Assembly: GCF_002261345.1 (NCBI RefSeq)
Contig: NZ_NEVT01000002.1
Span: forward strand, 124,001 to 188,000
Reading direction: 5' to 3'
Origin: Bordetella genomosp. 2
GTDB lineage: Bacteria; Pseudomonadota; Gammaproteobacteria; Burkholderiales; Burkholderiaceae_B
DNA length: 64,000 nt
Under the pieces are notes generated by a model. The model was not told the origin of the DNA. It searched no databases and saw nothing but the letters and a program-made list of their open reading frames with translations. The first letter of the stretch is position 1. Each line of letters opens with the position of its first letter. This document shows, in pieces, positions 1-64,000 of this stretch. A program made the translations under genes and the position numbers.

Positions 1-619
1 CGGCGATTGCACGATCGTGCTGGGCTCGATGCTGGCGTTTCGGCGGCGCGGCCGCTACGGCCTGCTCTTCATCGACGGCAATGCCGATTTCTTCCAGCCC
101 GAGGCGGAGCCCAATGGCGAAGGCGCCTCCATGGACCTTGCCCTGGTCACCGGCCACGGCCCGGCGCAGCTGACCGACATGGAAGGGCGCGGCCCGTTGG
201 TCCGTCCCGCAGACGCTGTCGCGTTCGCGTATCGCGATCATAAGGACCAGGAGGAGTACGGCAGCCAGCCGTTGCCCCAGGAGCTCAAGGCAATTGATCT
301 GCCCGCCGTGCGGGCGATGGGCATCGAGGCCGCCGCGCGGGCTGCCGTCGACCACCTGGCCCGGGAGGAACTGGACGGCTTCTTCATCCATCTCGACGCC
401 GATTGTCTCGACGATGCCATCATGCCGGCGGTCGATTTCCGCGTGCCGGGCGGCCTGGCATGGGACGAACTGGAGGCCGTGCTGCGGATCGCCCTGGCGA
501 GCGGCAAGGCGGCCGGGATCGAGGTCACCATCTACAACCCGCGCCTCGATCAGGACGGCAGCGCCGGGCGCGGGCTGGCCGGCGTACTCGCCGCGGCGCT
601 GGGCGCCGCGGCTTCCTGA
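1..619 (+). CDS. Arginase/agmatinase-family hydrolase, C-terminal part
   Basis: The gene enters from the left edge, reading in the frame that starts at base 2, so the N-terminus is missing. The visible protein shows the ureohydrolase fold pattern: a G-D-C-T turn at the edge, D-G-N-A-D-F near base 75, and H-L-D-A-D-C-L-D-D near base 390. Family members hydrolyse guanidino compounds at a two-manganese centre. Here the usual D-x-H-x-D ligand motif reads D-G-N-A-D, so a metal-binding His appears replaced by Asn, and the G-D-H position reads G-D-C. The later D-x-D pair is kept. The substrate cannot be told, and activity may be altered. The next gene follows about 300 bases later on the same strand. 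Confidence 0.85.
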   Translation, partial: GDCTIVLGSMLAFRRRGRYGLLFIDGNADFFQPEAEPNGEGASMDLALVTGHGPAQLTDMEGRGPLVRPADAVAFAYRDHKDQEEYGSQPLPQELKAIDLPAVRAMGIEAAARAAVDHLAREELDGFFIHLDADCLDDAIMPAVDFRVPGGLAWDELEAVLRIALASGKAAGIEVTIYNPRLDQDGSAGRGLAGVLAAALGAAAS

Positions 620-841
620 AGGTGGCGCGGGCGGCGGCCGCAAGGGCTGCCGTGCCGCCTTGTTCGAGCAACAGGCCATAGACCCGCCGCCGGCGGCGCT
701 GGCGAATAGACAGGGCGGGCACGCCGCTTGCGTGCCGGCGCGACTGCCAGCGGCAAGCGTCGCCGAATGGCCCGGTTTGCGGGTCCCGGTTGAGAATGGC
801 GGTGCTGCGGCGGCGCAACCAGTCGAGTAGTCGATATGCCA

Positions 842-878
842 TTGCACGAAGCGGAGAATCTGACGTATTTTGAAATAC
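842..878 (+). promoter_or_regulatory. AT-rich inverted repeat, possible otsBA promoter/operator
   Basis: The stretch between the arginase stop and the otsB start holds no convincing gene. It includes a local AT-rich segment with an inverted repeat, GTATTT-TG-AAATAC (865-878). A weak -35-like TTGCAC lies at 842-847, 17 bases before GTATTT. This placement favours an otsB start downstream, at 926 or 932. The promoter call is weak. Confidence 0.3.
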
Positions 879-925
879 TGAATACCATGCGCCGGCCGGG
901 CGGCCTGTCGGCGCGCCCACGCGAT

Positions 926-1765
926 ATGTCCATGCAGAGCGTCACGGACCCTTCCTCCGCATCGGGCGCCATGCCATCCGACGGCGCGCAGGTCCCGCCG
1001 GTGCCGCAGCCCGGGCGCGTTGCGCTGTTCCTGGACCTGGACGGCACCCTGGCGGAGATCCGGCCCGACCCGGGCCTGGTGGCGATTCCGCACGCCACCC
1101 TGGATATCCTGGCGCGGCTGGACCAGGCCCTGGACGGCGCGCTGGCCATCCTGTCCGGCCGTCCCGGCGTCGACCTGGACCGGCTGCTGCAGCCATTGGC
1201 GCTGCCTTACGCCGCCGGCCATGGCGCGGAATGGCGGGGCCGCGATGGCCGCGTCACGCAGGCGCCCCCACCGCCGGGCCTGCCGGCCGTGCAGGCGGCG
1301 CTGCAGGCGCAGGTAGAGCATTGGCCCGGTGTCTGGATCGAAGCCAAGGGCCACGGCGTGGCGGTGCATTTTCGCGGCGCGCCCGAGTACGGCGGGCGCG
1401 TCGAAGCGGCCGTGCGCGAGGTCGCCGGCCGGCATCCGCTCGATTTCGATGTGCAGCCGGGCAAGATGGTGTTCGAGTTGCGGCCGCGCGGCGTCGACAA
1501 AGGCCAGGCGTTGCGCCGGTTCATGCAGCGCGCGCCCTATGCGGGACGCACGCCGGTGGCGGTGGGCGATGACCTGACCGACGAAGCGGCCTTCATCGCG
1601 GCCCGCCAGGCCGGCGGCTTCGGCATCAAGATCGGCGCCGGACCCAGCGCGGCCCCCTGGCGCCTGGATGATCCGCGCGCGCTCGCGCGCTGGCTCGAAC
1701 GCCTGGGGACGCCGGCCCCGGAGAGCGGACCCGCGATTTCCAAGGAGCAACCATGGGCCGATTGA
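926..1765 (+). CDS. otsB: Trehalose-6-phosphate phosphatase
   Basis: OtsB removes phosphate from trehalose 6-phosphate, the second step of the OtsA-OtsB route in the cytoplasm. It is a HAD-fold enzyme: motif I D-L-D-G-T-L lies at residues 37-42 of the 279-residue form, an S-G-R-P stretch follows, and G-D-D-L-T-D-E-A near the C-terminus is the Mg-binding motif IV. An in-frame ATG at 836 would add 30 residues unlike the family, so 926 (or 932) is preferred. No strong Shine-Dalgarno sequence decides it. The stop overlaps the otsA start by 13 bases, so the two are translationally coupled. The order otsB-otsA matches the E. coli operon. Confidence 0.9.
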   Translation: MSMQSVTDPSSASGAMPSDGAQVPPVPQPGRVALFLDLDGTLAEIRPDPGLVAIPHATLDILARLDQALDGALAILSGRPGVDLDRLLQPLALPYAAGHGAEWRGRDGRVTQAPPPPGLPAVQAALQAQVEHWPGVWIEAKGHGVAVHFRGAPEYGGRVEAAVREVAGRHPLDFDVQPGKMVFELRPRGVDKGQALRRFMQRAPYAGRTPVAVGDDLTDEAAFIAARQAGGFGIKIGAGPSAAPWRLDDPRALARWLERLGTPAPESGPAISKEQPWAD

Positions 1766-3165
1766 TCGTAGTGTCGAATCGTGTGGCCTTGCCCAGCGGG
1801 ACGAAGTCCCCCGGCGGCCTGGCCGTGGGCGTGTACGATGCGCTGCGCGACTCGGGCGGCATCTGGCTGGGCTGGAACGGCGAGACCGCGGCGGACGCCG
1901 ACGCGGACCAGGCGCTGTCCACCGTCACGCAGGACAACATCACCTACGCCACTTTTCCGCTGGCGGCGCGCGACTACGATCGCTACTACCGGGGTTTCTC
2001 CAACGCGGTGCTGTGGCCGGTTTTTCATTACCGGGCCGACCTGAGCCGCTACCGGCGCGCCGACTACGACGGCTATCTGCAGGTCAACCGCGCCTTCGTG
2101 CGCCGCCTGGCGCCGCTGCTGCGCCCGGACGATGTCATCTGGGTGCACGATTACCACCTGCTGGCGCTGGGCGGATTCTGCCGCGAGCAGGGCATACGCA
2201 ACCGCATCGGCTTCTTCCTGCACATTCCCTTCCCGACCGCCGAGGTGTTCAAGGCCATTCCGCCCCATCATGCTTTGGCCCAGGCCATGTGCGCATACGA
2301 TGTGGTCGGTTTCCAGACCGCGTCCGACGCGCGCGCGTTCAGCGACTACTGCGTCCAGCACCTGGGCGCGGAGCGCGAGGCATCCGGCGTGCACGTCGCG
2401 GACCGCCGGGTGCGCATCGGCACTTACCCGATCGGCATCGACGTGGACGGCGTGGCCGCCATGGCCCGCGCGAAACGCTCGCGCCAGGTCGCCGCGCTGA
2501 AGTCCGGGCTGGAGCACCGCAAGCTGGTCATCAGCGTGGACCGGCTGGACTACAGCAAGGGGCTGCTGGAGCGCTTCGCCGCCTTCGAGCAGTTGCTGGA
2601 AAGCGCGCCCGCCCATCGCGGCCGGGTGTCGTTCGTGCAGCTCGCGCCGCCGTCGCGTTCCGACGTGCAGGGCTACCGCGAGATCCGCCGCGAGCTGGAC
2701 CGCGCCGCCGGCCGCATCAACGGCAAATGGGGCGAGCTGGGCTGGGCGCCGCTGCGCTACATCAACCGCGCCTACGAGCGCGCCACCCTGATGCCCTTGC
2801 TGCGCGCCGCGCAGGTGGGGCTGGTCACGCCCCTGCGCGACGGCATGAACCTGGTGGCGAAGGAATACATCGCGGCGCAGCCGCCCGATGATCCCGGCGT
2901 GCTGGTGCTGTCGCAGTTCGCCGGCGCGGCCTGCGAAATGGAAGAAGGCGCGCTGATCGTCAACCCGTACGATACGGAAGGCATGGCGGATTCCCTCGAC
3001 CGCGCCCTGCACATGCCGCTGGCCGAGCGCATCGCCCGCTACGAGCGCCTGATGCAAGGGCTGCGCCTGCATGACCTGGCCGCCTGGAAAGACCGTTTCC
3101 TGGCCGACCTGCGCAGCAGCGCCAAGCCCGGCGTCACCACCAAGCTGCCAACCTTGCCCGCCTAG
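1753..3165 (+). CDS. otsA: Trehalose-6-phosphate synthase
   Basis: This GT20 glycosyltransferase joins UDP-glucose and glucose 6-phosphate to give trehalose 6-phosphate. At 470 residues it matches E. coli OtsA closely. Visible landmarks are the N-terminal G-G-L-A-V-G loop (21-26), V-H-D-Y-H-L-L (131-137), H-I-P-F-P (157-161), D-R-L-D-Y-S-K-G (263-270) and [12 protein letters not shown] (361-372), the nucleotide-sugar binding segment. An AAGGAG-like sequence lies just before the ATG inside otsB. It runs convergently into the oxidoreductase gene, with only four bases between the stops. Trehalose made here is likely an osmolyte or stress sugar, which fits the neighbouring glucan enzymes and Hsp20. 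Confidence 0.95.
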
Positions 3166-3169
3166 CCGT

Positions 3170-4144
3170 TCAGGCCTGCGCGACTTGCGGCAACACGCGC
3201 GCCGCGAACGCTTCCAGCGCTTCGCGCTGGTTGACGCCCACGTTGTGGATGAACACGAAGTCGGCGCCCAGCTCGAAATCTTGCGCCAGCCAGGCCGCAT
3301 GGCGGTCCAGGTCGGCCGAGATGCGCACCGCCTGGTCCAGGTCCTCCGGCCGGACGGCGGCCGCCCGGGCATCGAAGTCGGCTGGCGTGGGCAGATCGGC
3401 GGCGGTGGCGCTGTCGAACAGATTGGTGCGCCATTGCTCGAACGCCATGGCGCGCGCGGCCCCGTCGCCCTGGCGCGGGTCCGCATAGGCGACCTTGGCC
3501 TGGACATACACCGGCCTGGCGGCGCCGGCCGTTTCGCGGAACGAGTCGATGATGGCGCGCATCCGATCGGGCGGGCCGGACACCATGATCAGCCCGTCGG
3601 CCCAGGCGCCGGCCCAGCGCGCCGTTTCCGGCGTGAGGGCGGCCGCGAACACCGGCGGCGGCTGCGGCGGCAGCGTGTACAGGCGCGCGCGGTCGACACA
3701 TATCGCGCCATCGTGGCTGACCTCTTCGCCGCGCCACAATGCGCGCATCACGGCCACGGATTCATGCAGCATGCGATGACGCGCCGGCTTGGGCGGCCAG
3801 GGCCGGCCGGTGATGTGCTCGTTGAGGGCTTCGCCGCTGCCGGCCGCCAGCCAGAAGCGGCCGGGAAACATGGCGGCCAGCGTGGCGCAGGCCTGGGCGA
3901 TCACGGCCGGATGGTAGCGCCCGAATGGACAGGTCACCACGCCGGCCGGCAGGGCGGTGGCGGCCAGCGCCGCGCCCAGCCAGCACCATGCATGGCCGGC
4001 CTGGCCCTGGCGCGCGCTCCATGGGTGGAAGTGGTCCGAGCAGCTCAGCGCGGCGTAGCCGGCCGCCTCCGCCGCGCGCGCGTACTCCAGCAGCGCGGCG
4101 GGGGGGAATTGCTCGTGCGAGGCATGGAAGCCGATGCGTCCCAT
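3170..4144 (-). CDS. Luciferase-like (LLM) flavin oxidoreductase
   Basis: A 324-residue TIM-barrel protein of the bacterial luciferase / F420-type family. S-D-H-F-H-P-W (36-42) and A-G-S-G-E-A-L-N-E-H (101-110) are typical flavin-phosphate pocket segments, and the C-terminal half carries the usual P-x-x-x-A-A-L-T-P motif. These proteobacteria are not known to make coenzyme F420, so FMN is the more likely cofactor. The closest family I recall is one recurring next to trehalose/glycogen genes in F420-negative genomes. It is the last gene of the minus-strand alpha-glucan operon, 24 bases after the ASRT-like gene, with a GGAGCAC ribosome site before its ATG. The substrate is unknown. Confidence 0.75.
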   Translation of the reverse strand: MGRIGFHASHEQFPPAALLEYARAAEAAGYAALSCSDHFHPWSARQGQAGHAWCWLGAALAATALPAGVVTCPFGRYHPAVIAQACATLAAMFPGRFWLAAGSGEALNEHITGRPWPPKPARHRMLHESVAVMRALWRGEEVSHDGAICVDRARLYTLPPQPPPVFAAALTPETARWAGAWADGLIMVSGPPDRMRAIIDSFRETAGAARPVYVQAKVAYADPRQGDGAARAMAFEQWRTNLFDSATAADLPTPADFDARAAAVRPEDLDQAVRISADLDRHAAWLAQDFELGADFVFIHNVGVNQREALEAFAARVLPQVAQA

Positions 4145-4168
4145 GGCAGTGCTCCTGCGCGCCGCGCG

Positions 4169-4543
4169 TCAATCGGCCGCATAGGCGGTGGTGGTCATCA
4201 AGGCCAGTTCGGCCTGGCGCGAATCAAGCCGCGTGTGCTGCACGACGATCGGCTGGTCGGACTGGATGACGCTGGCGAAGTCCGTGTCCGCGGGCACGGG
4301 CTGCGGCGTGTTCAGGTCGTTGAAGCGCAGGTGCAGCGTGCGGCGCGCCGGCACCGTTACGCGGTATGGCCCCACGGGTTCGCGGTCGGCGAAGTAGAGC
4401 GTGATCTCGACCTGCGCGTCGCGGTCGCCGGCATTGAGCATGCAGGCCGTCTCGTGGCTGGACAGTTGCCGCGAGCTGCCCGTGCTGGTGGGCGGGATGT
4501 AGCCTTCCGCGATGACCCACAGGCGCTTTCCGATGTCTTTCAT
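4169..4543 (-). CDS. Sensory rhodopsin transducer-like (ASRT family) protein
   Basis: This 124-residue soluble protein has the full pattern of the Anabaena sensory rhodopsin transducer family: G-Y-I-P (14-17), S-S-H-E-T-A-C-M-L-N near residue 30, G-P-Y-R-V-T-V-P-A-R-R-T in the middle, R-F-N-D-L, and S-D-Q-P-I-V-V-Q-H-T-R-L-D near the end. The founding member binds a light-sensing rhodopsin. No rhodopsin or retinal gene is visible here, and the protein sits between a TreS-like enzyme and an oxidoreductase. The fold is a small beta sandwich considered a small-molecule binding module, so a sugar-ligand role in this operon is a reasonable inference, not a demonstrated one. No signal peptide or membrane segment is seen. 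Confidence 0.8.
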   Translation of the reverse strand: MKDIGKRLWVIAEGYIPPTSTGSSRQLSSHETACMLNAGDRDAQVEITLYFADREPVGPYRVTVPARRTLHLRFNDLNTPQPVPADTDFASVIQSDQPIVVQHTRLDSRQAELALMTTTAYAAD

Positions 4544-4561
4544 GATGGTTCCTCGCTTCGA

Positions 4562-6193
4562 TCAGCCGCCGTCGCGCTGCCGCCGCCGCAGCCAGCGGTA
4601 GCCGTGGCCGTGCAGGGACAGGCGATGGGGGCGCGGGTCCTGGCGCTCGTACCGGCCGTCGCACAGGATGTCGACCATGCATTCGATCGGCACGTCCGGC
4701 AAGGTAATGTGGACCGCCTCGGGCGCCAGGTTGGCCAGGGTGACGATCGTCTCGTCGCGCGCCGGGCCCAGGTGCTCGATCGCCAGCACCGAAGGGCAAC
4801 CGGTATCCAGCACGCGGAAGCGCCCGCTGCCCATGGCGCGCAGGCCCAGGCGAGCCCTCGTCATCTTGCCGATGCGCGCCAGCAGCGACGATTCGTCGAG
4901 GGACTGCCGGTACACGTTGATCTCCTGGTAGCGGTAGGGGCCGTCGCGTATCAGCGGCACTTGCAGGGCCGCGGGATCGGCGCTGGAGAACCCCGCGTTG
5001 GTCTCGTCCGACCACTGCATCACCGTGCGCACCGCGTGCCGTTCCGACAGCGACAGGTCGTCGCCCATGCCGATCTCGTCGCCGTAGCGCACGATCGGCA
5101 CTCCCGGCAGGGACATGACGAGGGCATGCGTCAATGCGATCCAGCTCGTATCGCCGTCCAGCATGGGCGGCAGGCGGCGCCGGATGCCGCGGTTGTAGAT
5201 GCGCATGTTTTCGTCGGGCGCGAAGCGCCGCAGCACTTCGGCGCGCTCCTGGTCCGTCAGGCGCTCCAGGTCCAGTTCGTCATGGTTGCGCACCCATACG
5301 GCGTACTGCGCGTTGGCCGGCGCGCGCGGCTGCATGCGCAGGGCGCGCTGCAGCGGCTCCGTCGCGCCGCGCGCCAGGGCCAGGTAAAGATAATTGTTGA
5401 GCCAGAAGCTGGACACCAGGGTCAGGCGATGGCCCTGGCCGAAGTACGGCGGGTACTGGTCCGGCGGCACGTCCACCTCGCCGAACAGCACGGCATCGGG
5501 GCGGCGCGCCTGCACATACGCGCGCATGTCGTTCAACAGCCAGTAGCCGTCGTCGCGCGGGTCGGCCGCTTTGGCGCGCTCGATCATGTGCGCGGCCGCG
5601 TCCACCCGGAAGCCGGCCACGCCCAGCCGCAGCCAGAACGACATGATGCGGTAGATTTCCTCGCGCACCTCCGGGTTGGCCAGGTTCAGGTCGGGCTCGT
5701 GCCGATAGAACACGTGCCGGTAGTATTGGCCGGCGGTCTCGTCCCAGGTCCAGACGCTATCCTCCACGGCGGGGAAGATCGGCTTGACTTCGGTGGGCTC
5801 GGGCTCGTCCGCCCACACATAGTAGTCGCGGTAGCGCGAGTTCCGGTCGCGCCGCGCCGCCTGGAACCAGGGGTGCTGGTCCGAGGTGTGCTGCGCGACC
5901 AGGTCCACCATGATGCGGATGCCAAGGTCGTCGGCGGCTTCCAGCAGGGCGACCATGTCGGCCAGCGTCCCCAGGCGCGGATCGACCGTCATGTGGTCGG
6001 CGACATCGTAGCCGCCGTCGCGAAACGGCGAGGCATAGAACGGCGTCAGCCACAGGCAGGTGAAACCCATGCCGCGCAGGTACGGCAGGCGCTGGGTGAC
6101 GCCGGCCAGGTCGCCCATGCCGTCGCCGTCGCTGTCCTGGAAGTGCGTGGCGTCGGCCTGGTAGATGATCGCGTTGCGGAACCAGTCTTGCAT
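4562..6193 (-). CDS. TreS-like GH13 enzyme (trehalose synthase / maltose glucosyltransferase type)
   Basis: A 543-residue alpha-amylase-family protein that starts M-Q-D-W-F at 6193; the open frame runs further upstream but overlaps the preceding gene. GH13 catalytic residues are visible: G-F-R-V-D-A-A (nucleophile Asp198), L-F-G-E-V (acid/base Glu239) and N-H-D-E-L-D (Asp305). The E-L-D-L-E-R-L-T continuation after N-H-D resembles trehalose synthase (TreS), which interconverts maltose and trehalose, more than a plain amylase. The start lies 3 bases after the alpha-glucosidase stop, so the two are co-translated. With otsBA alongside, it suggests interconversion of trehalose, maltose and glucan. 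Substrate preference cannot be fixed from sequence alone. Confidence 0.8.
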   Translation of the reverse strand: MQDWFRNAIIYQADATHFQDSDGDGMGDLAGVTQRLPYLRGMGFTCLWLTPFYASPFRDGGYDVADHMTVDPRLGTLADMVALLEAADDLGIRIMVDLVAQHTSDQHPWFQAARRDRNSRYRDYYVWADEPEPTEVKPIFPAVEDSVWTWDETAGQYYRHVFYRHEPDLNLANPEVREEIYRIMSFWLRLGVAGFRVDAAAHMIERAKAADPRDDGYWLLNDMRAYVQARRPDAVLFGEVDVPPDQYPPYFGQGHRLTLVSSFWLNNYLYLALARGATEPLQRALRMQPRAPANAQYAVWVRNHDELDLERLTDQERAEVLRRFAPDENMRIYNRGIRRRLPPMLDGDTSWIALTHALVMSLPGVPIVRYGDEIGMGDDLSLSERHAVRTVMQWSDETNAGFSSADPAALQVPLIRDGPYRYQEINVYRQSLDESSLLARIGKMTRARLGLRAMGSGRFRVLDTGCPSVLAIEHLGPARDETIVTLANLAPEAVHITLPDVPIECMVDILCDGRYERQDPRPHRLSLHGHGYRWLRRRQRDGG

Positions 6194-6195
6194 GG

Positions 6196-7749
6196 TCAGC
6201 TCCCTGCCGGGGCGAGCAGCAGCCCCTGTTCTTCGTGGATCACGCCGTCGAAATCCTGCCCCAGGCGGCCCGGCTGGGTGGCCAGTTCGATGCGCCAGGC
6301 GCCAGGCAGCTCGATCGTCAGCGGCCGGTCGGCGAAGTTGATGCAGACGACCCGTTCGTCCCGGCCTTCGCGCCGCCGGTAGGCCAGCACCTCGGCGGGC
6401 GAGGGCAGTTCTTCCCAGCTTCCCAGCCGCAACGCCTCGCTGGCCCGCCGGGCTCGCAGCAACTGGCGGTACCACTGCAGCATCGACTCGGGGTCGGCTT
6501 GCTGGGCCTGCACCGACAGCGCCGCCGGATCGGGCGCAAACGGCAGCCACGGCGGCGCGCCGTTCCAGCCGTGCGGCGCGTCGCGCAGCCAGGGCAGCGG
6601 CGCGCGGCAGCCGTCCCGTCCGCCCGGATCGACCTGGCGGTCGGGCGCGATGGGCGCGTCTTCCAGGCCCAGTTCCTCGCCCTGGAAAATGAACGGCGTG
6701 CCGCGCAGCGTCAGCAGCAGCATGGCGGCGGCGCGCGCGCGCCGCATCGAGCCGCCGTAGCGGGTGCGATGGCGCGCGTTGTCGTGGTTGGACAGCACCC
6801 AGGTGGGCCAGGCATTGGCCGGCTGCATCAGGCTGTCGACTTCGCGGATGCAGGTGCGGAACACGACCGGGTCCCAGGGCGCGTCCAGCGGCGGGAAATT
6901 GAACGACATGTGCAGTTCGTCGCCGGCGCCGTAGTACTGCACCACGCTGGCGGTCGAACGGATGTTTACCTCCCCGACCAGCACGCGTTCGCCCGGATAG
7001 CTGTCCACCACGCGGCGGATGCCGCGCAGCACTTCATGGCTGTAGGGGTCGTCGTTGAAGCTCGCCAGGGGTTCGCCGGCCAGACAGCGCGGGTGGTCGG
7101 CGAAGTTGGGATCCTTGCCGGTGCAGTGGGCGACGTCGATGCGGAAACCGTCGACGCCGCGTTCCAGCCAGAAGCGCAGCACGCCGTGCATGGCTTGCAC
7201 GACCTCGGGGTTGCGCCAGTTCAGGTCGGGCTGCTGGGGCAGGAACAGGTGCAGATAGTATTGGCGGGTGGCCTCGTCCCAGGTCCAGGCGCTGCCCGCG
7301 CCCAGCGCCGCGCGCCAGTCGTTCGGTTCATCGCGCCAGATATACCAGTCGCGCCGCGGATTGTCGCGCGAGGCGCGCGACTCGACGAACCATGGATGCT
7401 GGTCGGACGTGTGATTCGGCACGAAATCGAACAGAATGCGCAGGTCCCGCTCGTGCGCTTCGCGAATCAGCCGGTCGGCATCGTCCAGCGTGCCGAACAA
7501 GGGGGCGATGTCGCAGTAGTCGCTGATGTCGTAACCGGCATCGGCCATGGGCGAGCTGAAAACGGGCGAGACCCAGATGGCGTCGGCGCCGAGGTCGCGG
7601 ATGTAGTCCAGATGGTTGCAGATGCCGCGCAGGTCGCCCACGCCATCTCCGTTGGTGTCGGCGAACGAGCGAGGGTAGACCTGGTACACCGCGGCGTTCT
7701 TCCACCAGGCGGCGGACGGGGACGTGACGGGGGACGCGAGGACGGTCAT
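6196..7749 (-). CDS. GH13 alpha-glucosidase (oligo-1,6-glucosidase type)
   Basis: A 517-residue cytoplasmic GH13 hydrolase and the first gene of the minus-strand glucan operon. The sequence Y-Q-V-Y-P-R-S-F (22-29), the calcium-loop-like D-T-N-G-D-G-V-G-D-L (31-40), G-F-R-I-D-V-A (Asp205), V-G-E-V (Glu260) and S-N-H-D-N give the complete catalytic set of alpha-glucosidases acting on short alpha-linked sugars such as maltose, isomaltose or trehalose-type oligosaccharides. An upstream in-frame start (7803) would add 18 residues without family similarity, so 7749 is preferred, although its ribosome site is weak. The 230-base gap to the divergent hsp20 gene should hold both promoters; no clear boxes were recognised there. 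Confidence 0.85.
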   Translation of the reverse strand: MTVLASPVTSPSAAWWKNAAVYQVYPRSFADTNGDGVGDLRGICNHLDYIRDLGADAIWVSPVFSSPMADAGYDISDYCDIAPLFGTLDDADRLIREAHERDLRILFDFVPNHTSDQHPWFVESRASRDNPRRDWYIWRDEPNDWRAALGAGSAWTWDEATRQYYLHLFLPQQPDLNWRNPEVVQAMHGVLRFWLERGVDGFRIDVAHCTGKDPNFADHPRCLAGEPLASFNDDPYSHEVLRGIRRVVDSYPGERVLVGEVNIRSTASVVQYYGAGDELHMSFNFPPLDAPWDPVVFRTCIREVDSLMQPANAWPTWVLSNHDNARHRTRYGGSMRRARAAAMLLLTLRGTPFIFQGEELGLEDAPIAPDRQVDPGGRDGCRAPLPWLRDAPHGWNGAPPWLPFAPDPAALSVQAQQADPESMLQWYRQLLRARRASEALRLGSWEELPSPAEVLAYRRREGRDERVVCINFADRPLTIELPGAWRIELATQPGRLGQDFDGVIHEEQGLLLAPAGS

Positions 7750-7980
7750 GTGGCAACAGGCACGGCGGCCGGCAGGGAAATGCCTCGCTACTGCAAGCGG
7801 CATGCCCGCGCCGGCCGGCGGCGCCGCGCCGCCCTATGGCGCAAGTTCTACCTGGCGGCGTATTTTTTGCCTCGCGGGGGCCCGGCCGGCATGGCTTGTG
7901 TGCCTGGGGTGGGTGCCTTTTCCGGGTACGGCGGTTGCGGGCGCGACCTGTCCCATGGGCACGAACTCGGGAGCACCGCA

Positions 7981-8535
7981 ATGGCTATGCGATACCTGGC
8001 ACCGCTGGGCTGGAACCGGCCCGGCAATCCGTTGATGGAACTGCACTACGAAATGGACCGCCTGTTCGACAACGTGTTCGGCGCGGGCGAGCTGCCGGCC
8101 GGGGCCGGCATGGGCGCCATGCCACGGCTGGAAATGTGCGAAGAAGGCGACGAGCTGTGCGTGTCGGTCGAGCTGCCTGGCGTCCAGGCCGCCGACGTGG
8201 AGGTGCGCCTGGCGGGCGACACGCTCACGATCAGCGGCGAGAAGCGCACCGGCGGCGGCCAGCGCAAGGACGGCGACGTGCACGTATCGGAGCGTGCCTA
8301 CGGCCGATTCCAGCGGCGCATTACCTTGCCTTTTGCGCCCGATCCGCAACAGACGAGGGCGAACCTGCAAGACGGCGTGCTGACGGTGCGGCTGGCCCGC
8401 CAGACCGGTGCGCCGGCCAGCAACCGGATACCGGTCAGCGCGGGCGGCGCGCAGGCCGGGGCCTCGATCGGCCAGGGCGTCGCGCCTGCCCCGCTGGAGG
8501 AGCCGGCGGCGCAGGGCCGGGTGCCCGGCCCGTAG
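7981..8535 (+). CDS. Small heat-shock protein, Hsp20/alpha-crystallin family
   Basis: A 184-residue ATP-independent holdase chaperone. The alpha-crystallin domain occupies about residues 45-145: V-S-V-E-L-P-G-V opens it, L-T-I-S-G-E-K-R lies mid-domain, and L-Q-D-G-V-L-T-V-R-L is the conserved A-x-x-x-n-G-v-L signature. The N-terminal segment M-E-L-H-Y-E-M-D-R-L-F matches class A-like Hsp20s. The C-terminal tail after about 150 is Ala/Gly/Pro-rich and low complexity. The Arg-Ile-Pro near 148 could serve as the I-x-I/V-like anchor. It is divergent from the glucan operon, so both may respond to stress, but no sigma32 promoter was recognised. Confidence 0.9.
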   Translation: MAMRYLAPLGWNRPGNPLMELHYEMDRLFDNVFGAGELPAGAGMGAMPRLEMCEEGDELCVSVELPGVQAADVEVRLAGDTLTISGEKRTGGGQRKDGDVHVSERAYGRFQRRITLPFAPDPQQTRANLQDGVLTVRLARQTGAPASNRIPVSAGGAQAGASIGQGVAPAPLEEPAAQGRVPGP

Positions 8536-8638
8536 CGCCGTCCCGCCCGGACCCATTGCGTCGTCCGGCGAATCTGGCTACCGTTGACGGCGCCGGGTAG
8601 CGGGGCCCCGCCGTCGCGCCGCGGCGGGGAGACAAATC

Positions 8639-9859
8639 ATGAATAGAAGAACAGCAGGCCGCCGCGCGGCGGCCTGGCTGGCGTGCCTGGCGCTTGCCGC
8701 GAGCGCGGCCGGCCATGCCAACGACGCCGAAGGCGTGAAAATCGGCGTGCTCACCGATATGGCCGGCGTCACCTCCGACGCCACCGGCAAAGGCTCGATC
8801 GAGGCCGCGCGCATGGCCATCGAAGAAATGGGCGGCCAGGTGCTGGGCAAGCCCGTGACCCTGGTGACCGGCGACCACCAGCACAAGCCCGATATCGGCG
8901 CCAGCATGGCGCGCCAGTGGTATGACGCCGACGGCGTCGACGTGATCGTCGACGTGCCCAATTCCTCGGTGGCGTTGGCCGTGCAGGCCATCGCGCGCGA
9001 GAAGAAGAAGCTGGTCATATTCTCGAGCCCCGGCACCACGGCGCTGACCCAGGCGCAGTGTTCGCCCTACGGCGTGCAATGGACCTACACCACCTATGCG
9101 CTGTCGCGCGGCACGGCCGACGCGGTGGTGCGCGAAGGCAACCGGCGCTGGTTCATCCTGGCGTCCGACTATGCGTTCGGCAAGCAACTGGCCGCCGACA
9201 CGGCGGCCGTCGTCAAGGCTAACGGCGGCGAGGTCGCGGGCACGGTGTTCCATCCGCTCAATGCCTCGGATTTCGCCTCATTCCTCTTGCAGGCGCAGGC
9301 ATCGCGGGCGCAGATCGTGGCGGTGGCCAATGCCGGCGGCGACACGATCATGGCGATCAAGCAGGCGGCCGAATTCGGCCTGGGGCAGGGCGGGCAGAAG
9401 CTGGCCGCCATGCTGCTGCTCTTGACCGACGTCCACAGCCTGGGCCTGGCCGCCGCGCAATCCACCTACCTGACCGTGCCGTCCTACTGGGACATGAACG
9501 ACGGCACGCGCGCGTTCAGCAAGACTTTCGCCGAGCGCGTCGGGCATCCGCCCACCTTCCTGCAGGCCGGCGTCTACGGGTCGGTGCGGCATTATCTGAA
9601 GGCGGTGCAGGCGGCCGGCACGACCGACAGCAAGGCGGTCATGGACAAGATGAAGGAACTGCCCATCGACGACGCCTTCAGCCTCAATGCCCGCATTCGC
9701 GCCGACGGCCTGGTGGTGCGCGATATGCTGCTGGCGCAGGTCAAGGCGCCGGACCAGTCGCGGCAACCTTGGGACTACTACACCGTGGTGCGCACCATAC
9801 CCGGCCAGGCCCTGGCCTGGCCGCTGTCGGAAAGCCAATGCGCGCAGGCCCGGCCATGA
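8639..9859 (+). CDS. ABC transporter substrate-binding protein (branched-chain amino acid / amide type)
   Basis: A 406-residue periplasmic protein with a cleavable signal peptide (Arg-rich start, hydrophobic A-W-L-A-C-L-A-L-A-A-S-A-A-G, cut near H-A-N at 26-28). The mature protein begins V-K-I-G-V-L-T-D-M-A-G, the hallmark start of Leu/Ile/Val-type (Peripla_BP_6) receptors, and keeps the two-lobe layout with S-D-Y-A-F-G-K in the middle. No permease or ATPase genes adjoin it, so it is an orphan receptor or feeds a system elsewhere. It overlaps the alpha/beta hydrolase gene by four bases (ATGA), which suggests that the hydrolase acts on the same ligand or on a product of it. Confidence 0.85.
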   Translation: MNRRTAGRRAAAWLACLALAASAAGHANDAEGVKIGVLTDMAGVTSDATGKGSIEAARMAIEEMGGQVLGKPVTLVTGDHQHKPDIGASMARQWYDADGVDVIVDVPNSSVALAVQAIAREKKKLVIFSSPGTTALTQAQCSPYGVQWTYTTYALSRGTADAVVREGNRRWFILASDYAFGKQLAADTAAVVKANGGEVAGTVFHPLNASDFASFLLQAQASRAQIVAVANAGGDTIMAIKQAAEFGLGQGGQKLAAMLLLLTDVHSLGLAAAQSTYLTVPSYWDMNDGTRAFSKTFAERVGHPPTFLQAGVYGSVRHYLKAVQAAGTTDSKAVMDKMKELPIDDAFSLNARIRADGLVVRDMLLAQVKAPDQSRQPWDYYTVVRTIPGQALAWPLSESQCAQARP

Positions 9860-10809
9860 CGCCGTCCGTGGAGCTGGCCGACTTCGGCAGTTTCTTCGCC
9901 GGCGGCCGGCCGGTGCGCATCGCCGGCGAGCCGACCCGCACGGTGGCGTTCACCCGCACGGCATCGCTGCCTTACGACCCCAACGGCCACTACCATTTCG
10001 AGCAGGCGTATGTGCAGTATTTCATCCCGACACGGCGCCGCCAGCCCCTGCCGCTGGTGTTGCTGCATGGCGGCGGCATGAGCGGGGCGATGTGGGAAAC
10101 CACGCCGGATGGGCGGCCGGGCTGGCTGCAGCATTTCCTGGCGCTCGGCCACGCCGTATACGTGGTGGACAACGTCGAGCGCGGGCGCGCCGGCTGGGCG
10201 CCGTTCGACAGCGTCTGGCCCGAACGGCCCATCATCCGCAGCGCCGAAGAAAGCTGGACCCTGTTCCGCTTCGGCGCGGCGGACGGCTTCGCCGAGCGGC
10301 GCGGTTTCGATGGCCAGCGCTTCCCGATCCCGGCCTTCGACGCCTTCATCCAGCACGCCGTGCCCCGCTGGCTGGGCAACAACGACGCCGCCCTGCGCGG
10401 CTTGTGCGCGGTGCTGGACCGGGTCGGGCCATGCCTGCTGGTGGCGCACAGCCATGGCGGCGAGGTGGCGTTTCGCGCCCTGCAGCAGCGGCCCGCCCTG
10501 GTGCGCGGCCTGATCGCCATCGAGCCGTCCGGCTTCACCGAATCGGTCGAGACGCCTGCCGTGGCCGGCAAGCCGTTCCTGTTCGTCTATGGCGATTATC
10601 TGGACGCCACGCCGCTGTGGACGCGCCTGGCGGCGGCCGGCCGCGACTACGCCGGCCTCCTGGCGCGCCACGGCGCCGCGGTAGAGTCGTGGCGGCTGGC
10701 CGAAATGGGCGTGGCGGGCAATTCCCACATGCTGATGATGGACGACAACAGCGACGCCATCGCCCGCCGGATTTCCGATTGGGTACTGGAACAGAGGGCC
10801 GTCGGCTAG
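9856..10809 (+). CDS. Alpha/beta-hydrolase, probable esterase
   Basis: A 317-residue alpha/beta-fold hydrolase. L-L-H-G-G-G (69-74) is the oxyanion-hole segment, A-H-S-H-G-G-E (197-203) is the nucleophile elbow with Ser199, Glu223 in A-I-E-P-S is a candidate acid, and His291 in N-S-H-M is the likely catalytic base. No signal peptide is seen, so the enzyme is probably cytoplasmic. The start at 9856 is chosen because its ATG overlaps the previous stop as ATGA; earlier in-frame starts lie inside the receptor gene. A binding protein coupled to an esterase suggests uptake and cleavage of an ester or lactone. The substrate is unknown. It ends convergently with the dehydrogenase gene. Confidence 0.8.
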   Translation: MTPSVELADFGSFFAGGRPVRIAGEPTRTVAFTRTASLPYDPNGHYHFEQAYVQYFIPTRRRQPLPLVLLHGGGMSGAMWETTPDGRPGWLQHFLALGHAVYVVDNVERGRAGWAPFDSVWPERPIIRSAEESWTLFRFGAADGFAERRGFDGQRFPIPAFDAFIQHAVPRWLGNNDAALRGLCAVLDRVGPCLLVAHSHGGEVAFRALQQRPALVRGLIAIEPSGFTESVETPAVAGKPFLFVYGDYLDATPLWTRLAAAGRDYAGLLARHGAAVESWRLAEMGVAGNSHMLMMDDNSDAIARRISDWVLEQRAVG

Positions 10810-10824
10810 CGGCGCGCGCCCTGT

Positions 10825-12039
10825 TCAGTCGAGCGGCACCAGGAACGAGCCGTCGAGTTCGTCCAGCCGCGTGATTCCCAGCATGCCCATGTTGCGCGCG
10901 ATCTCGTCGCGCATCAACTGCAGGGCATGGCGCACGCCGGCCTCGCCGGCCACCGAGGCGGCATAGTTGAACGGCCGCCCGACGAAGACGGCGCGCGCGC
11001 CCAGCGCCATGGCCTTCATGGCGTCGGTGCCGCGCCGCACGCCGCTGTCCAGCATCACCGTCATGCCGCCGGCCTGCTCCATGATCTCGGGCAGCACGCG
11101 CAGCGGAGCGACGGCGCCGTCGAGCTGGCGGCCGCCGTGGTTGGACACGATGATGCCGTCCATGCCCAGCTCGCGCGCGCGCCGCGCGTCGCCCGCGCCG
11201 AGGATGCCCTTGACCACCATCGGCCCTTGCCAGCGGCGGCGGATCTGCGCGACGTGGGTCCAGTTCAGGTGCCCGCGGTCGGAGAAGTCGCGCAGCACGC
11301 GCTTGGACAGGATGGGCGCCCCGCGCGTGGCGTAATTGTTCTCGAAGTGCGGCATGCCGTGGCGCGCCAGCGTGCGCATGAAAGTGCCGAGCAGCCAGCG
11401 CGGATGCGTGATGCCCTGGTAGGCCAGCGCCAGGCTGGGCTTGAGCGGGGTACTGAAGCCGGTGCGCACATTGTTCTCGCGGTTGGCCTGCACCGGGGTG
11501 TCCACGGTCAGCACCAGCGTCTCCACGCCGGCCGCCGCGACCCGGTCGATCAGCGCGCCGATCTGCGAGTCGTTGCCCGGCAGGTAGGCCTGGAACCAGG
11601 TGCCGGGCGCGGCGTCCATGACTTCTTCGAGCCGGATCAGCGACGAGCCGCTCATGATGCAGGGCACGTTGGCGGCCCGCGCGGCGCGCGCCAGCACGAT
11701 ATCGCCGCGATAGGCGGTCAGCGCGGCGATGCCCATGGGCGCGATGCCCACCGGCGAGGCGTAGCGCCGGCCGAACAATTCGATGTCCTGCCGGCGCGCC
11801 GACACGTCCACCAGCACGCGGGTGCGGAACCCATAGCGGCCGAAGGCGTCGCGGTTGTCCTGCTCGGAGTGGCGGTCCTCCACCGAGCCGGCCACATAGC
11901 CGTAGATCGGACGCGGCAGGCGGCGGCGCGCCGCGGTCTCGAAATCGTGCAGCGACAGGAAGCGCCGCAGGTGCCGCGGCGGCACATAGGCCGAGGCGGG
12001 CGGCGCGTCCAGCGGGTTGAGCGTGGCAGGCGTGGACAT
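10825..12039 (-). CDS. FMN-dependent alpha-hydroxy-acid dehydrogenase (L-lactate dehydrogenase type)
   Basis: A 404-residue member of the lactate dehydrogenase (cytochrome)/glycolate oxidase family, which oxidises L-2-hydroxyacids to 2-ketoacids using FMN. Seen in order: P-I-Y-G-Y-V-A-G (44-51), P-V-G-I-A-P-M-G (FMN-binding strand), L-T-V-D-T-P-V-Q, V-V-K-G-I-L (FMN-contacting Lys), S-N-H-G-G-R-Q-L-D-G (catalytic His and substrate Arg) and L-D-S-G-V-R-R-G-T-D (phosphate-binding). It is divergent from a LysR gene with an inverted repeat between them, so that regulator probably controls it. LldD and mandelate dehydrogenase-like enzymes look alike at this level, so the exact 2-hydroxyacid is open. 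Confidence 0.85.
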   Translation of the reverse strand: MSTPATLNPLDAPPASAYVPPRHLRRFLSLHDFETAARRRLPRPIYGYVAGSVEDRHSEQDNRDAFGRYGFRTRVLVDVSARRQDIELFGRRYASPVGIAPMGIAALTAYRGDIVLARAARAANVPCIMSGSSLIRLEEVMDAAPGTWFQAYLPGNDSQIGALIDRVAAAGVETLVLTVDTPVQANRENNVRTGFSTPLKPSLALAYQGITHPRWLLGTFMRTLARHGMPHFENNYATRGAPILSKRVLRDFSDRGHLNWTHVAQIRRRWQGPMVVKGILGAGDARRARELGMDGIIVSNHGGRQLDGAVAPLRVLPEIMEQAGGMTVMLDSGVRRGTDAMKAMALGARAVFVGRPFNYAASVAGEAGVRHALQLMRDEIARNMGMLGITRLDELDGSFLVPLD

Positions 12040-12110
12040 GGAGGTTCCCGTATGGCAAGCAGGCCCGGACGACGGGCGGATGGCGGGACTATATCGGCCG
12101 GCACGATTAG

Positions 12111-12144
12111 AATAAAGCGACTTTATTTGGCGAAATTAGTTCGC
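12111..12144. promoter_or_regulatory. Paired inverted repeats between dehydrogenase and LysR genes
   Basis: The 117-base divergent gap turns AT-rich here. AATAAAG-CGA-CTTTATT (12111-12127) is a perfect 7+7 inverted repeat with the T-N11-A geometry of LysR sites. GCGAA-ATTAG-TTCGC (12130-12144) is a second perfect repeat two bases on, ending 12 bases before the LysR start codon. Together they look like a regulator-binding pair controlling the dehydrogenase and autoregulating lysR. Confidence 0.5.
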
Positions 12145-12156
12145 TTTTTTTCAACT

Positions 12157-13056
12157 ATGACGCTCAAGCAGCTCGAAGCCTTCTATTGGGCGGCCACCTG
12201 CAAGAACTTCGCCGTGGCGGCCAGCCGGCTCAATATCTCGGTATCTTCGCTGTCCAAGCGCATCGGCGAACTGGAGGCGGCGATCGGCGCCGCGCTGTTC
12301 AACCGCGACAGCCGCAGCGCCGTCCTGACCCCGCTGGGCGATCGCCTGCTGACCCACGCGCGCGACGTCCTGCACAGCGCCGAGCAGTTCATGCGCCGCG
12401 CCAACGATGCGCGCGCCCTGTCGGGGCGCTGCCGCTTCGGCGTGGGCGAGCTCACCTCGCTGACCTGGATGCCGCGCTTGATCGCGTTGATCCAGGGCGC
12501 GCATCCCAACCTGGTGGTCGAACCCCATGCCAGCATGGGGCAGGTCCTGGAGACCCGGCTGGAAAACGGCGAACTGGATTTCGCCATCATCGCCGGACCC
12601 TCGACGCGCACCGCGATCGCCTCGCACGGCCTGGGGCAGGTGCAGTTCGTCTGGGTGGCAGCGCCGACGCTGTACGGTGACACCCCGCCGCGCCACGCCC
12701 AGCAAGTGGCGGAACGCACGCTCATTACCTTGCCCAACAGCGCCGGCACGGTGCGCATACTGGACGAATGGCTGACCGAGCACCAGGTGTCGGTGGGGCG
12801 GCGCATGACCTGCGAGAACCTGGGCGCGGTGGCCGGCATGCTGAAGGAAGGGCTGGGCGTGGGTTTCCTGCCGCGGGCCTGGGCCGCCGCGCTGATCCAG
12901 CGGGGCCACCTGGCGGCGCTGCCGGAGCTGCCGCCGTTGCGGCCGCTCGCATACACCTTTCAATGGCGCCGCGACGATACGCGTCCCATGGTGCGCCAAC
13001 TGCGCGCGCTGGCCGCGCAGGCGGCCGATTTCGACAGCCCGCCCTGCCTGCTGTAG
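12157..13056 (+). CDS. LysR-family transcriptional regulator
   Basis: A 299-residue LysR regulator. The N-terminal winged helix-turn-helix (about 1-60) includes L-K-Q-L-E-A-F-Y and S-V-S-S-L-S-K-R-I-G-E-L-E, and the effector domain follows from about 90. The effector half contains G-E-L-D-F-A-I-I and G-L-G-V-G-F-L-P, typical of the family. It diverges from the 2-hydroxyacid dehydrogenase gene, which is its probable target, with a lactate-like effector possible. The convergent neighbour at 13063-13962 is a clear paralog, sharing the K-Q-L-E-A-F-Y start and an F-Q-x-R-R-D-D-x-R-P stretch near the C-terminus, which points to a local duplication. Confidence 0.85.
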   Translation: MTLKQLEAFYWAATCKNFAVAASRLNISVSSLSKRIGELEAAIGAALFNRDSRSAVLTPLGDRLLTHARDVLHSAEQFMRRANDARALSGRCRFGVGELTSLTWMPRLIALIQGAHPNLVVEPHASMGQVLETRLENGELDFAIIAGPSTRTAIASHGLGQVQFVWVAAPTLYGDTPPRHAQQVAERTLITLPNSAGTVRILDEWLTEHQVSVGRRMTCENLGAVAGMLKEGLGVGFLPRAWAAALIQRGHLAALPELPPLRPLAYTFQWRRDDTRPMVRQLRALAAQAADFDSPPCLL

Positions 13057-13062
13057 CGCGGC

Positions 13063-13962
13063 TCACCACAAGGGGTGGGGGGCGGCGAAGTCCACTTCCG
13101 CCATGACGCGCTCGCGCATTGCGGCCACCAGCGGACGGATGTCGTCGCGGCGGCACTGGAACGAGTAATGCAGCCGCCGTAGCGGCGGGTCGCTCTCGAT
13201 GGCGCGGATTGCATGTTTGTCGTACAGCGTGCGCAGCCACCCTTCGGGAAAGAAGCCCACGCCCACGCCGGCCGCCACCATGCCGGCGATGGCGCCCATG
13301 TTGTTGCAGGTCAGCTGGCGCGACACGCTGAGATTGTTTTCCTGCAGCCAGGCTTCGAAGATGCGGGTCGAGCCCGCGCCAGGCGGCATGGTGATGACCG
13401 TCATGTCCTGCAGGCTGGCGGGCGTGAGCACCCGCAGCCCGTCGAGTTGCGCCGAGGCGCCGGCCCAGGTGTAGCGGACTTCGGCGATGGTGTGCGAGGC
13501 GATGGAGGGGCGCGACGACCATCCCGCCACGACCGCGAAATCGAGCTCGCCGGCCTCGACCCGGCGTTCGAGGTTCTGGCCGACATCGACGTGCGGCTCC
13601 AGCCGCAGGTGCGGGTAGTCGCTGCGGCAGCGCGCCACGAATTTGGGCAGCCAGCTCATCGCCGCGAGCTCGCCCATGCCGAAGCGGCACACGCCCTGCA
13701 GGCCGTCATCGGTGCCCACCGCGGCGCGCGCCCGGTGGGCGGCGCTGAGGATCTCGCGCGCCAGCGGCAGCAGCGCTTCGCCCTCGCGGGTCAGCACCGA
13801 CCGGTGGCCGCTGCGGTCGAACAGCGTCTTGCCCAGGTCGGCCTCGAGTTCGGTGATGCGCTTGGACAGCGACGACTGCGACAGGTGGATATGCGCGGCC
13901 GCGGCCGCGAAGCTCGACGACAGGGCCGCCGCGTAGAACGCTTCGAGTTGCTTGAAAGTCAT
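13063..13962 (-). CDS. LysR-family transcriptional regulator (paralog of its neighbour)
   Basis: A 299-residue LysR protein of exactly the same length as the convergent neighbour and of the same subfamily: N-terminal helix-turn-helix with F-K-Q-L-E-A-F-Y and S-Q-S-S-L-S-K-R-I-T-E-L-E, then C-R-F-G-M-G-E-L at about 93-100, G-E-L-D-F-A-V-V, and G-V-G-V-G-F-F-P-E-G-W. It diverges from the Bug receptor / hydroxyacid dehydrogenase pair, which it probably controls. The 159-base gap between them includes an AT-rich stretch around 14025-14055, the likely promoter zone. The inducer is unknown. Confidence 0.85.
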   Translation of the reverse strand: MTFKQLEAFYAAALSSSFAAAAAHIHLSQSSLSKRITELEADLGKTLFDRSGHRSVLTREGEALLPLAREILSAAHRARAAVGTDDGLQGVCRFGMGELAAMSWLPKFVARCRSDYPHLRLEPHVDVGQNLERRVEAGELDFAVVAGWSSRPSIASHTIAEVRYTWAGASAQLDGLRVLTPASLQDMTVITMPPGAGSTRIFEAWLQENNLSVSRQLTCNNMGAIAGMVAAGVGVGFFPEGWLRTLYDKHAIRAIESDPPLRRLHYSFQCRRDDIRPLVAAMRERVMAEVDFAAPHPLW

Positions 13963-14121
13963 GTCCCCCGCCCTACGGGATCTGCCGTCCCGTGTGGATG
14001 TTCTATGCAGAAAAGCGATGAAAGTCGAGGGAAATTTATCACTTTCTTCTCATGTTCGTTGTTGCTAGAGTGCCTGGATCGATAACGACAAGAGCGCTTC
14101 CCCGGAAGCGGAGGAGACCCC

Positions 14122-15090
14122 ATGAGCACAGCCCGCAAATGGCTGGCCGGCGCCCTGCTGGCCGCCGCGTCGGCCGGCCCCGCGGTCGCGCAGGATTGGA
14201 CGCCCACCCGGCCCATCGAGATCCTGGTCGGCTTCGCGCCGGGCGGCTCGGCCGACCAGATCGCGCGCCAGCTGTCGGAAGCGGTCAAGGACACCGTGCC
14301 GGTGCCGGTGGTGGTGATCAACAAGCCGGGCGCGGCCGGCGCGCTGGCCGCACAGGAGATCGCCGAGGCCGAGCCCGACGGCTACAAGCTGTTCGTGGGC
14401 GGCGGCAGCGAAACGACCTCGGTCGGCAATCACCAGAAAATTCCGTACGATCCGCGCCGCGATTTCACGCCGGTGCTGAAGGCCGCCCGCCTGCCGTCCG
14501 TGCTGGCCGTGAACGTCAAGTCGCCTTACCCCGACATGAAGGCCTTGATCGCCGCCGCGCAGGGCAAGCCGGAGGCGCTGAGCTATGGCTCGACCGGCAA
14601 CGGCAGCCTGTTCCATTCGACCATGCTGGCGTTCGAGGCCAATAGCGGCCTGCGCTTCCTGCATGTACCCTACAAGGGGGCCGCCGCGTCGTTGACGGCC
14701 CTGGCGGCGGGCGAGGTCGACATGGCGTTCGGGGCGCCGGAAGAAGTGCGGGGGCTGATCGATGCCGGCAAGATCCGGCCGATCGCCGTCTTCTCGCGGT
14801 CGCGCGTGGCGTCGCTGCCGGACACGCCCACCATGACCGAGCTGGGCTATCCCATCGCGTTGGACAACATGAAGGGGCTGCTGGCGCCGGCCGGGCTGCC
14901 CGAGCCGGTGTACCGCTACCTGAACCGCGTATTCCACGACGCGCTGCAAAGCCCGTCATGGAAGGCGTACACCGCGCGCAGCGGACTCACTACCGATTAC
15001 GCCGACGGCCCCGCTTTCCAGAAGGAAATCGACGAGAGCTATGCGCTGATCGGCGATTCGCTGGCCGCCACCCGCACCGCGCACAAGTAG
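14122..15090 (+). CDS. Tripartite tricarboxylate transporter receptor (Bug family)
   Basis: A 322-residue periplasmic solute receptor of the Bug family, greatly expanded in Bordetella. A signal peptide ends near V-A-Q-D (residues 21-24). The mature start W-T-P-T-R-P-I-E-I-L-V-G-F-A-P-G-G-S-A-D-Q shows the diagnostic P-x-R-P-I and P-G-G-x-x-D loops that hold a carboxylate ligand, and H-V-P-Y-K-G is further on. A strong GGAGGAG site precedes the ATG. It pairs with the downstream beta-hydroxyacid dehydrogenase and the divergent LysR gene, suggesting uptake and oxidation of a small hydroxy- or dicarboxylic acid. No membrane TctAB genes adjoin it. Confidence 0.9.
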   Translation: MSTARKWLAGALLAAASAGPAVAQDWTPTRPIEILVGFAPGGSADQIARQLSEAVKDTVPVPVVVINKPGAAGALAAQEIAEAEPDGYKLFVGGGSETTSVGNHQKIPYDPRRDFTPVLKAARLPSVLAVNVKSPYPDMKALIAAAQGKPEALSYGSTGNGSLFHSTMLAFEANSGLRFLHVPYKGAAASLTALAAGEVDMAFGAPEEVRGLIDAGKIRPIAVFSRSRVASLPDTPTMTELGYPIALDNMKGLLAPAGLPEPVYRYLNRVFHDALQSPSWKAYTARSGLTTDYADGPAFQKEIDESYALIGDSLAATRTAHK

Positions 15091-15105
15091 GCAGGCCCGC
15101 GCGGA

Positions 15106-15121
15106 GCGGGGCCCGCCCCGC
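15106..15121 (+). terminator. GC hairpin after the Bug gene, weak terminator candidate
   Basis: GCGGGGC and GCCCCGC form a 7-bp stem around two C residues shortly after the Bug receptor stop. No T-run follows, so it may only slow or stabilise the transcript end and not terminate it. Confidence 0.25.
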
Positions 15122-15159
15122 GCGCGGCCGCATTCACGACGTATTCAGAGGAACTCGGC

Positions 15160-16059
15160 ATGACATCGAGCGCGACGCGCGACACCATCGGATTCATCGG
15201 ACTGGGCGTGATGGGACGGGGCATGGCCGCCTCGCTGCTGCGCGCCGGGCATGACGTGGTCGTGCACAACCGCAGCCGCGCAGCCGAAACGCCGTTGGCG
15301 GCGGCGGGCGCGCGCCGGGCGGTCACGCCGGCCGAGCTGGGCGGCATGGCGCGCGTGGTGATGCTGTGCCTGTCGGATACGGCGGCCGTCGAGTCCGTGC
15401 TGTTCGGCCCGCAGGGCCTGGCCGCCAGCCTGCCGGCCGGCGCGTTCGTGATCGACACCAGCACCATCTCGGCATCCGCCACACGCGAGCACGCCCGGCG
15501 CCTGGCCGAACGCCAGGTGGCGCTGCTGGATGCGCCCGTCAGCGGCGGCCAGCAGGCGGCCGAGCAGGGCACGCTGAGCTGCATGGTGGGCGCTTCGGAA
15601 GCCGCGTTCGCGGCGTGCCTGCCCTATCTGCAAGCGATTGCGTCGCGCGTGCTGCGCGTCGGCGACAACGGCGCGGGACAAGTCGCCAAGGCCTGCAACC
15701 AGGTCGCCGTCAGCGCCGTCATGCTGGGCGTGGCGGAAGCGTTCGCGCTGGCGCGCAGCAGCGGCGTCGACCCGGCGGTCGTGCGCGAGGCGCTGCTGGG
15801 CGGCGCCGCGCGCAGCGCCGTGCTGGAGAAGAACGCCGTGCGCATCCTGCAGCGCGACTTCAAGCCGGGTTTTCGCGCCGGCCTGATGCGCAAAGACCTG
15901 CGCCTGGCCCTGGATGCCGCGCGCGACGCCGGCGCCTGCCTGCCGGTCGCATCGACCACGCTGCAGTGGCTGGAAGCCTTGTGCAATACCGGCCACGCCG
16001 AAGATGACTGGAGCGCGGTGGGACAGCTGATCGCGGAGATGGCCGCGCCGCCCCGGTAG
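15160..16059 (+). CDS. NAD(P)-dependent beta-hydroxyacid dehydrogenase (3-hydroxyisobutyrate dehydrogenase family)
   Basis: A 299-residue two-domain oxidoreductase. I-G-F-I-G-L-G-V-M-G-R-G (residues 8-19) is the Rossmann G-x-G-x-x-G fused to the family signature G-x-M-G. A later D-A-P-V-S-G-G segment is substrate binding, and K-A-C-N-Q-V within G-Q-V-A-K carries the catalytic Lys. The family includes 3-hydroxyisobutyrate, tartronate-semialdehyde and related dehydrogenases. An AGAGGAA site lies 8 bases before the ATG. The gene lies 69 bases after the Bug receptor in the same orientation, so the imported ligand is probably its substrate or precursor. The specific substrate cannot be read from the sequence. 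The 145-bp tandem repeat begins 40 bases after its stop. Confidence 0.85.
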   Translation: MTSSATRDTIGFIGLGVMGRGMAASLLRAGHDVVVHNRSRAAETPLAAAGARRAVTPAELGGMARVVMLCLSDTAAVESVLFGPQGLAASLPAGAFVIDTSTISASATREHARRLAERQVALLDAPVSGGQQAAEQGTLSCMVGASEAAFAACLPYLQAIASRVLRVGDNGAGQVAKACNQVAVSAVMLGVAEAFALARSSGVDPAVVREALLGGAARSAVLEKNAVRILQRDFKPGFRAGLMRKDLRLALDAARDAGACLPVASTTLQWLEALCNTGHAEDDWSAVGQLIAEMAAPPR

Positions 16060-16100
16060 ACGATGAACCCGGCGAGGGGGGGCAGACACACCATGCCGCA

Positions 16101-16613
16101 AGGTGTCTGACACCCCATGAGATGGCCTTTCCATGCAGCGGGCATTGCGTGGGGTGTCAGACACCTGACGCAGGGAGATACGTGACGCCGATAGGCCGCC
16201 AGGGCGGTGGCTCTGTTTCACTGATAGACGCACGGCGCCCGTGCAGGGTGTCTGACACCCCATGAGACGGCCTTCCCATGCAGCGGGCATTGCATGGGGT
16301 GTCAGACACCTGACGCAGGGAGATACGTGACGCGGATAGGCCGCCAGGGCGGTGGCTCCGTTTCACCGATAGACGCGCGGCGCCCGTGCAAGGTGTCTGA
16401 CACCCCATGAGATGGCCTTTCCATGCAGCGGGCATTGCGTGGGGTGTCAGACACCTGACGCAGGGGGATACGTGACGCGGATAGGCCGCCAGGGCGGTGG
16501 CTCTGTTTCACCGATAGACGCACGGCGCCCGTGCAAGGTGTCCGACACCCCATGAGATGGCCTTCCCATGCAGCGGGCATTGCGTGGGGTGTCGGACACC
16601 TGACGCAGGGAGA
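16101..16613. repeat. Tandem array of 145-bp units with palindromic arms (3.5 copies)
   Basis: Four copies begin with the 13-mer GGTGTC(T/C)GACACC at 16102, 16247, 16392 and 16537, exactly 145 bases apart; the last is partial. In each unit, AGGTGTCTGACACCCCA and its exact reverse complement TGGGGTGTCAGACACCT flank a 32-base loop, and each arm is itself a palindrome around one central base. In copy 4 the central T of the left arm is C and the paired A of the right arm is G, so pairing is kept. The spacer part of the unit resembles bases 16711-16757, the 3' end of the adjacent gene, read in the same orientation. The array fills the space between two convergent genes and codes for nothing recognisable. 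Confidence 0.9.
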
Positions 16614-16684
16614 CAGCTGAGGCGGGAGCCTCTGGGCCGGCACTCGCACGGGATACCGGGCGCCCGCGCGCACTGCGCGGCGTT

Positions 16685-17608
16685 TCAGATCAGGTCCGCG
16701 ACCTGGCTGGCGTAGACCGCCAGGGCGGTGACGCCGTTCCACCAATAGACGCGCGCCACCTGGACGCGCCGCGCGATTTCCAGGGCCTGGCCCATGTCGC
16801 TTTCGATGAAGTGCGTGTGCCGCCCGGCGACGATGGCCAGCGCCTTGTGCTCGGCCGTCTGCGCCGCGCTGTGGCGACCGGCGTCGCGCATTACCAGCGG
16901 GCCGAGGAAGCCGTGGCGATGCAGCCAGTCCTGCGTGCGGGCGCGGTCTTGCTCCGGCCGCCCGGTGATGATGGTCAGCCGGCTCAGGTCGCGGCCCGGC
17001 AGGATCGCGCTGGGCGTCAACCGGTCGCGCCGCGCCAGCGTGTCGGCCAGGTCGACCGCATAGGCATCGGCGGGCAGGTCGGGCAGCAGGATGCCGTCCA
17101 GGTCGATCGCCCATGAGGCATAGGCGTGCGCCGGCAGGTCGGGCAGATTGCCGGTGGCGTCGTAGGCGGTGGTGATGGACTCGCGCTCCCAGGGAAACCA
17201 GGCGCGGAAGCCGGGCGGGATCTCGACCCCGAAATCCGGCCGCACGCGCGACTCGGCATCGTAGGCCAGGGTGAAGACGCTGAAGGCGTGGCCGCGCGCG
17301 GCCAGGAACTCGAGGCTGTCCGACAGCGTGGTGCCGCGCCCGGCGATGTCCTCGACCACCAGCACGCGCGCGCCGTGTGGCGGCGTCTGGGCGGTGAACC
17401 AGGAGACGCGCCGCGCCCGCCGGTCGTACGAGAGCGCATACAGGGGCAGGTCGAGCGCCGCGCTGGCGATCAGGGCCGGCGCCAGGCCGCCCCGCGCAAT
17501 GGCGACCACGCCGGCGAAACCCATCGAGCGCCAGGTGGGCACGTGCCCGGCGACGACCTGCTCGACCCGGGCATAGTCATAGGGGAAAGCGCTGGGCGAT
17601 GTAGCCAT
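16685..17608 (-). CDS. Phosphoribosyltransferase-HAD phosphatase fusion
   Basis: A 307-residue two-domain protein. Residues about 10-145 form a type I phosphoribosyltransferase: A-I-A-R-G-G (36-41) and the PRPP loop V-V-E-D-I-A-G-R-G-T-T-L (84-95). Residues about 160-300 form a HAD domain: D-L-D-G (169-172, motif I), I-T-G-R-P-E-Q (214-220, motif II) and E-S-D (269-271, motif IV acidic pair). PRTases transfer ribose phosphate to bases, and HAD domains hydrolyse phosphates, so a two-step nucleotide-type reaction is plausible. The motif II style resembles polynucleotide-kinase-like phosphatases. The pairing is uncommon, and the substrate is unknown. The last 15 or so codons are echoed in the adjacent tandem repeats. 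Confidence 0.8.
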   Translation of the reverse strand: MATSPSAFPYDYARVEQVVAGHVPTWRSMGFAGVVAIARGGLAPALIASAALDLPLYALSYDRRARRVSWFTAQTPPHGARVLVVEDIAGRGTTLSDSLEFLAARGHAFSVFTLAYDAESRVRPDFGVEIPPGFRAWFPWERESITTAYDATGNLPDLPAHAYASWAIDLDGILLPDLPADAYAVDLADTLARRDRLTPSAILPGRDLSRLTIITGRPEQDRARTQDWLHRHGFLGPLVMRDAGRHSAAQTAEHKALAIVAGRHTHFIESDMGQALEIARRVQVARVYWWNGVTALAVYASQVADLI

Positions 17609-17736
17609 GGAGCACCTGGCGGGTGGCGGATAGCGCAGGAATTCTGCCACACAGGCGCACACGGGAAGCCGTATACCCCTGGCGCGCGCGCAGGCATCCG
17701 GCCCGCGAGCCGGGATGCCCGCCGGGCGCGCACCCG

Positions 17737-18702
17737 CTAGGCCCGCACCTCCTGCCGCTGGAACACCACGTACGTCAGCGCGAACAGCAGGATCACGCCG
17801 GCAACCAGGCCGACCGCCTGCGCCCAGACGATCTGCAGGCTCTGCGCCAGCGCCAGCGGCATGCCCATGACCGCGCCCTCGAGCTGGTCCAGGAAGACCG
17901 GGCCGATGGCCCGGGTCATGGGGCTGAGGACGGCGATGATGGACTCGTTGAACAGCTGCGCGGGCGACAGCCGTTGCAGCGCCTGCTGCCATTCCAGCGT
18001 GGCCAGGCTGGGCTGGCCCAGCAGTTGCGACGCCAGGTCCGGCGGCGCGATGGCATTGGCCAGCGCCGAGGCCAGCAACGGCCACAGCAGCGCCAGGAAC
18101 AGCCACAGGCCCAGCGACACCAGCGCCGAGGTGGCGGCCGAGCGGAACAGCACTGAGAACAGCATCGACAGCGCCAGCCAGACCCCCGCGTATGCCAGGG
18201 CCATCGCCAGGAACAGCAGCGAGCGCGCCACTTCCTGGCCGCTGGGAGGCACTCCCAGGGCCAGCAGCCCGACGCTGATGACGATCAGCCACAGGCACAG
18301 CAGGCTGATCGCCAGTGTCGCCATGCCGGCCAGGAACTTGCCCAGCAGCAGGGCGTCGCGGTAGATCGGCTGGGACAGCAGCCGGCTCATGGTGCGGCGC
18401 GAGTACTCGCCGTTGATGGCATCGAAGCCCAGGCCGATGGCGATCAGCGGGATCAGGAAGCCCAGCAGCGAGGCGAACGACGGCATCGGCGCCTGCGCCG
18501 TGGTGAAGACCCGCAAGAACACGAACGGGTCTTCCGCCGTGGTGTCGCGGATCTGCTGCAGGGCGCCGTACAGCGCCGCCGCGGCGGTCAGCACGATCAG
18601 CCATTCCAGCACCCGCATGCGTGCGCTGGACAGGTGATCGGCGAACTCCTTGAGCGTGACCGCGCCCAGGCCCTGCCAGGGCGAACCTTCACGTTTGCGC
18701 AT
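17737..18702 (-). CDS. ABC-2 type transporter permease
   Basis: A 321-residue integral membrane protein with about six hydrophobic helices, including segments near residues 33-47, 80-95, 130-150, 165-195, 205-225 and a last one near the C-terminus. The N-terminal M-R-K-R-E-G and K-E-F-A-D-H-L are typical of NosY/ABC-2 permeases. The start at 18702 has a strong AAGGAGG site; an in-frame start at 18726 would sit further inside the ATPase gene. It overlaps the ATPase stop by 14 bases, so the pair forms one transporter. The cargo is unknown, although copper or lipid/peptide export is common for relatives. It is the last gene of a three-gene operon. Confidence 0.85.
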
Positions 18703-19645
18703 GATCGGCCTCCTTGGTGTCGGCATCCTGGAAGAAGCGGTTGTAGATGGCGTCCAGGCTGGGCAAGTCCACCGACAGGCGGTGCAGGTCGCCGCCGGCC
18801 TGCACCACGGCGCGCGCCGCCTCGGCCCGCACGTCGTCCTCGGCCAGCAGGCGGTAGTGGCCGGGCCCGAGCGTTCGCACCGAGTGCACGCCCCGGACCT
18901 GTCCGAGCTGCGCGGACAAGTCGGGGCCCTGCGCCTGCACGTCCACCGCGAAGCCCGTGCCCAGCACCTGGCGGGCCAGTTCCGGCACGCTGCCCATCAG
19001 CGCGATGCGGCCGCGCCGGAACAGCGCCACGCGGTCGCAGATCCGCTGCATGTGGTCCAGCAGATGAGAGGAAAGCAGCACCGTGACGCCGTCCTCTTTC
19101 AGGCTGCGGATCAGGTCGAGGAATTCCTCGGTGGATTGCGGGTCCAGGCCCGATGTCGGCTCGTCCAGGATGGCCACCCGCGCGTCTTTCATGACGATCT
19201 CGGCCAGGCCGAGCCGTTGCCGCATGCCGCGCGAATACGTCGCCACGCGCCGCTCGCTCACCTCCGACAGGCGCATGCGCGCCAGCGCGCGGTCGATCCG
19301 GCTGGCCCGCTCGCCGGCGTCCAGCCCCAGCAGGCGCGCCGTGTAGGCCAGGTTGTCGCGCGCCGACAGGTAGTCGTAGAAGCCGACGGCGTCCGGCAGG
19401 TAGCCGAGCTGGCGCTTGACGCCGAGGGGATCGCGCTGCGGGTCGCGGCCCATGACGCGCACGGTGCCCGCGCTGGTGTCGGTAAGCCCGAGCAGCATCA
19501 GGATGGTGGTCGTCTTGCCTGCGCCGTTCGGGCCCAGCAGCCCGAAGATCTCGCCGCGCCCGACCTGGAACGAGATGTCGTCGACGGCCAGCGTGCCGCC
19601 ATAGCGCTTGGTCAGGCCTTGCGCTTCTATGAGAGTGTCGTTCAT
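18689..19645 (-). CDS. ABC transporter ATP-binding protein
   Basis: A 318-residue ATPase that drives the ABC-2 permease. [10 protein letters not shown] (Walker A, about 40-49), Y-S-R-G-M-R-Q-R (signature, with S-R-G-M in place of the usual S-G-G-Q) and [11 protein letters not shown] (Walker B and D-loop) are present, and S-S-H-L-L-D carries the switch His. The S-R-G-M variant is normal for the drug/copper (NosF-like) export group. The C-terminal 90 residues are an accessory domain. The ATG overlaps the stop of the upstream NEW3 gene as ATGA, so translation is coupled. Confidence 0.9.
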
Positions 19646-20805
19646 CGGCGTCCGAACCTCGCGACGGCGCCCACCAGGATCAGCACCGCGATCGCCAGGA
19701 TGATGGCGCCCGCGATACCCCACAGGCTGGACGTGGAAACAGTGATGCGGAAGTCGCCGCTGGCCGACTGGCCGGCGGCCGTGGCGGTGAGGTGCGTCAT
19801 GTAGTCGCCCGCCAGCGAGCGTTCGGAAGGCGTGATGCGGGCCTGCACTTCGGCCTGCTGGCCCGGCGCCAGGTGCTCGATGCGCTTGGGCTCGAATTCG
19901 ACTGTCCAGCCCGATGGGCCGCTGCCCGACAGCGCGACGTTGTCGGCGGCGGCGCCGCCGTCGTTGCGCACTACCACCGGGATCGACGACAGCTTGCCGG
20001 CCTCGGCCTTGCCACTCATCAGGCCGTCCCGGCCGGCCAGGCGCAGGCGCGGCTGGCCGATGATTTCCAGCTGCAGCTGGCTGGCGGCCTCGATGCCGTC
20101 CGCGCTGGCGACGACCTGCACCGGATAGCTGCCGGGCTCGGTGTTGCCGGGCGGGCGGACGGTCAGCTTGATGTCCTTGGATTCGCCGGCCTTGATCGGC
20201 AGCGAGCTGATCTGCTGGCTGCCATAGCCTTCGGTGAAGCTGGTGTCGAAGTACTGCGGGGCCTTGGCGGCGAAGCTGACGGTCAGGTCCTTGCCGCTGT
20301 CGTTCTTGACCGTCAGCGAGTAGTCGAAGGAAGACTGCGCGCCGCCGCGGATGGCCGGCAGTTTCGTATCCAGGCTGAGCTTGGTGGGCAGTTGCTTGGC
20401 CAGCATGATGTGCACCGGCAGGATGATGCGCTGGCCGCCGCCTTCGGCCACCACGTTCAGCGTGCGCGGCTGTGTGCCCGCGTCGGCCGGCACTTTCAGC
20501 TGCAGTTGCAGCGAGGTGCTGTCGTCGGTGGCGGGCATGGCCGCCGCCACCGGCTGCCCGCCGCCCAGCAGCGTGGCGCTCCAGCCCTCGGGCACGCCCT
20601 CGACTTTCAGGTCCAGCCGTTCGGGCGGCAGGCCGTAGTTGCGCAACTGTAATCGCAAGGTGGAGGTGGTGCCCGGCTGCGCGGTGACTGCCGGATAATC
20701 GGTCAGCAGGTACAAGCCCTTGATGTTGCTGCCGTCCTGCGCGAGCAGGGGCGTCGAAAGAAGCATGGCCGCTGCGAAGGCCAGGAAAGAGAGCGCTTTT
20801 CGCAT
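19642..20805 (-). CDS. NEW3-domain exported protein anchored by a C-terminal helix
   Basis: A 387-residue exported protein and the first gene of the ABC operon. A signal peptide covers residues 1-22, cutting after L-L-A. The body consists of several repeated beta-sandwich domains of about 100 residues, recognisable by [15 protein letters not shown] and V-V-V-R-N-D-G-G starts. This NEW3/CARDB-like layout is found in surface and carbohydrate-associated proteins. A single hydrophobic C-terminal helix (about 361-382) ending in R-F-G-R-R anchors it in the inner membrane, facing the periplasm. It probably works with the ABC-2 pair, as a partner in export or in handling the cargo. No enzymatic motif was seen. 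Confidence 0.75.
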
Positions 20806-21101
20806 GGTGTTGTCGGTCTCCTCGAAATGCCGGGCGCATGCGGCCGCACGCCGTACGGTGCGGCGCATGCGGGCGGCGACAGAACAGGTGGCAAGGCGGC
20901 TGCGCTGGCGCAAGGCCACGCGCATGCCAGCGCCCTGCTGCGAGATATGAACAAGGCGCGCCGATTTTGTTCCCGCGAGTGAGGGTTTTCCGGTATTTGC
21001 TGAAGCCGGGCTGAACGCCGGCGCTCGCGCAACCTTGCGTGCAGCTGAATGCCGGCGCGTTGCGCCGCAAAAAATAACTGCCGGGAACGCGGCGCGCCGG
21101 T
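20806..21101 (-). promoter_or_regulatory. Leader/promoter region of the NEW3-ABC operon
   Basis: No gene is recognised in these 296 bases. A long hairpin, GCATGCGGCCGCAC paired with GTGCGGCGCATGC (20836-20870, one bulge), lies 31 bases before the start of the NEW3 gene and would form in its 5' leader. No clear -10/-35 pair was found. Confidence 0.3.
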
Positions 21102-21821
21102 CTAGCCGTGCGCCTGGCGGGCCGCCTGCAGGCGGTGCAGGGTGATCTTGCGCACTTCCGCCTTGCTGATCTCGATGTGCGCCTTCAGCATCCGCGCGGC
21201 CTCGTCGGCGCGGCGCGCCAGGACGGCGCGCAGGATGGCGCCGTGCTCCACGTAGGTGGCATCCACGCGATAGCCCTTGGTGAAATCGAGCTGGCGGATG
21301 ATGCGGATCTTCTCGGTCACGTCGCGATGAATCTGCGCCATCTCCGGATTGCCGGCCGCCGCGACCAATGCGCAATGGAAGCCTTCGTCCAGCTCCGCCA
21401 CTTCCCGGCCGTCGCGCAGCCGCTCGGCAGGCGTCACGAGCCAGGCGCGTTTGAGCGCCGACAGGGCCCCGGCGGCGTCCATGTCGTGCAGGGCGCACAG
21501 ACGCGCGACCGCGGCCTGTTCCAGCACGATGCGCACATCGTAGAGCGCTTCGAACCGCTCGAAATCGAACGGGCGCACGCGCCAGCCGCTGCGCTGGCGC
21601 AGCAGCACGAAGCCCTCGCGCTCCAGCCGGTACAAGGCCTGCCGCACCGGCGTGCGGCTCACGCCCAGCCGCGCCACCAGTTCGCTTTCGGTGAAATCGT
21701 CGCCGGGCAGCATGCGGAACTCGAACAGGTCGCGCTTGATCAGCGCGTAGGCCTGCCCGGCCAGCGTGGCGCCCGGGGCGGCGGGCGGCTGGTCGGGCAG
21801 GGTGGCCAGGTTCAGGCGCAT
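21102..21821 (-). CDS. GntR-family (FadR-like FCD) regulator of the urea module
   Basis: A 239-residue regulator with an N-terminal winged helix-turn-helix (about 18-85; [25 protein letters not shown]) and a C-terminal all-helical FCD ligand domain (about 90-225). It is the last gene of the atzF-urea carboxylase unit; its start lies 1 base past the carboxylase stop, so it is certainly co-transcribed. The palindrome CTTGTATACAAG just downstream of the putative atzF transcription start is of the type bound by FCD-GntR proteins, so autorepression by this protein is likely. The effector could be urea, allophanate or a related amide. Confidence 0.85.
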
Positions 21822-21822
21822 G

Positions 21823-24800
21823 TCAGGCGACCGCGCAATCGGTCTCGGCGTCGATGACCAGCAGCATGTCGCCGCTGTTGACGGGCTTGCCCGGGATGCA
21901 GCGTATGGCGGTGACCGTGCCGCCAAACGGCGCCTTGATGGACAGCTCCATCTTCATTGCCTCGACGATGACGAGCGTGTCGCCGGCTTCGACGCGCTGT
22001 CCGACGCCGACCGGGATCTTCCAGACGTTGCCGCACAGGTCGGCGCATACCGCGCGCTCGGTCGCCGACAGCTCAGGCGCCGCTTCCTGCGGCGCCTGCG
22101 GCTCGGCTACGGTCGCCGCTTCGGCCTGCCACAGGGCGACCTCGGCCTCGAAGGCGGCTTGCTGCGTCGCCTTGAACGCGTCGATGTCGGCCGCGTGCTG
22201 GGCCAGGAAGCGGCGGTACGCGGCGAAATCGAAATCTTCCTCTTCGATGCGCAGCGTGGCCCGTCCTTCGCGGAAGTCTTCCCGCAGGACCGACAGCTCG
22301 GCCTCGGACACCGGATAGAAGCGGACCTGGTCGAAGAAGCGCAGCAGCCATGGCTGGCCGTCCCGGAACACCGGGTTCTTCAGGAACTTGTTCCAGATCG
22401 GCAGCGTGCGCCCGACCAGTTGGTAGCCGCCGGGCGAATCCATGCCGTAGATGCACATGTACACGCCGCCGATGCCCACCGTGCCTTCGGCAGTATAGGT
22501 GCGCGCCGGGTTGTACTTCGATGTCAGCAGGCGGTGGCGCGGGTCGATGGGTACGGCGCAAGGCGCGCCCAGGTACACGTCGCCCAGGCCCAGCACCAGG
22601 TAGCTGGCATCGAAGACGATGCGGCGCACGTCCTCGCGCGATGCCAGCCCGTTGATGCGCTGGATGAAATCCACGTTGTTCGGCAGCCAGGGCGCATCGG
22701 CCCGCACGGTTTCCTGGTAGCGCTGCACGGCGCCCAGCGTGGCGCTGTCCTCGAAAGCCATGGGCAGGTACACCACCCGGGTGGGAACTTTCAGGGTGGC
22801 CACGTCGGGCAGGGTTTCCTCGATGCCCAGCAGGCGCGAAACCAGTGCATCCTGGCTGATGGCGCGGCTGTCGTACTGGATCTGCAGCGAGCGCACGCCT
22901 GGCGAGCACTCCAGCACGCCGGCGATCGGCGCCGCCGCCAGTGCCTGCATCAGCAGATGCACCCGCATGCGCAACGCCAGGTCCAGGACGTTCTCGCCGT
23001 ACTCCAGCAGCAGGTAGCTGTCGCCCGCCTGCCGGTATGTCACGAGGGGCCGCGCGGCGGTTGCGGGCAGGCGGGCCACGATGGGCGACAGTCCGCCCGG
23101 CGCCGGGGGCGGCGCCGTGAGCGCGGGCAAGCCGTCGGCGCGCAGCGTTGCGATGGCGGTTTCCTGCCGCGCCTGCAGGGCCAGCGCCTGGTCCGCGGTC
23201 AGCGGTGTGAAGCGGATGCGGTCGCCGGGGCGCACCTGGCCGACCTTCCAGAGTTCCGCCTTGGCGATGGTTACCGGGCAGACGAACCCGCCCAGGCTGG
23301 GACCGTCGCGCGTCAGGATGACCGGACTGTCGCCGGTGAAATTGATGCTGCCGATGGCATATTCGCAGTCGTGGATGTTGGACGGATGCAGGCCGGCCTC
23401 GCCGCCATCCTGCCGCGTCCACGCAGGCTTGGGGCCCAGCAGGCGCACGCCGAGGCGGTTCGAGTTGTAGTGCACTTCCCAGTCGGCGGCGAAGAACTGT
23501 TCAATCGACTCGGCGGTGAAGAAGTCGGGCGCGCCATGCGGGCCGATCAGCACGCCGATCTGCCAGTGGCCGGGATACTCGGGGACCAGGGCCGGATCGG
23601 CCGCGGCGGGCGCCGTCGCGGGCGCCGGAGTCAGGCTGGCGGGCAGGCCGGGCTGCGCCACCGGCAGCATGTCGCCGGCCCGCAGGCAGCGTCCCGCATG
23701 GCCGCCGAACTGGCCCAGGGCGAAAGTCGAGCGGCTGCCCAGGTAGCAGGGCACGTCCAGGCCGTTGCGCACCGCCAGATAGCTGCGGCAGCCCGTGACC
23801 GCGCGCCCCATGGCCAGCACCTGGCCGCGGCGCACCGCGACCGGCTCCCACATGGGCATCGGCTGGCCATCCAGCAGGGCTTCCATGCGCGCACCCGTCA
23901 GGGCCACCACCGCGTCGTGATGGAACTTCAGGCTCGGTCCCACCAATGTGCATTCCAGGCCCGCGGCTTCGGGCGCGTTGCCGACAATGCGGTTGGCCAG
24001 CCGGAATGCGTAGTCATCCATGGGGCCGGACGGCGGCACGCCGATGCGCCAATAGCCGACGCGTCCGGGGTAGTCCTGGACGCTGGTGTAGGTACCCGCC
24101 TCCAGCACTTCGAGCGCCGCGGGGCGGAAATCGAAGCGCTCCAGGAAGCGCGTAGACAGCTCGCCGGCCTGGAAGCGCGGCTCGGCCGCGACCTGACGCA
24201 GGAACTCCAGGTTGGTGGCGATGCCATGCAGCTGCGTGCGGGCCAGCGCATCGCGCAGCTTGCGCATGGCGTCGCCGCGGTCGTTCCCATGCACGATCAG
24301 TTTGGCCAGCATGGGATCGTAGTAGGGCGGCACGTCGGTGCCGGTCTCGACCCAGCCATCCACGCGCGCGTCGTCGGGGAACTGCACGCCGGTCAGCACG
24401 CCGGGCGAGGGCTGGAAGCCGCGCGCCGGGTCTTCCGCGTAGAGGCGCACTTCGATGGCGGCGCCCCGCGGCGGACGTTGCAACGCTGCCCAGTCCAGCG
24501 CATCGCCCGCCGCCACGCGCAGCATGCACTCGATCAGGTCGAGGCCGGTGACGGCCTCGGTGACGGGATGCTCGACCTGCAGGCGCGTGTTGACTTCCAG
24601 GAAGTAGAAGGCGTCGCGCGTCTGGTCGTAGATGAACTCCACCGTGCCCGCCGAGCGATACTGCACGGATTCGCCCAGCATGACCGCGGCGCGCAGCAAG
24701 GCCTCCCGGGTGGCCTCGGGCAGGCCCGGCGCCGGCGTTTCCTCGATGATCTTCTGGTTGCGGCGCTGGATGGAGCAATCGCGTTCTCCCAGCGCGATCA

Positions 24801-25458
24801 CCCGGCCCTGGCCGTCGCCGAAGATCTGCACTTCCACGTGGCGCGCCTGGTCGACATAGCGTTCCAGGAACGCGCCGCTGTCGCGGAAGAAAGTCTGGCC
24901 CTGGTGCCGCACGGCCGCGTAGGCGGCGACCAGTTGCGCGGGGTCGTTGCAGCGCGACAGGCCGATGCCGCCGCCGCCCGCGGTGCTCTTGAGCATGACG
25001 GGATAGCCAATGCGTTCAGCCTGCGCCAGGGCGTCGTCGGCATCGGCCAGCAGGCCGCTGCCGGGCGCCATGGGCACGCCAGCCGCGGTTGCCAGCTCGC
25101 GTGCCCGGTGCTTCAGGCCGAACTCACGCAATTGCCGCGGCGTGGGCCCGACGAACGCGATGCCGGCCGCTTCGCACGCCTCGGCGAACTCGGCGCTTTC
25201 GGATAGAAAGCCATAGCCCGGGAAGACGGCCTGCGCGCCGGTGGACCGGGCGGCTTCCAGGATGCGGTCGATGCGCAGGTAGCTGTCCGCGGCTTTGTCG
25301 CCGCCCAGCGCGAACGCGGCGTCGGCCTGGCGCACGTGCGCCGCGTTGCGGTCGGCGTCGGAATGCACGGCCACGCTCCTGATGCCCAGGCGCTTGAGCG
25401 TGCGAATGGCGCGCACGGCGATTTCGCCGCGGTTGGCGATGAGTACGGTATGGAACAT
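21823..25458 (-). CDS. Urea carboxylase (biotin-dependent, urea amidolyase system)
   Basis: A 1211-residue enzyme that carboxylates urea to allophanate using ATP, bicarbonate and biotin. The N-terminal biotin carboxylase domain starts I-A-N-R-G-E-I-A-V-R-A-I and includes G-G-G-G-I-G (ATP loop) and E-V-N-T-R-L-Q-V-E-H. The middle holds the two KipI/KipA-like carboxyltransferase halves, and the C-terminal biotin carrier domain has E-A-M-K-M with biotinylated Lys1169. Length and order match bacterial urea carboxylase. The start lies 5 bases after the allophanate hydrolase stop. With that enzyme it degrades urea to ammonia and CO2 without nickel urease. It is likely under the sigma54 promoter at 27349-27364. 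Confidence 0.95.
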   Translation of the reverse strand: MFHTVLIANRGEIAVRAIRTLKRLGIRSVAVHSDADRNAAHVRQADAAFALGGDKAADSYLRIDRILEAARSTGAQAVFPGYGFLSESAEFAEACEAAGIAFVGPTPRQLREFGLKHRARELATAAGVPMAPGSGLLADADDALAQAERIGYPVMLKSTAGGGGIGLSRCNDPAQLVAAYAAVRHQGQTFFRDSGAFLERYVDQARHVEVQIFGDGQGRVIALGERDCSIQRRNQKIIEETPAPGLPEATREALLRAAVMLGESVQYRSAGTVEFIYDQTRDAFYFLEVNTRLQVEHPVTEAVTGLDLIECMLRVAAGDALDWAALQRPPRGAAIEVRLYAEDPARGFQPSPGVLTGVQFPDDARVDGWVETGTDVPPYYDPMLAKLIVHGNDRGDAMRKLRDALARTQLHGIATNLEFLRQVAAEPRFQAGELSTRFLERFDFRPAALEVLEAGTYTSVQDYPGRVGYWRIGVPPSGPMDDYAFRLANRIVGNAPEAAGLECTLVGPSLKFHHDAVVALTGARMEALLDGQPMPMWEPVAVRRGQVLAMGRAVTGCRSYLAVRNGLDVPCYLGSRSTFALGQFGGHAGRCLRAGDMLPVAQPGLPASLTPAPATAPAAADPALVPEYPGHWQIGVLIGPHGAPDFFTAESIEQFFAADWEVHYNSNRLGVRLLGPKPAWTRQDGGEAGLHPSNIHDCEYAIGSINFTGDSPVILTRDGPSLGGFVCPVTIAKAELWKVGQVRPGDRIRFTPLTADQALALQARQETAIATLRADGLPALTAPPPAPGGLSPIVARLPATAARPLVTYRQAGDSYLLLEYGENVLDLALRMRVHLLMQALAAAPIAGVLECSPGVRSLQIQYDSRAISQDALVSRLLGIEETLPDVATLKVPTRVVYLPMAFEDSATLGAVQRYQETVRADAPWLPNNVDFIQRINGLASREDVRRIVFDASYLVLGLGDVYLGAPCAVPIDPRHRLLTSKYNPARTYTAEGTVGIGGVYMCIYGMDSPGGYQLVGRTLPIWNKFLKNPVFRDGQPWLLRFFDQVRFYPVSEAELSVLREDFREGRATLRIEEEDFDFAAYRRFLAQHAADIDAFKATQQAAFEAEVALWQAEAATVAEPQAPQEAAPELSATERAVCADLCGNVWKIPVGVGQRVEAGDTLVIVEAMKMELSIKAPFGGTVTAIRCIPGKPVNSGDMLLVIDAETDCAVA

Positions 25459-25463
25459 TATGG

Positions 25464-27308
25464 TTATTCCCCTTGGTGGGCCACGGAATCTTGCTGATGG
25501 CGCAGGTAGGCGCGCCAGCCGCCGAACTCGGTGATGTCGCGCGCGCCCGCGATGCCGTACGGCTCGCAAATGAAACCCTTCACCTGGCGCCCGTCGGCGA
25601 GTTCGAGCGTGCCGATTCCCAGCGGCGGCGGGATCTCGGCCACGAATTCGCCGAACGCGGCATGCGAGAGCTCCCAGATCTCCACGGCGATGGAAGCGCC
25701 CGCGGCGGCCCGCGCCAGGCCGGGCTTGGGCGGCGTGCTGTCGGCCAGCGCATACAAGCGGTACGCCGGGGCGCTGTGAGTGGCTTCGAGGAAGCGCGCC
25801 CCGCGCGAGGTCAGTTGATGGTTTAGCGGCATGCCGCGCAGATGCGCTCCCACGACGGCGACCCGCACCCCCTGGGTCGGCGCGGCGGACCGTGGCGCGA
25901 GCGTGGTCGGCCGGGCCCGGCCGGTGGCGCCCAGGGTGCCGCCCTGCGCGGCTTCCCAGCGGCGTCCGAACTCGGCCAGCGCGCGATCATGCCAGGCCGG
26001 GCCGATCAAGGTGATGCCGCAGGGCAGCCCGTCGGCGCGCATGCCAGCGGGCAACGCCAGCGCGGACAAGTCGGCCAGGTTGGCGAAGTTGGTGTAGACC
26101 CCCAGCCGGGTATTCAGCGCGACCGGCTCTTCGCGCAGTTGCGCGATGGTGTAGATGGACGGCGAGGTGGGCACGACCATGGCGTCGTAGCCGGCCAGCG
26201 TCTGCTGGATGACGCGCGCCAGCGCGGCGCGGCGGTACTCGGCCTCGAAGGCGTCGACGGCACTGTAGCGGGCCGCCTGCTCGACGATGCCGCGCACGAC
26301 CGGCTCGATTGCATCGGGCGCCCGCTCGTGCAGGGCGCGTACCGCCGCGTAGCGCTCGGCGACCCATGGCCCCTGGTACAGCAGGTCGGCCAGCTGGCGG
26401 AACGGCGCGAAGTCGATGGGGTGCAGCGTTGCCCCCAGCGTGCGCAACGCGTCCAGGGAGCGCTCATAGGCCGCCTGCGCCTGCGCGTCGCCGTGGAACT
26501 CGGGCTCGGCGGGAATGGCCAGGCGCGGCTGGCGGGCCAGCTGGGCGGGCATGGCCGGCGCGGGGCGCGAGTATGGGTCGTGTGCGTCATAGCCGCCCGC
26601 CAGCATGGCCACGGTGTCGGCATCGCCGACCGTCAGCGCGAAGATCGACACGCAGTCCAGGGTGCGGCAAGCCGGCACGACGCCGCGCGTGCTGAGCCAG
26701 CCACGGCTCGGCTTGAGCCCGACGATGTTGTTGAAGCCGGCCGGCACGCGGCCGGATCCGGCGGTATCGGTGCCCAGCGCGAAGGCGGCCAGCCCGCGCG
26801 CCACGACGCTGGCCGAGCCCGAGCTGGAGCCGCCGCTGATATACGCGGGATCGAAGGTGTTGGGCACGGCGCCGTGCGGCGAACGCGTGCCCACCAGGCC
26901 GGTGGCGAACTGGTCCAGGTTGGTCTTGCCGATCAGGATGGCGCCCGCCGCGCGCAGGCGCCGCACGACGTCGGCGTCTTGCGCCGCCGTGTATGCGAAG
27001 GCGGGGCAGGCCGCCGTGGTGGGCCAGCCGGCGGCGTCGATGTTGTCCTTGATGGCGAATGGCACGCCATATAACGGCAGGCGGGCCAGGTCGCCGTCCG
27101 CCTGCGCCAGTTGGCGCGCCAGCGTGTCGAGTTGTTCCTGCAGGCATGCTGCGTCGGCGCGGCAGATCCAGGCAGGGTCGTCCGCTTGCAGGCCGGCGAC
27201 CAGCCGGCCCAGCAATTCGGCCGGCTGCGCGCCATGCTCGCGATAAGCCGCCTGCCAGTCGGCCAGGGTCCATCCGCGCGTTGCTTCGATGACATTGTGG
27301 GCATTCAT
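25464..27308 (-). CDS. atzF: Allophanate hydrolase
   Basis: A 614-residue enzyme that splits allophanate into ammonia and CO2, the second half of the urea amidolyase route. The N-terminal amidase-signature domain (about 1-440) shows Lys87 in A-I-K-D-N, G-G-S-S-S-G (159-164) and T-A-G-S-G-R-V-P (182-189, nucleophile Ser185). The C-terminal domain (about 470-614) contains the conserved E-P-Y-G-I near the end. The start at 27308 gives M-N-A-H-N-V-I-E-A and lies directly behind a GntR-type palindrome and a sigma54 promoter. First gene of the atzF-urea carboxylase-gntR operon, divergent from urtABCDE. Confidence 0.92.
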   Translation of the reverse strand: MNAHNVIEATRGWTLADWQAAYREHGAQPAELLGRLVAGLQADDPAWICRADAACLQEQLDTLARQLAQADGDLARLPLYGVPFAIKDNIDAAGWPTTAACPAFAYTAAQDADVVRRLRAAGAILIGKTNLDQFATGLVGTRSPHGAVPNTFDPAYISGGSSSGSASVVARGLAAFALGTDTAGSGRVPAGFNNIVGLKPSRGWLSTRGVVPACRTLDCVSIFALTVGDADTVAMLAGGYDAHDPYSRPAPAMPAQLARQPRLAIPAEPEFHGDAQAQAAYERSLDALRTLGATLHPIDFAPFRQLADLLYQGPWVAERYAAVRALHERAPDAIEPVVRGIVEQAARYSAVDAFEAEYRRAALARVIQQTLAGYDAMVVPTSPSIYTIAQLREEPVALNTRLGVYTNFANLADLSALALPAGMRADGLPCGITLIGPAWHDRALAEFGRRWEAAQGGTLGATGRARPTTLAPRSAAPTQGVRVAVVGAHLRGMPLNHQLTSRGARFLEATHSAPAYRLYALADSTPPKPGLARAAAGASIAVEIWELSHAAFGEFVAEIPPPLGIGTLELADGRQVKGFICEPYGIAGARDITEFGGWRAYLRHQQDSVAHQGE

Positions 27309-27322
27309 GCCTGGGATCCTCG

Positions 27323-27334
27323 CTTGTATACAAG
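27323..27334. promoter_or_regulatory. GntR-type operator palindrome CTTGTATACAAG
   Basis: A perfect 12-base palindrome 15 bases before the atzF start codon and just after the transcription start expected from the upstream sigma54 promoter. FCD-GntR repressors commonly use TTGTATACAA-like sites, and such a regulator is the last gene of this operon. A repressor here would block elongation or early initiation. Confidence 0.6.
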
Positions 27335-27348
27335 TCGTTCCAACCAAA

Positions 27349-27364
27349 GCAATCGATATGCCAA
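27349..27364 (-). promoter_or_regulatory. Sigma54 promoter for atzF-urea carboxylase
   Basis: On the minus strand this reads TTGGCATATCGATTGC: the GG of the -24 box and the GC of the -12 box are exactly 10 bases apart, matching the sigma54 consensus TGGCAC-N5-TTGC. Transcription would begin near 27337, about 30 bases before atzF. It is a near mirror image of the promoter at 27633, sharing the sequence TTGGCATA and the flank TTGCTTT. Confidence 0.75.
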
Positions 27365-27495
27365 CTTCGGCCCCTTGCCGGCAGAGCCAGTATCCATGCG
27401 GGTTTGCGCGCGACGCCCCAGGCCACGCCGGCGGCCCGCCGCATCGCGGGCACGTGCCCGGGCCGCGCGTCCACGCACCGAAGCCGGGCATGCAT

Positions 27496-27510
27496 GCACT
27501 GATGCCGTGC
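27496..27510. promoter_or_regulatory. NtrC-like enhancer site
   Basis: GCAC-N7-GTGC has the exact half-site spacing of NtrC sites such as the enhancer before E. coli glnA. It lies about 125-150 bases from each of the two sigma54 promoters, a usual enhancer distance. A second partial site (GCACC, 27515-27519) follows. The rest of the 27335-27757 region holds no gene; GGGCACGTGCCC (27448-27459) is another palindrome of unknown use. Confidence 0.5.
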
Positions 27511-27632
27511 CTCTGCACCAACATCGGGGCCGCGCCGGCCCGCTGCATCGAAAGGCTTTGGCCGGACGGCGTGCCCCGCGCATGCCCGCGCCATCGCGGC
27601 CGCCCTGTGTCCGGCCAAGCTTCGCAGGCGAG

Positions 27633-27648
27633 TTGGCATACGAATTGC
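27633..27648 (+). promoter_or_regulatory. Sigma54 promoter for urtABCDE
   Basis: TTGGCATACGAATTGC has GG and GC separated by exactly 10 bases, fitting the -24/-12 sigma54 promoter. Transcription would start near 27660 and give a leader of about 100 bases before urtA, whose ATG at 27758 follows an AGAAAAGGA site. The near-identical opposite-strand copy at 27349-27364 makes this a divergent pair. Confidence 0.75.
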
Positions 27649-27757
27649 TTTTGCCCTGATGCACGCGTGGTCGCGGCGTTCGCGATGCGGGCATGGTTTC
27701 GATGCACAGGCAGATCACGCCGGCGCTGCCGGCCCATTCAAGAAAAGGATCCAAGCG

Positions 27758-29008
27758 ATGAAGCGCAGACTCGTACTGAAGCAGTTGACCGCCGCCAGCC
27801 TGTTGGCGTTGGCGGGCTGGGCGCCGGCAGCGATGGCCGCCGACACCATCAAGGTCGGCATCCTGCATTCGTTGTCGGGCACCATGGCGATTTCCGAGAC
27901 CTCGCTCAAGGACGTGGCCCTGATGGCGATCGAGGAGATCAACGCGCAGGGCGGCGTCCTGGGCAAGCAGCTCGAGCCCGTAGTGGTGGACCCGGCCTCG
28001 AACTGGCCGCTGTTCGCCGAGAAGGCCCGCCAGCTGCTCGCGCAGGACAAAGTGTCGGTGGTGTTCGGCTGCTGGACCTCGGTGTCGCGCAAGTCGGTGC
28101 TGCCGGTATTCAAGGAACTCAACGGCCTGCTGTTCTATCCCGTGCAGTACGAAGGCGAGGAGCTGGAGAAGAACGTGTTCTATACCGGCGCGGCTCCCAA
28201 CCAGCAGGCCATTCCCGCGGTGGAATACCTGATGAGCGAGGACGGCGGCGGCGCCAAGCGCTTCGTGCTGCTGGGCACCGACTATGTCTATCCGCGCACG
28301 ACCAACAAGATCCTGCGCGCCTTCCTTCACTCGAAGGGCGTGAAGGACGAGGACATCCAGGAGGTCTACACGCCGTTCGGCCATTCGGACTACCAGACCA
28401 TCGTCGCCGACATCAAGCGGTTCGCCACGGGCGGCCGCACCGCCGTGGTCTCGACCATCAACGGCGACTCCAACGTGCCCTTCTACAAGGAGCTGGGCAA
28501 TGCCGGCCTGAAAGCCACCGACGTGCCGGTCGTGGCGTTCTCGGTCGGCGAGGAAGAGCTGCGCGGCGTCGATACCAAGCCGCTGGTCGGCCACCTGGCC
28601 GCCTGGAACTACTTCCAGTCGATCAAGAATCCCGTCAACGCGGCCTTCATCGACAAGTGGCGCGCCTATGCCAAGGCGCGCAATCTGCCCAATGCCGGCA
28701 CGGCAGTCACCAATGACCCGATGGAAGCCACCTATATCGGCATCCACATGTGGAAGCAGGCGGTCGAGAAGGCCGGCACAACCGAGGTCGATTCCGTGAT
28801 CGGCGCCATGGGCGGCCAGACCTTCGAGGCGCCGGACGGCTTCACCGTGCAAATGGACCAGACCAACCACCACTTGCACAAGCCGGTCTACATCGGCGAG
28901 ATCAAGGCGGACGGCCAGTTCAACGTGGTGTGGAAGAGCAAGGGGCCGATCCGCGCCCAGCCGTGGAGTCCGTACATTCCCGGCAATGAAGGCAAGCAGG
29001 GCCTGTAG
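27758..29008 (+). CDS. urtA: Urea ABC transporter substrate-binding protein
   Basis: A 416-residue periplasmic receptor for urea and the first gene of urtABCDE. The signal peptide runs through A-A-M-A-A-D (about 25-30). The mature protein opens D-T-I-K-V-G-I-L-H-S-L-S-G-T-M-A-I-S-E, the hallmark of UrtA/FmdD-type receptors, and contains F-G-C-W-T-S and Y-P-V-Q-Y-E-G-E-E, conserved in UrtA. An in-frame start at 27659 would put an extra 33 polar residues before the signal peptide, so 27758 is preferred. The gene sits behind a sigma54 promoter, so it is probably induced by nitrogen limitation. Confidence 0.93.
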   Translation: MKRRLVLKQLTAASLLALAGWAPAAMAADTIKVGILHSLSGTMAISETSLKDVALMAIEEINAQGGVLGKQLEPVVVDPASNWPLFAEKARQLLAQDKVSVVFGCWTSVSRKSVLPVFKELNGLLFYPVQYEGEELEKNVFYTGAAPNQQAIPAVEYLMSEDGGGAKRFVLLGTDYVYPRTTNKILRAFLHSKGVKDEDIQEVYTPFGHSDYQTIVADIKRFATGGRTAVVSTINGDSNVPFYKELGNAGLKATDVPVVAFSVGEEELRGVDTKPLVGHLAAWNYFQSIKNPVNAAFIDKWRAYAKARNLPNAGTAVTNDPMEATYIGIHMWKQAVEKAGTTEVDSVIGAMGGQTFEAPDGFTVQMDQTNHHLHKPVYIGEIKADGQFNVVWKSKGPIRAQPWSPYIPGNEGKQGL

Positions 29009-29021
29009 GCGCGGAGAAGCG

Positions 29022-30650
29022 ATGATGCGCAGCGCGTTTGTGGTGCGGCTCCTGCTACGCCTGGCCATGGCCTGGCTGGCGGGGGCCTGGACGCCGGCCG
29101 CCGTGTCGGGCGGCCTGGATCCGGCGCTGCTGGCGCCATTGGCGGGCGATGACACCGACGCCCGGCTGGCCGCCATCGCGCGCCTGGGCGCGCAGCCGGC
29201 GCCGCAGGCGGCGGCTGTGCTGGAGGCGCTCGCCAGCGACCGGCTGCATGCCGCGCCGGACGGCAGGCTGGTGATGGATACCGGCGCGGGCGCGGTCGAT
29301 GCCGCGACGGGCCAGCCTGTCGACATGCCGGCGTCGGCGGACGCGATATCGGTCAACAATCGCCTGCGCCGCGCCATCGCGGCCGCGCTGGCCACCGCGC
29401 GCCTGCACGCGCCCGATCCGGCCCAGCGGCTCGCGGCCGCGCAGCGCCTGCAGCGCGGCGCCGACCCGGCCGCGCTGCCCATGCTGGAGAAAGCCCTGGC
29501 GTCCGAACCGGATGCCCGGGTCAGGGCGGCGTTGGAGATCGCCGCCGCGACGCTGCAGTTGCAAAGCCCGGCGCCGGCGGTGCGCCGCCATGCCGCCGAG
29601 ACCCTGGGCGAGAGCGGCAACGCGGCGTTCCGGCCGGTGCTGGCGGCGTTGCTGCAGCAGGATGCCGCGGGGCGCTACGCCGAACCCGATGCCGACGTGC
29701 GCGCCGCCGCGGCCGCCGCCTTGCATCGCATCGAGCGGCACCTGTCGCTGGTGGAATGGGCGGGCAACTTGTTCTACGGCATCAGCCTGGGCAGCGTGCT
29801 GCTGCTGGCGGCGCTGGGCCTGGCAATCACCTTCGGCCTGATGGGCGTGATCAACATGGCCCACGGCGAACTGTTGATGATCGGCGCCTACGTCGCCTAT
29901 GCGGTGCAGGCCTTGTTCCGGCTCTGGTTTCCGCAATGGCTGGATGCCTACGTGATCGCCGCCCTGCCGGTGGCTTTCACGGTCACCGGACTGGTGGGCA
30001 TGGCGCTGGAGCGCACGGTGATCCGCTGGCTGTACGGACGGCCGCTGGAGACGCTGCTGGCCACCTGGGGCATCAGCCTGATGCTCATGCAGGCGGTGCG
30101 CACCATGTTCGGCGCGCAGAATGTCGAAGTCGCCAACCCGTCATGGATGAGCGGCGGCATCACGGTGCCGGGCAGCCTGGTGCTTTCCTACAACCGCCTC
30201 GCCATCATCGTGTTCGCCGTGCTGGTGGTGGCGTTCGTGTGGCTCTTGCTGAACCATACGCGGCTGGGCCTGTTCGTGCGGGCCATCACGCAGAACCGCC
30301 GCATGGCCGATTGCGTGGGCGTGCCCACCGGCCGGGTCGACATGCTGGCCTTCGGGCTGGGCTCGGGCATCGCCGGGCTGGCCGGCGTGGCCTTGTCGCA
30401 GCTGGGCAACGTCGGCCCCGACCTGGGGCGCGCGTACATCGTCGATTCGTTCATGGTAGTCGTGCTGGGCGGCGTGGGGCAGTTGGCCGGCACCGTGGTG
30501 GCGGCATTGGGGCTGGGCGCCATTACCAAGTTTCTCGAGCCTCATTCCGGAGCCGTCATGGCCAAGATCGCCATCCTGGTGCTGATCGTGTTGTTCGTGC
30601 AGAAGCGGCCGCAAGGCCTGTTCGCGCCGCGCGGCAGGAGCGTCGAATGA
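29022..30650 (+). CDS. urtB: Urea ABC transporter permease UrtB
   Basis: A 542-residue LivH-type permease with the long N-terminal periplasmic extension typical of UrtB. A signal-like segment comes first, followed by about 220 residues of Ala/Leu-rich HEAT-like helices (L-A-A-I-A-R-L-G-A-Q, for example). The membrane part starts near residue 250 with L-F-Y-G-I-S-L-G-S-V-L-L-L-A-A-L-G-L-A-I and contains M-G-V-I-N-M-A-H-G-E and G-V-G-Q-L-A-G-T. The ATG at 29022 follows GCGGAGAAGC and is 13 bases after the urtA stop. Its stop overlaps urtC (ATGA). Confidence 0.92.
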   Translation: MMRSAFVVRLLLRLAMAWLAGAWTPAAVSGGLDPALLAPLAGDDTDARLAAIARLGAQPAPQAAAVLEALASDRLHAAPDGRLVMDTGAGAVDAATGQPVDMPASADAISVNNRLRRAIAAALATARLHAPDPAQRLAAAQRLQRGADPAALPMLEKALASEPDARVRAALEIAAATLQLQSPAPAVRRHAAETLGESGNAAFRPVLAALLQQDAAGRYAEPDADVRAAAAAALHRIERHLSLVEWAGNLFYGISLGSVLLLAALGLAITFGLMGVINMAHGELLMIGAYVAYAVQALFRLWFPQWLDAYVIAALPVAFTVTGLVGMALERTVIRWLYGRPLETLLATWGISLMLMQAVRTMFGAQNVEVANPSWMSGGITVPGSLVLSYNRLAIIVFAVLVVAFVWLLLNHTRLGLFVRAITQNRRMADCVGVPTGRVDMLAFGLGSGIAGLAGVALSQLGNVGPDLGRAYIVDSFMVVVLGGVGQLAGTVVAALGLGAITKFLEPHSGAVMAKIAILVLIVLFVQKRPQGLFAPRGRSVE

Positions 30651-31768
30651 ATGCCGCCACCCTCGACCCGGCGCTGGCGCGCCGTCCGCTGTTCGGCCCG
30701 CGCGCCTGGGCCGCGCTGGCCGTGGCGGTCGCGCTGCTGGCGCTGTTGCCGTGGCTGAACCTGGCATTCCCGCCCGGGCATGCGCTGCATGTGTCGGCCT
30801 ATGCGGTGGCGCTGCTGGGCAAGTTCATGTGTTATGCCCTGGCCGCGCTGGCGCTGGACCTGGTGTGGGGCTATGCCGGCATCCTTTCGCTCGGCCACGG
30901 CCTGTTCTTCGCCCTGGGCGGCTATGCGCACGGCATGTACCTGATGCGCGCCATCGGGCGCGACGGCGTCCACCAGAGCGCCGTGCCCGACTTCATGGTG
31001 TTCCTGAACTGGCAGGAGTATCCCTGGTACTGGGCGTTCACCGACCACTTCTGGTACGCCATGCTGCTGGTGGTGCTGGTGCCGGGCGGCCTGGCGTTCG
31101 TGTTCGGGTACTTTGCGTTCCGTTCGCGCATCAAGGGCGTGTATTTCTCCATCATCACGCAGGCCCTCACTTTCGCGGCCATGCTGCTGTTCTTCCGCAA
31201 CGACACCGGCTTTGGTGGCAACAATGGCTTTACCGATTTCAAGCGCATCCTGGGGTTCGACATCACCGCCCCGACCACGCGCGCGGCGCTGTACTGGATC
31301 ACGCTGGCCGCGCTGTTCGGGGCCTTGGTGCTGGCGCGCGCGGTCACGCAGTCCAAGCTGGGCCGCGTGCTCACGGCGGTGCGCGACGCCGAGAGCCGGG
31401 TGCGCTTCATCGGCTACGAGCCGCTCGGCTTCAAGCTGTTCGTCTGGACCCTTTCGGCCGTGATGTGCGGCGTGGCGGGCGCGCTGTACGTGCCGCAGGT
31501 CGGCATCATCAACCCTGGCGAAATGTCCACCGAGAATTCCATCGAGATGGTGATCTGGGTCGCCACGGGCGGGCGCGGCACCCTGATCGGTCCCATCATC
31601 GGCGCCGGCGCGGTCAACGGCCTGAAGACCTGGTTCACCAGCGTGTTTCCGGAGTTCTGGCTGTATGCCCTGGGCCTGATCTTCGTGCTGGTGACGCTGC
31701 TGCTGCCGCAGGGCATCGTCGGCCTGGTGCGGCGCTGGGCGGCGCGCCGGCAGGAGCACACAGCATGA
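30647..31768 (+). CDS. urtC: Urea ABC transporter permease UrtC
   Basis: A 373-residue LivM-type inner-membrane permease with eight to ten hydrophobic helices. L-V-W-G-Y-A-G-I-L-S-L-G-H-G (about 72-85) is the family motif, G-Y-F-A-F-R-S-R-I-K-G-V-Y-F-S-I-I-T-Q-A appears mid-protein, and I-N-P-G-E-M-S-T-E-N-S-I is diagnostic of UrtC. The start overlaps the urtB stop and the end overlaps urtD, both by four bases, so the five genes form one tightly coupled operon. Confidence 0.93.
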   Translation: MNAATLDPALARRPLFGPRAWAALAVAVALLALLPWLNLAFPPGHALHVSAYAVALLGKFMCYALAALALDLVWGYAGILSLGHGLFFALGGYAHGMYLMRAIGRDGVHQSAVPDFMVFLNWQEYPWYWAFTDHFWYAMLLVVLVPGGLAFVFGYFAFRSRIKGVYFSIITQALTFAAMLLFFRNDTGFGGNNGFTDFKRILGFDITAPTTRAALYWITLAALFGALVLARAVTQSKLGRVLTAVRDAESRVRFIGYEPLGFKLFVWTLSAVMCGVAGALYVPQVGIINPGEMSTENSIEMVIWVATGGRGTLIGPIIGAGAVNGLKTWFTSVFPEFWLYALGLIFVLVTLLLPQGIVGLVRRWAARRQEHTA

Positions 31769-32607
31769 GCATCGAATTCAACCGGCCGGCAGCCGCCGGC
31801 GACGGCGGTCCGGGCGGCGAGGCCTCGTACGGCCGGATCAAGCCGCAGGGCGTGGACACCACCCATGGCGCCATTCTGTACCTGGACGGCATCACGGTCA
31901 GTTTCGACGGTTTCAAGGCGCTGAACGACCTGACGCTGGATATCGGCGTGGGCGAGCTGCGCTGCATCATCGGTCCCAACGGCGCGGGCAAGACCACCAT
32001 GATGGATGTCATCACGGGCAAGACCCGGCCCAGCGCCGGCACCGCGTTTTTCGGCCAGAACATCGACCTTGCCACGCTGAACGAGGCGCAGATCGCGCGC
32101 GCCGGCATCGGCCGCAAGTTCCAGCGGCCCACGGTGTTCGAGCAGCATACGGTGTTCGAGAACCTGGAAATGGCCATGAAGACCGACAAGCGCGTGCGCC
32201 CGACTTTGTTCGCCCGCCTGACCGGCGAGCAGGCCGACCGCATCGCCGAAGTCCTGGCGCTGATCCGGCTCACCGAGGCGGCATGGCGCGCGGCGGGGCT
32301 GCTGTCGCACGGCCAGAAGCAGTGGCTGGAGATCGGCATGCTGCTCATGCAGGAGCCGCAATTGTTGCTGCTGGATGAGCCGGTAGCCGGCATGACCGAC
32401 GCCGAGACCGAGCGCACCGGCGAGCTGCTGAACGAATTGCGCGGCCGCCATTCGCTGATGGTGGTCGAGCACGACATGGATTTCGTGGCGCGCATCGCCG
32501 ATGGCGGCAAGGTGACGGTGCTGCACGAGGGCGCGGTGCTGGCCGAGGGCACGATGGCCCAGGTGCAGGCGGATCCGCGGGTCGTCGAAGTCTATCTGGG
32601 GCGCTGA
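31765..32607 (+). CDS. urtD: Urea ABC transporter ATP-binding protein UrtD
   Basis: A 280-residue LivG-type ATPase. [11 protein letters not shown] (about 71-81) is Walker A. I-G-R-K-F-Q-R-P-T-V-F is the Q-loop segment of the Urt/Liv family. The signature is L-S-H-G-Q-K-Q, where S-H-G-Q replaces S-G-G-Q, as usual in UrtD, and L-L-L-D-E-P-V-A-G-M is Walker B. A 35-residue polar N-terminal extension precedes the domain. It pairs with UrtE as the motor heterodimer of the urea importer. Confidence 0.93.
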   Translation: MSIEFNRPAAAGDGGPGGEASYGRIKPQGVDTTHGAILYLDGITVSFDGFKALNDLTLDIGVGELRCIIGPNGAGKTTMMDVITGKTRPSAGTAFFGQNIDLATLNEAQIARAGIGRKFQRPTVFEQHTVFENLEMAMKTDKRVRPTLFARLTGEQADRIAEVLALIRLTEAAWRAAGLLSHGQKQWLEIGMLLMQEPQLLLLDEPVAGMTDAETERTGELLNELRGRHSLMVVEHDMDFVARIADGGKVTVLHEGAVLAEGTMAQVQADPRVVEVYLGR

Positions 32608-32608
32608 G

Positions 32609-33307
32609 ATGCTGGAAGTGCAAGCCATCGACCAATACTATGGCGGCAGCCATACCCTGCGCGGCGTGTCGCTGTCGCTGCGGCGGGGCGAATGCCTCGG
32701 GCTGCTGGGGCGCAATGGCGTGGGCAAGACCACGCTGCTGAAGTGCCTGATGGGCGTACTGCCCGTGGCGGGCGGCAAGGTAATGTTCGAAGGACAGGAT
32801 ATTTCGCGCCTGCCGCCGCATCGGCGCGCGGCGCTGGGCATCGCCTACGTGCCGCAGGGCCGCGACATCTTCGCTCGGCTCACGGTGGAAGAGAACATCA
32901 TCATGGGCATGGCGCGCTTCCCCGCCGCGCGGGCGCGCCGCGTCAAGGAGGAAGTGTTCGAGTTGTTTCCGGTGCTCAAGGCCATGCTGGGGCGCCGCGG
33001 CGGCGACTTGTCCGGCGGCCAGCAGCAGCAGCTGGCCATTGCCCGCGCGCTGGTGGCCGAGCCGCGCCTGATCATCCTCGACGAACCCACCGAGGGCATC
33101 CAGCCTTCCATCATCAAGGATATCGGGCGGGTGATCCGGCTGCTGCGCGCGCGCGGGGACATCGGCATCCTGCTGTGCGAACAATATTTCGACTTCGCGC
33201 ACGAGCTGGCCGACCATTTCGTGGTGCTGTCGCGCGGCGAAGTGGTGGCCCGGGGTGCCCACGCGGAGATGGGCGGCGAGGACGTGCGCAGACATCTGTC
33301 AGTGTAG
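32609..33307 (+). CDS. urtE: Urea ABC transporter ATP-binding protein UrtE
   Basis: A 232-residue LivF-type ATPase and the last gene of the urea importer. L-L-G-R-N-G-V-G-K-T-T (about 34-44) is Walker A, Y-V-P-Q-G-R-D-I-F the Q-loop, L-S-G-G-Q-Q-Q-Q the signature and I-I-L-D-E-P-T-E-G-I-Q-P Walker B. The last motif is specific to UrtE, where LivF has T-x-G-L-x-P. It begins 1 base after urtD ends. Nothing recognisable as a terminator follows in the next 150 bases. Confidence 0.93.
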   Translation: MLEVQAIDQYYGGSHTLRGVSLSLRRGECLGLLGRNGVGKTTLLKCLMGVLPVAGGKVMFEGQDISRLPPHRRAALGIAYVPQGRDIFARLTVEENIIMGMARFPAARARRVKEEVFELFPVLKAMLGRRGGDLSGGQQQQLAIARALVAEPRLIILDEPTEGIQPSIIKDIGRVIRLLRARGDIGILLCEQYFDFAHELADHFVVLSRGEVVARGAHAEMGGEDVRRHLSV

Positions 33308-33464
33308 AGCCTGATTCAAATGCACAAGCCTGTTACAGCGATTCTTGTTACCCTTCTGGGCGGAGAAGTACTCCTTTTTTCCGCAAGCCCCTATCGATAC
33401 GCTGTCAGTGCCCGCCATTCCGACCTTACCCGTTCCGCCCGCGGCGCCGCGCCGCGCCTGGGCC

Positions 33465-34148
33465 GTGTCCACCTCGCGCCGCGCCGGCGCCGTGCTGTGC
33501 GCCAGCCTGCTCATGCTGCTGGCCGCGTGCAGCTCCACCAAGGTCGGGCCCGGCTATTACCGGGTGCAGTCCGGCGATACGCTCACGAAGATCGCGCGCC
33601 AGCACAACACCAGCGTATCGGAGCTGATGCGGCTGAACAACCTGTCCAACCCCAACCGCATCAGCAAGGGCCAGCTGCTGCGCGTCAGCGCCAAGGGCGG
33701 CGCCGCGCCGGCCCCCGCCGCCACGCCCACCCCCAGCCCCCGTCCGGCGCCCACGCCGGCCGCCTCCGCGGCGGCGCTGCGCAACCTCAAGCTGGTATGG
33801 CCGGCCGCGGGCACGGTCACGCAGCGCTATAACGGCAGTTCGTCCAAGGGCATCACCATCGTCAACAAGGCCGGCACGCCGGTGGTCGCGGCCGCGCCGG
33901 GCAGCGTCGTGTACGCCGGCAATCGCCTGCGCGGCTACGGCAATCTGGTGATCGTGCAGCACTCGGGCGATTTCCTCAGCATCTATGCCCACAACAGCAA
34001 GATGCTGGTGAAAGAAGGGCAGAAGGTCTCGCAAGGCCAGCAGATCGCCGAAATGGGCGGCACCGACCGCAGCGGCACCGCGCTGTACTTCGAGCTGCGC
34101 CATCGCGGCCAGCCGGTCGACCCCTCTGGCGCGCTGCCGCCGCGCTGA
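33465..34148 (+). CDS. NlpD-like LysM/LytM lipoprotein (amidase-activator type)
   Basis: A lipoprotein with signal M-S-T-S-R-R...L-L-A-A-C (lipobox Cys22), a LysM peptidoglycan-binding domain (about 31-75, Y-R-V-Q-S-G-D-T-L), a Pro/Ala linker (80-105), and a C-terminal LytM/M23 domain (110-222). Active LytM needs H-x-x-x-D and H-x-H. Here the first site reads S-K-G-I-T and only one His remains in Y-A-H-N, as in E. coli NlpD, so it probably activates a cell-wall amidase at division and does not cut peptidoglycan itself. The reading frame extends upstream to 33345 (TTG) or 33408 (GTG), but only the GTG at 33465 gives a normal-length signal. Confidence 0.75.
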   Translation: MSTSRRAGAVLCASLLMLLAACSSTKVGPGYYRVQSGDTLTKIARQHNTSVSELMRLNNLSNPNRISKGQLLRVSAKGGAAPAPAATPTPSPRPAPTPAASAAALRNLKLVWPAAGTVTQRYNGSSSKGITIVNKAGTPVVAAAPGSVVYAGNRLRGYGNLVIVQHSGDFLSIYAHNSKMLVKEGQKVSQGQQIAEMGGTDRSGTALYFELRHRGQPVDPSGALPPR

Positions 34149-34154
34149 GCGCGC

Positions 34155-34240
34155 CTATGCCGTCGCGAAGCCCGGCAGGGCGGGTATGCGGCTGGCCAGG
34201 AAATCGATGAACAGCCGCGCCCGCAAGGCGCGGCGGCAGC
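34155..34240 (-). pseudogene. Remnant of a LysR-family gene C-terminus
   Basis: Read on the minus strand, this ends in TAG after about 25 codons that include A-R-L-F-I-D-F-L-A-S-R-I, the usual LysR tail 'R-x-F-I-D-F-L'. Nothing in frame upstream continues a LysR protein; the MarR gene starts just beyond. It looks like the surviving stub of a deleted regulator. The rest of 34149-34290 shows no gene. Confidence 0.45.
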
Positions 34241-34290
34241 GTCCGCGCCGGGCGCCTCGCCGCCCGTGGGACGGGCCGTCGGCAGCCGCC

Positions 34291-34746
34291 TTACGGCCGG
34301 ATGTGCGCGATGATGCGGTCGAGCATGGCGCCCAGTTGGGCCCGCTCCGCCGCGTCCAGGCAGCCGAAGATCTCGTCGTTGCGGCGCGCGATCAGCGCCA
34401 CGATCTTCTCGTAGCGCGCCTGGCCCTCGGCCGTCGGCGTGAGCAGCACGCCGCGCGCATCGCTCTCGCGCGTTTCCTTGCGGACCAGCCCGCGTTCCAC
34501 CAGGGCCTGGGCCGAGCGGCTGGCCTGGCCCTTGTTGAGGTTGGCGGCGCGCGCCAGGTCGTTGACCGACAGCGGCGCGAAGCGGCCAATGGCGGCCAGG
34601 CAGCGCGCCTCGCCCAGCGGCAGCCCGCAGGCATCCAGGTACGCGCGGTTGGTGTCGCGGTCCGACACCTTGTTGACCACGTGCAGGCGGTAGGTCAGGA
34701 AGCGCTCGAGCGCGGGGATGGCGTCGGGTCGGGTGTCGGTGGGCAT
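34291..34746 (-). CDS. MarR-family transcriptional regulator
   Basis: A 151-residue winged-helix regulator. Helices around residues 15-50 are followed by the DNA-binding helix-turn-helix (L-S-V-N-D-L-A-R-A-A-N-L-N-K-G-Q-A-S-R-S) at about 58-77 and a wing carrying R-E-S-D-A-R-G-V-L-L-T-P-T. MarR proteins usually repress degradation genes until an aromatic or other small molecule binds. It lies downstream of, and co-oriented with, the Bug receptor and FAD hydroxylase. The twin palindromes at 37633-37679 over the hydroxylase promoter are its likely targets. Confidence 0.85.
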   Translation of the reverse strand: MPTDTRPDAIPALERFLTYRLHVVNKVSDRDTNRAYLDACGLPLGEARCLAAIGRFAPLSVNDLARAANLNKGQASRSAQALVERGLVRKETRESDARGVLLTPTAEGQARYEKIVALIARRNDEIFGCLDAAERAQLGAMLDRIIAHIRP

Positions 34747-34779
34747 GCGCTGGCGCGGCGGGCCGGGCCCGCCTTCGAA

Positions 34780-35751
34780 TCAGTTGACGGTGATCTTGCT
34801 GTCGCGGATGACCTTGCCCCACTTCTCGCGTTCGGCCTGGGCATAGTCGGCCATTTCCCGCGGCGTGCTGGGAATCGCCTCGAGGCCCATGGCCTTGAAT
34901 TTCTCGCGCACTTCGGGAGCGTCCAGGGCGCCGCGCAGCGCCGTGTTCAGGCGTTCGACGATGGCGCCGGAAGTGCCCTTGGGAACCAGCAGCCCCTGCC
35001 AGGCATAGGCCTCGAAATCCTGCAGTCCCAGCTCGATCAGCGTGGGCGTGCCGGGCAGCGACTCCAGCCGCTTGGCGCTGGCCACCGCGATGGCGCGCAG
35101 GCGCCCCGCCGCGATGTATTGCTGGCCCGTGGCGGAATCCACGAACATCATCGGCACCTGCCCGCCGATCACGTCCTGCACGGCCGGCGCCGCGCCGCGA
35201 TAGGGCACGTGCACCAGGTCCAGGCCGGTGCGCAGGCGGAACAGCTCGGTGGCCAGGTGATGCGGGCTGCCCGAGCCCGGCGTGGCGTAGTCGACGCCGC
35301 CGGATTGCGATTTGATCCAGGCCTGCAGTTCATCCAGCGTCTTGGCCGGCACCGCGGGATTCACGACCAGGATCATGGCGAAGCGCGCCATCAGGCCGAC
35401 CGGCTCGAAGTCGGTGGCGGGGTCGTAAGACAGGGTGGGATACAGAAACGGGTTGGCGGCCAGGGTGGCGGTATCGCCCGACAGCATGGTGTAGCCGTCC
35501 GGCTTGGCCCGCGCCACGTAGTCCGCCCCGATCGCGGTGGCCGCGCCGGGCTTGTTGGCGATGATCAGGGTCTGGCCCAGGGCCGGCGTCATTTTCTCGG
35601 CCAGGGTGCGGGCCACGATGTCGGTGCCGCCGCCTGCCGGGTAGGGGACGACCCATTCGATCGGGCGGGCGGGGTAGGCGTCGGCGCCGTGGGCCGGCAG
35701 TCCGCAGGCGGCCAGCAGCACGGCGGCCGCGGCCTTGAGGTAGCGCTTCAT
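34780..35751 (-). CDS. Tripartite tricarboxylate transporter receptor (Bug family)
   Basis: A 323-residue periplasmic Bug receptor: signal peptide with L-L-A-A-C-G-L-P-A-H-G-A-D (about 12-24; the Cys could also be a lipobox), then Y-P-A-R-P-I-E-W-V-V-P-Y-P-A-G-G-G-T-D, the diagnostic ligand loops, and H-V-P-Y-R-G-A-A-P mid-protein. It is placed between a MarR gene and an FAD hydroxylase/DUF2783 pair, so it probably binds an aromatic or other carboxylate consumed by the hydroxylase. No TctAB adjoins it, although a tctBA pair lies 2 kb away on the same strand. Confidence 0.9.
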   Translation of the reverse strand: MKRYLKAAAAVLLAACGLPAHGADAYPARPIEWVVPYPAGGGTDIVARTLAEKMTPALGQTLIIANKPGAATAIGADYVARAKPDGYTMLSGDTATLAANPFLYPTLSYDPATDFEPVGLMARFAMILVVNPAVPAKTLDELQAWIKSQSGGVDYATPGSGSPHHLATELFRLRTGLDLVHVPYRGAAPAVQDVIGGQVPMMFVDSATGQQYIAAGRLRAIAVASAKRLESLPGTPTLIELGLQDFEAYAWQGLLVPKGTSGAIVERLNTALRGALDAPEVREKFKAMGLEAIPSTPREMADYAQAEREKWGKVIRDSKITVN

Positions 35752-35817
35752 GGAGTGTCTCCTGTTGTGGTGATGCGTCTTGGTAATGATCGTGCAAATA
35801 AACAGACGGCGCGGCGT

Positions 35818-35997
35818 TCAGGCGCGCACCGCGCGCTCGGCCTGCTCGATCAGGGCCAGCACGGGCGCCGCCTCCGCCTGCCGGCTGATCAGCGACAGGC
35901 AAAGGGCGGACAGGAACAGCGGCGCCTGGGCTTCGCCGACCCGGGTCAGCGCCTGCGCCAGTTGCGTATAGGCTTGGTCGAGGTCGGGATCAGTCAC
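35818..35997 (-). CDS. DUF2783 small protein
   Basis: A 59-residue cytoplasmic protein (GTG start, overlapping the hydroxylase stop by 8 bases). The sequence D-L-D-Q-A-Y-T-Q-L-A and L-S-A-L-C-L-S-L-I-S-R-Q matches the DUF2783 family, which is regularly found directly after flavin hydroxylase genes. It has no known catalytic motif and may be a helper of the hydroxylase. It overlaps its partner, so it is translationally coupled. Confidence 0.65.
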   Translation of the reverse strand: MTDPDLDQAYTQLAQALTRVGEAQAPLFLSALCLSLISRQAEAAPVLALIEQAERAVRA

Positions 35998-37615
35998 GGC
36001 GGGCCTCCTGCGAAACGGGATGATAAGGCGAAAGCGCGCGCCGCACGGCGGCCGCGTCGCATTGTGCCCAGCGGCCGAGCACATAGCCGTCCGGACGTAT
36101 GGCGTACAGCATGCCGGGCTGCGCGCCGTAGCGCTGGTATGCCTGGCCGTCGGCGTCGTGCAGCGCGGCTTGCGGCGCGCGGCCGATGTGGACGATGCGC
36201 AGGGGCGCCACCGGCCGCCGGGTCAGCTCGAGCAGCGGCGCCAGGGCGGCCGGCTCGCAGTCGAACGCCAGCACGGTGAAAGCCTGGCCGAACCATTCGG
36301 TCAGGTGGCAGGGGGTGCCGTCGCGCCGCAGCCGCGCTTCCGGCGCCGGTTCGCCGGGCGCGGCCTGGGGCCCGGCCTGCGGTGCGCCATCGGCGCTATT
36401 CAGGGGCGAGCCTTCGTACGAGATGGGCGCGGACTGGCGGGGGTTGATCAGCGAGCGCACCGTGGCGTCGGCCAGCGACAGGCGCAGTGTGGCTTCCCGC
36501 AGCAGGCGGAAGCCGAAATCGGGCGGCGCCATGAATTCCGTGCTCTTGGCGCCATAGGCCAGGTTCTGGCGCGTGGCGTGGACGCGTTCGTGGCTGTAGC
36601 TGTCCAGCAGTGTCGCGGCGGCGTGGCCGCGCAGCACCCAGGCCAGTTTCCAGGCGAGGTTGGCGGCGTCGTCCAGGCCGGAGTTCAATCCGCGCACGCC
36701 GAAGATGGGCACCAGGTGGCCGGCGTCGCCGGCGAACAGCACGCGGCCGTGCCGGTAGCTGTCCAGCGTCAGGCACTTCGCGTTGTACATCGAGATCCAC
36801 AGTGGCTTCCACGGCGCCGTTTCGCCGATCATGTCCAGGTGGCTCTGCACCCGCGGCAGGACGTTCTCGGGGCGCACCGCGTCTTCGGCGTCTTCGTCGT
36901 CGCGGATCTGGTAGTCGATGCGCCAGACGTTGTCGGGCTGGCGGTGCATCAGCAAGGTGGAGCCGGGGTTGGAGGGCGGGTCGAACCAGGCCAGCCGCTC
37001 GGTGGGGCGGTCCGAGGCCTGTTCGATATCGACGATCACGTACCGGCCTTCGTATTGCATGCCCCGCAGCGCCAGGCCCAGCTGTTCGCGCACGGTGCTG
37101 CGGCCGCCGTCGCAGGCCACCACCCAGTCGGCGCGCACGACATGCGAGCCCGTGGCGTCGTCGATATGCACCGAGGCCCCGGTCGCGTCGGGCCGCACCT
37201 GCGTCACCCGGCTCGACCACGCCACCCGGGCGGGCGCGCCGCCGCGCTGCAGGGCTCGGTGGGCGTATTCCTCGACATAGAACTGCTGGATGTTCACCAT
37301 CGGCGCGTAGCGTTGCGTGGCGTCGCCCGGCATTTCAAAATGCAGCACTTCGTCGTTGCGGTAGTAGCTGCGTCCGCCGCTCCAGGCCAGGCCTTTGTCC
37401 AGCAGCGGGCGGTCGGCGCCGATCCACGACAGGATCTCCAGCGACCGGCGCGATATGCAGATGGCGCGGCTGCCGGTGCAGTAGCCGTCGTCGGCTTCGA
37501 CGGTGAGCGATTCGATGCCGTATTCGGCCAGCAGGGCGGCCAGCGTCAGCCCGACCGGGCCGCCGCCCGCGATCAGCACCGGCACGTGGCGGGGCAAGGG
37601 AGCGGTTGCCGCCAT
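35990..37615 (-). CDS. FAD-dependent aromatic hydroxylase (MhpA/TetX-like)
   Basis: A 541-residue group A flavoprotein monooxygenase. The N-terminal I-A-G-G-G-P-V-G-L-T (15-24) is the FAD Rossmann loop. The D-G-x-x-S motif appears as C-D-G-G-R-S-T-V. G-D-A-G-H-L-V-P-I-F-G-V-R-G-L-N-S-G is the second FAD motif, where G-D-A-A-H is more usual. A C-terminal thioredoxin-like domain (about 430-541) is typical of 3-hydroxyphenylpropionate/phenol hydroxylases. The start at 37615 follows an AAGGAGA site; a longer open frame exists. It probably hydroxylates an aromatic acid with NADH and O2. The promoter carries two MarR-type operators. Confidence 0.85.
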   Translation of the reverse strand: MAATAPLPRHVPVLIAGGGPVGLTLAALLAEYGIESLTVEADDGYCTGSRAICISRRSLEILSWIGADRPLLDKGLAWSGGRSYYRNDEVLHFEMPGDATQRYAPMVNIQQFYVEEYAHRALQRGGAPARVAWSSRVTQVRPDATGASVHIDDATGSHVVRADWVVACDGGRSTVREQLGLALRGMQYEGRYVIVDIEQASDRPTERLAWFDPPSNPGSTLLMHRQPDNVWRIDYQIRDDEDAEDAVRPENVLPRVQSHLDMIGETAPWKPLWISMYNAKCLTLDSYRHGRVLFAGDAGHLVPIFGVRGLNSGLDDAANLAWKLAWVLRGHAAATLLDSYSHERVHATRQNLAYGAKSTEFMAPPDFGFRLLREATLRLSLADATVRSLINPRQSAPISYEGSPLNSADGAPQAGPQAAPGEPAPEARLRRDGTPCHLTEWFGQAFTVLAFDCEPAALAPLLELTRRPVAPLRIVHIGRAPQAALHDADGQAYQRYGAQPGMLYAIRPDGYVLGRWAQCDAAAVRRALSPYHPVSQEARRD

Positions 37616-37632
37616 GCCAGTCTCCTTGAAAT

Positions 37633-37679
37633 GGTTGTGGGCGCAACTATAGGGCTGATTGGTTGTGCGCGCAACTATA
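37633..37679 (-). promoter_or_regulatory. Hydroxylase promoter overlapped by two MarR-type operators
   Basis: Two direct copies, GGTTGTGGGCGCAACTATA (37633-37651) and GGTTGTGCGCGCAACTATA (37661-37679), each contain a near-palindromic GTTG-N6-CAAC core and lie 28 bases apart. On the minus strand, a -35-like TTGCGC falls in one copy and TATAGT, 17 bases later, falls at the edge of the other, so a bound repressor would cover both boxes. The start codon is at 37615. Confidence 0.6.
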
Positions 37680-37707
37680 TTGACGCTGCTCAAAGCCAGC
37701 CAAGCCT

Positions 37708-37830
37708 GGTTGTGGCTGGCATCCAGCTAACAAGGTGTCAGACACCTGGGGTGTCTGACACCTGCGGAGGCATGGTTGCGCTTGGCATTCAGCTAACAAG
37801 GTGTCAGACACCCGGGGTGTCTGACACCTG
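37708..37830. repeat. Two 66-bp direct repeats with GGTGTCAGACACC hairpins
   Basis: The unit beginning GGTTGTGGCTGGCAT at 37708 recurs 66 bases later at 37774 with small differences. Each carries a perfect 14-bp hairpin, AGGTGTCAGACACC, a 3-base loop (TGG or CGG), then GGTGTCTGACACCT, at 37733-37763 and 37799-37829. The 13-mer is the same palindrome as in the 16.1-kb array. No T-run follows, and no coding potential is seen. Confidence 0.85.
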
Positions 37831-37915
37831 CGGCGAACCGAGCATGGCTCCCACGCAAATAGGCGCCAGCCACCGCCGATGTCTGGCGCCGGCGATGCCC
37901 GGGCTGGATCCAGGC

Positions 37916-37950
37916 AAAAAAAAGCGCCAGGCACTGGGTGCCTGGCGCTG
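37916..37950 (-). terminator. Intrinsic terminator of tctBA
   Basis: On the minus strand a perfect 12-bp stem (AGCGCCAGGCAC with GTGCCTGGCGCT, 3-base loop) is followed by nine T residues. It lies 49 bases after the tctA stop and is a textbook Rho-independent terminator for tctBA. Confidence 0.9.
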
Positions 37951-37998
37951 GCCATGCCGTCGCAGATGCTGGGCGGGTCCGGCACCTGCGCGGGAAGG

Positions 37999-39504
37999 TC
38001 AGTCTTCTTCGACGAAGGTTTCCTGGCGCTTCTTGCGGATCGACGGCAGGGCCACCAGCACCACCAGGATGGCCGCGGCGGCCAGCAGCGAGGCCGACAG
38101 GGGCCGCTCGACGAAGGTGAAGAAATCGCCGCGCGACAGCAGCAGGGCGCGCCGGAAGTTCTCCTCCATCATCGGGCCGAGCACCAGGCCCAGCAGCAAC
38201 GGGGCGCCTTCGCACTTCAGCTTGGCCCAGAAGTAGCCCACCACGCCGAAGACGGCGGTGGTGTAGATGTCGAAGGTGTTGTAGTTCAGCGAATAGACCC
38301 CGATGGTGCAGAACACCAGGATGGCCGGGAACAGGATGCGGTAGGGCACCCGCAGCAGCTTGACCCACAGGCCGATCAGCGGCAGGTTCAGCACCACCAG
38401 CATCAGGTTGCCGATCCACATCGAGGCGATCAGGCCCCAGAACAGGTCCGGGTGGCTGGTCATGACCTGCGGGCCGGGCTGGATGTTGTGGATGGTCATC
38501 GCCCCGACCATCAGCGCCATCACGGCGTTGCCCGGGATGCCCAGGGTCAGCAGCGGGATGAACGACGCCTGCGCGCCGGAGTTGTTGGCCGATTCCGGGC
38601 CCGCCAGGCCGGCCGGGTGGCCTTTGCCGAAGCGCTCCGGTTCTTTCGACAGCTTCTTTTCCAGGGTGTAGGACGCAAAGGCGGACAGCACCGAGCCGCC
38701 GCCCGGCAGGATGCCCAGCATCGAACCCAGCGCGGTGCCGCGCACGATGGCGGGGGCCGCTTCGCGGATTTCCTGGCGGTTGGGGTACAGCGAACCGATC
38801 TTGTCCTGCAGTTCGACGCGGTTTTCCTTCTGTTCGAGGTTGGACAGGATCTCGGCGAAGCCGAACACGCCCATGGCCACGATGGCGAAGTCGATGCCGT
38901 CCTGCAGCTCGGGGATGCCGAAGTCGTAGCGCGCCACGCCGGAGTTCACGTCGGTGCCCACCATGCCCAGCAGCAGGCCCAGCAGGATCATGCAGATGGC
39001 CTTGGGCAGCGAGCCCGAGGCCAGCACCACCGCGCCGATCAGGCCCAGGGTCATCAGCGAGAAGTACTCGGCGGGGCCGAACTTGAACGCCACTTCGGCC
39101 AGCGGGGGCGCGAAGGCGGCGATCAGCATGGTGGTGACGCTGCCCGCGAAGAACGAGCCGACCGCCGCCAGCGACAGCGCGGCGCCGGCGCGCCCGTTGC
39201 GCGCCATCTGGTGACCGTCGAGCACGGTCACCACCGCGGATGTCTCGCCTGGCAGGTTGACCAGGATGGCGGTGGTCGAGCCGCCGTACTGCGTGCCGTA
39301 GTAGATGCCGGCCAGCATGATCAGCCCGGCCACCGGCGGCAGCACGTAGGTGATCGGCAGCAGCATGGCGATGGTGGGCACGGGCCCGAGGCCTGGCAGC
39401 ACGCCCACCAGCGTGCCCAGGATGCAGCCCAGCAGGGCGTAGAGCAGGTTCTCCGGCGTGAACGCCACCGAGAAGCCTAGCGACAGGTGTTCCAGCAATT
39501 CCAT
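37999..39504 (-). CDS. tctA: Tripartite tricarboxylate transporter large membrane subunit
   Basis: A 501-residue inner-membrane protein with about ten to twelve helices. The N-terminal G-V-L-P-G-L-G-P-V-P-T-I-A-M-L-L-P (34-50) and Y-Y-G-T-Q-Y-G-G-S-T-T-A-I-L-V-N-L-P-G-E form the conserved TctA substrate/ion path. G-I-L-P-G-G-G-S-V-L-S-A-F is the mirrored repeat in the second half. With TctB it makes a sodium- or proton-driven carboxylate importer that needs a Bug/TctC receptor. None is adjacent, though the Bug genes at 14.1 and 34.8 kb are candidates. Ends at a strong terminator. Confidence 0.92.
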   Translation of the reverse strand: MELLEHLSLGFSVAFTPENLLYALLGCILGTLVGVLPGLGPVPTIAMLLPITYVLPPVAGLIMLAGIYYGTQYGGSTTAILVNLPGETSAVVTVLDGHQMARNGRAGAALSLAAVGSFFAGSVTTMLIAAFAPPLAEVAFKFGPAEYFSLMTLGLIGAVVLASGSLPKAICMILLGLLLGMVGTDVNSGVARYDFGIPELQDGIDFAIVAMGVFGFAEILSNLEQKENRVELQDKIGSLYPNRQEIREAAPAIVRGTALGSMLGILPGGGSVLSAFASYTLEKKLSKEPERFGKGHPAGLAGPESANNSGAQASFIPLLTLGIPGNAVMALMVGAMTIHNIQPGPQVMTSHPDLFWGLIASMWIGNLMLVVLNLPLIGLWVKLLRVPYRILFPAILVFCTIGVYSLNYNTFDIYTTAVFGVVGYFWAKLKCEGAPLLLGLVLGPMMEENFRRALLLSRGDFFTFVERPLSASLLAAAAILVVLVALPSIRKKRQETFVEED

Positions 39505-39526
39505 GATGGTGTCTTCCCCCAGTGTT

Positions 39527-39991
39527 TTAGTTCAGGCCCAGAAACGACGGCCACAACGGGAAGATCAATCCCAGGCCCTTGATGAACGCCAGCCAGCAGA
39601 ACAACACGAGGAAGATCGCATTGAGCAGCGCGACGCGCCAGCTGAACTCATGGCTGGCGATACTGCTGACCACGACCAGCAGGAACAACGAAACATACAG
39701 ACCCAGCGGCCGCAGCAGCAGGCCGAACATGACCACGGAACCGATGATGATGAACAGGATCTTGAAGTCGAACTTGTCTACTTTGGTTTCGGTGGCTTTG
39801 GGGGAAAGCGCACCCAGGGCGACTGTCGCGCCCAGTATGGCCAGGACGATGCCCAGCCAGAAGGGGAAATAGCCGGGGCCCATGCGGGCTGATGTGCCCA
39901 TGTTGTATTGGGTGGCCCCAAACGCAAATCCCAGGCCGAGGAGGGTGAACATCACCCCCGACCAGAAATCCTGTTTGTTCCGTAGCTGCAT
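39527..39991 (-). CDS. tctB: Tripartite tricarboxylate transporter small membrane subunit
   Basis: A 154-residue membrane protein with four hydrophobic helices: about 10-30, 45-65, 80-115 (two closely spaced) and 125-150. M-G-P-G-Y-F-P at about 36-42 is the TctB signature. A GGAGA site lies 7 bases before the ATG at 39991. The stop precedes the tctA ATG by 22 bases, so the two are co-transcribed. The divergent MarR gene begins 225 bases upstream. An AT-rich tract, 40081-40099, is the probable promoter zone. Confidence 0.9.
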   Translation of the reverse strand: MQLRNKQDFWSGVMFTLLGLGFAFGATQYNMGTSARMGPGYFPFWLGIVLAILGATVALGALSPKATETKVDKFDFKILFIIIGSVVMFGLLLRPLGLYVSLFLLVVVSSIASHEFSWRVALLNAIFLVLFCWLAFIKGLGLIFPLWPSFLGLN

Positions 39992-40183
39992 AGAAGGTCT
40001 CCGTATTGTGCCGTGCCGGGCCCCGGGGGCCTGAAAGGCGGAGACGCAGTGCCGGGGGACGCAAGAGGCTTGGACATGAAACGTATAAAAAAAAATATGG
40101 CACGGCGGCGCGAGCCATATCAGGGTTCTGCAAGCGTCCGGACACTCAGCGCACCGCCAGCACGCGTAGTCCAAGTCGAATTG

Positions 40184-40196
40184 ATCGTATCACGAT
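40184..40196. promoter_or_regulatory. MarR-type operator ATCGT-ATC-ACGAT
   Basis: A perfect 5+5 inverted repeat 20 bases before the MarR start and within the divergent tctBA-marR region. Its place next to an AT-rich TTTAGAATTC segment suggests that it overlaps the marR promoter and mediates autoregulation and possibly tctBA control. Confidence 0.4.
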
Positions 40197-40215
40197 GTAG
40201 TTTAGAATTCTGTTG

Positions 40216-40692
40216 GTGAATCCTCTAACTATCCGGGGGGCCGATATCGACAAGCAGGAATTGCAACCGGCCGATTTCGCCACCCTGGCCGAATTCCGCT
40301 ACGCCCTGCGGCGCTTCACCGTATTCAGCGAAGCCGAGGCCCACGCGCAAGGCCTGTCGCCGCAACAGCACCAGGCTTTGCTCACCATCAAAGGCAGCGG
40401 AAACCCGGCTCTCACCGTGGGCGAGCTGGCCGAAAGACTCTGCATCAAACATCACAGCGCCGTCGAGCTCGTCAGCCGGCTGGTGCGCATGGGCATGGTC
40501 GAGCGCACCGTCGACCCCGACGATGCGCGCCGGGTGCGGGTGTCCCTGACGGCCGCCGGGGAGGCCAAGCTGCAGGCGCTGTCTGCCGTCCATCTCGAAC
40601 AATTGCGCCTGATCGGCCCGCTTTTGATCAAGTTGATCGACAAATTCGGACCGCGCAATACCGTGAAAAAACGACCGCCAGATGGACGTTGA
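40216..40692 (+). CDS. MarR-family transcriptional regulator
   Basis: A 158-residue MarR protein (GTG at 40216; a TTG three bases earlier is also possible, and neither has a clear ribosome site). Helix-turn-helix: L-T-V-G-E-L-A-E-R-L-C-I-K-H-H-S-A-V-E-L at about 67-86, wing with V-D-P-D-D-A-R-R-V-R-V-S-L-T. Divergent from tctBA, which it probably controls in response to a carboxylate. The C-terminus, about 20 basic residues after the last helix, is longer than usual. Confidence 0.8.
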   Translation: MNPLTIRGADIDKQELQPADFATLAEFRYALRRFTVFSEAEAHAQGLSPQQHQALLTIKGSGNPALTVGELAERLCIKHHSAVELVSRLVRMGMVERTVDPDDARRVRVSLTAAGEAKLQALSAVHLEQLRLIGPLLIKLIDKFGPRNTVKKRPPDGR

Positions 40693-40901
40693 TCAAATTT
40701 TGCGCAGGGTTTTCACCCCTGGCGGACGCCCGAGCGCGGCCGCCATGTCCGCTCCTCTATATAGATAGACAAACCGCGCCTGGCTGGCGGCGGAGCGGCG
40801 CGCTGGCGCACAACACGCACACAGGCCTGAATACACAAACTAGGGAAAATCCCAGGGCATTTTCGGGTGGATTCGTTGCACATGGGCAACAAAACGCCCT
40901 G

Positions 40902-41408
40902 TCAGCCGGCCGCGTTGGGATCCTGCACCCCCTGCTTGATTTCCTCGTGGCGTTTCTCCATGGCCTGGCGCAGCTCGCGCCGCTGCCGCGCGGCTTCGTG
41001 GCGCTGCTTCTCTTCGAGCGTGCGCAGCGCCAGCGGCGGCACGGGCGTCGGCTGGCCCTGGTCGTCCACCGCCACCATCGTGAAATAGCAGCTGTTGGCG
41101 TGCCGCACGACCTGCCGGCGGATGTCCTCGGTCACGACCTTGATGCCGATTTCCATGGAGGTGCGGCCGGTGTAGTTCACCGACGCCAGGAAGGTGACCA
41201 GCTCGCCGACGTGGATGGGTTGCCGGAAAACCACCTGGTCCACCGACAGGGTGACGACGTACTGGCCGGCATAGCGGCTCGCGCAGGCATAGGCAACTTG
41301 GTCCAAGTACTTCAGAATAGTCCCGCCGTGGACGTTGCCCGCGAAGTTCGCCATGTCCGGCGTCATCAGGATGGTCATCGACAGTTGGTGGCTGGCAGTT
41401 TCTTGCAT
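40902..41408 (-). CDS. Acyl-CoA thioesterase, hotdog fold
   Basis: A 168-residue cytoplasmic hotdog-fold thioesterase of the YciA/cytosolic acyl-CoA hydrolase group, which frees CoA from acyl-CoA. M-A-N-F-A-G-N-V-H-G-G-T-I-L-K-Y-L-D (19-36) is the diagnostic N-x-H-G-G segment with the catalytic Asp of the L-D at its end, and V-N-Y-T-G-R-T-S-M-E-I appears later. A charged, probably helical, tail (about 130-165, many R/E/Q) follows. The 209-base gap before its 3' end shows no gene. Confidence 0.85.
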   Translation of the reverse strand: MQETASHQLSMTILMTPDMANFAGNVHGGTILKYLDQVAYACASRYAGQYVVTLSVDQVVFRQPIHVGELVTFLASVNYTGRTSMEIGIKVVTEDIRRQVVRHANSCYFTMVAVDDQGQPTPVPPLALRTLEEKQRHEAARQRRELRQAMEKRHEEIKQGVQDPNAAG

Positions 41409-41538
41409 GGCGCGGAAGGCGAGTGGAAAACCTCATGGTAATCGCTGCGCGCAGCGATTCGCTCTTTGCAAAGCTTCACTTTGCGGTTGATGTGATTGCG
41501 CTACCCTCACCTGCGTTTACAACCTGGAGAATTGCATC

Positions 41539-42243
41539 ATGTCTTCTTTACCCAAGCGGTGCACGGCCGAGCTCATCGGCACCTTCTGGCTCGTCCTCGG
41601 CGGTTGCGGCAGTGCGGTGCTGGCTGCCGGGTTCCCCGAGCTGGGCATCGGTTTCGCCGGCGTCGCGCTGGCGTTCGGCTTGACGGTGTTGACCATGGCC
41701 TATGCGGTCGGGCACATCTCTGGCGGCCATTTCAATCCGGCCGTCACGGTGGGGCTGGCGGTGGGAGGACGTTTTCCAGGGCGCGAGATCGTGCCTTATA
41801 TCGTGGCGCAAGTGATCGGCGCCGTGCTCGCGGCCGCGGTGCTGGCCTGGATCGCCAGCGGCAAGCCCGGCTTCGACCTGGTCGCCAGCGGTTTCGCGGC
41901 CAATGGCTACGGCGAGCATTCGCCCGGCCAGTACTCGCTGGTTGCCGCCCTGGTGTGCGAAGTGGTCCTGACTTTCGGCTTCCTGTTCGTCATCCTGGGC
42001 GCCACTGACAAGCGCGCGCCGGCCGGTTTCGCGCCCATCCCGATCGGGCTGGCGCTGACCCTGATCCACCTGATCAGCATCCCGGTCACCAACACCTCGG
42101 TAAACCCGGCGCGTTCGACCGGCCCGGCGCTGTTCGTGGGCGGCTGGGCCATCGAGCAGCTCTGGCTGTTCTGGGTGGCGCCCATCGTCGGCGCGATCCT
42201 GGCCGCGCTGGCTTACCGCTGCGTGGGGCGCGACGACTCGTAA
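41539..42243 (+). CDS. aqpZ: Aquaporin Z
   Basis: A 234-residue water channel of the MIP family. Two N-P-A boxes, G-H-F-N-P-A-V-T (about 62-69) and S-V-N-P-A-R-S (about 187-193), sit in half-helices between six membrane helices; the R after the second N-P-A is the selectivity-filter Arg. The C-terminal W[11 protein letters not shown] is typical. An AATTGC-like spacer and GGAGA site precede the ATG. It mediates rapid water flux during osmotic shifts. A strong hairpin lies just past its stop. Confidence 0.95.
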
Positions 42244-42251
42244 GCAGCAGC

Positions 42252-42297
42252 TTGCGCGCGGCCGGCCGTGCTACGGCTTGGCCGGCCGCGCGCGCAA
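42252..42297. terminator. Hairpin between convergent aqpZ and MBL genes
   Basis: TTGCGCGCGGCCGGCC (42252-42267) pairs with GGCCGGCCGCGCGCGCAA (42280-42297) with a 2-base bulge, a very stable stem with a 12-base loop. It lies across the last codons of the metallo-hydrolase gene and just past aqpZ. No T-run is present, so it may be a bidirectional transcript-end structure, not a full terminator. Confidence 0.4.
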
Positions 42298-43275
42298 CGG
42301 CGCGTACTCCGCCGGCACCCAGGCGTAGCCCTTGCCGTCGGCGCGCACGTGGCCCAGCCCGGGGAACGGCAGGTGCGCGCCCGCCACCCAGAGCCGGTCG
42401 CGCGCCGCCTCGGCGAATATCTTCTTGCGCGTCGCCACGGCCTGGACGCTGTCCACGTCGAACTCGATGGCGATCTCCGGACGCGCGAACTGCACCGCGT
42501 GGTTGTGCACGATATCGCCCCACACCAGCAGGCTCTGCTTGCCGGAGCTGAACAAGTACGAAACATGGCCTGGCGTATGGCCCGGGGTCGATACCACGCG
42601 TACGCCGGGCAGCAGATTATCTTCCGGCTGGTAGGTCAGGAACTTGCCGGCGGCCTGGTACGGGGCCGCGGCGTCGCGCGACATCTTGAAAAACGGCTGG
42701 ACATCGGCCGGCGCCTGCGCGGCCACGGTCGTGCTGAGCCAGAAGTCGGCTTCGGCGCGCGAGGCGTACACATCGGCATTGGGAAACAGCGGCGTGCCTT
42801 CGGCCGTCAGCAGCCCGCAGGCGTGGTCCGGATGCAAGTGGGTCAGCAGGACCGCATCCACCTGGGCGGGCTCGAAGCCGGCGGCGCGCAGGTTGCCGGC
42901 CAGCCCGCCGGCCGTGGCGCCCATGCACGGCCCCGCGCCGGTGTCCACCAGCACGACCTGCTTGCCGTTCTGGATGACGTAGGCGTTCACCGCGGTTTGC
43001 ATGCCCGGTTCGGTGGCCACGAACATGGCGGCCAGCAGGCTCTGGATGTCCTGCGCGGACGCGCCGCTCAAAATGGCGGGATCCAGGTCGACGTAGCCGT
43101 CGTACAGGGCGGTGACGATCAGGTCGCCCAGCGCCATGCGGTAGAACCCGGGAGCCTGCGCGGTCTGCTGCGGGGCGGCGGCCAGCGCCGGCGCGGCACA
43201 GGCGCCCAGCAGGGCGGCGGACAGGCTCAGCGCGCCCAGCGCGCGGCGCGGCGAAAGACGGGCCGGAAAAGACAT
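42271..43275 (-). CDS. Periplasmic metallo-beta-lactamase-fold hydrolase
   Basis: A 334-residue exported protein. The signal region R-R-A-L-G-A-L-S...L-A-A-A-P (about 10-35) contains a Cys that could be a lipobox, but Ala-rich signal-peptidase I cleavage near 33 is equally likely. The zinc motif is H-L-H-P-D-H (146-151), and V-N-A-Y-V-I precedes it. G-H-T-P-G-H-V-S and a later G-D-I-V-H-N supply the other metal ligands. Relatives hydrolyse lactones, phosphonates or other esters. The substrate is unknown. The last 20 codons are overlapped by the hairpin structure. The LysR gene is next upstream, 47 bases away on the same strand. Confidence 0.8.
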   Translation of the reverse strand: MSFPARLSPRRALGALSLSAALLGACAAPALAAAPQQTAQAPGFYRMALGDLIVTALYDGYVDLDPAILSGASAQDIQSLLAAMFVATEPGMQTAVNAYVIQNGKQVVLVDTGAGPCMGATAGGLAGNLRAAGFEPAQVDAVLLTHLHPDHACGLLTAEGTPLFPNADVYASRAEADFWLSTTVAAQAPADVQPFFKMSRDAAAPYQAAGKFLTYQPEDNLLPGVRVVSTPGHTPGHVSYLFSSGKQSLLVWGDIVHNHAVQFARPEIAIEFDVDSVQAVATRKKIFAEAARDRLWVAGAHLPFPGLGHVRADGKGYAWVPAEYAPLRARPAKP

Positions 43276-43322
43276 GATGCGGTTTCCATGTAGGGCGGGG
43301 AGTGCGTCGAGGATAGCGCGAT

Positions 43323-44237
43323 TCAGGCTGGCGCGTGCGCCGTGGCCCGCGCCTGGCTGGCCAGCCAGCGCGCCACCGTATCCACCTCCGCCGAACGCGG
43401 CCGGACGGCCCGGATCATCCAGTAAGCGTGGCGCGCTGCGTCGGGCCAGGTGTCGCCCACCGCCATCAGGCGTTCGTCCGCCAGCAGCGGCTGGATCAGC
43501 GCGAGCCGGCCGAGGGCCACGCCGTGGCCCGCCAGGGCGGCGTGCACGACCTGGTCATATTGGTTGAAGCGCAGCATGCCGCGCGGCTGGACGCGGTCCA
43601 GCCGGTGCGCCGCCAGCCAGTCGGACCACTGCAGCCATGGGCGCGTCGGATCGTCGAATTCCAGCAGGACCTGGCCGGCCAGGCTGGCGGCATCGAGCCG
43701 GGCGATGCCCAGCGACGGATGGGCGACCGGCGCCACCGCTTCGCCGAACAGCCAGAGCGCGCCTTCGGGCGCGGCCTCGCGCGGGCTGTAGCGGATGGCG
43801 ATGTCCACCTCGTCGCGCTCGATGTCCAGGACCCGGTTGTCGGCCGCCACGCGCACGTCGATGGCGGGATGCGCGGCCTGGAAATCGCCCAGGCGCGGCA
43901 GCAGCCACAGCGAGGCCACGCCGATGGTGGTGGTGATCGTGACCGGAGTGCGGCGATCCGGCGCCCGCCACTGGCCGGCCAGCTCGCCCAGTTGGGTCAG
44001 CCAGGGGTCAGCCAGGCGGAACAGCCGCGCGCCTTCCGATGTGAACGCGACCGAGCGGAAGCCGCGTTCGAGCAGCGTCACGCCCAGGTGCGCTTCCAGG
44101 GCGCGTATTTGCCGGCTGACCGCCGACTGTGTCAGGTGCAGGTCGGCCGCCGCGGCGGTGATGCTCATGCGCCGGCCTACCGCCACGAAACCGCGCACGA
44201 GATCCAGGGGCGGCAGTTTGGATAAGGGAAGTGACAT
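43323..44237 (-). CDS. LysR-family regulator (GcvA-like)
   Basis: A 304-residue LysR protein. The N-terminal helix-turn-helix (about 10-65) has I-T-A-A-A-A-D-L-H-L-T-Q-S-A-V-S-R-Q-I-R-A-L-E; the effector domain follows, with D-I-A-I-R-Y-S near 160. The A-A-A-D-L-H-L-T-Q-S style is that of GcvA-like regulators. It diverges from a DUF2917 gene, a pairing common in Burkholderiales. The inverted repeat at 44283-44309 lies in the divergent gap. Likely targets are the DUF2917/DsbA-like/SDR group to the right. Confidence 0.85.
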   Translation of the reverse strand: MSLPLSKLPPLDLVRGFVAVGRRMSITAAAADLHLTQSAVSRQIRALEAHLGVTLLERGFRSVAFTSEGARLFRLADPWLTQLGELAGQWRAPDRRTPVTITTTIGVASLWLLPRLGDFQAAHPAIDVRVAADNRVLDIERDEVDIAIRYSPREAAPEGALWLFGEAVAPVAHPSLGIARLDAASLAGQVLLEFDDPTRPWLQWSDWLAAHRLDRVQPRGMLRFNQYDQVVHAALAGHGVALGRLALIQPLLADERLMAVGDTWPDAARHAYWMIRAVRPRSAEVDTVARWLASQARATAHAPA

Positions 44238-44282
44238 TCCTGTGGCGCATGTGAATGCGGCGTGGAAATCGCTTGAGCAATA

Positions 44283-44309
44283 GTACCTGCACGGCGTCCA
44301 ATTAGGTAC
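44283..44309. promoter_or_regulatory. LysR-type inverted repeat GTACCT-N15-AGGTAC
   Basis: A 6+6 inverted repeat with a 15-base spacer between the divergent LysR and DUF2917 genes. Further AT-rich sequence, including TTGACC at 44313-44318, follows and may be the -35 of the DUF2917 promoter. The position suggests LysR binding. Confidence 0.45.
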
Positions 44310-44366
44310 AGATTGACCGATTCTTAGCGCCGCAGCCCGCCTGCCGCGCCCCGTCCGGGAGCCGCC

Positions 44367-44627
44367 ATGACCGATGCCGCGATCCGCCTGTATTGCATTC
44401 CGGGAATGTCATTGGCGCTGCCCGGGCGCGCCGCCGTGCGCTTGAGGCCGGCGCCGGGCATGCGTATCCTGTGCGAGTCCGGCACGCTGTGGGTCTCGCA
44501 GTACCGCTGCCGCGAGGATCACGTCCTGGGCGCCGGCCAGGCCGTGCAGGTGCGCGGCAATCGCGATATCGTCTTGAGCGGCCTGCCCGACGCGCGGGTC
44601 GCCCTTATCCTGGAGCCCGCCGAATGA
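44367..44627 (+). CDS. DUF2917 protein
   Basis: An 86-residue protein of the DUF2917 family, whose genes recur next to GcvA-like LysR genes. The body is a short beta-rich domain with G-T-L-W-V-S and D-H-V-L-G-A-G-Q-A-V. No signal peptide or membrane helix is seen. It probably helps control or supports the neighbouring regulator. Its function is unknown. The ATG follows CGGGAG, and its stop overlaps the next gene by four bases (ATGA). Confidence 0.7.
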   Translation: MTDAAIRLYCIPGMSLALPGRAAVRLRPAPGMRILCESGTLWVSQYRCREDHVLGAGQAVQVRGNRDIVLSGLPDARVALILEPAE

Positions 44628-45247
44628 ATGCGCCGTCCGTCTCGTCCTGCGAAATGTGGTTCGATTTCGCCAGTCCCTATAGCTACCTGGCCATCGAGCG
44701 AGTCGAGCCGCTGGCGCGCCAGGCCGGCGTGGCCGTTGTGCTGCGGCCGTTCCTGCTGGGGCCGATTTTCCAGGCGCAGGGCTGGAACGACACGCCATTC
44801 CGCCTGTTCCCGGGCAAGGGCGCCTACATGATGCGCGACATCGCCCGCCTGGCCGACAAGTACGGCATCGCCTACCGGCGTCCCAGCCAATTCCCGCGTA
44901 TGAGCGTGCTGTCGGCCCGCGTGGCGTTGCTGGGCCAGGACCAGCCCTGGGGGCGCGACTTCTGCCTGGCGGCATTCCGCGCCAATTTCGTCGACGACCG
45001 CGATATCCAGGACGAAGACGTGGTGGCCGGCCTGCTGGCCGGCCTGGGGCTGGACGGCCCGGCGCTGATCGCGCAGGCCCGCCAGGAATCGACCAAGGAA
45101 GCCTTGCGCAGGCAAGTCGACCGCGCCCGCGAACTGGGCATCTTCGGCGCGCCCAGCCTGATGGTGGGCAACGAGATGTTCTGGGGCAACGACCGCCTCG
45201 AAGACGCGCTGGAGTGGGCCGCGCGCGGCCCCGCGGCGCAAGCCTGA
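44624..45247 (+). CDS. DsbA-like 2-hydroxychromene-2-carboxylate isomerase family protein
   Basis: A 207-residue member of the thioredoxin-fold isomerase group (kappa-class GST-like). W-F-D-F-A-S-P-Y-S-Y-L-A (12-23) is the family motif, with Ser in place of the DsbA Cys-x-x-Cys. G-I-F-G-A-P-S-L-M-V-G (176-186) contains the cis-Pro loop, followed by F-W-G-N-D-R-L. Relatives use glutathione to isomerise chromene carboxylates in aromatic (naphthalene-type) breakdown. There is no signal peptide, so it is cytoplasmic. It overlaps DUF2917 and precedes an SDR gene, so it is part of a small operon. Confidence 0.8.
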   Translation: MNAPSVSSCEMWFDFASPYSYLAIERVEPLARQAGVAVVLRPFLLGPIFQAQGWNDTPFRLFPGKGAYMMRDIARLADKYGIAYRRPSQFPRMSVLSARVALLGQDQPWGRDFCLAAFRANFVDDRDIQDEDVVAGLLAGLGLDGPALIAQARQESTKEALRRQVDRARELGIFGAPSLMVGNEMFWGNDRLEDALEWAARGPAAQA

Positions 45248-45268
45248 TCAATCACCAAGGAGCTGCGC

Positions 45269-46024
45269 ATGCCCCAATCCGACAAAGTCATGATCGTCAC
45301 CGGCGCCAGCCGCGGCATCGGCGCGGCCGTTGCCCTGCTGGCCGCGCGCCGCGGCTATGCGGTCTGCGTCAACTATCGCAATCGCCGCGACGCGGCCGAT
45401 GAGGTGGTGCGCGCCATCGAGGCCGACGGCGGCCGCGCCATCGCGGTCGGCGCCGACGTGGCCGACGAGGCGCAGATCGTGCAGTTGTTCCAGACGGTCG
45501 ACCGCGAACTCGGGCGCGTCGATGCGCTGGTCAACAACGCCGGGGTGCTGGAAACCCAGATGCGGGTGGAAGACATGGATGCCGCGCGCGTGGCGCGCAT
45601 CCTGCAGACCAACGTGGTCGGCGCGCTGGTGTGCTGCCGCGAGGCCGTGCGCCGCATGGCGCCGCGCCACGGCGGGCGCGGCGGCGCCATCGTCAATGTG
45701 TCGTCGGTGGCCGCGCGGCTGGGCTCGCCCGGCGAGTATGTCGACTACGCGGCCTCCAAGGGCGCGCTCGACACGCTGACCATCGGTTTGTCGAAGGAAG
45801 TGGCCGGCGACGGCATCCGCGTGAATGCGGTGCGCCCGAGCACCATCTATACCGACATGCACGCCAGCGGCGGCGAGCCCGGGCGGGTCGATCGGCTGGC
45901 GAGCTCGATCCCGCTGCAGCGTGGCGGCACCGTCCAGGAAGTGGCGGGCGCCGTCATGTGGTTCTTCTCGGACGAGGCCGGCTACACCACCGGCTCGTTC
46001 ATCGAGGTGTCGGGCGGGAAATAG
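45269..46024 (+). CDS. Short-chain dehydrogenase/reductase (SDR)
   Basis: A 251-residue NAD(P)-dependent oxidoreductase. T-G-A-S-R-G-I-G (11-18) is the classical cofactor loop, N-N-A-G-V (89-93) the second motif, and Y-A-A-S-K (about 158-162) the catalytic Tyr-x-x-x-Lys with Ser at about 143. The C-terminal sequence S-D-E-A-G-Y-T-T-G-S-F-I-E-V-S-G-G-K is the normal end of FabG-like SDRs. A strong AAGGAG precedes the ATG. It follows the isomerase by 21 bases. The substrate is unknown. Confidence 0.88.
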   Translation: MPQSDKVMIVTGASRGIGAAVALLAARRGYAVCVNYRNRRDAADEVVRAIEADGGRAIAVGADVADEAQIVQLFQTVDRELGRVDALVNNAGVLETQMRVEDMDAARVARILQTNVVGALVCCREAVRRMAPRHGGRGGAIVNVSSVAARLGSPGEYVDYAASKGALDTLTIGLSKEVAGDGIRVNAVRPSTIYTDMHASGGEPGRVDRLASSIPLQRGGTVQEVAGAVMWFFSDEAGYTTGSFIEVSGGK

Positions 46025-46026
46025 CC

Positions 46027-46185
46027 CTAGCGTCCGGTGTCGGGGTAGTTGGGCCCGGCGTCATGGAAGCCGCCGTTGCTGTAGGGGTTGACGGCGCCGG
46101 GATGCGGCGGGCCGGGCTGGTGGCCGCCGCCGGCGCAGCCGGCCAGCGCCATTGCCAGCGTGAACAGGGCCAGTATCGGTTTCAT
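46027..46185 (-). CDS. Small 52-residue lipoprotein
   Basis: The minus strand encodes M-K-P-I-L-A-L-F-T-L-A-M-A-L-A-G-C: a short Lys-start, hydrophobic stretch and lipobox L-A-G-C, giving a 35-residue Gly/Pro/His-rich mature tail (G-G-G-H-Q-P-G-P-P-H-P...). A good GGAGA site lies 8 bases before the ATG. It lies 30 bases after trpC on the same strand, so it could be transcribed as the tail of the trp operon. Small G/P/H-rich lipoproteins of this type are often unrecognised. No function is known. Confidence 0.6.
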   Translation of the reverse strand: MKPILALFTLAMALAGCAGGGHQPGPPHPGAVNPYSNGGFHDAGPNYPDTGR

Positions 46186-46215
46186 GGCATTTCTCCGGAA
46201 AGGACCGGCGCGCCC

Positions 46216-47004
46216 TCAGCCCATCAGCCGCGCCAGCTCGACCCCCGGGTCGGGGGCGCGCATGAAGGCCTCGCCCACCAGGAACGCGTGGACGTCGTGG
46301 TCGCGCATCAGCTTGACGTCCTCGGGCGCCAGGATGCCGCTTTCGGTGACCACGCGCTTGCCGGCGGGGATGTGGGGCAGCAGGTCCAGGGTGTTCTGCA
46401 GGCGCGTCTCGAATGTGCGCAGATTGCGATTGTTGATGCCGAGCAGGGGGGTCTTCAGGCTCAGCGCCACGTCCAGCTCCTTGGCGTCGTGCACCTCGAC
46501 CAGCACGTCCATGCCCAGCTCCATGGCCAGGGTTTCCAGGTCGCGCAGCTGCGCGGGCGCCAGCGCGGCCACGATCAGCAGCACGCAATCGGCGCCCATG
46601 GCGCGCGCCGAGATGACCTGGTAGGGATCGATGACGAAGTCCTTGCGCAGCACGGGCAGCGGGCAGGCCGCGCGCGCGCGCCGCAGGTTGTCGTGCGACC
46701 CCTGGAAGAACTGCACGTCGGTCAGGACCGACAGGCAGGCGGCCCCATGCACCGCGTAGGTGGCGGCGATGGCGGCGGGGTCGAAGTCTTCCCGCAGCAC
46801 GCCCTTGGAGGGCGAAGCCTTTTTGATCTCGGCGATGACGCCGGCTTTACCCTGGGAAATCTTGTCTTCGATCGCCTGGGCGAAGCCGCGCACGTCTTGC
46901 CGGGCCTGCGCCTCGCGCAGCAGTTCGGCTTCGCTGCGCATCTGGCGGGCGGTGGCGATCTCCTCGGCCTTGACGGCGAGAATCTTCGCGAGGATGTCGT
47001 TCAT
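46216..47004 (-). CDS. trpC: Indole-3-glycerol-phosphate synthase
   Basis: A 262-residue TIM-barrel enzyme that closes CdRP to indole-3-glycerol phosphate in tryptophan synthesis. The N-terminal [13 protein letters not shown] (4-16) and [12 protein letters not shown] (about 59-70; catalytic Lys and the family signature) are clear. [12 protein letters not shown] and D-A-F-L-V-G-E-A-F-like stretches follow. The gene overlaps the trpD stop by four bases, so translation is coupled. It is a single enzyme, not fused to trpF. Confidence 0.97.
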
Positions 47005-48032
47005 TTCAAGAATTTCCGGGTGTATGCGCAGAACTCTTCCAGCTTGGCGCGGGCCGAGCCGTTAGCAATCGTTTCAAAGGCCAGCGCCAGGGCCTGCTCG
47101 ACGCTGTCGGCCTTGTTGCCAGCGTAGATGGCCAGGCCCGCATTCAGGGCGACGATGTCGCGGGCCACCCCCTCGACATTGTCCAGCGCCTGCATGACGA
47201 GTTCACGCGATTCCTCGCGGTTGGCCACCTTGATGCCTCGATTAGACACCATCGAGAGCCCGTAGTCTTCAGGATGGATCTCATATTCGCGGATTTCGCC
47301 GTCTTTCAGTTCCCCCACCATGGTGGCGCCCCCCAGGGAAGCCTCGTCCATGCCGTCCCGGCCGTGCACGATCAGCACGTGGCGCGAGCCCAGGCGCTGC
47401 AAGACGCGTACCTGGATGCCCACCAGGTCGGGGTGGAACACGCCCATCAGCTGGTTGGCCGCGCCGGCGGGGTTGGTGAGCGGCCCCAGGATGTTGAAAA
47501 TGGTGCGCACGCCCAGCTCTTTGCGGATCGCCGCCACGTTCTTCATGGCGCTGTGGTGGGCGGGGGCGAACATGAAGCCGATGCCGGTGGCCTGGATGCA
47601 CTCGGCCACCTGGTCGGGATCAAGCGCCAGGTTGGCGCCCAGCGCCTCCAGCACGTCGGCGCTGCCCGACGACGACGAGGCGCTGCGCCCGCCATGCTTG
47701 GCGATCGGCACGCCGGCGGCGGCGGCCACGAACATGGCGGTGGTCGAGATGTTGAACGTATGGCTGCCGTCGCCGCCGGTGCCGCACATGTCGAGCAGGT
47801 CCCGCGGGTTGGGCGTGACGACCGGCGTGGCGAATTCGCGCATGACCTGCGCGGCGGCGGTGATCTCGCCAACGGTTTCCTTCTTGACGCGCAGGCCCAT
47901 GATCAGCGCGCTGGCGATCTGCGGCGACATCTCGCCGCGCATCAGCATGCGCATCAGGTGCAGCATTTCGTCGTGGAAGATCTCGCGGTGCTCGATGCAG
48001 CGGGTCAGCGCTTCGGTGGCGGTGATAGTCAT
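47001..48032 (-). CDS. trpD: Anthranilate phosphoribosyltransferase
   Basis: A 343-residue enzyme joining anthranilate and PRPP. The glycine-rich [14 protein letters not shown] (about 85-98) binds PRPP, and the conserved K-H-G-G-R-S-A-S-S-x-S-G-S-A-D region follows. G-P-L-T-N-P-A-G is near the middle. Length and layout match TrpD of proteobacteria. It lies between trpG and trpC, with a 15-base gap to trpG. Confidence 0.97.
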
Positions 48033-48047
48033 GGTGGATCTCCCCTC

Positions 48048-48614
48048 TTATCGGATATTCAGGAAATTGCGCAGCAGGTCGTGGCCATGCTCGCTCAGCA
48101 CGGATTCGGGATGGAACTGTACTCCGTACAGCGGCAAGGTCTTGTGACGGATGCCCATGATGTCGCCATCGGGCGCCGTGGCGGTCACTTCCAGGCAGTC
48201 GGGCAGGGTGTCCGGCGCGATCGTCAGCGAGTTGTAGCGGATCGCGGTGTAGGGCGAGGGCAGGCCGGCGAAGATGTCGGTGCCGCGGTGGGCGATCTGC
48301 ACGGTCTTGCCGTGCATGATCTGCTGGGCGCGCACGATATCGCCGCCGTAGGCCGCGCCGATGGCCTGGTGGCCCAGGCACACGCCCAGGATGGGCACCT
48401 GCCCGGCGAAGCGCTGGATCAGCGCCACCGAGATGCCCGCCTCGGCCGGCGAGCAGGGGCCGGGCGACACGCAGATGCGCTCGGGCGCCATGCGGGCGAT
48501 TTCATCGACGCTGGTCTGGTCGTTGCGGACCACCCGCACGTCTTCGCCCAGCTCGCCGAAGTATTGCACCAGGTTGTAGGTAAAGGAATCGTAGTTGTCG
48601 AGCATCAATAGCAT
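48048..48614 (-). CDS. trpG: Anthranilate synthase glutamine amidotransferase subunit
   Basis: A 188-residue class I glutamine amidotransferase that supplies ammonia to Trp[15 protein letters not shown] (4-17), [10 protein letters not shown] with the catalytic Cys (about 78-87), and the H-P-E-S near 170 (catalytic His-Glu) are present. A start three codons in is also possible. The 70-base gap to the trpE stop shows no gene. Confidence 0.96.
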
Positions 48615-48684
48615 GAGGCACCTGCGGAGTCGGTTACGCGTTCGCGCGGTTCAGCGCACGGGTTGGGATCAAGCGGCACGTGGT

Positions 48685-50205
48685 TCAGATCGGGTCGTCC
48701 AGGCCATGCTGCACCTGTTCGGCGGCGCGCAGCACCGCCCGCGCCTTGGCCTCGGTTTCGGCCCATTCCAGTTCCGGGTCCGAGTCGGCCACGATGCCCG
48801 CGGCGGCCTGCACGTACAGCATGCCGTTCTTGATCACGCCAGTGCGTATGGCGATGGCCACGTCCATTTCGCCGCCATAGCTCAGGTAGCCTGCCGCGCC
48901 GCCGTAGATGCCGCGCCGCACCGGCTCGAGCTCGTCGATGATCTCCATGGCGCGCACCTTGGGCGCGCCGGTCAGCGTGCCGGCCGGGAAAGTGGCGCGC
49001 AGCACGTCCATGCTGCTCATGCCGGGATTGAGATTGCCGGCCACGTTCGAGACCAGGTGCATCACGTGCGAATAGCGCTCGATGGTCATGGTGTCGGTCA
49101 CCTTGACCGAGCCCACTTCGGCCACGCGGCCCACATCGTTGCGCGCCAGGTCGATCAGCATCACGTGTTCGGCGATCTCCTTCGGATCGGCGCGCAGCTC
49201 GTCGGCCAGCGCCAGGTCCTGTTCGGGCGTGGCGCCGCGTTTGCGGGTACCGGCCAGGGGGCGGATGGTGACCTGCGACTTGGCCGCGCCGTTGTCATTG
49301 ATCTGTTCCTGGCGCACCAGGATCTCGGGCGACGAGCCCACCACCTGGAAGTCGCCGAAATTCCAGAAGTACATGTAGGGCGAGGGGTTCAGCGAGCGCA
49401 GCGCGCGGTACAGCGACAGCGGCGCGTCGCGGAATGGCTTGGCGATGACCTGGCCCACCTGCACCTGCATCAGGTCGCCGGCGGCGATGTACTCCTTGGC
49501 GCGGCGCACGGCCGCCAGGTAATCTGCCTTGGCGAAGTCGCGCCGCTCCTCGGTCTGCATGCTGGCGTGGCTGTACGGGATTTCCACCGGCCGGCGCAGG
49601 CGGCTGCGCAGCTCCAGCAGGCGGCGCTGCGCGCGGGTATAGGCCTCGGGCTTGGTCGGGTCGGCATAGACCATCAGGTAGGTGCGGCCGGCCAGGTTGT
49701 CGACGATGACCAGCTCGTCCACGTGCATCAGCATGATGTCGGGCGTGCCGCCGTCCATGCCGGCCGGGAAGGGCTTGCGCGCCGGTCCCAGGCGCGGCTC
49801 GATGTGGCGCACCGTGTCGTAGCCGAAATAGCCCGCCAGGCCGCCGCAGAAGCGCGGCATGCCGGGCCGCAGGGCGACCTTGAAACGGTTCTGGTATTGC
49901 TCGATGAAGGCCAGCGGGTCGCCTTCGTGCGTCTCGGCGACCTGGCCGTCGTGCAGCACTTCCGTGGTGGTGCCGCTGGCGCGGATCACCGTGCGCGCCG
50001 GCAGGCCGATGAAGGAATAGCGGCCGAAGCGCTCGCCGCCCACCACCGATTCCATCAGGCAGCTCATGCGGCCGCCCTGCGGGCCGCTGTGGGCCAGTTT
50101 CAGGTAGATCGCCAGCGGCGTGTCCAGGTCGGCATAGGTCTCGGCCACCAGGGGAATGCGGTTGTATCCCTGAGCGGCCAGTGCGTTGAATTCGATCTCG
50201 GTCAT
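48685..50205 (-). CDS. trpE: Anthranilate synthase component I
   Basis: A 506-residue chorismate-using enzyme and the first structural gene after the attenuator. F-G-R-Y-S-F-I-G is in the N-terminal half. The chorismate-binding domain shows I-R-P-L-A-G-T-R-K-R-G, E-H-V-M-L-I-D-L-A-R-N-D, T-F-P-A-G-T-L-T-G-A-P and G-G-A-A-G-Y. The start at 50205 gives M-T-E-I-E-F; the open frame continues 15 codons upstream towards the leader without homology. The N-terminal region is where the Trp feedback site sits in relatives. Confidence 0.96.
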   Translation of the reverse strand: MTEIEFNALAAQGYNRIPLVAETYADLDTPLAIYLKLAHSGPQGGRMSCLMESVVGGERFGRYSFIGLPARTVIRASGTTTEVLHDGQVAETHEGDPLAFIEQYQNRFKVALRPGMPRFCGGLAGYFGYDTVRHIEPRLGPARKPFPAGMDGGTPDIMLMHVDELVIVDNLAGRTYLMVYADPTKPEAYTRAQRRLLELRSRLRRPVEIPYSHASMQTEERRDFAKADYLAAVRRAKEYIAAGDLMQVQVGQVIAKPFRDAPLSLYRALRSLNPSPYMYFWNFGDFQVVGSSPEILVRQEQINDNGAAKSQVTIRPLAGTRKRGATPEQDLALADELRADPKEIAEHVMLIDLARNDVGRVAEVGSVKVTDTMTIERYSHVMHLVSNVAGNLNPGMSSMDVLRATFPAGTLTGAPKVRAMEIIDELEPVRRGIYGGAAGYLSYGGEMDVAIAIRTGVIKNGMLYVQAAAGIVADSDPELEWAETEAKARAVLRAAEQVQHGLDDPI

Positions 50206-50253
50206 GTGGGGTCTCGTAGGGTTTTCGGGTCTACGGACCGGGCACGCCACAAC

Positions 50254-50287
50254 GAAAAAGCCCGGTCCAGTCGTTGGTCCGGGCTTT
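50254..50287 (-). terminator. trp attenuator terminator
   Basis: Read on the minus strand: AAAGCCCGGACCA, short loop, TGGACCGGGCTTT then further T residues, a near-perfect stem of about 12 bp with one mismatch. It lies 60 bases after the leader peptide stop and 49 bases before trpE. A classical attenuator arrangement. Confidence 0.85.
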
Positions 50288-50347
50288 GGCGCTGTTCGGT
50301 ACAGCTTCGGCGCTAGGCGGCAGGTGCGTCCAGGGCCGGGAAGGGAA

Positions 50348-50398
50348 TCATCGCCACCCGGAAGACAAACGCCACCAACGCCACGAGGCGTTGCGCAT
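50348..50398 (-). CDS. trpL: trp operon leader peptide
   Basis: A 16-residue open frame, MRNASWRWWRLSSGWR, with four Trp (residues 6, 8, 9, 15). It is placed 60 bases before an intrinsic terminator and directly before trpE, as expected for ribosome-mediated attenuation: low charged tRNA-Trp stalls the ribosome at the W-R-W-W run and lets trpE be read. No strong Shine-Dalgarno sequence was seen. No other role is likely. Confidence 0.85.
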   Translation of the reverse strand: MRNASWRWWRLSSGWR

Positions 50399-50418
50399 TT
50401 GGTTCGAGGGGCGAGCGT

Positions 50419-51132
50419 TCATTTGACGGGTGCGGTAAATGGTTGCTTGCGGTCGGCGTTCCAGAGGGCGATCCACTGGGCGGCTTCGGCAATGCTGGCA
50501 ACTATACCATCGACATCGAGCCCGTGCACGTCCTGGCCTTCGTTGTAACCATACGGCACGGCCAGCACGTGCATGCCGGCCGCCCGCCCCGCCTGGGCGT
50601 CGTTGATGGAGTCGCCGATGGCTACCGCCTGGGCGGGGGCGACGCCCAGGCGCTCGCAGGCATGCAGCATCTGGTCCGGATCGGGCTTGCGGCGGGCGCA
50701 GGTATCGCCGCAAACCACTTCCTGGAAAAAGCCGGCCAGCCCGGTGCGCTGCAGCAGCGGCAGGGTGAATTCGGTGGGCTTGTTGGTCACCACGGCTAGT
50801 TTCAGGCCCTGGTCGCGCATGGCCTTCAGGCCCTCTATCACGCCATCGAACACGGCGGCCTTGTCGCCGTTGACCAGGTGATAGTGGCGATAGAAAGAGT
50901 CGCGTGCGCGCGCGAACTCGGCCGGTTCGGGGTCGGCGGCCTGCAGCGAGCCGGCCAGCGCCCGGCGCACCAGGTTGTCGACGCCCTTGCCCACGAACGT
51001 GGCGATCACGTCTTCGCGCAGCGCCGGCATGCCCAGTTCGATGCGCATCGCATTGGCGGCGTGCGCGAGGTCGGGGACGGAGTCGAGCAGGGTGCCGTCC
51101 AGGTCCAGCAGCACGGCTTGGAAAGTCGTCAT
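50419..51132 (-). CDS. gph: Phosphoglycolate phosphatase
   Basis: A 237-residue HAD phosphatase that removes phosphate from 2-phosphoglycolate. Motif I is D-L-D-G-T-L-L-D-S (about 10-18). V-V-T-N-K-P motif II, K-P-D-P motif III and A-I-G-D-S-I-N-D motif IV follow. It lies 15 bases after rpe and ahead of trpL, so rpe-gph may be transcribed into the attenuator. The rpe-gph-trpE order is common in beta- and gammaproteobacteria. Confidence 0.92.
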   Translation of the reverse strand: MTTFQAVLLDLDGTLLDSVPDLAHAANAMRIELGMPALREDVIATFVGKGVDNLVRRALAGSLQAADPEPAEFARARDSFYRHYHLVNGDKAAVFDGVIEGLKAMRDQGLKLAVVTNKPTEFTLPLLQRTGLAGFFQEVVCGDTCARRKPDPDQMLHACERLGVAPAQAVAIGDSINDAQAGRAAGMHVLAVPYGYNEGQDVHGLDVDGIVASIAEAAQWIALWNADRKQPFTAPVK

Positions 51133-51147
51133 GGCGGGTCTCGGGGG

Positions 51148-51879
51148 TCAACAGGCCTGGGCGCCGGCCTTGGCGATTTCGCCACGCAAGGCCTGGATGA
51201 CCGCCGCGTAGTCGGGCTGGCCGAAAATGGCCGAGCCGGCCACGAAGGTATCGGCGCCGGCCGCGCGGATCCGGGCGATGTTGTCGACCTTGACCCCGCC
51301 GTCCACCTCCAGCAGGATGGGCTGGCCGCCCGCCTGCATCCAGCGGTCGATGCGCGCGCGGGCGTCGCGCAATTTGTGCAGGGTGGCGGGAATGAAGCTC
51401 TGGCCCCCGAAGCCCGGGTTGACCGACATCAGCAGCACCACGTCCAGCAGGTCCATGACGTGGTCCATGGCCTCCAGCGAACTGGCCGGGTTGAAGACCA
51501 GCCCGGCCTGGCAGCCATGGTCGCGGATCAGCGACAGTGTGCGGTGCACGTGGCGCGAAGCCTCGGGGTGGAAGGTGATGATATTGGCGCCCGCCTTGGC
51601 GAACTGGGGGACCAGCTCGTCCACGGGCTCGACCATCAGGTGCACGTCGATGGGCACCTCGACGTGCGGCCGGATGGCGGCGCACACCATGGGCCCGATG
51701 GTCAGGTTGGGCACATAGTGGTTGTCCATGACGTCGAAGTGGATCCAGTCGGCGCCGGCGGCGACGACGTTGCGGACTTCCTCGCCCAGGCGGGCGAAGT
51801 CGGCGGACAGGATGCTGGGGGCGATGCGCGTGGCGGCCGGGGACGGGGAGGGCATGATGATCGGGGTTTCCGCGGGCAT
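51148..51879 (-). CDS. rpe: Ribulose-phosphate 3-epimerase
   Basis: A 243-residue TIM-barrel epimerase of the pentose phosphate pathway. A-P-S-I-L-S-A-D-F (20-28), H-F-D-V-M-D-N (His/Asp metal ligands) and [10 protein letters not shown] are present; E-V-D-G-G-V near 185 supplies the second catalytic Asp. An internal ATG at 51855 gives a slightly shorter form and cannot be excluded. It feeds ribulose/xylulose 5-phosphate balance and, through the pathway, PRPP for tryptophan. Confidence 0.95.
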
Positions 51880-51984
51880 AATGTGCCATTATTGTAGTTT
51901 GCCGCGCCCTGGATGCCGCCCTGCGGCGCCCGAATGGCCGCGCGGCGCCGCTCAACCGCCTTCGTGCCCCACCGGGAAAGGCCC

Positions 51985-52359
51985 GTGAAACCGTACGACC
52001 TGACCGTCTCCGTGGCTCCGCGCTTCGTGCCGGAGCAGTCCGATCCCGCCGAACAGCAGTACGTGTTCGCCTATACCGTGCGCATCACCAATACCGGCGA
52101 GCACCCCGCCCAGGTCATCAGCCGCCACTGGATCATCACCGATGGCAACCAGCGCGTCCAGGAAGTGCGCGGCCTGGGGGTGGTGGGCCAGCAGCCCCTG
52201 CTGGCGCCGGGCGAAACCTTCGAATACACCAGCGGCTGTCCGCTCAAGACGCCGGTCGGCACCATGCGCGGCACTTACCACTGCGTAGGCGAGAACGGCA
52301 TTCCCTTCGAGGTGCCGATCGCCGAGTTCCTGCTGGCGATGCCCCGCACCCTGCATTGA
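51985..52359 (+). CDS. apaG: ApaG protein
   Basis: A 124-residue fibronectin-III-like domain protein (GTG start). Y-V-F-A-Y-T-V-R-I-T-N-T-G (about 28-40) and S-R-H-W-I-I-T-D-G are the ApaG signatures. Widely conserved, with an uncertain biochemical role: in other genomes it lies near apaH/ksgA, and it has been linked to Co/Mg resistance. The open frame runs 24 codons further upstream, but the family start is M-K-P-Y-D-L. A near-RBS GGGAAAGG lies 7 bases before it. Divergent from rpe. Confidence 0.93.
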   Translation: MKPYDLTVSVAPRFVPEQSDPAEQQYVFAYTVRITNTGEHPAQVISRHWIITDGNQRVQEVRGLGVVGQQPLLAPGETFEYTSGCPLKTPVGTMRGTYHCVGENGIPFEVPIAEFLLAMPRTLH

Positions 52360-52395
52360 CGGCCCTGACGAGCCACCGATTCCTTCCCGTTGCCC

Positions 52396-53682
52396 ATGAA
52401 GCGTCTTCTCAGTTTGTTGTGCCTGCCGCCGCTGCTGGCGGCGTGCGCCCTGTCGGAAATCCCCCAAGAACCCGGCCCGGCCGGCGCGCCGGCCACGCCG
52501 TCGGTCAGCGGGCCCCTGGTGGTGCCGCCGCTGTCGGCCTTGCCCGACACGCCGCCGCGCAGCCTGGCCGGCCGCTACCAGCGCGCCGCCTGGGCCGAGC
52601 TGCCGGGCTGGAGCAGCGACGATCTCTCCCAGTTGTGGCCGCTGTTCCTGCGCAACTGCAAGGGTCTGATGCGGCCGACCACGGGCAATCTGGCCGCGCC
52701 GGCCCGCGCCACGCCGCGCGCCTGGCAGCCGGTCTGCGCGGCCGCCGCCGATCCGGCCCAGGCGCCCTCCGACGCCGCCGGCGTGCGGCGCTTCCTGCAG
52801 GCCCACCTGCAGCCGTGGCGCGTCAACGGGGCGGACAACCGGCCCGCCACCAATACCGTCACCGGCTATTACGAGCCGCTGGTGCGCGGCTCGCGGCGCC
52901 AGGGCGGCCCGTACCAGTGGCCGCTCTACGCGGTGCCCGACGACCTGCTCACCATCGACCTCGGCGCGGTGTACCCGGAACTGGCCGGCAAGCGCGTGCG
53001 CGGCAAGCTGGTGGGCAAGCGCGTCGTGCCGTACGACACCCGCGCCGCCATCGATTCCTCCAGCAAGCGGCCGCCGGTCATCGCCTGGGTGGACGATCCG
53101 GTCGACAACTTCTTCCTGCAAGTGCAGGGCTCGGGCCGGGTCCTGCTGGCCGACGGCCCCGATGCCGGCACTACCATCCGCGTCGCCTACGCCGATCACA
53201 ACGGCCAGCCCTACGCGTCGATCGGGCGCTGGCTGATCGCCCAGGGCGAGCTGCGCGCCGACCAGGCGTCGATGCAGAACATCCGCGCCTGGGCGCAGCG
53301 CAATCCGGGACGCGTGCAGGAAATGCTCAACGCCAATCCGGCCGTGGTGTTCTTCCGCGAAGAAGCCGTGGTCGATCCCGAACTCGGCCCCAAGGGCGCC
53401 TACGGCATCCCGCTGGCCCCGCAGCGCTCCATTGCGGTCGATGCCGGCTTCGTGCCGCTGGGGGCGCCGGTCTACCTGTCCACCACCTGGCCCGCCTCCG
53501 AGCGGCCGCTGCAGCGCCTGGTGTTCGCCCAGGACACCGGCACGGCCATCAAGGGCGCGGCGCGCGCCGACTTCTACTGGGGCTTCGGCGAAGAGGCCGG
53601 CGCGCAGGCCGGGCGCATGAAGCAGCGCGGCCAGATGTGGCTGTTGTGGCCCAAGCAGGCCGGGGAGCCCAGCGCGCGATGA
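52396..53682 (+). CDS. mltA: Membrane-bound lytic murein transglycosylase A
   Basis: A 428-residue outer-membrane lipoprotein that cuts peptidoglycan glycan strands to 1,6-anhydro ends. Signal M-K-R-L-L-S...L-L-A-A-C (lipobox Cys17). The MltA domain shows T-G-Y-Y-E-P-L-V near 158, and the C-terminal 3D domain carries the catalytic Asp in A-Q-D-T-G-T-A-I-K-G and A-D-F-Y-W-G-F-G. The ATG at 52396 is preferred over the TTG two codons earlier. It overlaps the next gene by four bases. Confidence 0.95.
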   Translation: MKRLLSLLCLPPLLAACALSEIPQEPGPAGAPATPSVSGPLVVPPLSALPDTPPRSLAGRYQRAAWAELPGWSSDDLSQLWPLFLRNCKGLMRPTTGNLAAPARATPRAWQPVCAAAADPAQAPSDAAGVRRFLQAHLQPWRVNGADNRPATNTVTGYYEPLVRGSRRQGGPYQWPLYAVPDDLLTIDLGAVYPELAGKRVRGKLVGKRVVPYDTRAAIDSSSKRPPVIAWVDDPVDNFFLQVQGSGRVLLADGPDAGTTIRVAYADHNGQPYASIGRWLIAQGELRADQASMQNIRAWAQRNPGRVQEMLNANPAVVFFREEAVVDPELGPKGAYGIPLAPQRSIAVDAGFVPLGAPVYLSTTWPASERPLQRLVFAQDTGTAIKGAARADFYWGFGEEAGAQAGRMKQRGQMWLLWPKQAGEPSAR

Positions 53683-54848
53683 AGCACCAGATCGTCGTCT
53701 GCGGCGCGGGCATCGTCGGCCTGGCCAGCGCGCTGGCGCTGGCCCGCCGCGGCCAGCGGGTGGCCTTGCTGGCGCCGGCGGTCACGGTGCCGGCGGCCGA
53801 CCCGGACGCCTATCATCCGCGGGTCTACGCCATTTCTCCGGCCAGCCAGCGCTTCCTGGCCGAACTGGGCGTCTGGGACGCCATGCCCGCGGCGCGCATC
53901 ATGCCGGTGCAGGCGATGGAAATCCACGGCGACGCCGATGGCCGGGTCGACCTCAACGCCTGGCAGGCGGCCCAGGCCCAGCTCGCCTGGATCGTCGAGT
54001 CGGGCGAGATCGAGCGGGTGCTGGTGCAGGCGGTGCGCATGTTCGGCATTCCCTGGCTGACCGAACGCTGCGTCGGCTGGCGCGACGGCGCGGTCGAGAC
54101 CAGTTCCGGCGAATGGCTGCAGGCCGAGCTGTTCGTCGGCGCCGACGGCGCCGCCTCGCCGCTGCGCACGGCGGCGGGCATTCCGCATGCTTCGACGCCG
54201 TACGACGACACCGGGCTGGTGGCGCACCTGGATGCCGAGCGCCCCCACCATGGCACCGCGTTCCAGTGGTTCCGCGACGACGGCGTGCTGGCCCTGCTGC
54301 CGCTGCCGGACACCTCCGCCGGGCCGCAGGTGTCGATGGTCTGGTCCATGCACAATGCGCACGCCAAGGCCCTGCAGGCGCTCGCGCCCGACGAGCAGGC
54401 GGCGCGGCTCGAACAGATACTGGCCCACGCCGCGCACGGCCGCCTGGGCCGGCTGCGCATGCGCGGCAAGCTGCACGGTTTCCCGCTGGCGCTGGAGCAG
54501 GCCCGCATGACCGGCCGGGGCATTGCGCTGGCCGGCGATGCGGCGCACCGCGTGCATCCGCTGGCCGGCCAGGGCCTCAACCTGGGCCTGGGCGATGTCG
54601 AGGCCCTGGCCCGCGTGGTGGCGGGCCGCGAATCGTATCGTCCGGCCGGCGACGCACGCGTGCTGCGCCGTTACCAGCGGGCGCGCGCCGAATCGGTATT
54701 CGCCATGCGCCTGGCCACCGATGGGCTGCACCGCCTGTTCGGCGCGCGCGCCGCGCCGCTGGCATGGCTGCGCAACGCGGGCATGCAATGGGTCGACGCT
54801 TCGCCTTTCCTGAAGCGCCAACTGATAGACGGGGCCTCGCGCAACTGA
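53679..54848 (+). CDS. UbiH/UbiF-family FAD hydroxylase
   Basis: A 389-residue flavoprotein of the ubiquinone-hydroxylase family. V-C-G-A-G-I-V-G-L-A-S-A (7-18) is the FAD loop, G-A-D-G-A-A-S-P-L-R (about 153-162) the D-G motif, and A-L-A-G-D-A-A-H-R-V-H-P-L-A-G-Q-G-L-N-L-G the strongly conserved ubiquinone-hydroxylase signature. These enzymes hydroxylate ring positions during ubiquinone synthesis. Which of UbiF/UbiH/UbiI it is cannot be told here. Translationally coupled to mltA. Confidence 0.85.
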   Translation: MKHQIVVCGAGIVGLASALALARRGQRVALLAPAVTVPAADPDAYHPRVYAISPASQRFLAELGVWDAMPAARIMPVQAMEIHGDADGRVDLNAWQAAQAQLAWIVESGEIERVLVQAVRMFGIPWLTERCVGWRDGAVETSSGEWLQAELFVGADGAASPLRTAAGIPHASTPYDDTGLVAHLDAERPHHGTAFQWFRDDGVLALLPLPDTSAGPQVSMVWSMHNAHAKALQALAPDEQAARLEQILAHAAHGRLGRLRMRGKLHGFPLALEQARMTGRGIALAGDAAHRVHPLAGQGLNLGLGDVEALARVVAGRESYRPAGDARVLRRYQRARAESVFAMRLATDGLHRLFGARAAPLAWLRNAGMQWVDASPFLKRQLIDGASRN

Positions 54849-54866
54849 GGCCCCCAAGGAGCACCA

Positions 54867-55673
54867 ATGAGTTTCCGTATTTCCGCGCTGCTGACCGGCC
54901 CGCTGTGCGCCGCCAGCCTGGCCTGGGCCTGCGGCGCATGGGCGCAGGCGCCGGCCGGCGGCCAGGGTCAGGTCTATTCCACCTCGGCCGGCGGCCAGGC
55001 GCCGGCGGCCAGGTCCGTGTCCAGCGGCGCGGCGGCCGATCCCGCCGCGCAGGCCGTGAAGGAGCGGTTCGAGCAGCGCTTCACCGAACTCAGCGTGACC
55101 GCGGTGCGGCGCACGCCCTATGGCCTGTTCGAAGTCCAGATCGGCAGCGACCTGATCTACACCGACGAGAAAGTCACCTGGGTCATGGAAGGCCCGCTCA
55201 TCGACGCCATGACCCGTCGCGACGTGACCCGCGAGCGGCAGGAAAAGCTCGGCTCGGTGTCCTTCGACGAATTGCCGCTGGACCTGGCCGTCAAGCAGGT
55301 GCGCGGCGACGGCTCGCGCAAGATCGCGATCTTCGAGGACCCCAACTGCGGCTATTGCAAGCAATTGCACAAGACGCTGCGCGGGGTCGACAACCTCACC
55401 ATCTATACCTTCCTGTACCCGATCCTGGCGCCCGATTCGCACACCAAGTCGCGCGACATCTGGTGCGCGGCGAACCCGGCCCAGGCCTGGCAGGACTGGA
55501 TGCTGGACGGCAAGACGCCCGCCACCGCCGAATGCGAGACCCCCGTCCAGCAAGTGCTGGCGCTGGGCCAGAAGCTGATGGTGCGCGGCACGCCCGCCAT
55601 TTTCTTCCAGGACGGCAGCCGGCTGAACGGCGCCGCGCCGCTCGAGATGATCCAGGCCCGCCTGGGCCAATGA
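54867..55673 (+). CDS. dsbC: Thiol:disulfide interchange protein DsbC
   Basis: A 268-residue periplasmic disulfide isomerase. The signal peptide is about 1-27 (A-W-A-Q-A-P). A low-complexity linker (28-60) precedes the dimerisation domain and the thioredoxin domain with E-D-P-N-C-G-Y-C (Cys161, Cys164). A further Cys pair later in the protein and G-T-P-A-I-F-F near the C-terminus (cis-Pro) are typical. It corrects wrong disulfides in secreted proteins. AAGGAG precedes the start. The N-terminal linker is longer than in E. coli DsbC. Confidence 0.92.
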   Translation: MSFRISALLTGPLCAASLAWACGAWAQAPAGGQGQVYSTSAGGQAPAARSVSSGAAADPAAQAVKERFEQRFTELSVTAVRRTPYGLFEVQIGSDLIYTDEKVTWVMEGPLIDAMTRRDVTRERQEKLGSVSFDELPLDLAVKQVRGDGSRKIAIFEDPNCGYCKQLHKTLRGVDNLTIYTFLYPILAPDSHTKSRDIWCAANPAQAWQDWMLDGKTPATAECETPVQQVLALGQKLMVRGTPAIFFQDGSRLNGAAPLEMIQARLGQ

Positions 55674-55686
55674 CCGGAGACCGCCC

Positions 55687-56658
55687 GTGAACACCGACAC
55701 GATCAGGGTTGCCCTGCTGGACGATTACCACGGCGTGGCCGAGCGCTACGCCGACTGGACCACCCTGGGCCCGCGCGCCCGGGTGCAGACGTTCCGCGAC
55801 TACCTGCCCGAAGCCGAGCGGGCGCGCGCGCTGCAGCCCTTCGAGGTCATCGTGGCCATGCGCGAGCGCACGCCGTTCCCGGCGCACCTGATCGAGTCCC
55901 TGCCCAACCTGCGGCTGCTGGTCACCACCGGCATGCGCAACTTGGCCATCGACATGGACGCCTGCTCGCGCCGCGGCATCGTGGTGTGCGGCGCGCCGGG
56001 CAGCGCCGATGCCAACACCGCCACCGCCGAACTGGCCTGGGCGCACATCCTGGCGCTGTTCAAGAACTTGACGGTCGAAGACGCCAACATGCGCCGCGGC
56101 CTGTGGCAAACCGGCATGCCGCGGCCGCTGGCCGGCAAATGCCTGGGCGTGGTGGGCCTGGGCAAGCTGGGCACGGCGGTGGCGCAGGTGGGCAAGGCAT
56201 TCGGCATGGAGGTCCTGGCCTGGAGCCCCAACCTCACGCCCGAGCGCGCCGCGCAGGCCGGCGTGGCCTATGCGGCCAAGCACGATCTGTTCGCCAATGC
56301 CGACGTCGTCAGCGTGCACCTGATCCTCAGCGAACGCACCCGCCAGGTGGTGGACGCGGCGGCGCTGGCCGCCATGAAGCCCACGGCTTTCCTGGTGAAC
56401 ACTTCGCGCGCCGGGCTGGTCGACCAGGACGCCCTGCTCGACGCCCTGCGCAAGGGACGCCTGGCGGGCGCCGGCCTGGATGTGTTCCCCGAAGAACCGC
56501 TGCCGCCCACCGACACGCTGCGGGCGCTGGACAATGTCGTACTGACGCCGCACCTGGGCTACGTCAGCCCCGAGAACTTCACCGCTTTCTACCGCAACGC
56601 CCTGCAGGCCGTCAGCGGCTGGATGGCCGGCCAGCCGGTGCGCGTGCTGAACCCGTAG
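55687..56658 (+). CDS. D-2-hydroxyacid dehydrogenase
   Basis: A 323-residue NAD-dependent D-isomer 2-hydroxyacid dehydrogenase (GTG start, GGAGA 6-8 bases before). V-V-G-L-G-K-L-G (about 157-164) is the nucleotide loop. N-T-S-R-A-G-L-V-D (catalytic Arg region), D-V-F-P-E-E-P-L (Glu) and T-P-H-L-G-Y-V-S (catalytic His) are all present. Closest relatives include glycerate/phosphoglycerate-type dehydrogenases, so the substrate is open. Convergent with ttcA, with the hairpin repeats in the gap between them. Confidence 0.85.
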   Translation: MNTDTIRVALLDDYHGVAERYADWTTLGPRARVQTFRDYLPEAERARALQPFEVIVAMRERTPFPAHLIESLPNLRLLVTTGMRNLAIDMDACSRRGIVVCGAPGSADANTATAELAWAHILALFKNLTVEDANMRRGLWQTGMPRPLAGKCLGVVGLGKLGTAVAQVGKAFGMEVLAWSPNLTPERAAQAGVAYAAKHDLFANADVVSVHLILSERTRQVVDAAALAAMKPTAFLVNTSRAGLVDQDALLDALRKGRLAGAGLDVFPEEPLPPTDTLRALDNVVLTPHLGYVSPENFTAFYRNALQAVSGWMAGQPVRVLNP

Positions 56659-56678
56659 CCGCATCCCGGCCGTGCAGC

Positions 56679-56765
56679 AGGTGTCAGACACCCTGCGGGT
56701 GTCTGACACCATGCAACACCCGCGCCTTCACTGCCAGGTGTCAGACACCTGGCGTGTCTGACACC
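56679..56765. repeat. Two GGTGTC(A/T)GACACC hairpins
   Basis: AGGTGTCAGACACC-CTGCG-GGTGTCTGACACC (56679-56710) and GTGTCAGACACC-TGGC-GTGTCTGACACC (56738-56765) are two near-identical palindrome hairpins, about 58 bases apart, between convergent genes. They are the same family as the repeats at 16.1, 37.7 and 59.2 kb. Confidence 0.85.
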
Positions 56766-56782
56766 ATCCAAGACGCCCCGTC

Positions 56783-57760
56783 TTACAACCGCGCGAACAC
56801 CACCTTCTGTTCCGCCATCCCCGCCGCGCCGTCCGCCGGCCCGTCCCCGCATCCGCCATCCATTTCGCCTTGCGGATGCGCCGGGTCCACCGGGTCGAAC
56901 GCGGTGTCGCCATTGGCATCGGCCACGCCCGTGGGCTTCAGTCCCACGAAGTCGAACAGGTCGCGGTCCATCAGGTGCGACGGCACGATGCGCGACAGCG
57001 CATTGAACACATTCCACGACCGCCCGGGATGCCGGCGATCCCATTCCTGGATCATGCGCGCCACTTCCTGGCGCTTCAGGTTTTCCTGCGAGCCGCACAG
57101 GTTGCACGGGATGATCGGGAACTGCTTGAACTTGGCATAGGCCACCAGGTCGCTTTCCGGGACATACGCCAGCGGCCGGATCACCGTGTGGCGGCCGTCG
57201 TCGGAAACCAGCTTGGGCGGCATGGCCTTGGCCTTGCCGCCGTAGAACAGGTTCAGGAAGAAGGTGGCCAGGATGTCGTCGCGGTGGTGGCCCAGCGCGA
57301 TCTTGGTGGCGCCCAGCTCGCTCGCTACGCGGTACAGGATGCCGCGCCGCAGCCGCGAACACAGCGAGCACATGGTCTTGCCCTCGGGGATCACCCGCGT
57401 CACGATCGAATAGGTGTCCTGTGTCTCGATGTGGAACGGCACGCCCAGCGACGCCAGGTAGTTCGGCAGCACTTCGGGCGGGAAGCCCGGCTGCTTCTGG
57501 TCGAGGTTGACCGCCACGATGTCGAACGAAAAGGGCGCCCGCTTGCGCAGCGCCAGCAGGATGTCGAGCAGCGCGTAGGAATCCTTGCCGCCGGACAGGC
57601 ACACCATGACGCGGTCGCCGGCCTCGATCATGTTGAAGTCGGCGATGGCGCGCGTGGTTTCGCGCGCCAAGCGCTTGGCCAGCTTGTTGCCCTCGTGGCG
57701 GATCTTTTCCTGGGCCGGCGTGCGATGGGCGGCGGCTGGGGTATCGATGAGGTCTTGCAT
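56783..57760 (-). CDS. ttcA: tRNA 2-thiocytidine synthetase TtcA
   Basis: A 325-residue enzyme that thiolates cytidine 32 of tRNA. The PP-loop ATPase motif is S-G-G-K-D-S (56-61). [10 protein letters not shown] and C-N-L-C-G-S-Q provide the two C-x-x-C motifs that bind the 4Fe-4S cluster. The protein is about 15 residues longer at each end than E. coli TtcA, and the C-terminal tail has an acidic/glycine patch (D-G-G-C-G-D-G). Its ATG is 22 bases from the folB stop on the same strand. Confidence 0.95.
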
Positions 57761-57775
57761 GATGAACGGGCGATG

Positions 57776-58135
57776 CTAGCGGTTGATCTGGATCTCCACG
57801 CCGACCGCGGCGCAGTCGGAGAACGCCATCGGCTTGCTGATGCGCAGCCGCAGCGAGCGGATTTCGGCGAAGTCGCGCAGCAGGCGGGCCGCGACCTGTT
57901 CGGTCAGCGTCTCGATCAGGTTCACGTGCGCCTGGGTGCATTCCTCGACGATGGCCTCGCGCAGCCGGCGGTAGTCCAGCACGCTGTGGATGTCGTGGTC
58001 GTCCACGCTGCGGGTGATGTCCACGTCGAACTCGGCGTCGATGTGCAGGGGCTGCGTGGCCCGGCGTTCGTGTTCGAGAATGCCGATGCGGGCATCGAGC
58101 GCCAGTCCGGAAAGGATGATGCGGCGTGTGGGCAT
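57776..58135 (-). CDS. folB: Dihydroneopterin aldolase
   Basis: A 119-residue enzyme of folate synthesis, splitting dihydroneopterin. L-D-A-R-I-G-I-L-E-H-E (about 11-21) is the start motif with the active-site Glu, S-V-L-D-Y (about 55-59) follows, and I-S-K-P-M-A-F near the C-terminus supplies the conserved Lys. The open frame extends 38 codons upstream without homology, so M-P-T-R-R (58135) is chosen. It shares a short operon with ttcA. The 119-base gap to the next gene (+) is the divergent promoter region. Confidence 0.92.
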   Translation of the reverse strand: MPTRRIILSGLALDARIGILEHERRATQPLHIDAEFDVDITRSVDDHDIHSVLDYRRLREAIVEECTQAHVNLIETLTEQVAARLLRDFAEIRSLRLRISKPMAFSDCAAVGVEIQINR

Positions 58136-58254
58136 GATGGAAGCCTGGAGGAGGGAACCGGAATTGTAAGGCGGGCGGGGGCCCTGGCTACAATTCCGCC
58201 GATGCGCCTGCGCCTTGCGGCGCGCCACAATGCGACACACGGAACACAACAGAC

Positions 58255-59156
58255 ATGCGGCAGCAATACGACGCGGTAATCGTGGGCGGCGGCCCGGCCG
58301 GGGCTTCGTGCGCCATCTGGCTGGCCCGCCTGGGTCTGGCGCCGCTGCTGGTCGAGGCCAGTAGCCGCCTGGGCGGGCTGGCGGCCGACAACCCCTTCGC
58401 CGACGACTGGATCGCCGTGCTGCCCGGCGTCACCGGCCAGCAGGTGGCCGCCAATATCGCCGCCAGCGTGCAGGCGGCCGGCGTGCCGACCCGCCTGGAC
58501 ACGCCCGCGCTGCGGGCTCGCCGGGCCGACGGCGGCTTCGAGGTCGAGCTGGGCCGGGCGGGCGGCGCCGTGGAAACCGTGCGCGGGGGGCCCTGGTGGT
58601 CGCTTCGGGCGTGCGCGCGCGCGGCCTGCCGGGCCATCCGCCGGGGGCGGCGTGGCCCGGCGTGTTTGTCGGCCCCGGCTCGTCCATCATGGCGCAAGAC
58701 TACGCCGGCCTGTCGGTGGCCGTGCTGGGCGGGGGCGACAATGCGTTCGAGAATTTCGTCTATGTGCGCAACCGCGGCGCCCGCGCCGTGCATTTGTATG
58801 CCCGCAGTGTGCGGGCCCAGCAGCAATGGGTGGCGCGCGCCGGCCAGGACGGGGTGCGGGTCGGCCCCTACCAGGTCGATCCGGCCGCCCGCACCGTCGA
58901 CGGCCGCGCCTACGACTTGATCCTGGTGTTCTACGGCTGGGAACCGCAGGCCGCCTTTGCCGAGGCCCTGGGCCTGCAGCGCGACGCGCGCGGCTACATC
59001 CGCACCGATGCCGCCACGGCCGAAACCAGTACCGCCGATGTCTACGCGATCGGCGAAGTGGCGCACCGCATGCACCCCTGCGTGGTGACCTCGCTGGCCG
59101 ACGGCGTGGTGGCCGCCAAGACCATCCAGCGCCGCGGCGAGCGCGGCGCCGGCTAG
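58255..59156 (+). pseudogene. FAD/NAD(P)-dependent oxidoreductase (thioredoxin-reductase-like), frameshifted
   Basis: A thioredoxin-reductase-like flavoprotein split by a frame change. The first part (58255 to about 58587) shows A-V-I-V-G-G-G-P-A-G-A-S (7-18, FAD loop). The second, in another frame, runs from about 58590 with A-L-V-V-A-S-G-V-R-A-R-G-L-P, V-A-V-L-G-G-G-D-N-A-F-E-N (NAD loop) and V-Y-A-I-G-E-V-A-H-R-M, ending at 59156. The change falls at a run of six G followed by three C (58585-58593). One extra G would join the frames into about 300 residues. It may be a real mutation, a phase-variable tract, or a read error. No other damage is visible, so the loss looks recent. Confidence 0.75.
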
Positions 59157-59234
59157 CCGGGCCGGCCAGCCGGCATCCAGGCCATCCAGGCATATCCCGG
59201 GGTATATCCCGGCGTCTGGCACCCCATCGTATCC

Positions 59235-59300
59235 AGGTGTCTGACACCCCATGAGACGGCCGCCACTGCACGGGACGCCTCCGCGGGGTGTCAGACACCT
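59235..59300. repeat. GGTGTC(T/A)GACACC inverted pair
   Basis: AGGTGTCTGACACCCC (59235-59250) and its exact reverse complement GGGGTGTCAGACACCT (59285-59300) flank a 34-base loop beginning ATGAGACGGCC, the same loop start as in the 16.1-kb array. It lies between convergent genes. It is one single-copy version of the array unit's palindromic part. Confidence 0.85.
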
Positions 59301-59337
59301 ATTGCCGCGCCCGGCGCCCGCCGCGGCATTCGGCAGG

Positions 59338-61101
59338 CTAGGCTGCCGCCAGCACGCAGTCCAGCGCCGCCGGCGGCGCCAGGCGCACGGTGAAGGCGCG
59401 CAGCTCGTCGCGGCGGAACACATGCACGGTGACGCGGTCGCCCGGACGGTACTGGGCCAGCAGCAAGTCCAGCCCGGCCGGCGCGTCCACGCGCAGGCCA
59501 TCCACCGCCACCAGTACATCGCCGGCCGACAGCCCGCCGCGATGGGCGGCGCCGCCCTCGAACACGGTGGCCAGCGCCAGCCCGTCGCCCTGTTTGCGCG
59601 TGCGCACGTCCAGCGACGGAATATTGACCGGCGCCTTCCATTGCAGCGCGATGCCGTGCGGCGCCAGCAGCTCCGCCAGCGGCACGTCGGCGGTGCCGTA
59701 GGCGTGGCGCGCCACGAACCGCCGCACATCCACGCCGGTGGCCTCGCGCACCAGCTCGGGCAGCGCGTCTTCGGGCAGCCCTTGCGGCTTGCCCCGGTAG
59801 AAATCCCGGCCATAGCGCTGCCACAACAGCCGCATGACGTCGTCCAGCGAGCGCGCGCCGCCGCTGTCGCGGCGGATGGTCAGGTCCAGCCCCAGCGCCA
59901 CCAGCGCGCCTTTGGTGTAGTAGCTCACCAGCGCATTGGGGGAGTTCTCGTCCTGCTTGTAATAGCGGGTCCAGGCGTCGAACGAGCTCTCGGCCACCGA
60001 CTGCTTGCGCCGCCCGGGCGCGCGCGCCACGCCGGTGATGGTCTTGCCCAGCAGGCGCAGGTAATCGGCCTGGCTGATCACGCCCGAACGCAGCAGCATC
60101 AGGTCGTCGTAGTACGAGGTGAAGCCCTCGAACACCCACAGCAGGCGGGTCAGGTCGGGCTGCTGCAGGTCGTACGGCACGAACGCGGCGGGCTTGATGC
60201 GCTTGACGTTCCAGGTGTGGAAATACTCGTGGCTGACCAGCCCCAGGAAGCCGCGGTAGCCCTCGCCCTGGCCCTGCTGGCCGAGCACCGGCAGGTCCTT
60301 GCGCGACGCCATGAGCGCGGTGCTGGCGCGGTGTTCCAGGCCGCCGTGGCCGTCGCCCACCACCATGGTCATGAACACGTAGCGGTCACTGCTGTCCAGG
60401 AAGGGCGCGCGCCGGGTGCGCGGCTCGAAGAACGCGATCTGCGCCTCGCAGATGCGGCGCGCGTCCGCCGCGATGCGCGCCAGGTCCAGGTTGGGTGCCA
60501 CGCCGGTGAACACCATCTCGTGTTCGGCGCCGTGCGCCGTGAACCGGACCACCTGCGGCGTGCCCATCTCGACCGGGTGGTCGATCAGCGCATCGTAGTC
60601 GGGCGCCCGGTACAGGCCGAAGCCGTGGCGGCGGGCCGCGCCCGCGTGGCCGCGGGCCTCGGGCAGGCTGGTGTACACCTTCCAGCCGGCGATGCCGCGC
60701 GGCGGCGCCAGGTCCAGCAGGCAGGGCGCCTGTTCCTGGCCCAGCACGCGCAGGAATACGCTGGTGCCATTGAAGAAGCCGTGGGTTTCGTCCAGGTGCG
60801 CGCCGCGCACCGACAAGTCCCAGGCATAGACCGTGTATTCCACCTGCAGCGGCCCGTCGCACGGCGCGGCCTGCCAGGTGTGGTTGTCGCGCTTGGTCAC
60901 CGCGACCGGCCGGCCCCCGGCGCGGGCGCCCAGGGTTTCGATCTGGCGCGAAAAGTCGCGGATCAGGTAGCTGCCCGGGATCCAGGCCGGCAAGGCCAGC
61001 CGTTGCCCGGCCGGATCGGGTTCCGGTACGGTCAAGGTGACGTGATAGCGGTGTCCGGCGGGGTCGCGCGGTTCCAGGCGGTAAATTACGGGTGTGTTCA
61101 T
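59338..61101 (-). CDS. M61-family glycyl aminopeptidase
   Basis: A 587-residue peptidase. The N-terminal beta domain has [12 protein letters not shown] (39-50), typical of M61, and the catalytic domain has the zinc motif H-E-Y-F-H-T-W (291-297; H-E-x-x-H) and [10 protein letters not shown] with the third ligand Glu. A C-terminal PDZ domain (about 495-565) includes V-F-E-G-G-A-A-H and [12 protein letters not shown]. No signal peptide is seen, so it is probably cytoplasmic. Relatives release N-terminal Gly/Ala from peptides. Divergent from the enoyl-CoA hydratase gene, 44 bases away. Confidence 0.9.
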
Positions 61102-61145
61102 TGCGCTATCTTACTTTCCTACGCTTTTTTCTCCAGGAGACATCC

Positions 61146-61922
61146 ATGAGCGAGTCGTTTGTGCTGGTCGAAACCCGTGGCCGCGTCGGGCTGCTGACCC
61201 TGAACCGCCCCAAGGCGCTCAACGCGCTCAATGACCAGTTGATGAACGAGCTGGGGGCCGCGCTGCTGGCATTCGAGGCCGACGAGGGCATCGGCGCGGT
61301 GGTCATCACCGGCAGCGAAAAAGCCTTTGCAGCCGGCGCCGACATCGGCGCCATGAAAGACTGGTCGTACATGGATGTCTACGGCAGCGAATACATCACC
61401 CGCAACTGGGAAACCCTCAAGCGCATCCGCAAGCCCGTCATCGCCGCGGTCGGCGGCTATGCGCTGGGCGGCGGCTGCGAGCTGGCCATGATGTGCGACA
61501 TCATCATCGCCGCCGACACCGCCAAGTTCGGCCAGCCCGAGATCAAGCTGGGCGTCATTCCCGGCGCGGGCGGCACGCAGCGCCTGCCGCGCGCGGTCGG
61601 CAAGGCCAAGGCCATGGACCTGGCCCTGACGGCCCGCATGATGGGGGCCGAAGAGGCCGAGCGCGCCGGCCTGGTGTCGCGCGTGGTGCCGGCCGACAAG
61701 CTGCTCGACGAGGCGCTCGAGGCCGCCACCGTCATTGCTTCCATGTCGCTGCCCTCGGTCATGATGGCCAAGGAATGCGTCAACCGGGCCTTCGAGTCCT
61801 CCCTCAACGAAGGGCTGCTGTTCGAGCGCCGGGTGTTCCATTCGCTGTTTTCCACCGAAGACCAGAAAGAAGGCATGGCCGCCTTCGTGGAAAAGCGTCC
61901 GCCCAATTTCCGCCACAAGTAA
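61146..61922 (+). CDS. Enoyl-CoA hydratase
   Basis: A 258-residue crotonase. A-F-A-A-G-A-D-I (about 61-68) forms the oxyanion hole, [11 protein letters not shown] (about 109-119) carries the first catalytic Glu, and the second Glu is in [16 protein letters not shown]. It hydrates trans-2-enoyl-CoA in fatty-acid or aromatic-acid breakdown. The ATG at 61146 follows CAGGAGACATCC. A GTG-start frame 18 codons upstream lacks homology. It resembles PaaF/EchA8-type short-chain hydratases. Confidence 0.93.
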
Positions 61923-62062
61923 CACTTCCTCCAGCACGCCGCCGAAGGCAGCGCGGCGGCATGGGGCGGCAGCCAGGTAACTGGTTGCCGGTTGTAACTC
62001 TTGAATTGCACCTTGTTGCAGCTTCCGCGCCTATCCTGAAACGGCGTGATGCCTGAAAAGGT

Positions 62063-62084
62063 CCTCCCGCTCCCTGGCGGGAGG
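62063..62084 (+). promoter_or_regulatory. Leader hairpin before the DUF1254 gene
   Basis: CCTCCCGC and GCGGGAGG form a perfect 8-bp stem with a 6-base loop, 37 bases before the ATG at 62121. No T-run follows directly (GTCGG...). It may be a leader structure or the end of the hydratase transcript. Confidence 0.3.
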
Positions 62085-62120
62085 GTCGGCTCGTTTGCCA
62101 ACAACGAACAAGGAGCCCCC

Positions 62121-63689
62121 ATGCCTGACCATTCCCACTCTATGCGCCGCTGGCCCCGCGCGGCCCTGGTCGCCGCGCTCGGCGCCGGCTTTGCCTGCGC
62201 ATCCCTGGCGCAGTACCCGCAGCCCTCGATGCGGCTGGTATCGGAAACCCCGGTGGCGGCGTCGCAATCCGCCCTGTCTGCAGAAGAATTGCAGGACATC
62301 GCGGTGGATGCTTACCTGTACGCCTATCCCATGGTGCTCATGGAAGCCACCCGCCGGGCCTCGACCCAGGTCCAGACCTCGCTGGCGGGCAAGGCGCCCA
62401 TGAACCAGTTCGGCCATCGCACGGTCTTCCCCGACCCGGGCGCCACCGATGTGGCCTGGCCCAGCACCGACATGCTGTATTCCAGCCTCTGGTACGACGT
62501 TTCGCGCCAGCCGCTGATCATCCGCGTGCCCGACTCGGGCGGGCGCTACTACGCGATGTCGCTGCTGGACATGTGGACCGACGAATACGCCTCGCGCGGG
62601 ACCCGCACCACCGGCAATGGCGAGCAGACCTTCGCCATCGTCGGCCCCCATTGGCAGGGCACGGCGCCGTTCGGCGTCGAAGTGGTGCGCAGCCCGACCT
62701 CGATGGGGTGGCTGATCGCCCGCATCCAGACCGGCGGGCAGGCCGAGTATGCCGCCGTGAACCAGTTCCAGGCCGGCATGACGGCTTCGCCGATGGCGGT
62801 GGCGCCGCCCGCGCCGACCCTCGCCACGCCGCCGCGCCGCGGCGCGGCCAAGCCGGCGACCTGGCCGCAAAGCCCGTCCAGCCCCGGCTATACCCCCATC
62901 GGCGCGCCGTCGACGCTGCCGGCGCCGGTGTCGACCATCACCTGGAGCGCCCAGGGGTCGCCGGGCCAGCAGGTCGCGGCCATGGACCCGGCAACCTTCT
63001 TCACGGTGTTCGCCGAGCTGCTGCGCGCCAACCCGCCGCATGCCAACGACTATGCCATGCTGTCGCGGCTGCGCCGCATCGGCCTGGTCGGTCCGCAGCC
63101 GTTCTCGTACAGCCGGCTCGACCCGGCGGTGCAGCAGGCCCTGGCCGACGCGCTGCCCGTCGCGGGCCGCCGCATCGCCGACGCGGTGCCGCGCCTGGGC
63201 ACGTCCATGAACGGCTGGAATACCGTATTGACCGGCATCGGCACCTACGGCACCGACTACACGCGGCGCGCCGCCGTCGCCTACGCCGGGCTGGGCGCCA
63301 CCACGCCGCACGATGCGCTGTATCCCGTCACCACCATCGACGACGATGGCGAGCTGCTGCGCAGCGACGAAGAGTACGTGCTGCACTTCGACAAAGGCCA
63401 GCTGCCGCCGGCCAATGCCGCGTGGTCGCTGATCCTCTACAACGCCGACCACAACCTGGCGCCCAACCGCATCGGCCGCTATGCGCTGCGCAGCACGGAT
63501 CCGCTGCAGTACAACGCCGACGGCTCGCTGGACATCTACATCCAGCGCGACGATCCGGGGCCGCGCAAGGCGGCGAACTGGCTGCCCGCGCCCGACCGGG
63601 GCAACTTCATGCTGAACATGCGGTTGTACTGGCCGCGCGACATCGCGCTGGACGGCAACTGGGCGCCGCCGCCCGTGCGGGAAGACTGA
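62121..63689 (+). CDS. DUF1254/DUF1214 exported protein
   Basis: A 522-residue secreted protein. The signal peptide ends near C-A-S-L-A-Q (about 27-32). The DUF1254 domain (about 60-200) contains Y-L-Y-A-Y-P-M-V-L-M and M-N-Q-F-G-H; an inserted Pro/Ala-rich segment (about 225-265) separates it from the DUF1214 domain (about 400-520), where A-W-S-L-I-L-Y-N-A-D and N-A-D-G-S-L-D-I-Y-I lie near the C-terminus. The family is widespread in proteobacteria without an agreed function. AAGGAG precedes the ATG; an upstream in-frame ATG has no such site. Ends at a strong terminator. Confidence 0.85.
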   Translation: MPDHSHSMRRWPRAALVAALGAGFACASLAQYPQPSMRLVSETPVAASQSALSAEELQDIAVDAYLYAYPMVLMEATRRASTQVQTSLAGKAPMNQFGHRTVFPDPGATDVAWPSTDMLYSSLWYDVSRQPLIIRVPDSGGRYYAMSLLDMWTDEYASRGTRTTGNGEQTFAIVGPHWQGTAPFGVEVVRSPTSMGWLIARIQTGGQAEYAAVNQFQAGMTASPMAVAPPAPTLATPPRRGAAKPATWPQSPSSPGYTPIGAPSTLPAPVSTITWSAQGSPGQQVAAMDPATFFTVFAELLRANPPHANDYAMLSRLRRIGLVGPQPFSYSRLDPAVQQALADALPVAGRRIADAVPRLGTSMNGWNTVLTGIGTYGTDYTRRAAVAYAGLGATTPHDALYPVTTIDDDGELLRSDEEYVLHFDKGQLPPANAAWSLILYNADHNLAPNRIGRYALRSTDPLQYNADGSLDIYIQRDDPGPRKAANWLPAPDRGNFMLNMRLYWPRDIALDGNWAPPPVRED

Positions 63690-63723
63690 TCCCCCCGGGG
63701 GCAGCCCGCCCCTTCGCCCGCCA

Positions 63724-63756
63724 AGCGGCGCCGGAGTCATCCGGCGCCGCTTTCTT
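63724..63756 (+). terminator. Intrinsic terminator after the DUF1254 gene
   Basis: AGCGGCGCCGGA paired with TCCGGCGCCGCT (perfect 12-bp stem, 4-base loop) followed by TTCTT. It lies 35 bases after the stop. Confidence 0.85.
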
Positions 63757-63759
63757 CAT

Positions 63760-63789
63760 TTGCCGGCGCAAAACGAATCACGCTATACT
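63760..63789 (+). promoter_or_regulatory. Sigma70-type promoter of the atp operon
   Basis: TTGCCG (63760-63765) and TATACT (63784-63789), 18 bases apart, is the clearest -35/-10 pair in the window. Downstream, a CGTGGT-N5-ACCACG hairpin lies at 63821-63837 in the leader. Confidence 0.65.
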
Positions 63790-63868
63790 CTACGGGTTTG
63801 ACGCTTGCGGGATAAAAACACGTGGTGACCTACCACGCATGTCGTGTCCGCAAGAGCGGGGAAGCCTG

Positions 63869-64000
63869 ATGCAAAGCCTGGTGGAACAAAATCCGGTGCT
63901 TACCGATGCCGATCGCGCGGCACTCGATGCCCAGGCTTGCCGGGGGCTCTTGTGGGCATTGGCGGCGCAGGGTGCCATGGGCCTCGCGGCGGCGGCAATT
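63869..64000 (+). CDS. atpI: ATP synthase subunit I (AtpI), N-terminal part
   Basis: Cut by the right edge after 44 residues. It begins MQSLVEQNPVLTDADRAALD; the sequence then turns hydrophobic (L-L-W-A-L-A-A-Q-G-A-M-G-L-A-A-A-A), consistent with a first membrane helix of the small AtpI-type protein that opens the atp operon in betaproteobacteria. The identification rests on the start sequence, the strong promoter and the hydrophobicity, so it is moderate. A GGGGAAG site precedes the ATG. Confidence 0.55.
   Translation, partial: MQSLVEQNPVLTDADRAALDAQACRGLLWALAAQGAMGLAAAAI

Follow-up and report, generated by a model that had tools for sequence, protein, structure and literature searches.

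In Pseudomonas fluorescens SBW25, REPINs occur in ordered clusters 'including the flanking sequences' (Bertels and Rainey 2011, PMC3116915), and compensatory changes, like the tandem clustering of REPINs together with flanking DNA, are already on record for Pseudomonas (PMC3116915). TIRtrons and TIRYTs, as described by Di Nocera et al. (2013, PMC3733652), comprise RAYT-type genes with long inverted repeats on either side that are in part self-complementary; some of these repeats make up dispersed families that include dimers and clusters. The bordetellae are listed there among the species with untagged REP-like repeats, and the link of such repeat classes to specific proteins is left open (PMC3733652). 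In the classification of the TnpAREP/RAYT proteins by Quentin et al. (2018, PMC6006769), subclass 2.1 takes in 20 of the 26 published TIRYTs, which carry inverted repeats at their flanks, and this subclass (group 1) is described by the motifs NHVH, W[EQ] and YIELNP and a C-terminal extension.

Here, we examine an array of palindromic units in a 64 000-nucleotide stretch of Bordetella genomosp. 2 DNA, the whole of which is referred to as the window. The array is probably a tandem cluster of REPIN-like elements that arose by local duplication of one element together with the tail of a neighbouring gene and by subsequent amplification.

Structure of the array and source of its spacers

Two convergent genes enclose the array, which sits between their 3' ends and consists of four 66-bp hairpin elements and three 79-bp spacers (Table 1). 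The exact 145-base step between palindromic units, noted in an earlier sequence-only reading of this DNA, was confirmed for the four units by the repeat search (spacing 145/145) and by TRF (16098-16613, period 145, 3.6 copies, 94 % matches, 0 % indels), and the tandem amplification proposed there is likewise supported. Units have the layout AGGTGTC-N-GACACCCC...GGGGTGTC-N-GACACCT, unit 2 beginning with G; both arms of a unit are odd palindromes, and arm also pairs with arm. Exact inverted arms had been ascribed to every unit, and units 1 and 3 do have them (17 nt), but in unit 2 the G that replaces the first A leaves a G:T outer pair, and unit 4 has C and G at the arm centres instead of T and A, a double change that keeps the pair, as had been noted and as the alignment confirmed. 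What had been taken for a 32-base loop is partly paired in units 1, 3 and 4, where the repeat search found 27-nt arms that are 85 % complementary with 12 nt between them. Folded as single-stranded DNA, the four units reach -24 to -27 kcal/mol (z = -6.0 to -7.9), and for each of them none of 200 shuffles was equally stable. In the 145-bp register, units 1-3 differ from one another at 3-8 positions; unit 4 differs from these at 3-5 of the first 78 positions and has other sequence beyond, the likeness to the spacers covering approximately the first 24 nt to its right before divergence sets in.

Table 1. Features of the array, its neighbours and the other family members in the window (positions counted from the first nucleotide of the window)
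Feature	Position	Strand	Basis or remark
REPIN-like 66-bp inverted doublet, unit 1	16101..16166		Arms 16101-16117 / 16150-16166; repeats and fold
Spacer 1, 79 bp	16167..16245		About 24 nt of element flank and gene-tail-like block 16192-16234
Unit 2, outer base A to G	16246..16311		Fold and alignment
Spacer 2, nearest to gene tail	16312..16390		88 % over 43 nt
Unit 3	16391..16456		Repeats and fold
Spacer 3	16457..16535		Similarity to gene tail and flank
Unit 4, C and G centres for T and A	16536..16601		Repeats, fold, alignment
Flank of last unit	16602..16626		19-20/25 identical to first 25 nt of each spacer
PRT gene 3' coding end resembling spacers	16713..16755	-	Alignment
Neighbour gene with phosphoribosyltransferase domain (PF00156)	16685..17608	-	Pfam; start codon from ORF translation
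Neighbour gene, 3-hydroxyisobutyrate-dehydrogenase-like (PF03446, PF14833)	15160..16059	+	Pfam; convergent with PRT gene
Two 31-bp short doublets, family palindrome, 66 bp apart	37733..37829		Pattern search; first one folded
Two short doublets, one arm with mismatch	56679..56765		Beyond end of + strand ORF 55687-56658
Single 66-bp element, array type, without spacer copy	59235..59300		Pattern search, fold, spacer search

The sequence-only reading had also reported that the spacer of every unit resembles bases 16711-16757, the tail of a neighbouring gene that it named PRTase-HAD. The phosphoribosyltransferase (PRT) part of that name has a Pfam match but the HAD part has none. Among 17 named loci recovered with the PRT protein, the four nearest come from Bordetella and the remainder from other genera or unnamed bins, in keeping with an assignment of the genus to Bordetella. 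The resemblance itself is genuine, though there are three spacers for four units: spacer positions 26-68 align with the last codons of the PRT gene over 43 nt at 81-88 % identity, the scores (46-61) lying far above the shuffle maximum of 32-34 (500 dinucleotide shuffles each), and the closest spacer matches the gene tail with E = 4.5e-9 when the window's genome is searched. The first 25 positions of the spacers resemble the bases beside unit 4, and each spacer reads as 24-25 nt of unit-4 flank joined to the gene tail, with the 86 bp between them absent.

The differences between spacers and gene tail hit codon positions 1, 2 and 3 and include an in-frame stop, indicating that the spacer copy has drifted as non-coding DNA; a divergent orthologue of the gene is, for the same reasons, an unlikely source. 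Seven of these differences are common to all three spacers, which are 95-96 % identical to one another, and hence the duplication appears to be older than the amplification. When the genome was searched with one spacer, the three spacers and the gene tail were recovered and nothing else (40 of 55 candidates scored), which makes a local duplication simpler than capture by a moving element. The claim that a mobile element 'captured a gene tail' is therefore not supported as it stood: a local duplication with loss of 86 bp fits the sequences better, and nothing in them suggests that the spacer ever travelled with the element.

A dispersed palindrome family and a RAYT gene among its copies

The palindrome GGTGTCNGACACC is found, when one mismatch is allowed, 18 times in the window (0.07 expected; at most 1 in 100 shuffles), at three places besides the array. 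Near main-family copies, at 37924-37934 and 59211-59223, the window also contains related but different palindrome-like sequences, GCGCCAGGCAC and GGCGTCTGGCACC, which are perhaps older or sister repeats. The whole genome has 366 GGTGTCNGACACC sites and none of the reversed-pattern control. A sample of 60 stretches (1 161 210 bases, 23 % of the genome) includes 186 perfect copies; neighbouring copies are most often 18 or 51-52 bp apart, and oriented inverted doublets of approximately 33 or 66 bp account for 146 of these arms. The array is thus one cluster of a large dispersed hairpin family.

Tandem arrays are a habit of this family. TRF found 21 arrays with a period of at least 55 in the sample, of which 16 hold at least two palindromes. 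For the 40 of the 60 stretches that were used for a count in contiguous contigs, the figure is 8 of 11 arrays, the window's own among the eight, compared to a mean of 0.14 and a maximum of 3 in 5000 draws of random placement. The non-palindromic part has a match elsewhere in its own 20-kb stretch in just one of the 16 sampled arrays, namely that in the window; copying of gene tails as a general habit of the arrays was not borne out.

The window's genome contains a single match to PF01797 (Y1, IS200-like transposase), above the Pfam cut-off. The same protein matches the NCBIfam model REP_Tyr_transpos (REP-associated tyrosine transposase, RAYT) with E 8e-22, its 77.7 bits lying just under the cut-off of 80, and both HuH and Y---NP are present in its translation. 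Searching by sequence for solved structures returned none at E 0.001. The gene is surrounded by seven short doublets (14 palindromes) in a span of 1.15 kb. Two direct copies of a 172-bp sequence, 99 % identical to each other, bracket it at positions 1098-1269 and 2155-2326 of its locus (L051, G000:C8); each comprises two doublets and the 3'-terminal 64 bp of an outer-membrane-efflux-type gene (PF02321). Direct repeats also bracket the RAYT genes of G008 (72 nt, 100 %), G005 (128 nt, 93 %) and G003 (67 nt, 61-82 %); none of 60 bp or more brackets that of G001. Beside the G005 gene, a two-arm palindrome unit is repeated six times at 117-bp spacing (L048, 483-1367).

A RAYT gene was found in six of the nine genomes of the genus, and four of the five relatives' RAYTs exceed the NCBIfam cut-off, the fifth being a piece of a frame with a stop. 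Each of the six genes is flanked on both sides by palindromes that recur in the same genome, though in G006 (L049, G006:C4) those on one side are more than 300 bp away. The flanking variants differ. In G001, GTGTCCGGCAC surrounds the gene and GTGTCCGGCACC has 74 genome copies versus 1-11 in the eight other genomes. The arms in G005 are of GTGCCTGACAC type, and this genome has 77 copies of GGTGCCTGACACC versus 12 of the window type; GGTGCCTGACACC is not exclusive to it (153 in G003, 249 in G008, 122 in G004). Elements of CGGTGTCTGACACCCTGCGGGAGTCAGACACC type accompany the genes of G003 and G008, and their 16-mers are among the most abundant in the samples of both genomes, the G003 sample having been chosen around hits. 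The dominant G003 element has a different second arm that the search pattern misses.

Counts of GGTGTCNGACACC-type palindromes vary widely in the genus, from 691 in G008, 567 in G006, 366 in the window's genome (G000), 206 in G003 and 144 in G004 to 48 in G001, 12 in G005 and none in G002 and G007. One genome from another genus of the family, G097, has 36 copies, compared to at most five in the other out-of-genus genomes searched. Both genus genomes that have no palindromes are also without a PF01797 match. However, G004 has no match either, and the RAYT frame of G006 contains an internal stop; hence, the repeats seem to survive where no working RAYT is left. The association between palindromes and RAYT across the nine genomes is suggestive, not proven. 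The mobile palindromic element of the sequence-only reading is supported in kind by the dispersed sites and by a RAYT amid the same doublets, but no movement was seen.

Pairing between the arms and the proposed origin of the array

Within an arm, only the central base can change and leave the arm's own palindrome intact, which makes it a fair test of pairing between arms. The T-A to C-G change in unit 4 is one event. In the genome sample, counting one doublet per cluster by dropping any that lay 400 bp or less from the previous one (long doublets reduced from 45 to 28 and short ones from 28 to 17, with unit 4 among those dropped), the arm centres were complementary in 27/28 long doublets (p 2.9e-6) and in 17/17 short doublets (p 0.0074). 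Among 19 independent 66-bp elements, the centres are T-A in 14, A-T in five and discordant in none. In the window's genome, 102 of 117 unoriented neighbouring pairs have matching centres; agreement is weaker elsewhere, with 10/24 in G003, 24/43 in G006, 7/9 in G004 and 4/6 in G008; the few oriented doublets available outside the window's genome have complementary centres in four of six. A whole-structure test on the 19 elements (one per array, 51-bp arm spacing only) did not go beyond shuffles (covariation 50/500, paired cells 92/500, other measures 286-422/500), since there is hardly any variation in the arms and pairing in the inner stem is poor. The earlier proposal that the pairing is under selection or maintained by conversion finds support in the arm centres of the sampled genome, which match far above chance, but the array itself contributes one double change; covariation of the arms, which had been suggested as a check, extends to the centres but not to the inner stem of the 66-bp elements. 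Template switching within a hairpin can correct one arm from the other. Either such hairpin-templated correction or selection for a foldable substrate would do to keep the matching arm-centre bases.

Taken in order, the proposed events are as follows. Inverted doublets of the short palindrome would first have dispersed across the genome, most probably through the action of the RAYT, a HuH tyrosine transposase, on a single-stranded hairpin, and one such element would have landed in the gap between the convergent genes. Element, flank and the neighbouring gene's 3' end could then have been duplicated locally, losing 86 bp, to give the 145-bp direct repeat, from which unequal recombination or replication slippage may have generated four elements and three spacers.

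One alternative is that the RAYT itself made the copy in a one-ended reaction, by cutting at the palindrome and at an arbitrary site in the gene tail, and that the copied 'gene tail + palindrome' then seeded the array. The repeat that brackets the RAYT gene, which includes the end of the efflux-type gene, offers a second case, and both there and in the array the copied block goes from the 3' end of a gene into a palindrome. However, the single match among 16 arrays counts against it, and ordinary tandem duplication explains the same layout; we therefore consider one-ended copying improbable. We are equally doubtful that the array is a block of transcription terminators or mRNA-stabilizing hairpins that is maintained by selection, though its position between two convergent 3' ends and its very stable folding would be in keeping with such a function. 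A scan restricted to loops of 3-8 found no terminator-like site at the 66-bp hairpins, where an intrinsic terminator is thus rejected, and only two weak 5-pair sites, both inside spacers. Moreover, the array is absent from the six loci that carry an orthologue of the PRT gene in other genomes of the genus. At none of these does the window's palindrome lie 3' of the gene (1.5-kb flanks on each side), though in G001 a pair of hairpins of that genome's own type starts approximately 70 bp downstream and, in G003 and G008, palindromes lie 5' of the gene. At one genome per species, no lineage other than this one was seen to have the array.

As short elements of 66 bp with inverted repeats, the units also look like MITEs and could belong to an ordinary insertion sequence of another kind, the neighbourhood of the RAYT being coincidental. 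Since the RAYT is surrounded by palindromes in all six genomes, and since the form next to it is, in G001 at least, the one enriched in that genome, there is little chance that this is so. Palindromic repeats at regular spacing further bring to mind a CRISPR-like or other regularly spaced repeat system; here the near-identity of the spacers, which are not diverse, refutes the comparison and, together with the hundreds of dispersed sites, leaves it practically no probability. Local duplication of a REPIN-like element with a gene tail, followed by amplification, is thus the reading that we retain.

Relationship to known repeat systems

Three features of REPINs are found in this family: two inverted copies of a short repeat lie in one hairpin, copies are numerous, dispersed and mostly in doublets, and a RAYT gene lies amid the same repeats. 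The classical REP tag, GTAG or GTGG at 0-2 nt 5' of the hairpin, is seen in only three of 73 oriented doublets (outer ends only). The element is, therefore, REPIN-like with a RAYT, but without the classical GTAG/GTGG tag. Compared to the SBW25 REPINs as reported (PMC3116915), the array has another sequence, arms that are odd palindromes and no tag, and compared to the clusters described there, its spacer derives from a neighbouring gene.

The open-access literature searched yielded no instance of the window's literal palindrome. Judged by title and start of abstract, papers there on Bordetella petrii palindromes hold nothing on this repeat; the only match for RAYT with Bordetella concerns, by its title, reverse transcriptases; Bordetella with tyrosine transposase and palindromic repeats leads to PMC3733652 only, and Bor repeats in Bordetella to PMC1590033 only. 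The 10 Rfam matches are all to microRNA models, far under the gathering scores, and were taken as chance.

Among the repeats already described in Bordetella, the Bor repeats (Petrillo et al. 2006, PMC1590033) are likewise short palindromic stem-loops, abundant near coding regions and likened to the REPs of E. coli, and the Bor-1 family (Cozzuto et al. 2008, PMC2267715) also consists of short palindromic stem-loop repeats, classed as intergenic. Set beside the window element by description rather than by consensus, neither is linked to a transposase in the passages that describe them (PMC1590033, PMC2267715). The Beta-proteobacterial repeat element, BRE (Hot et al. 2011, PMC3110155), is a dispersed Bordetella repeat that is often in tandem and behaves as a VNTR between species and strains; with a length of approximately 90 bp, copies that adjoin or nearly adjoin one another and a copy number of 8-22 per Bordetella genome, it differs from the window element, again by description only.

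The nearest published counterparts are the TIRtron/TIRYT repeats, together with the Bordetella repeats that PMC3733652 lists as untagged. The main text of that paper mentions Bordetella only in the list of untagged repeats and names no Bordetella TIRYT. The TIR motif GGGGWSAS given there is, by eye, absent from the arms in the window, and the TIR families are called 'moderately abundant' (PMC3733652) as against the site count of the window palindrome. The motifs of subclass 2.1 (PMC6006769) are all present in the RAYT of the window's genome as NHVH, WE and YIELNP and point to a putative assignment to this subclass. However, that RAYT has 199 aa versus a subclass median of 238, and genes of the subclass are reported to have no REP-like sequences nearby (PMC6006769), whereas here doublets surround the gene.

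It is conceivable, though we hold it only tentatively, that the untagged Bordetella palindromes form a separate REP superfamily whose partner RAYT has subclass 2.1/group 1 motifs, that hairpin and transposase have changed together across species without a GTRG guide, and that the same enzyme copies 'gene tail + hairpin' and so seeds arrays. The link between RAYT and repeats that is visible in six genomes bears on whether a particular DNA- or RNA-binding protein goes with untagged repeats, the question that PMC3733652 leaves open, and permits a direct test of RAYT specificity in the absence of that guide. The array also illustrates that a gene-adjacent repeat can accompany duplication of the end of that gene. 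As REPINs, RAYTs and tandem clusters are already known in general kind, the array mainly adds a further example to a known sort of miniature mobile DNA.
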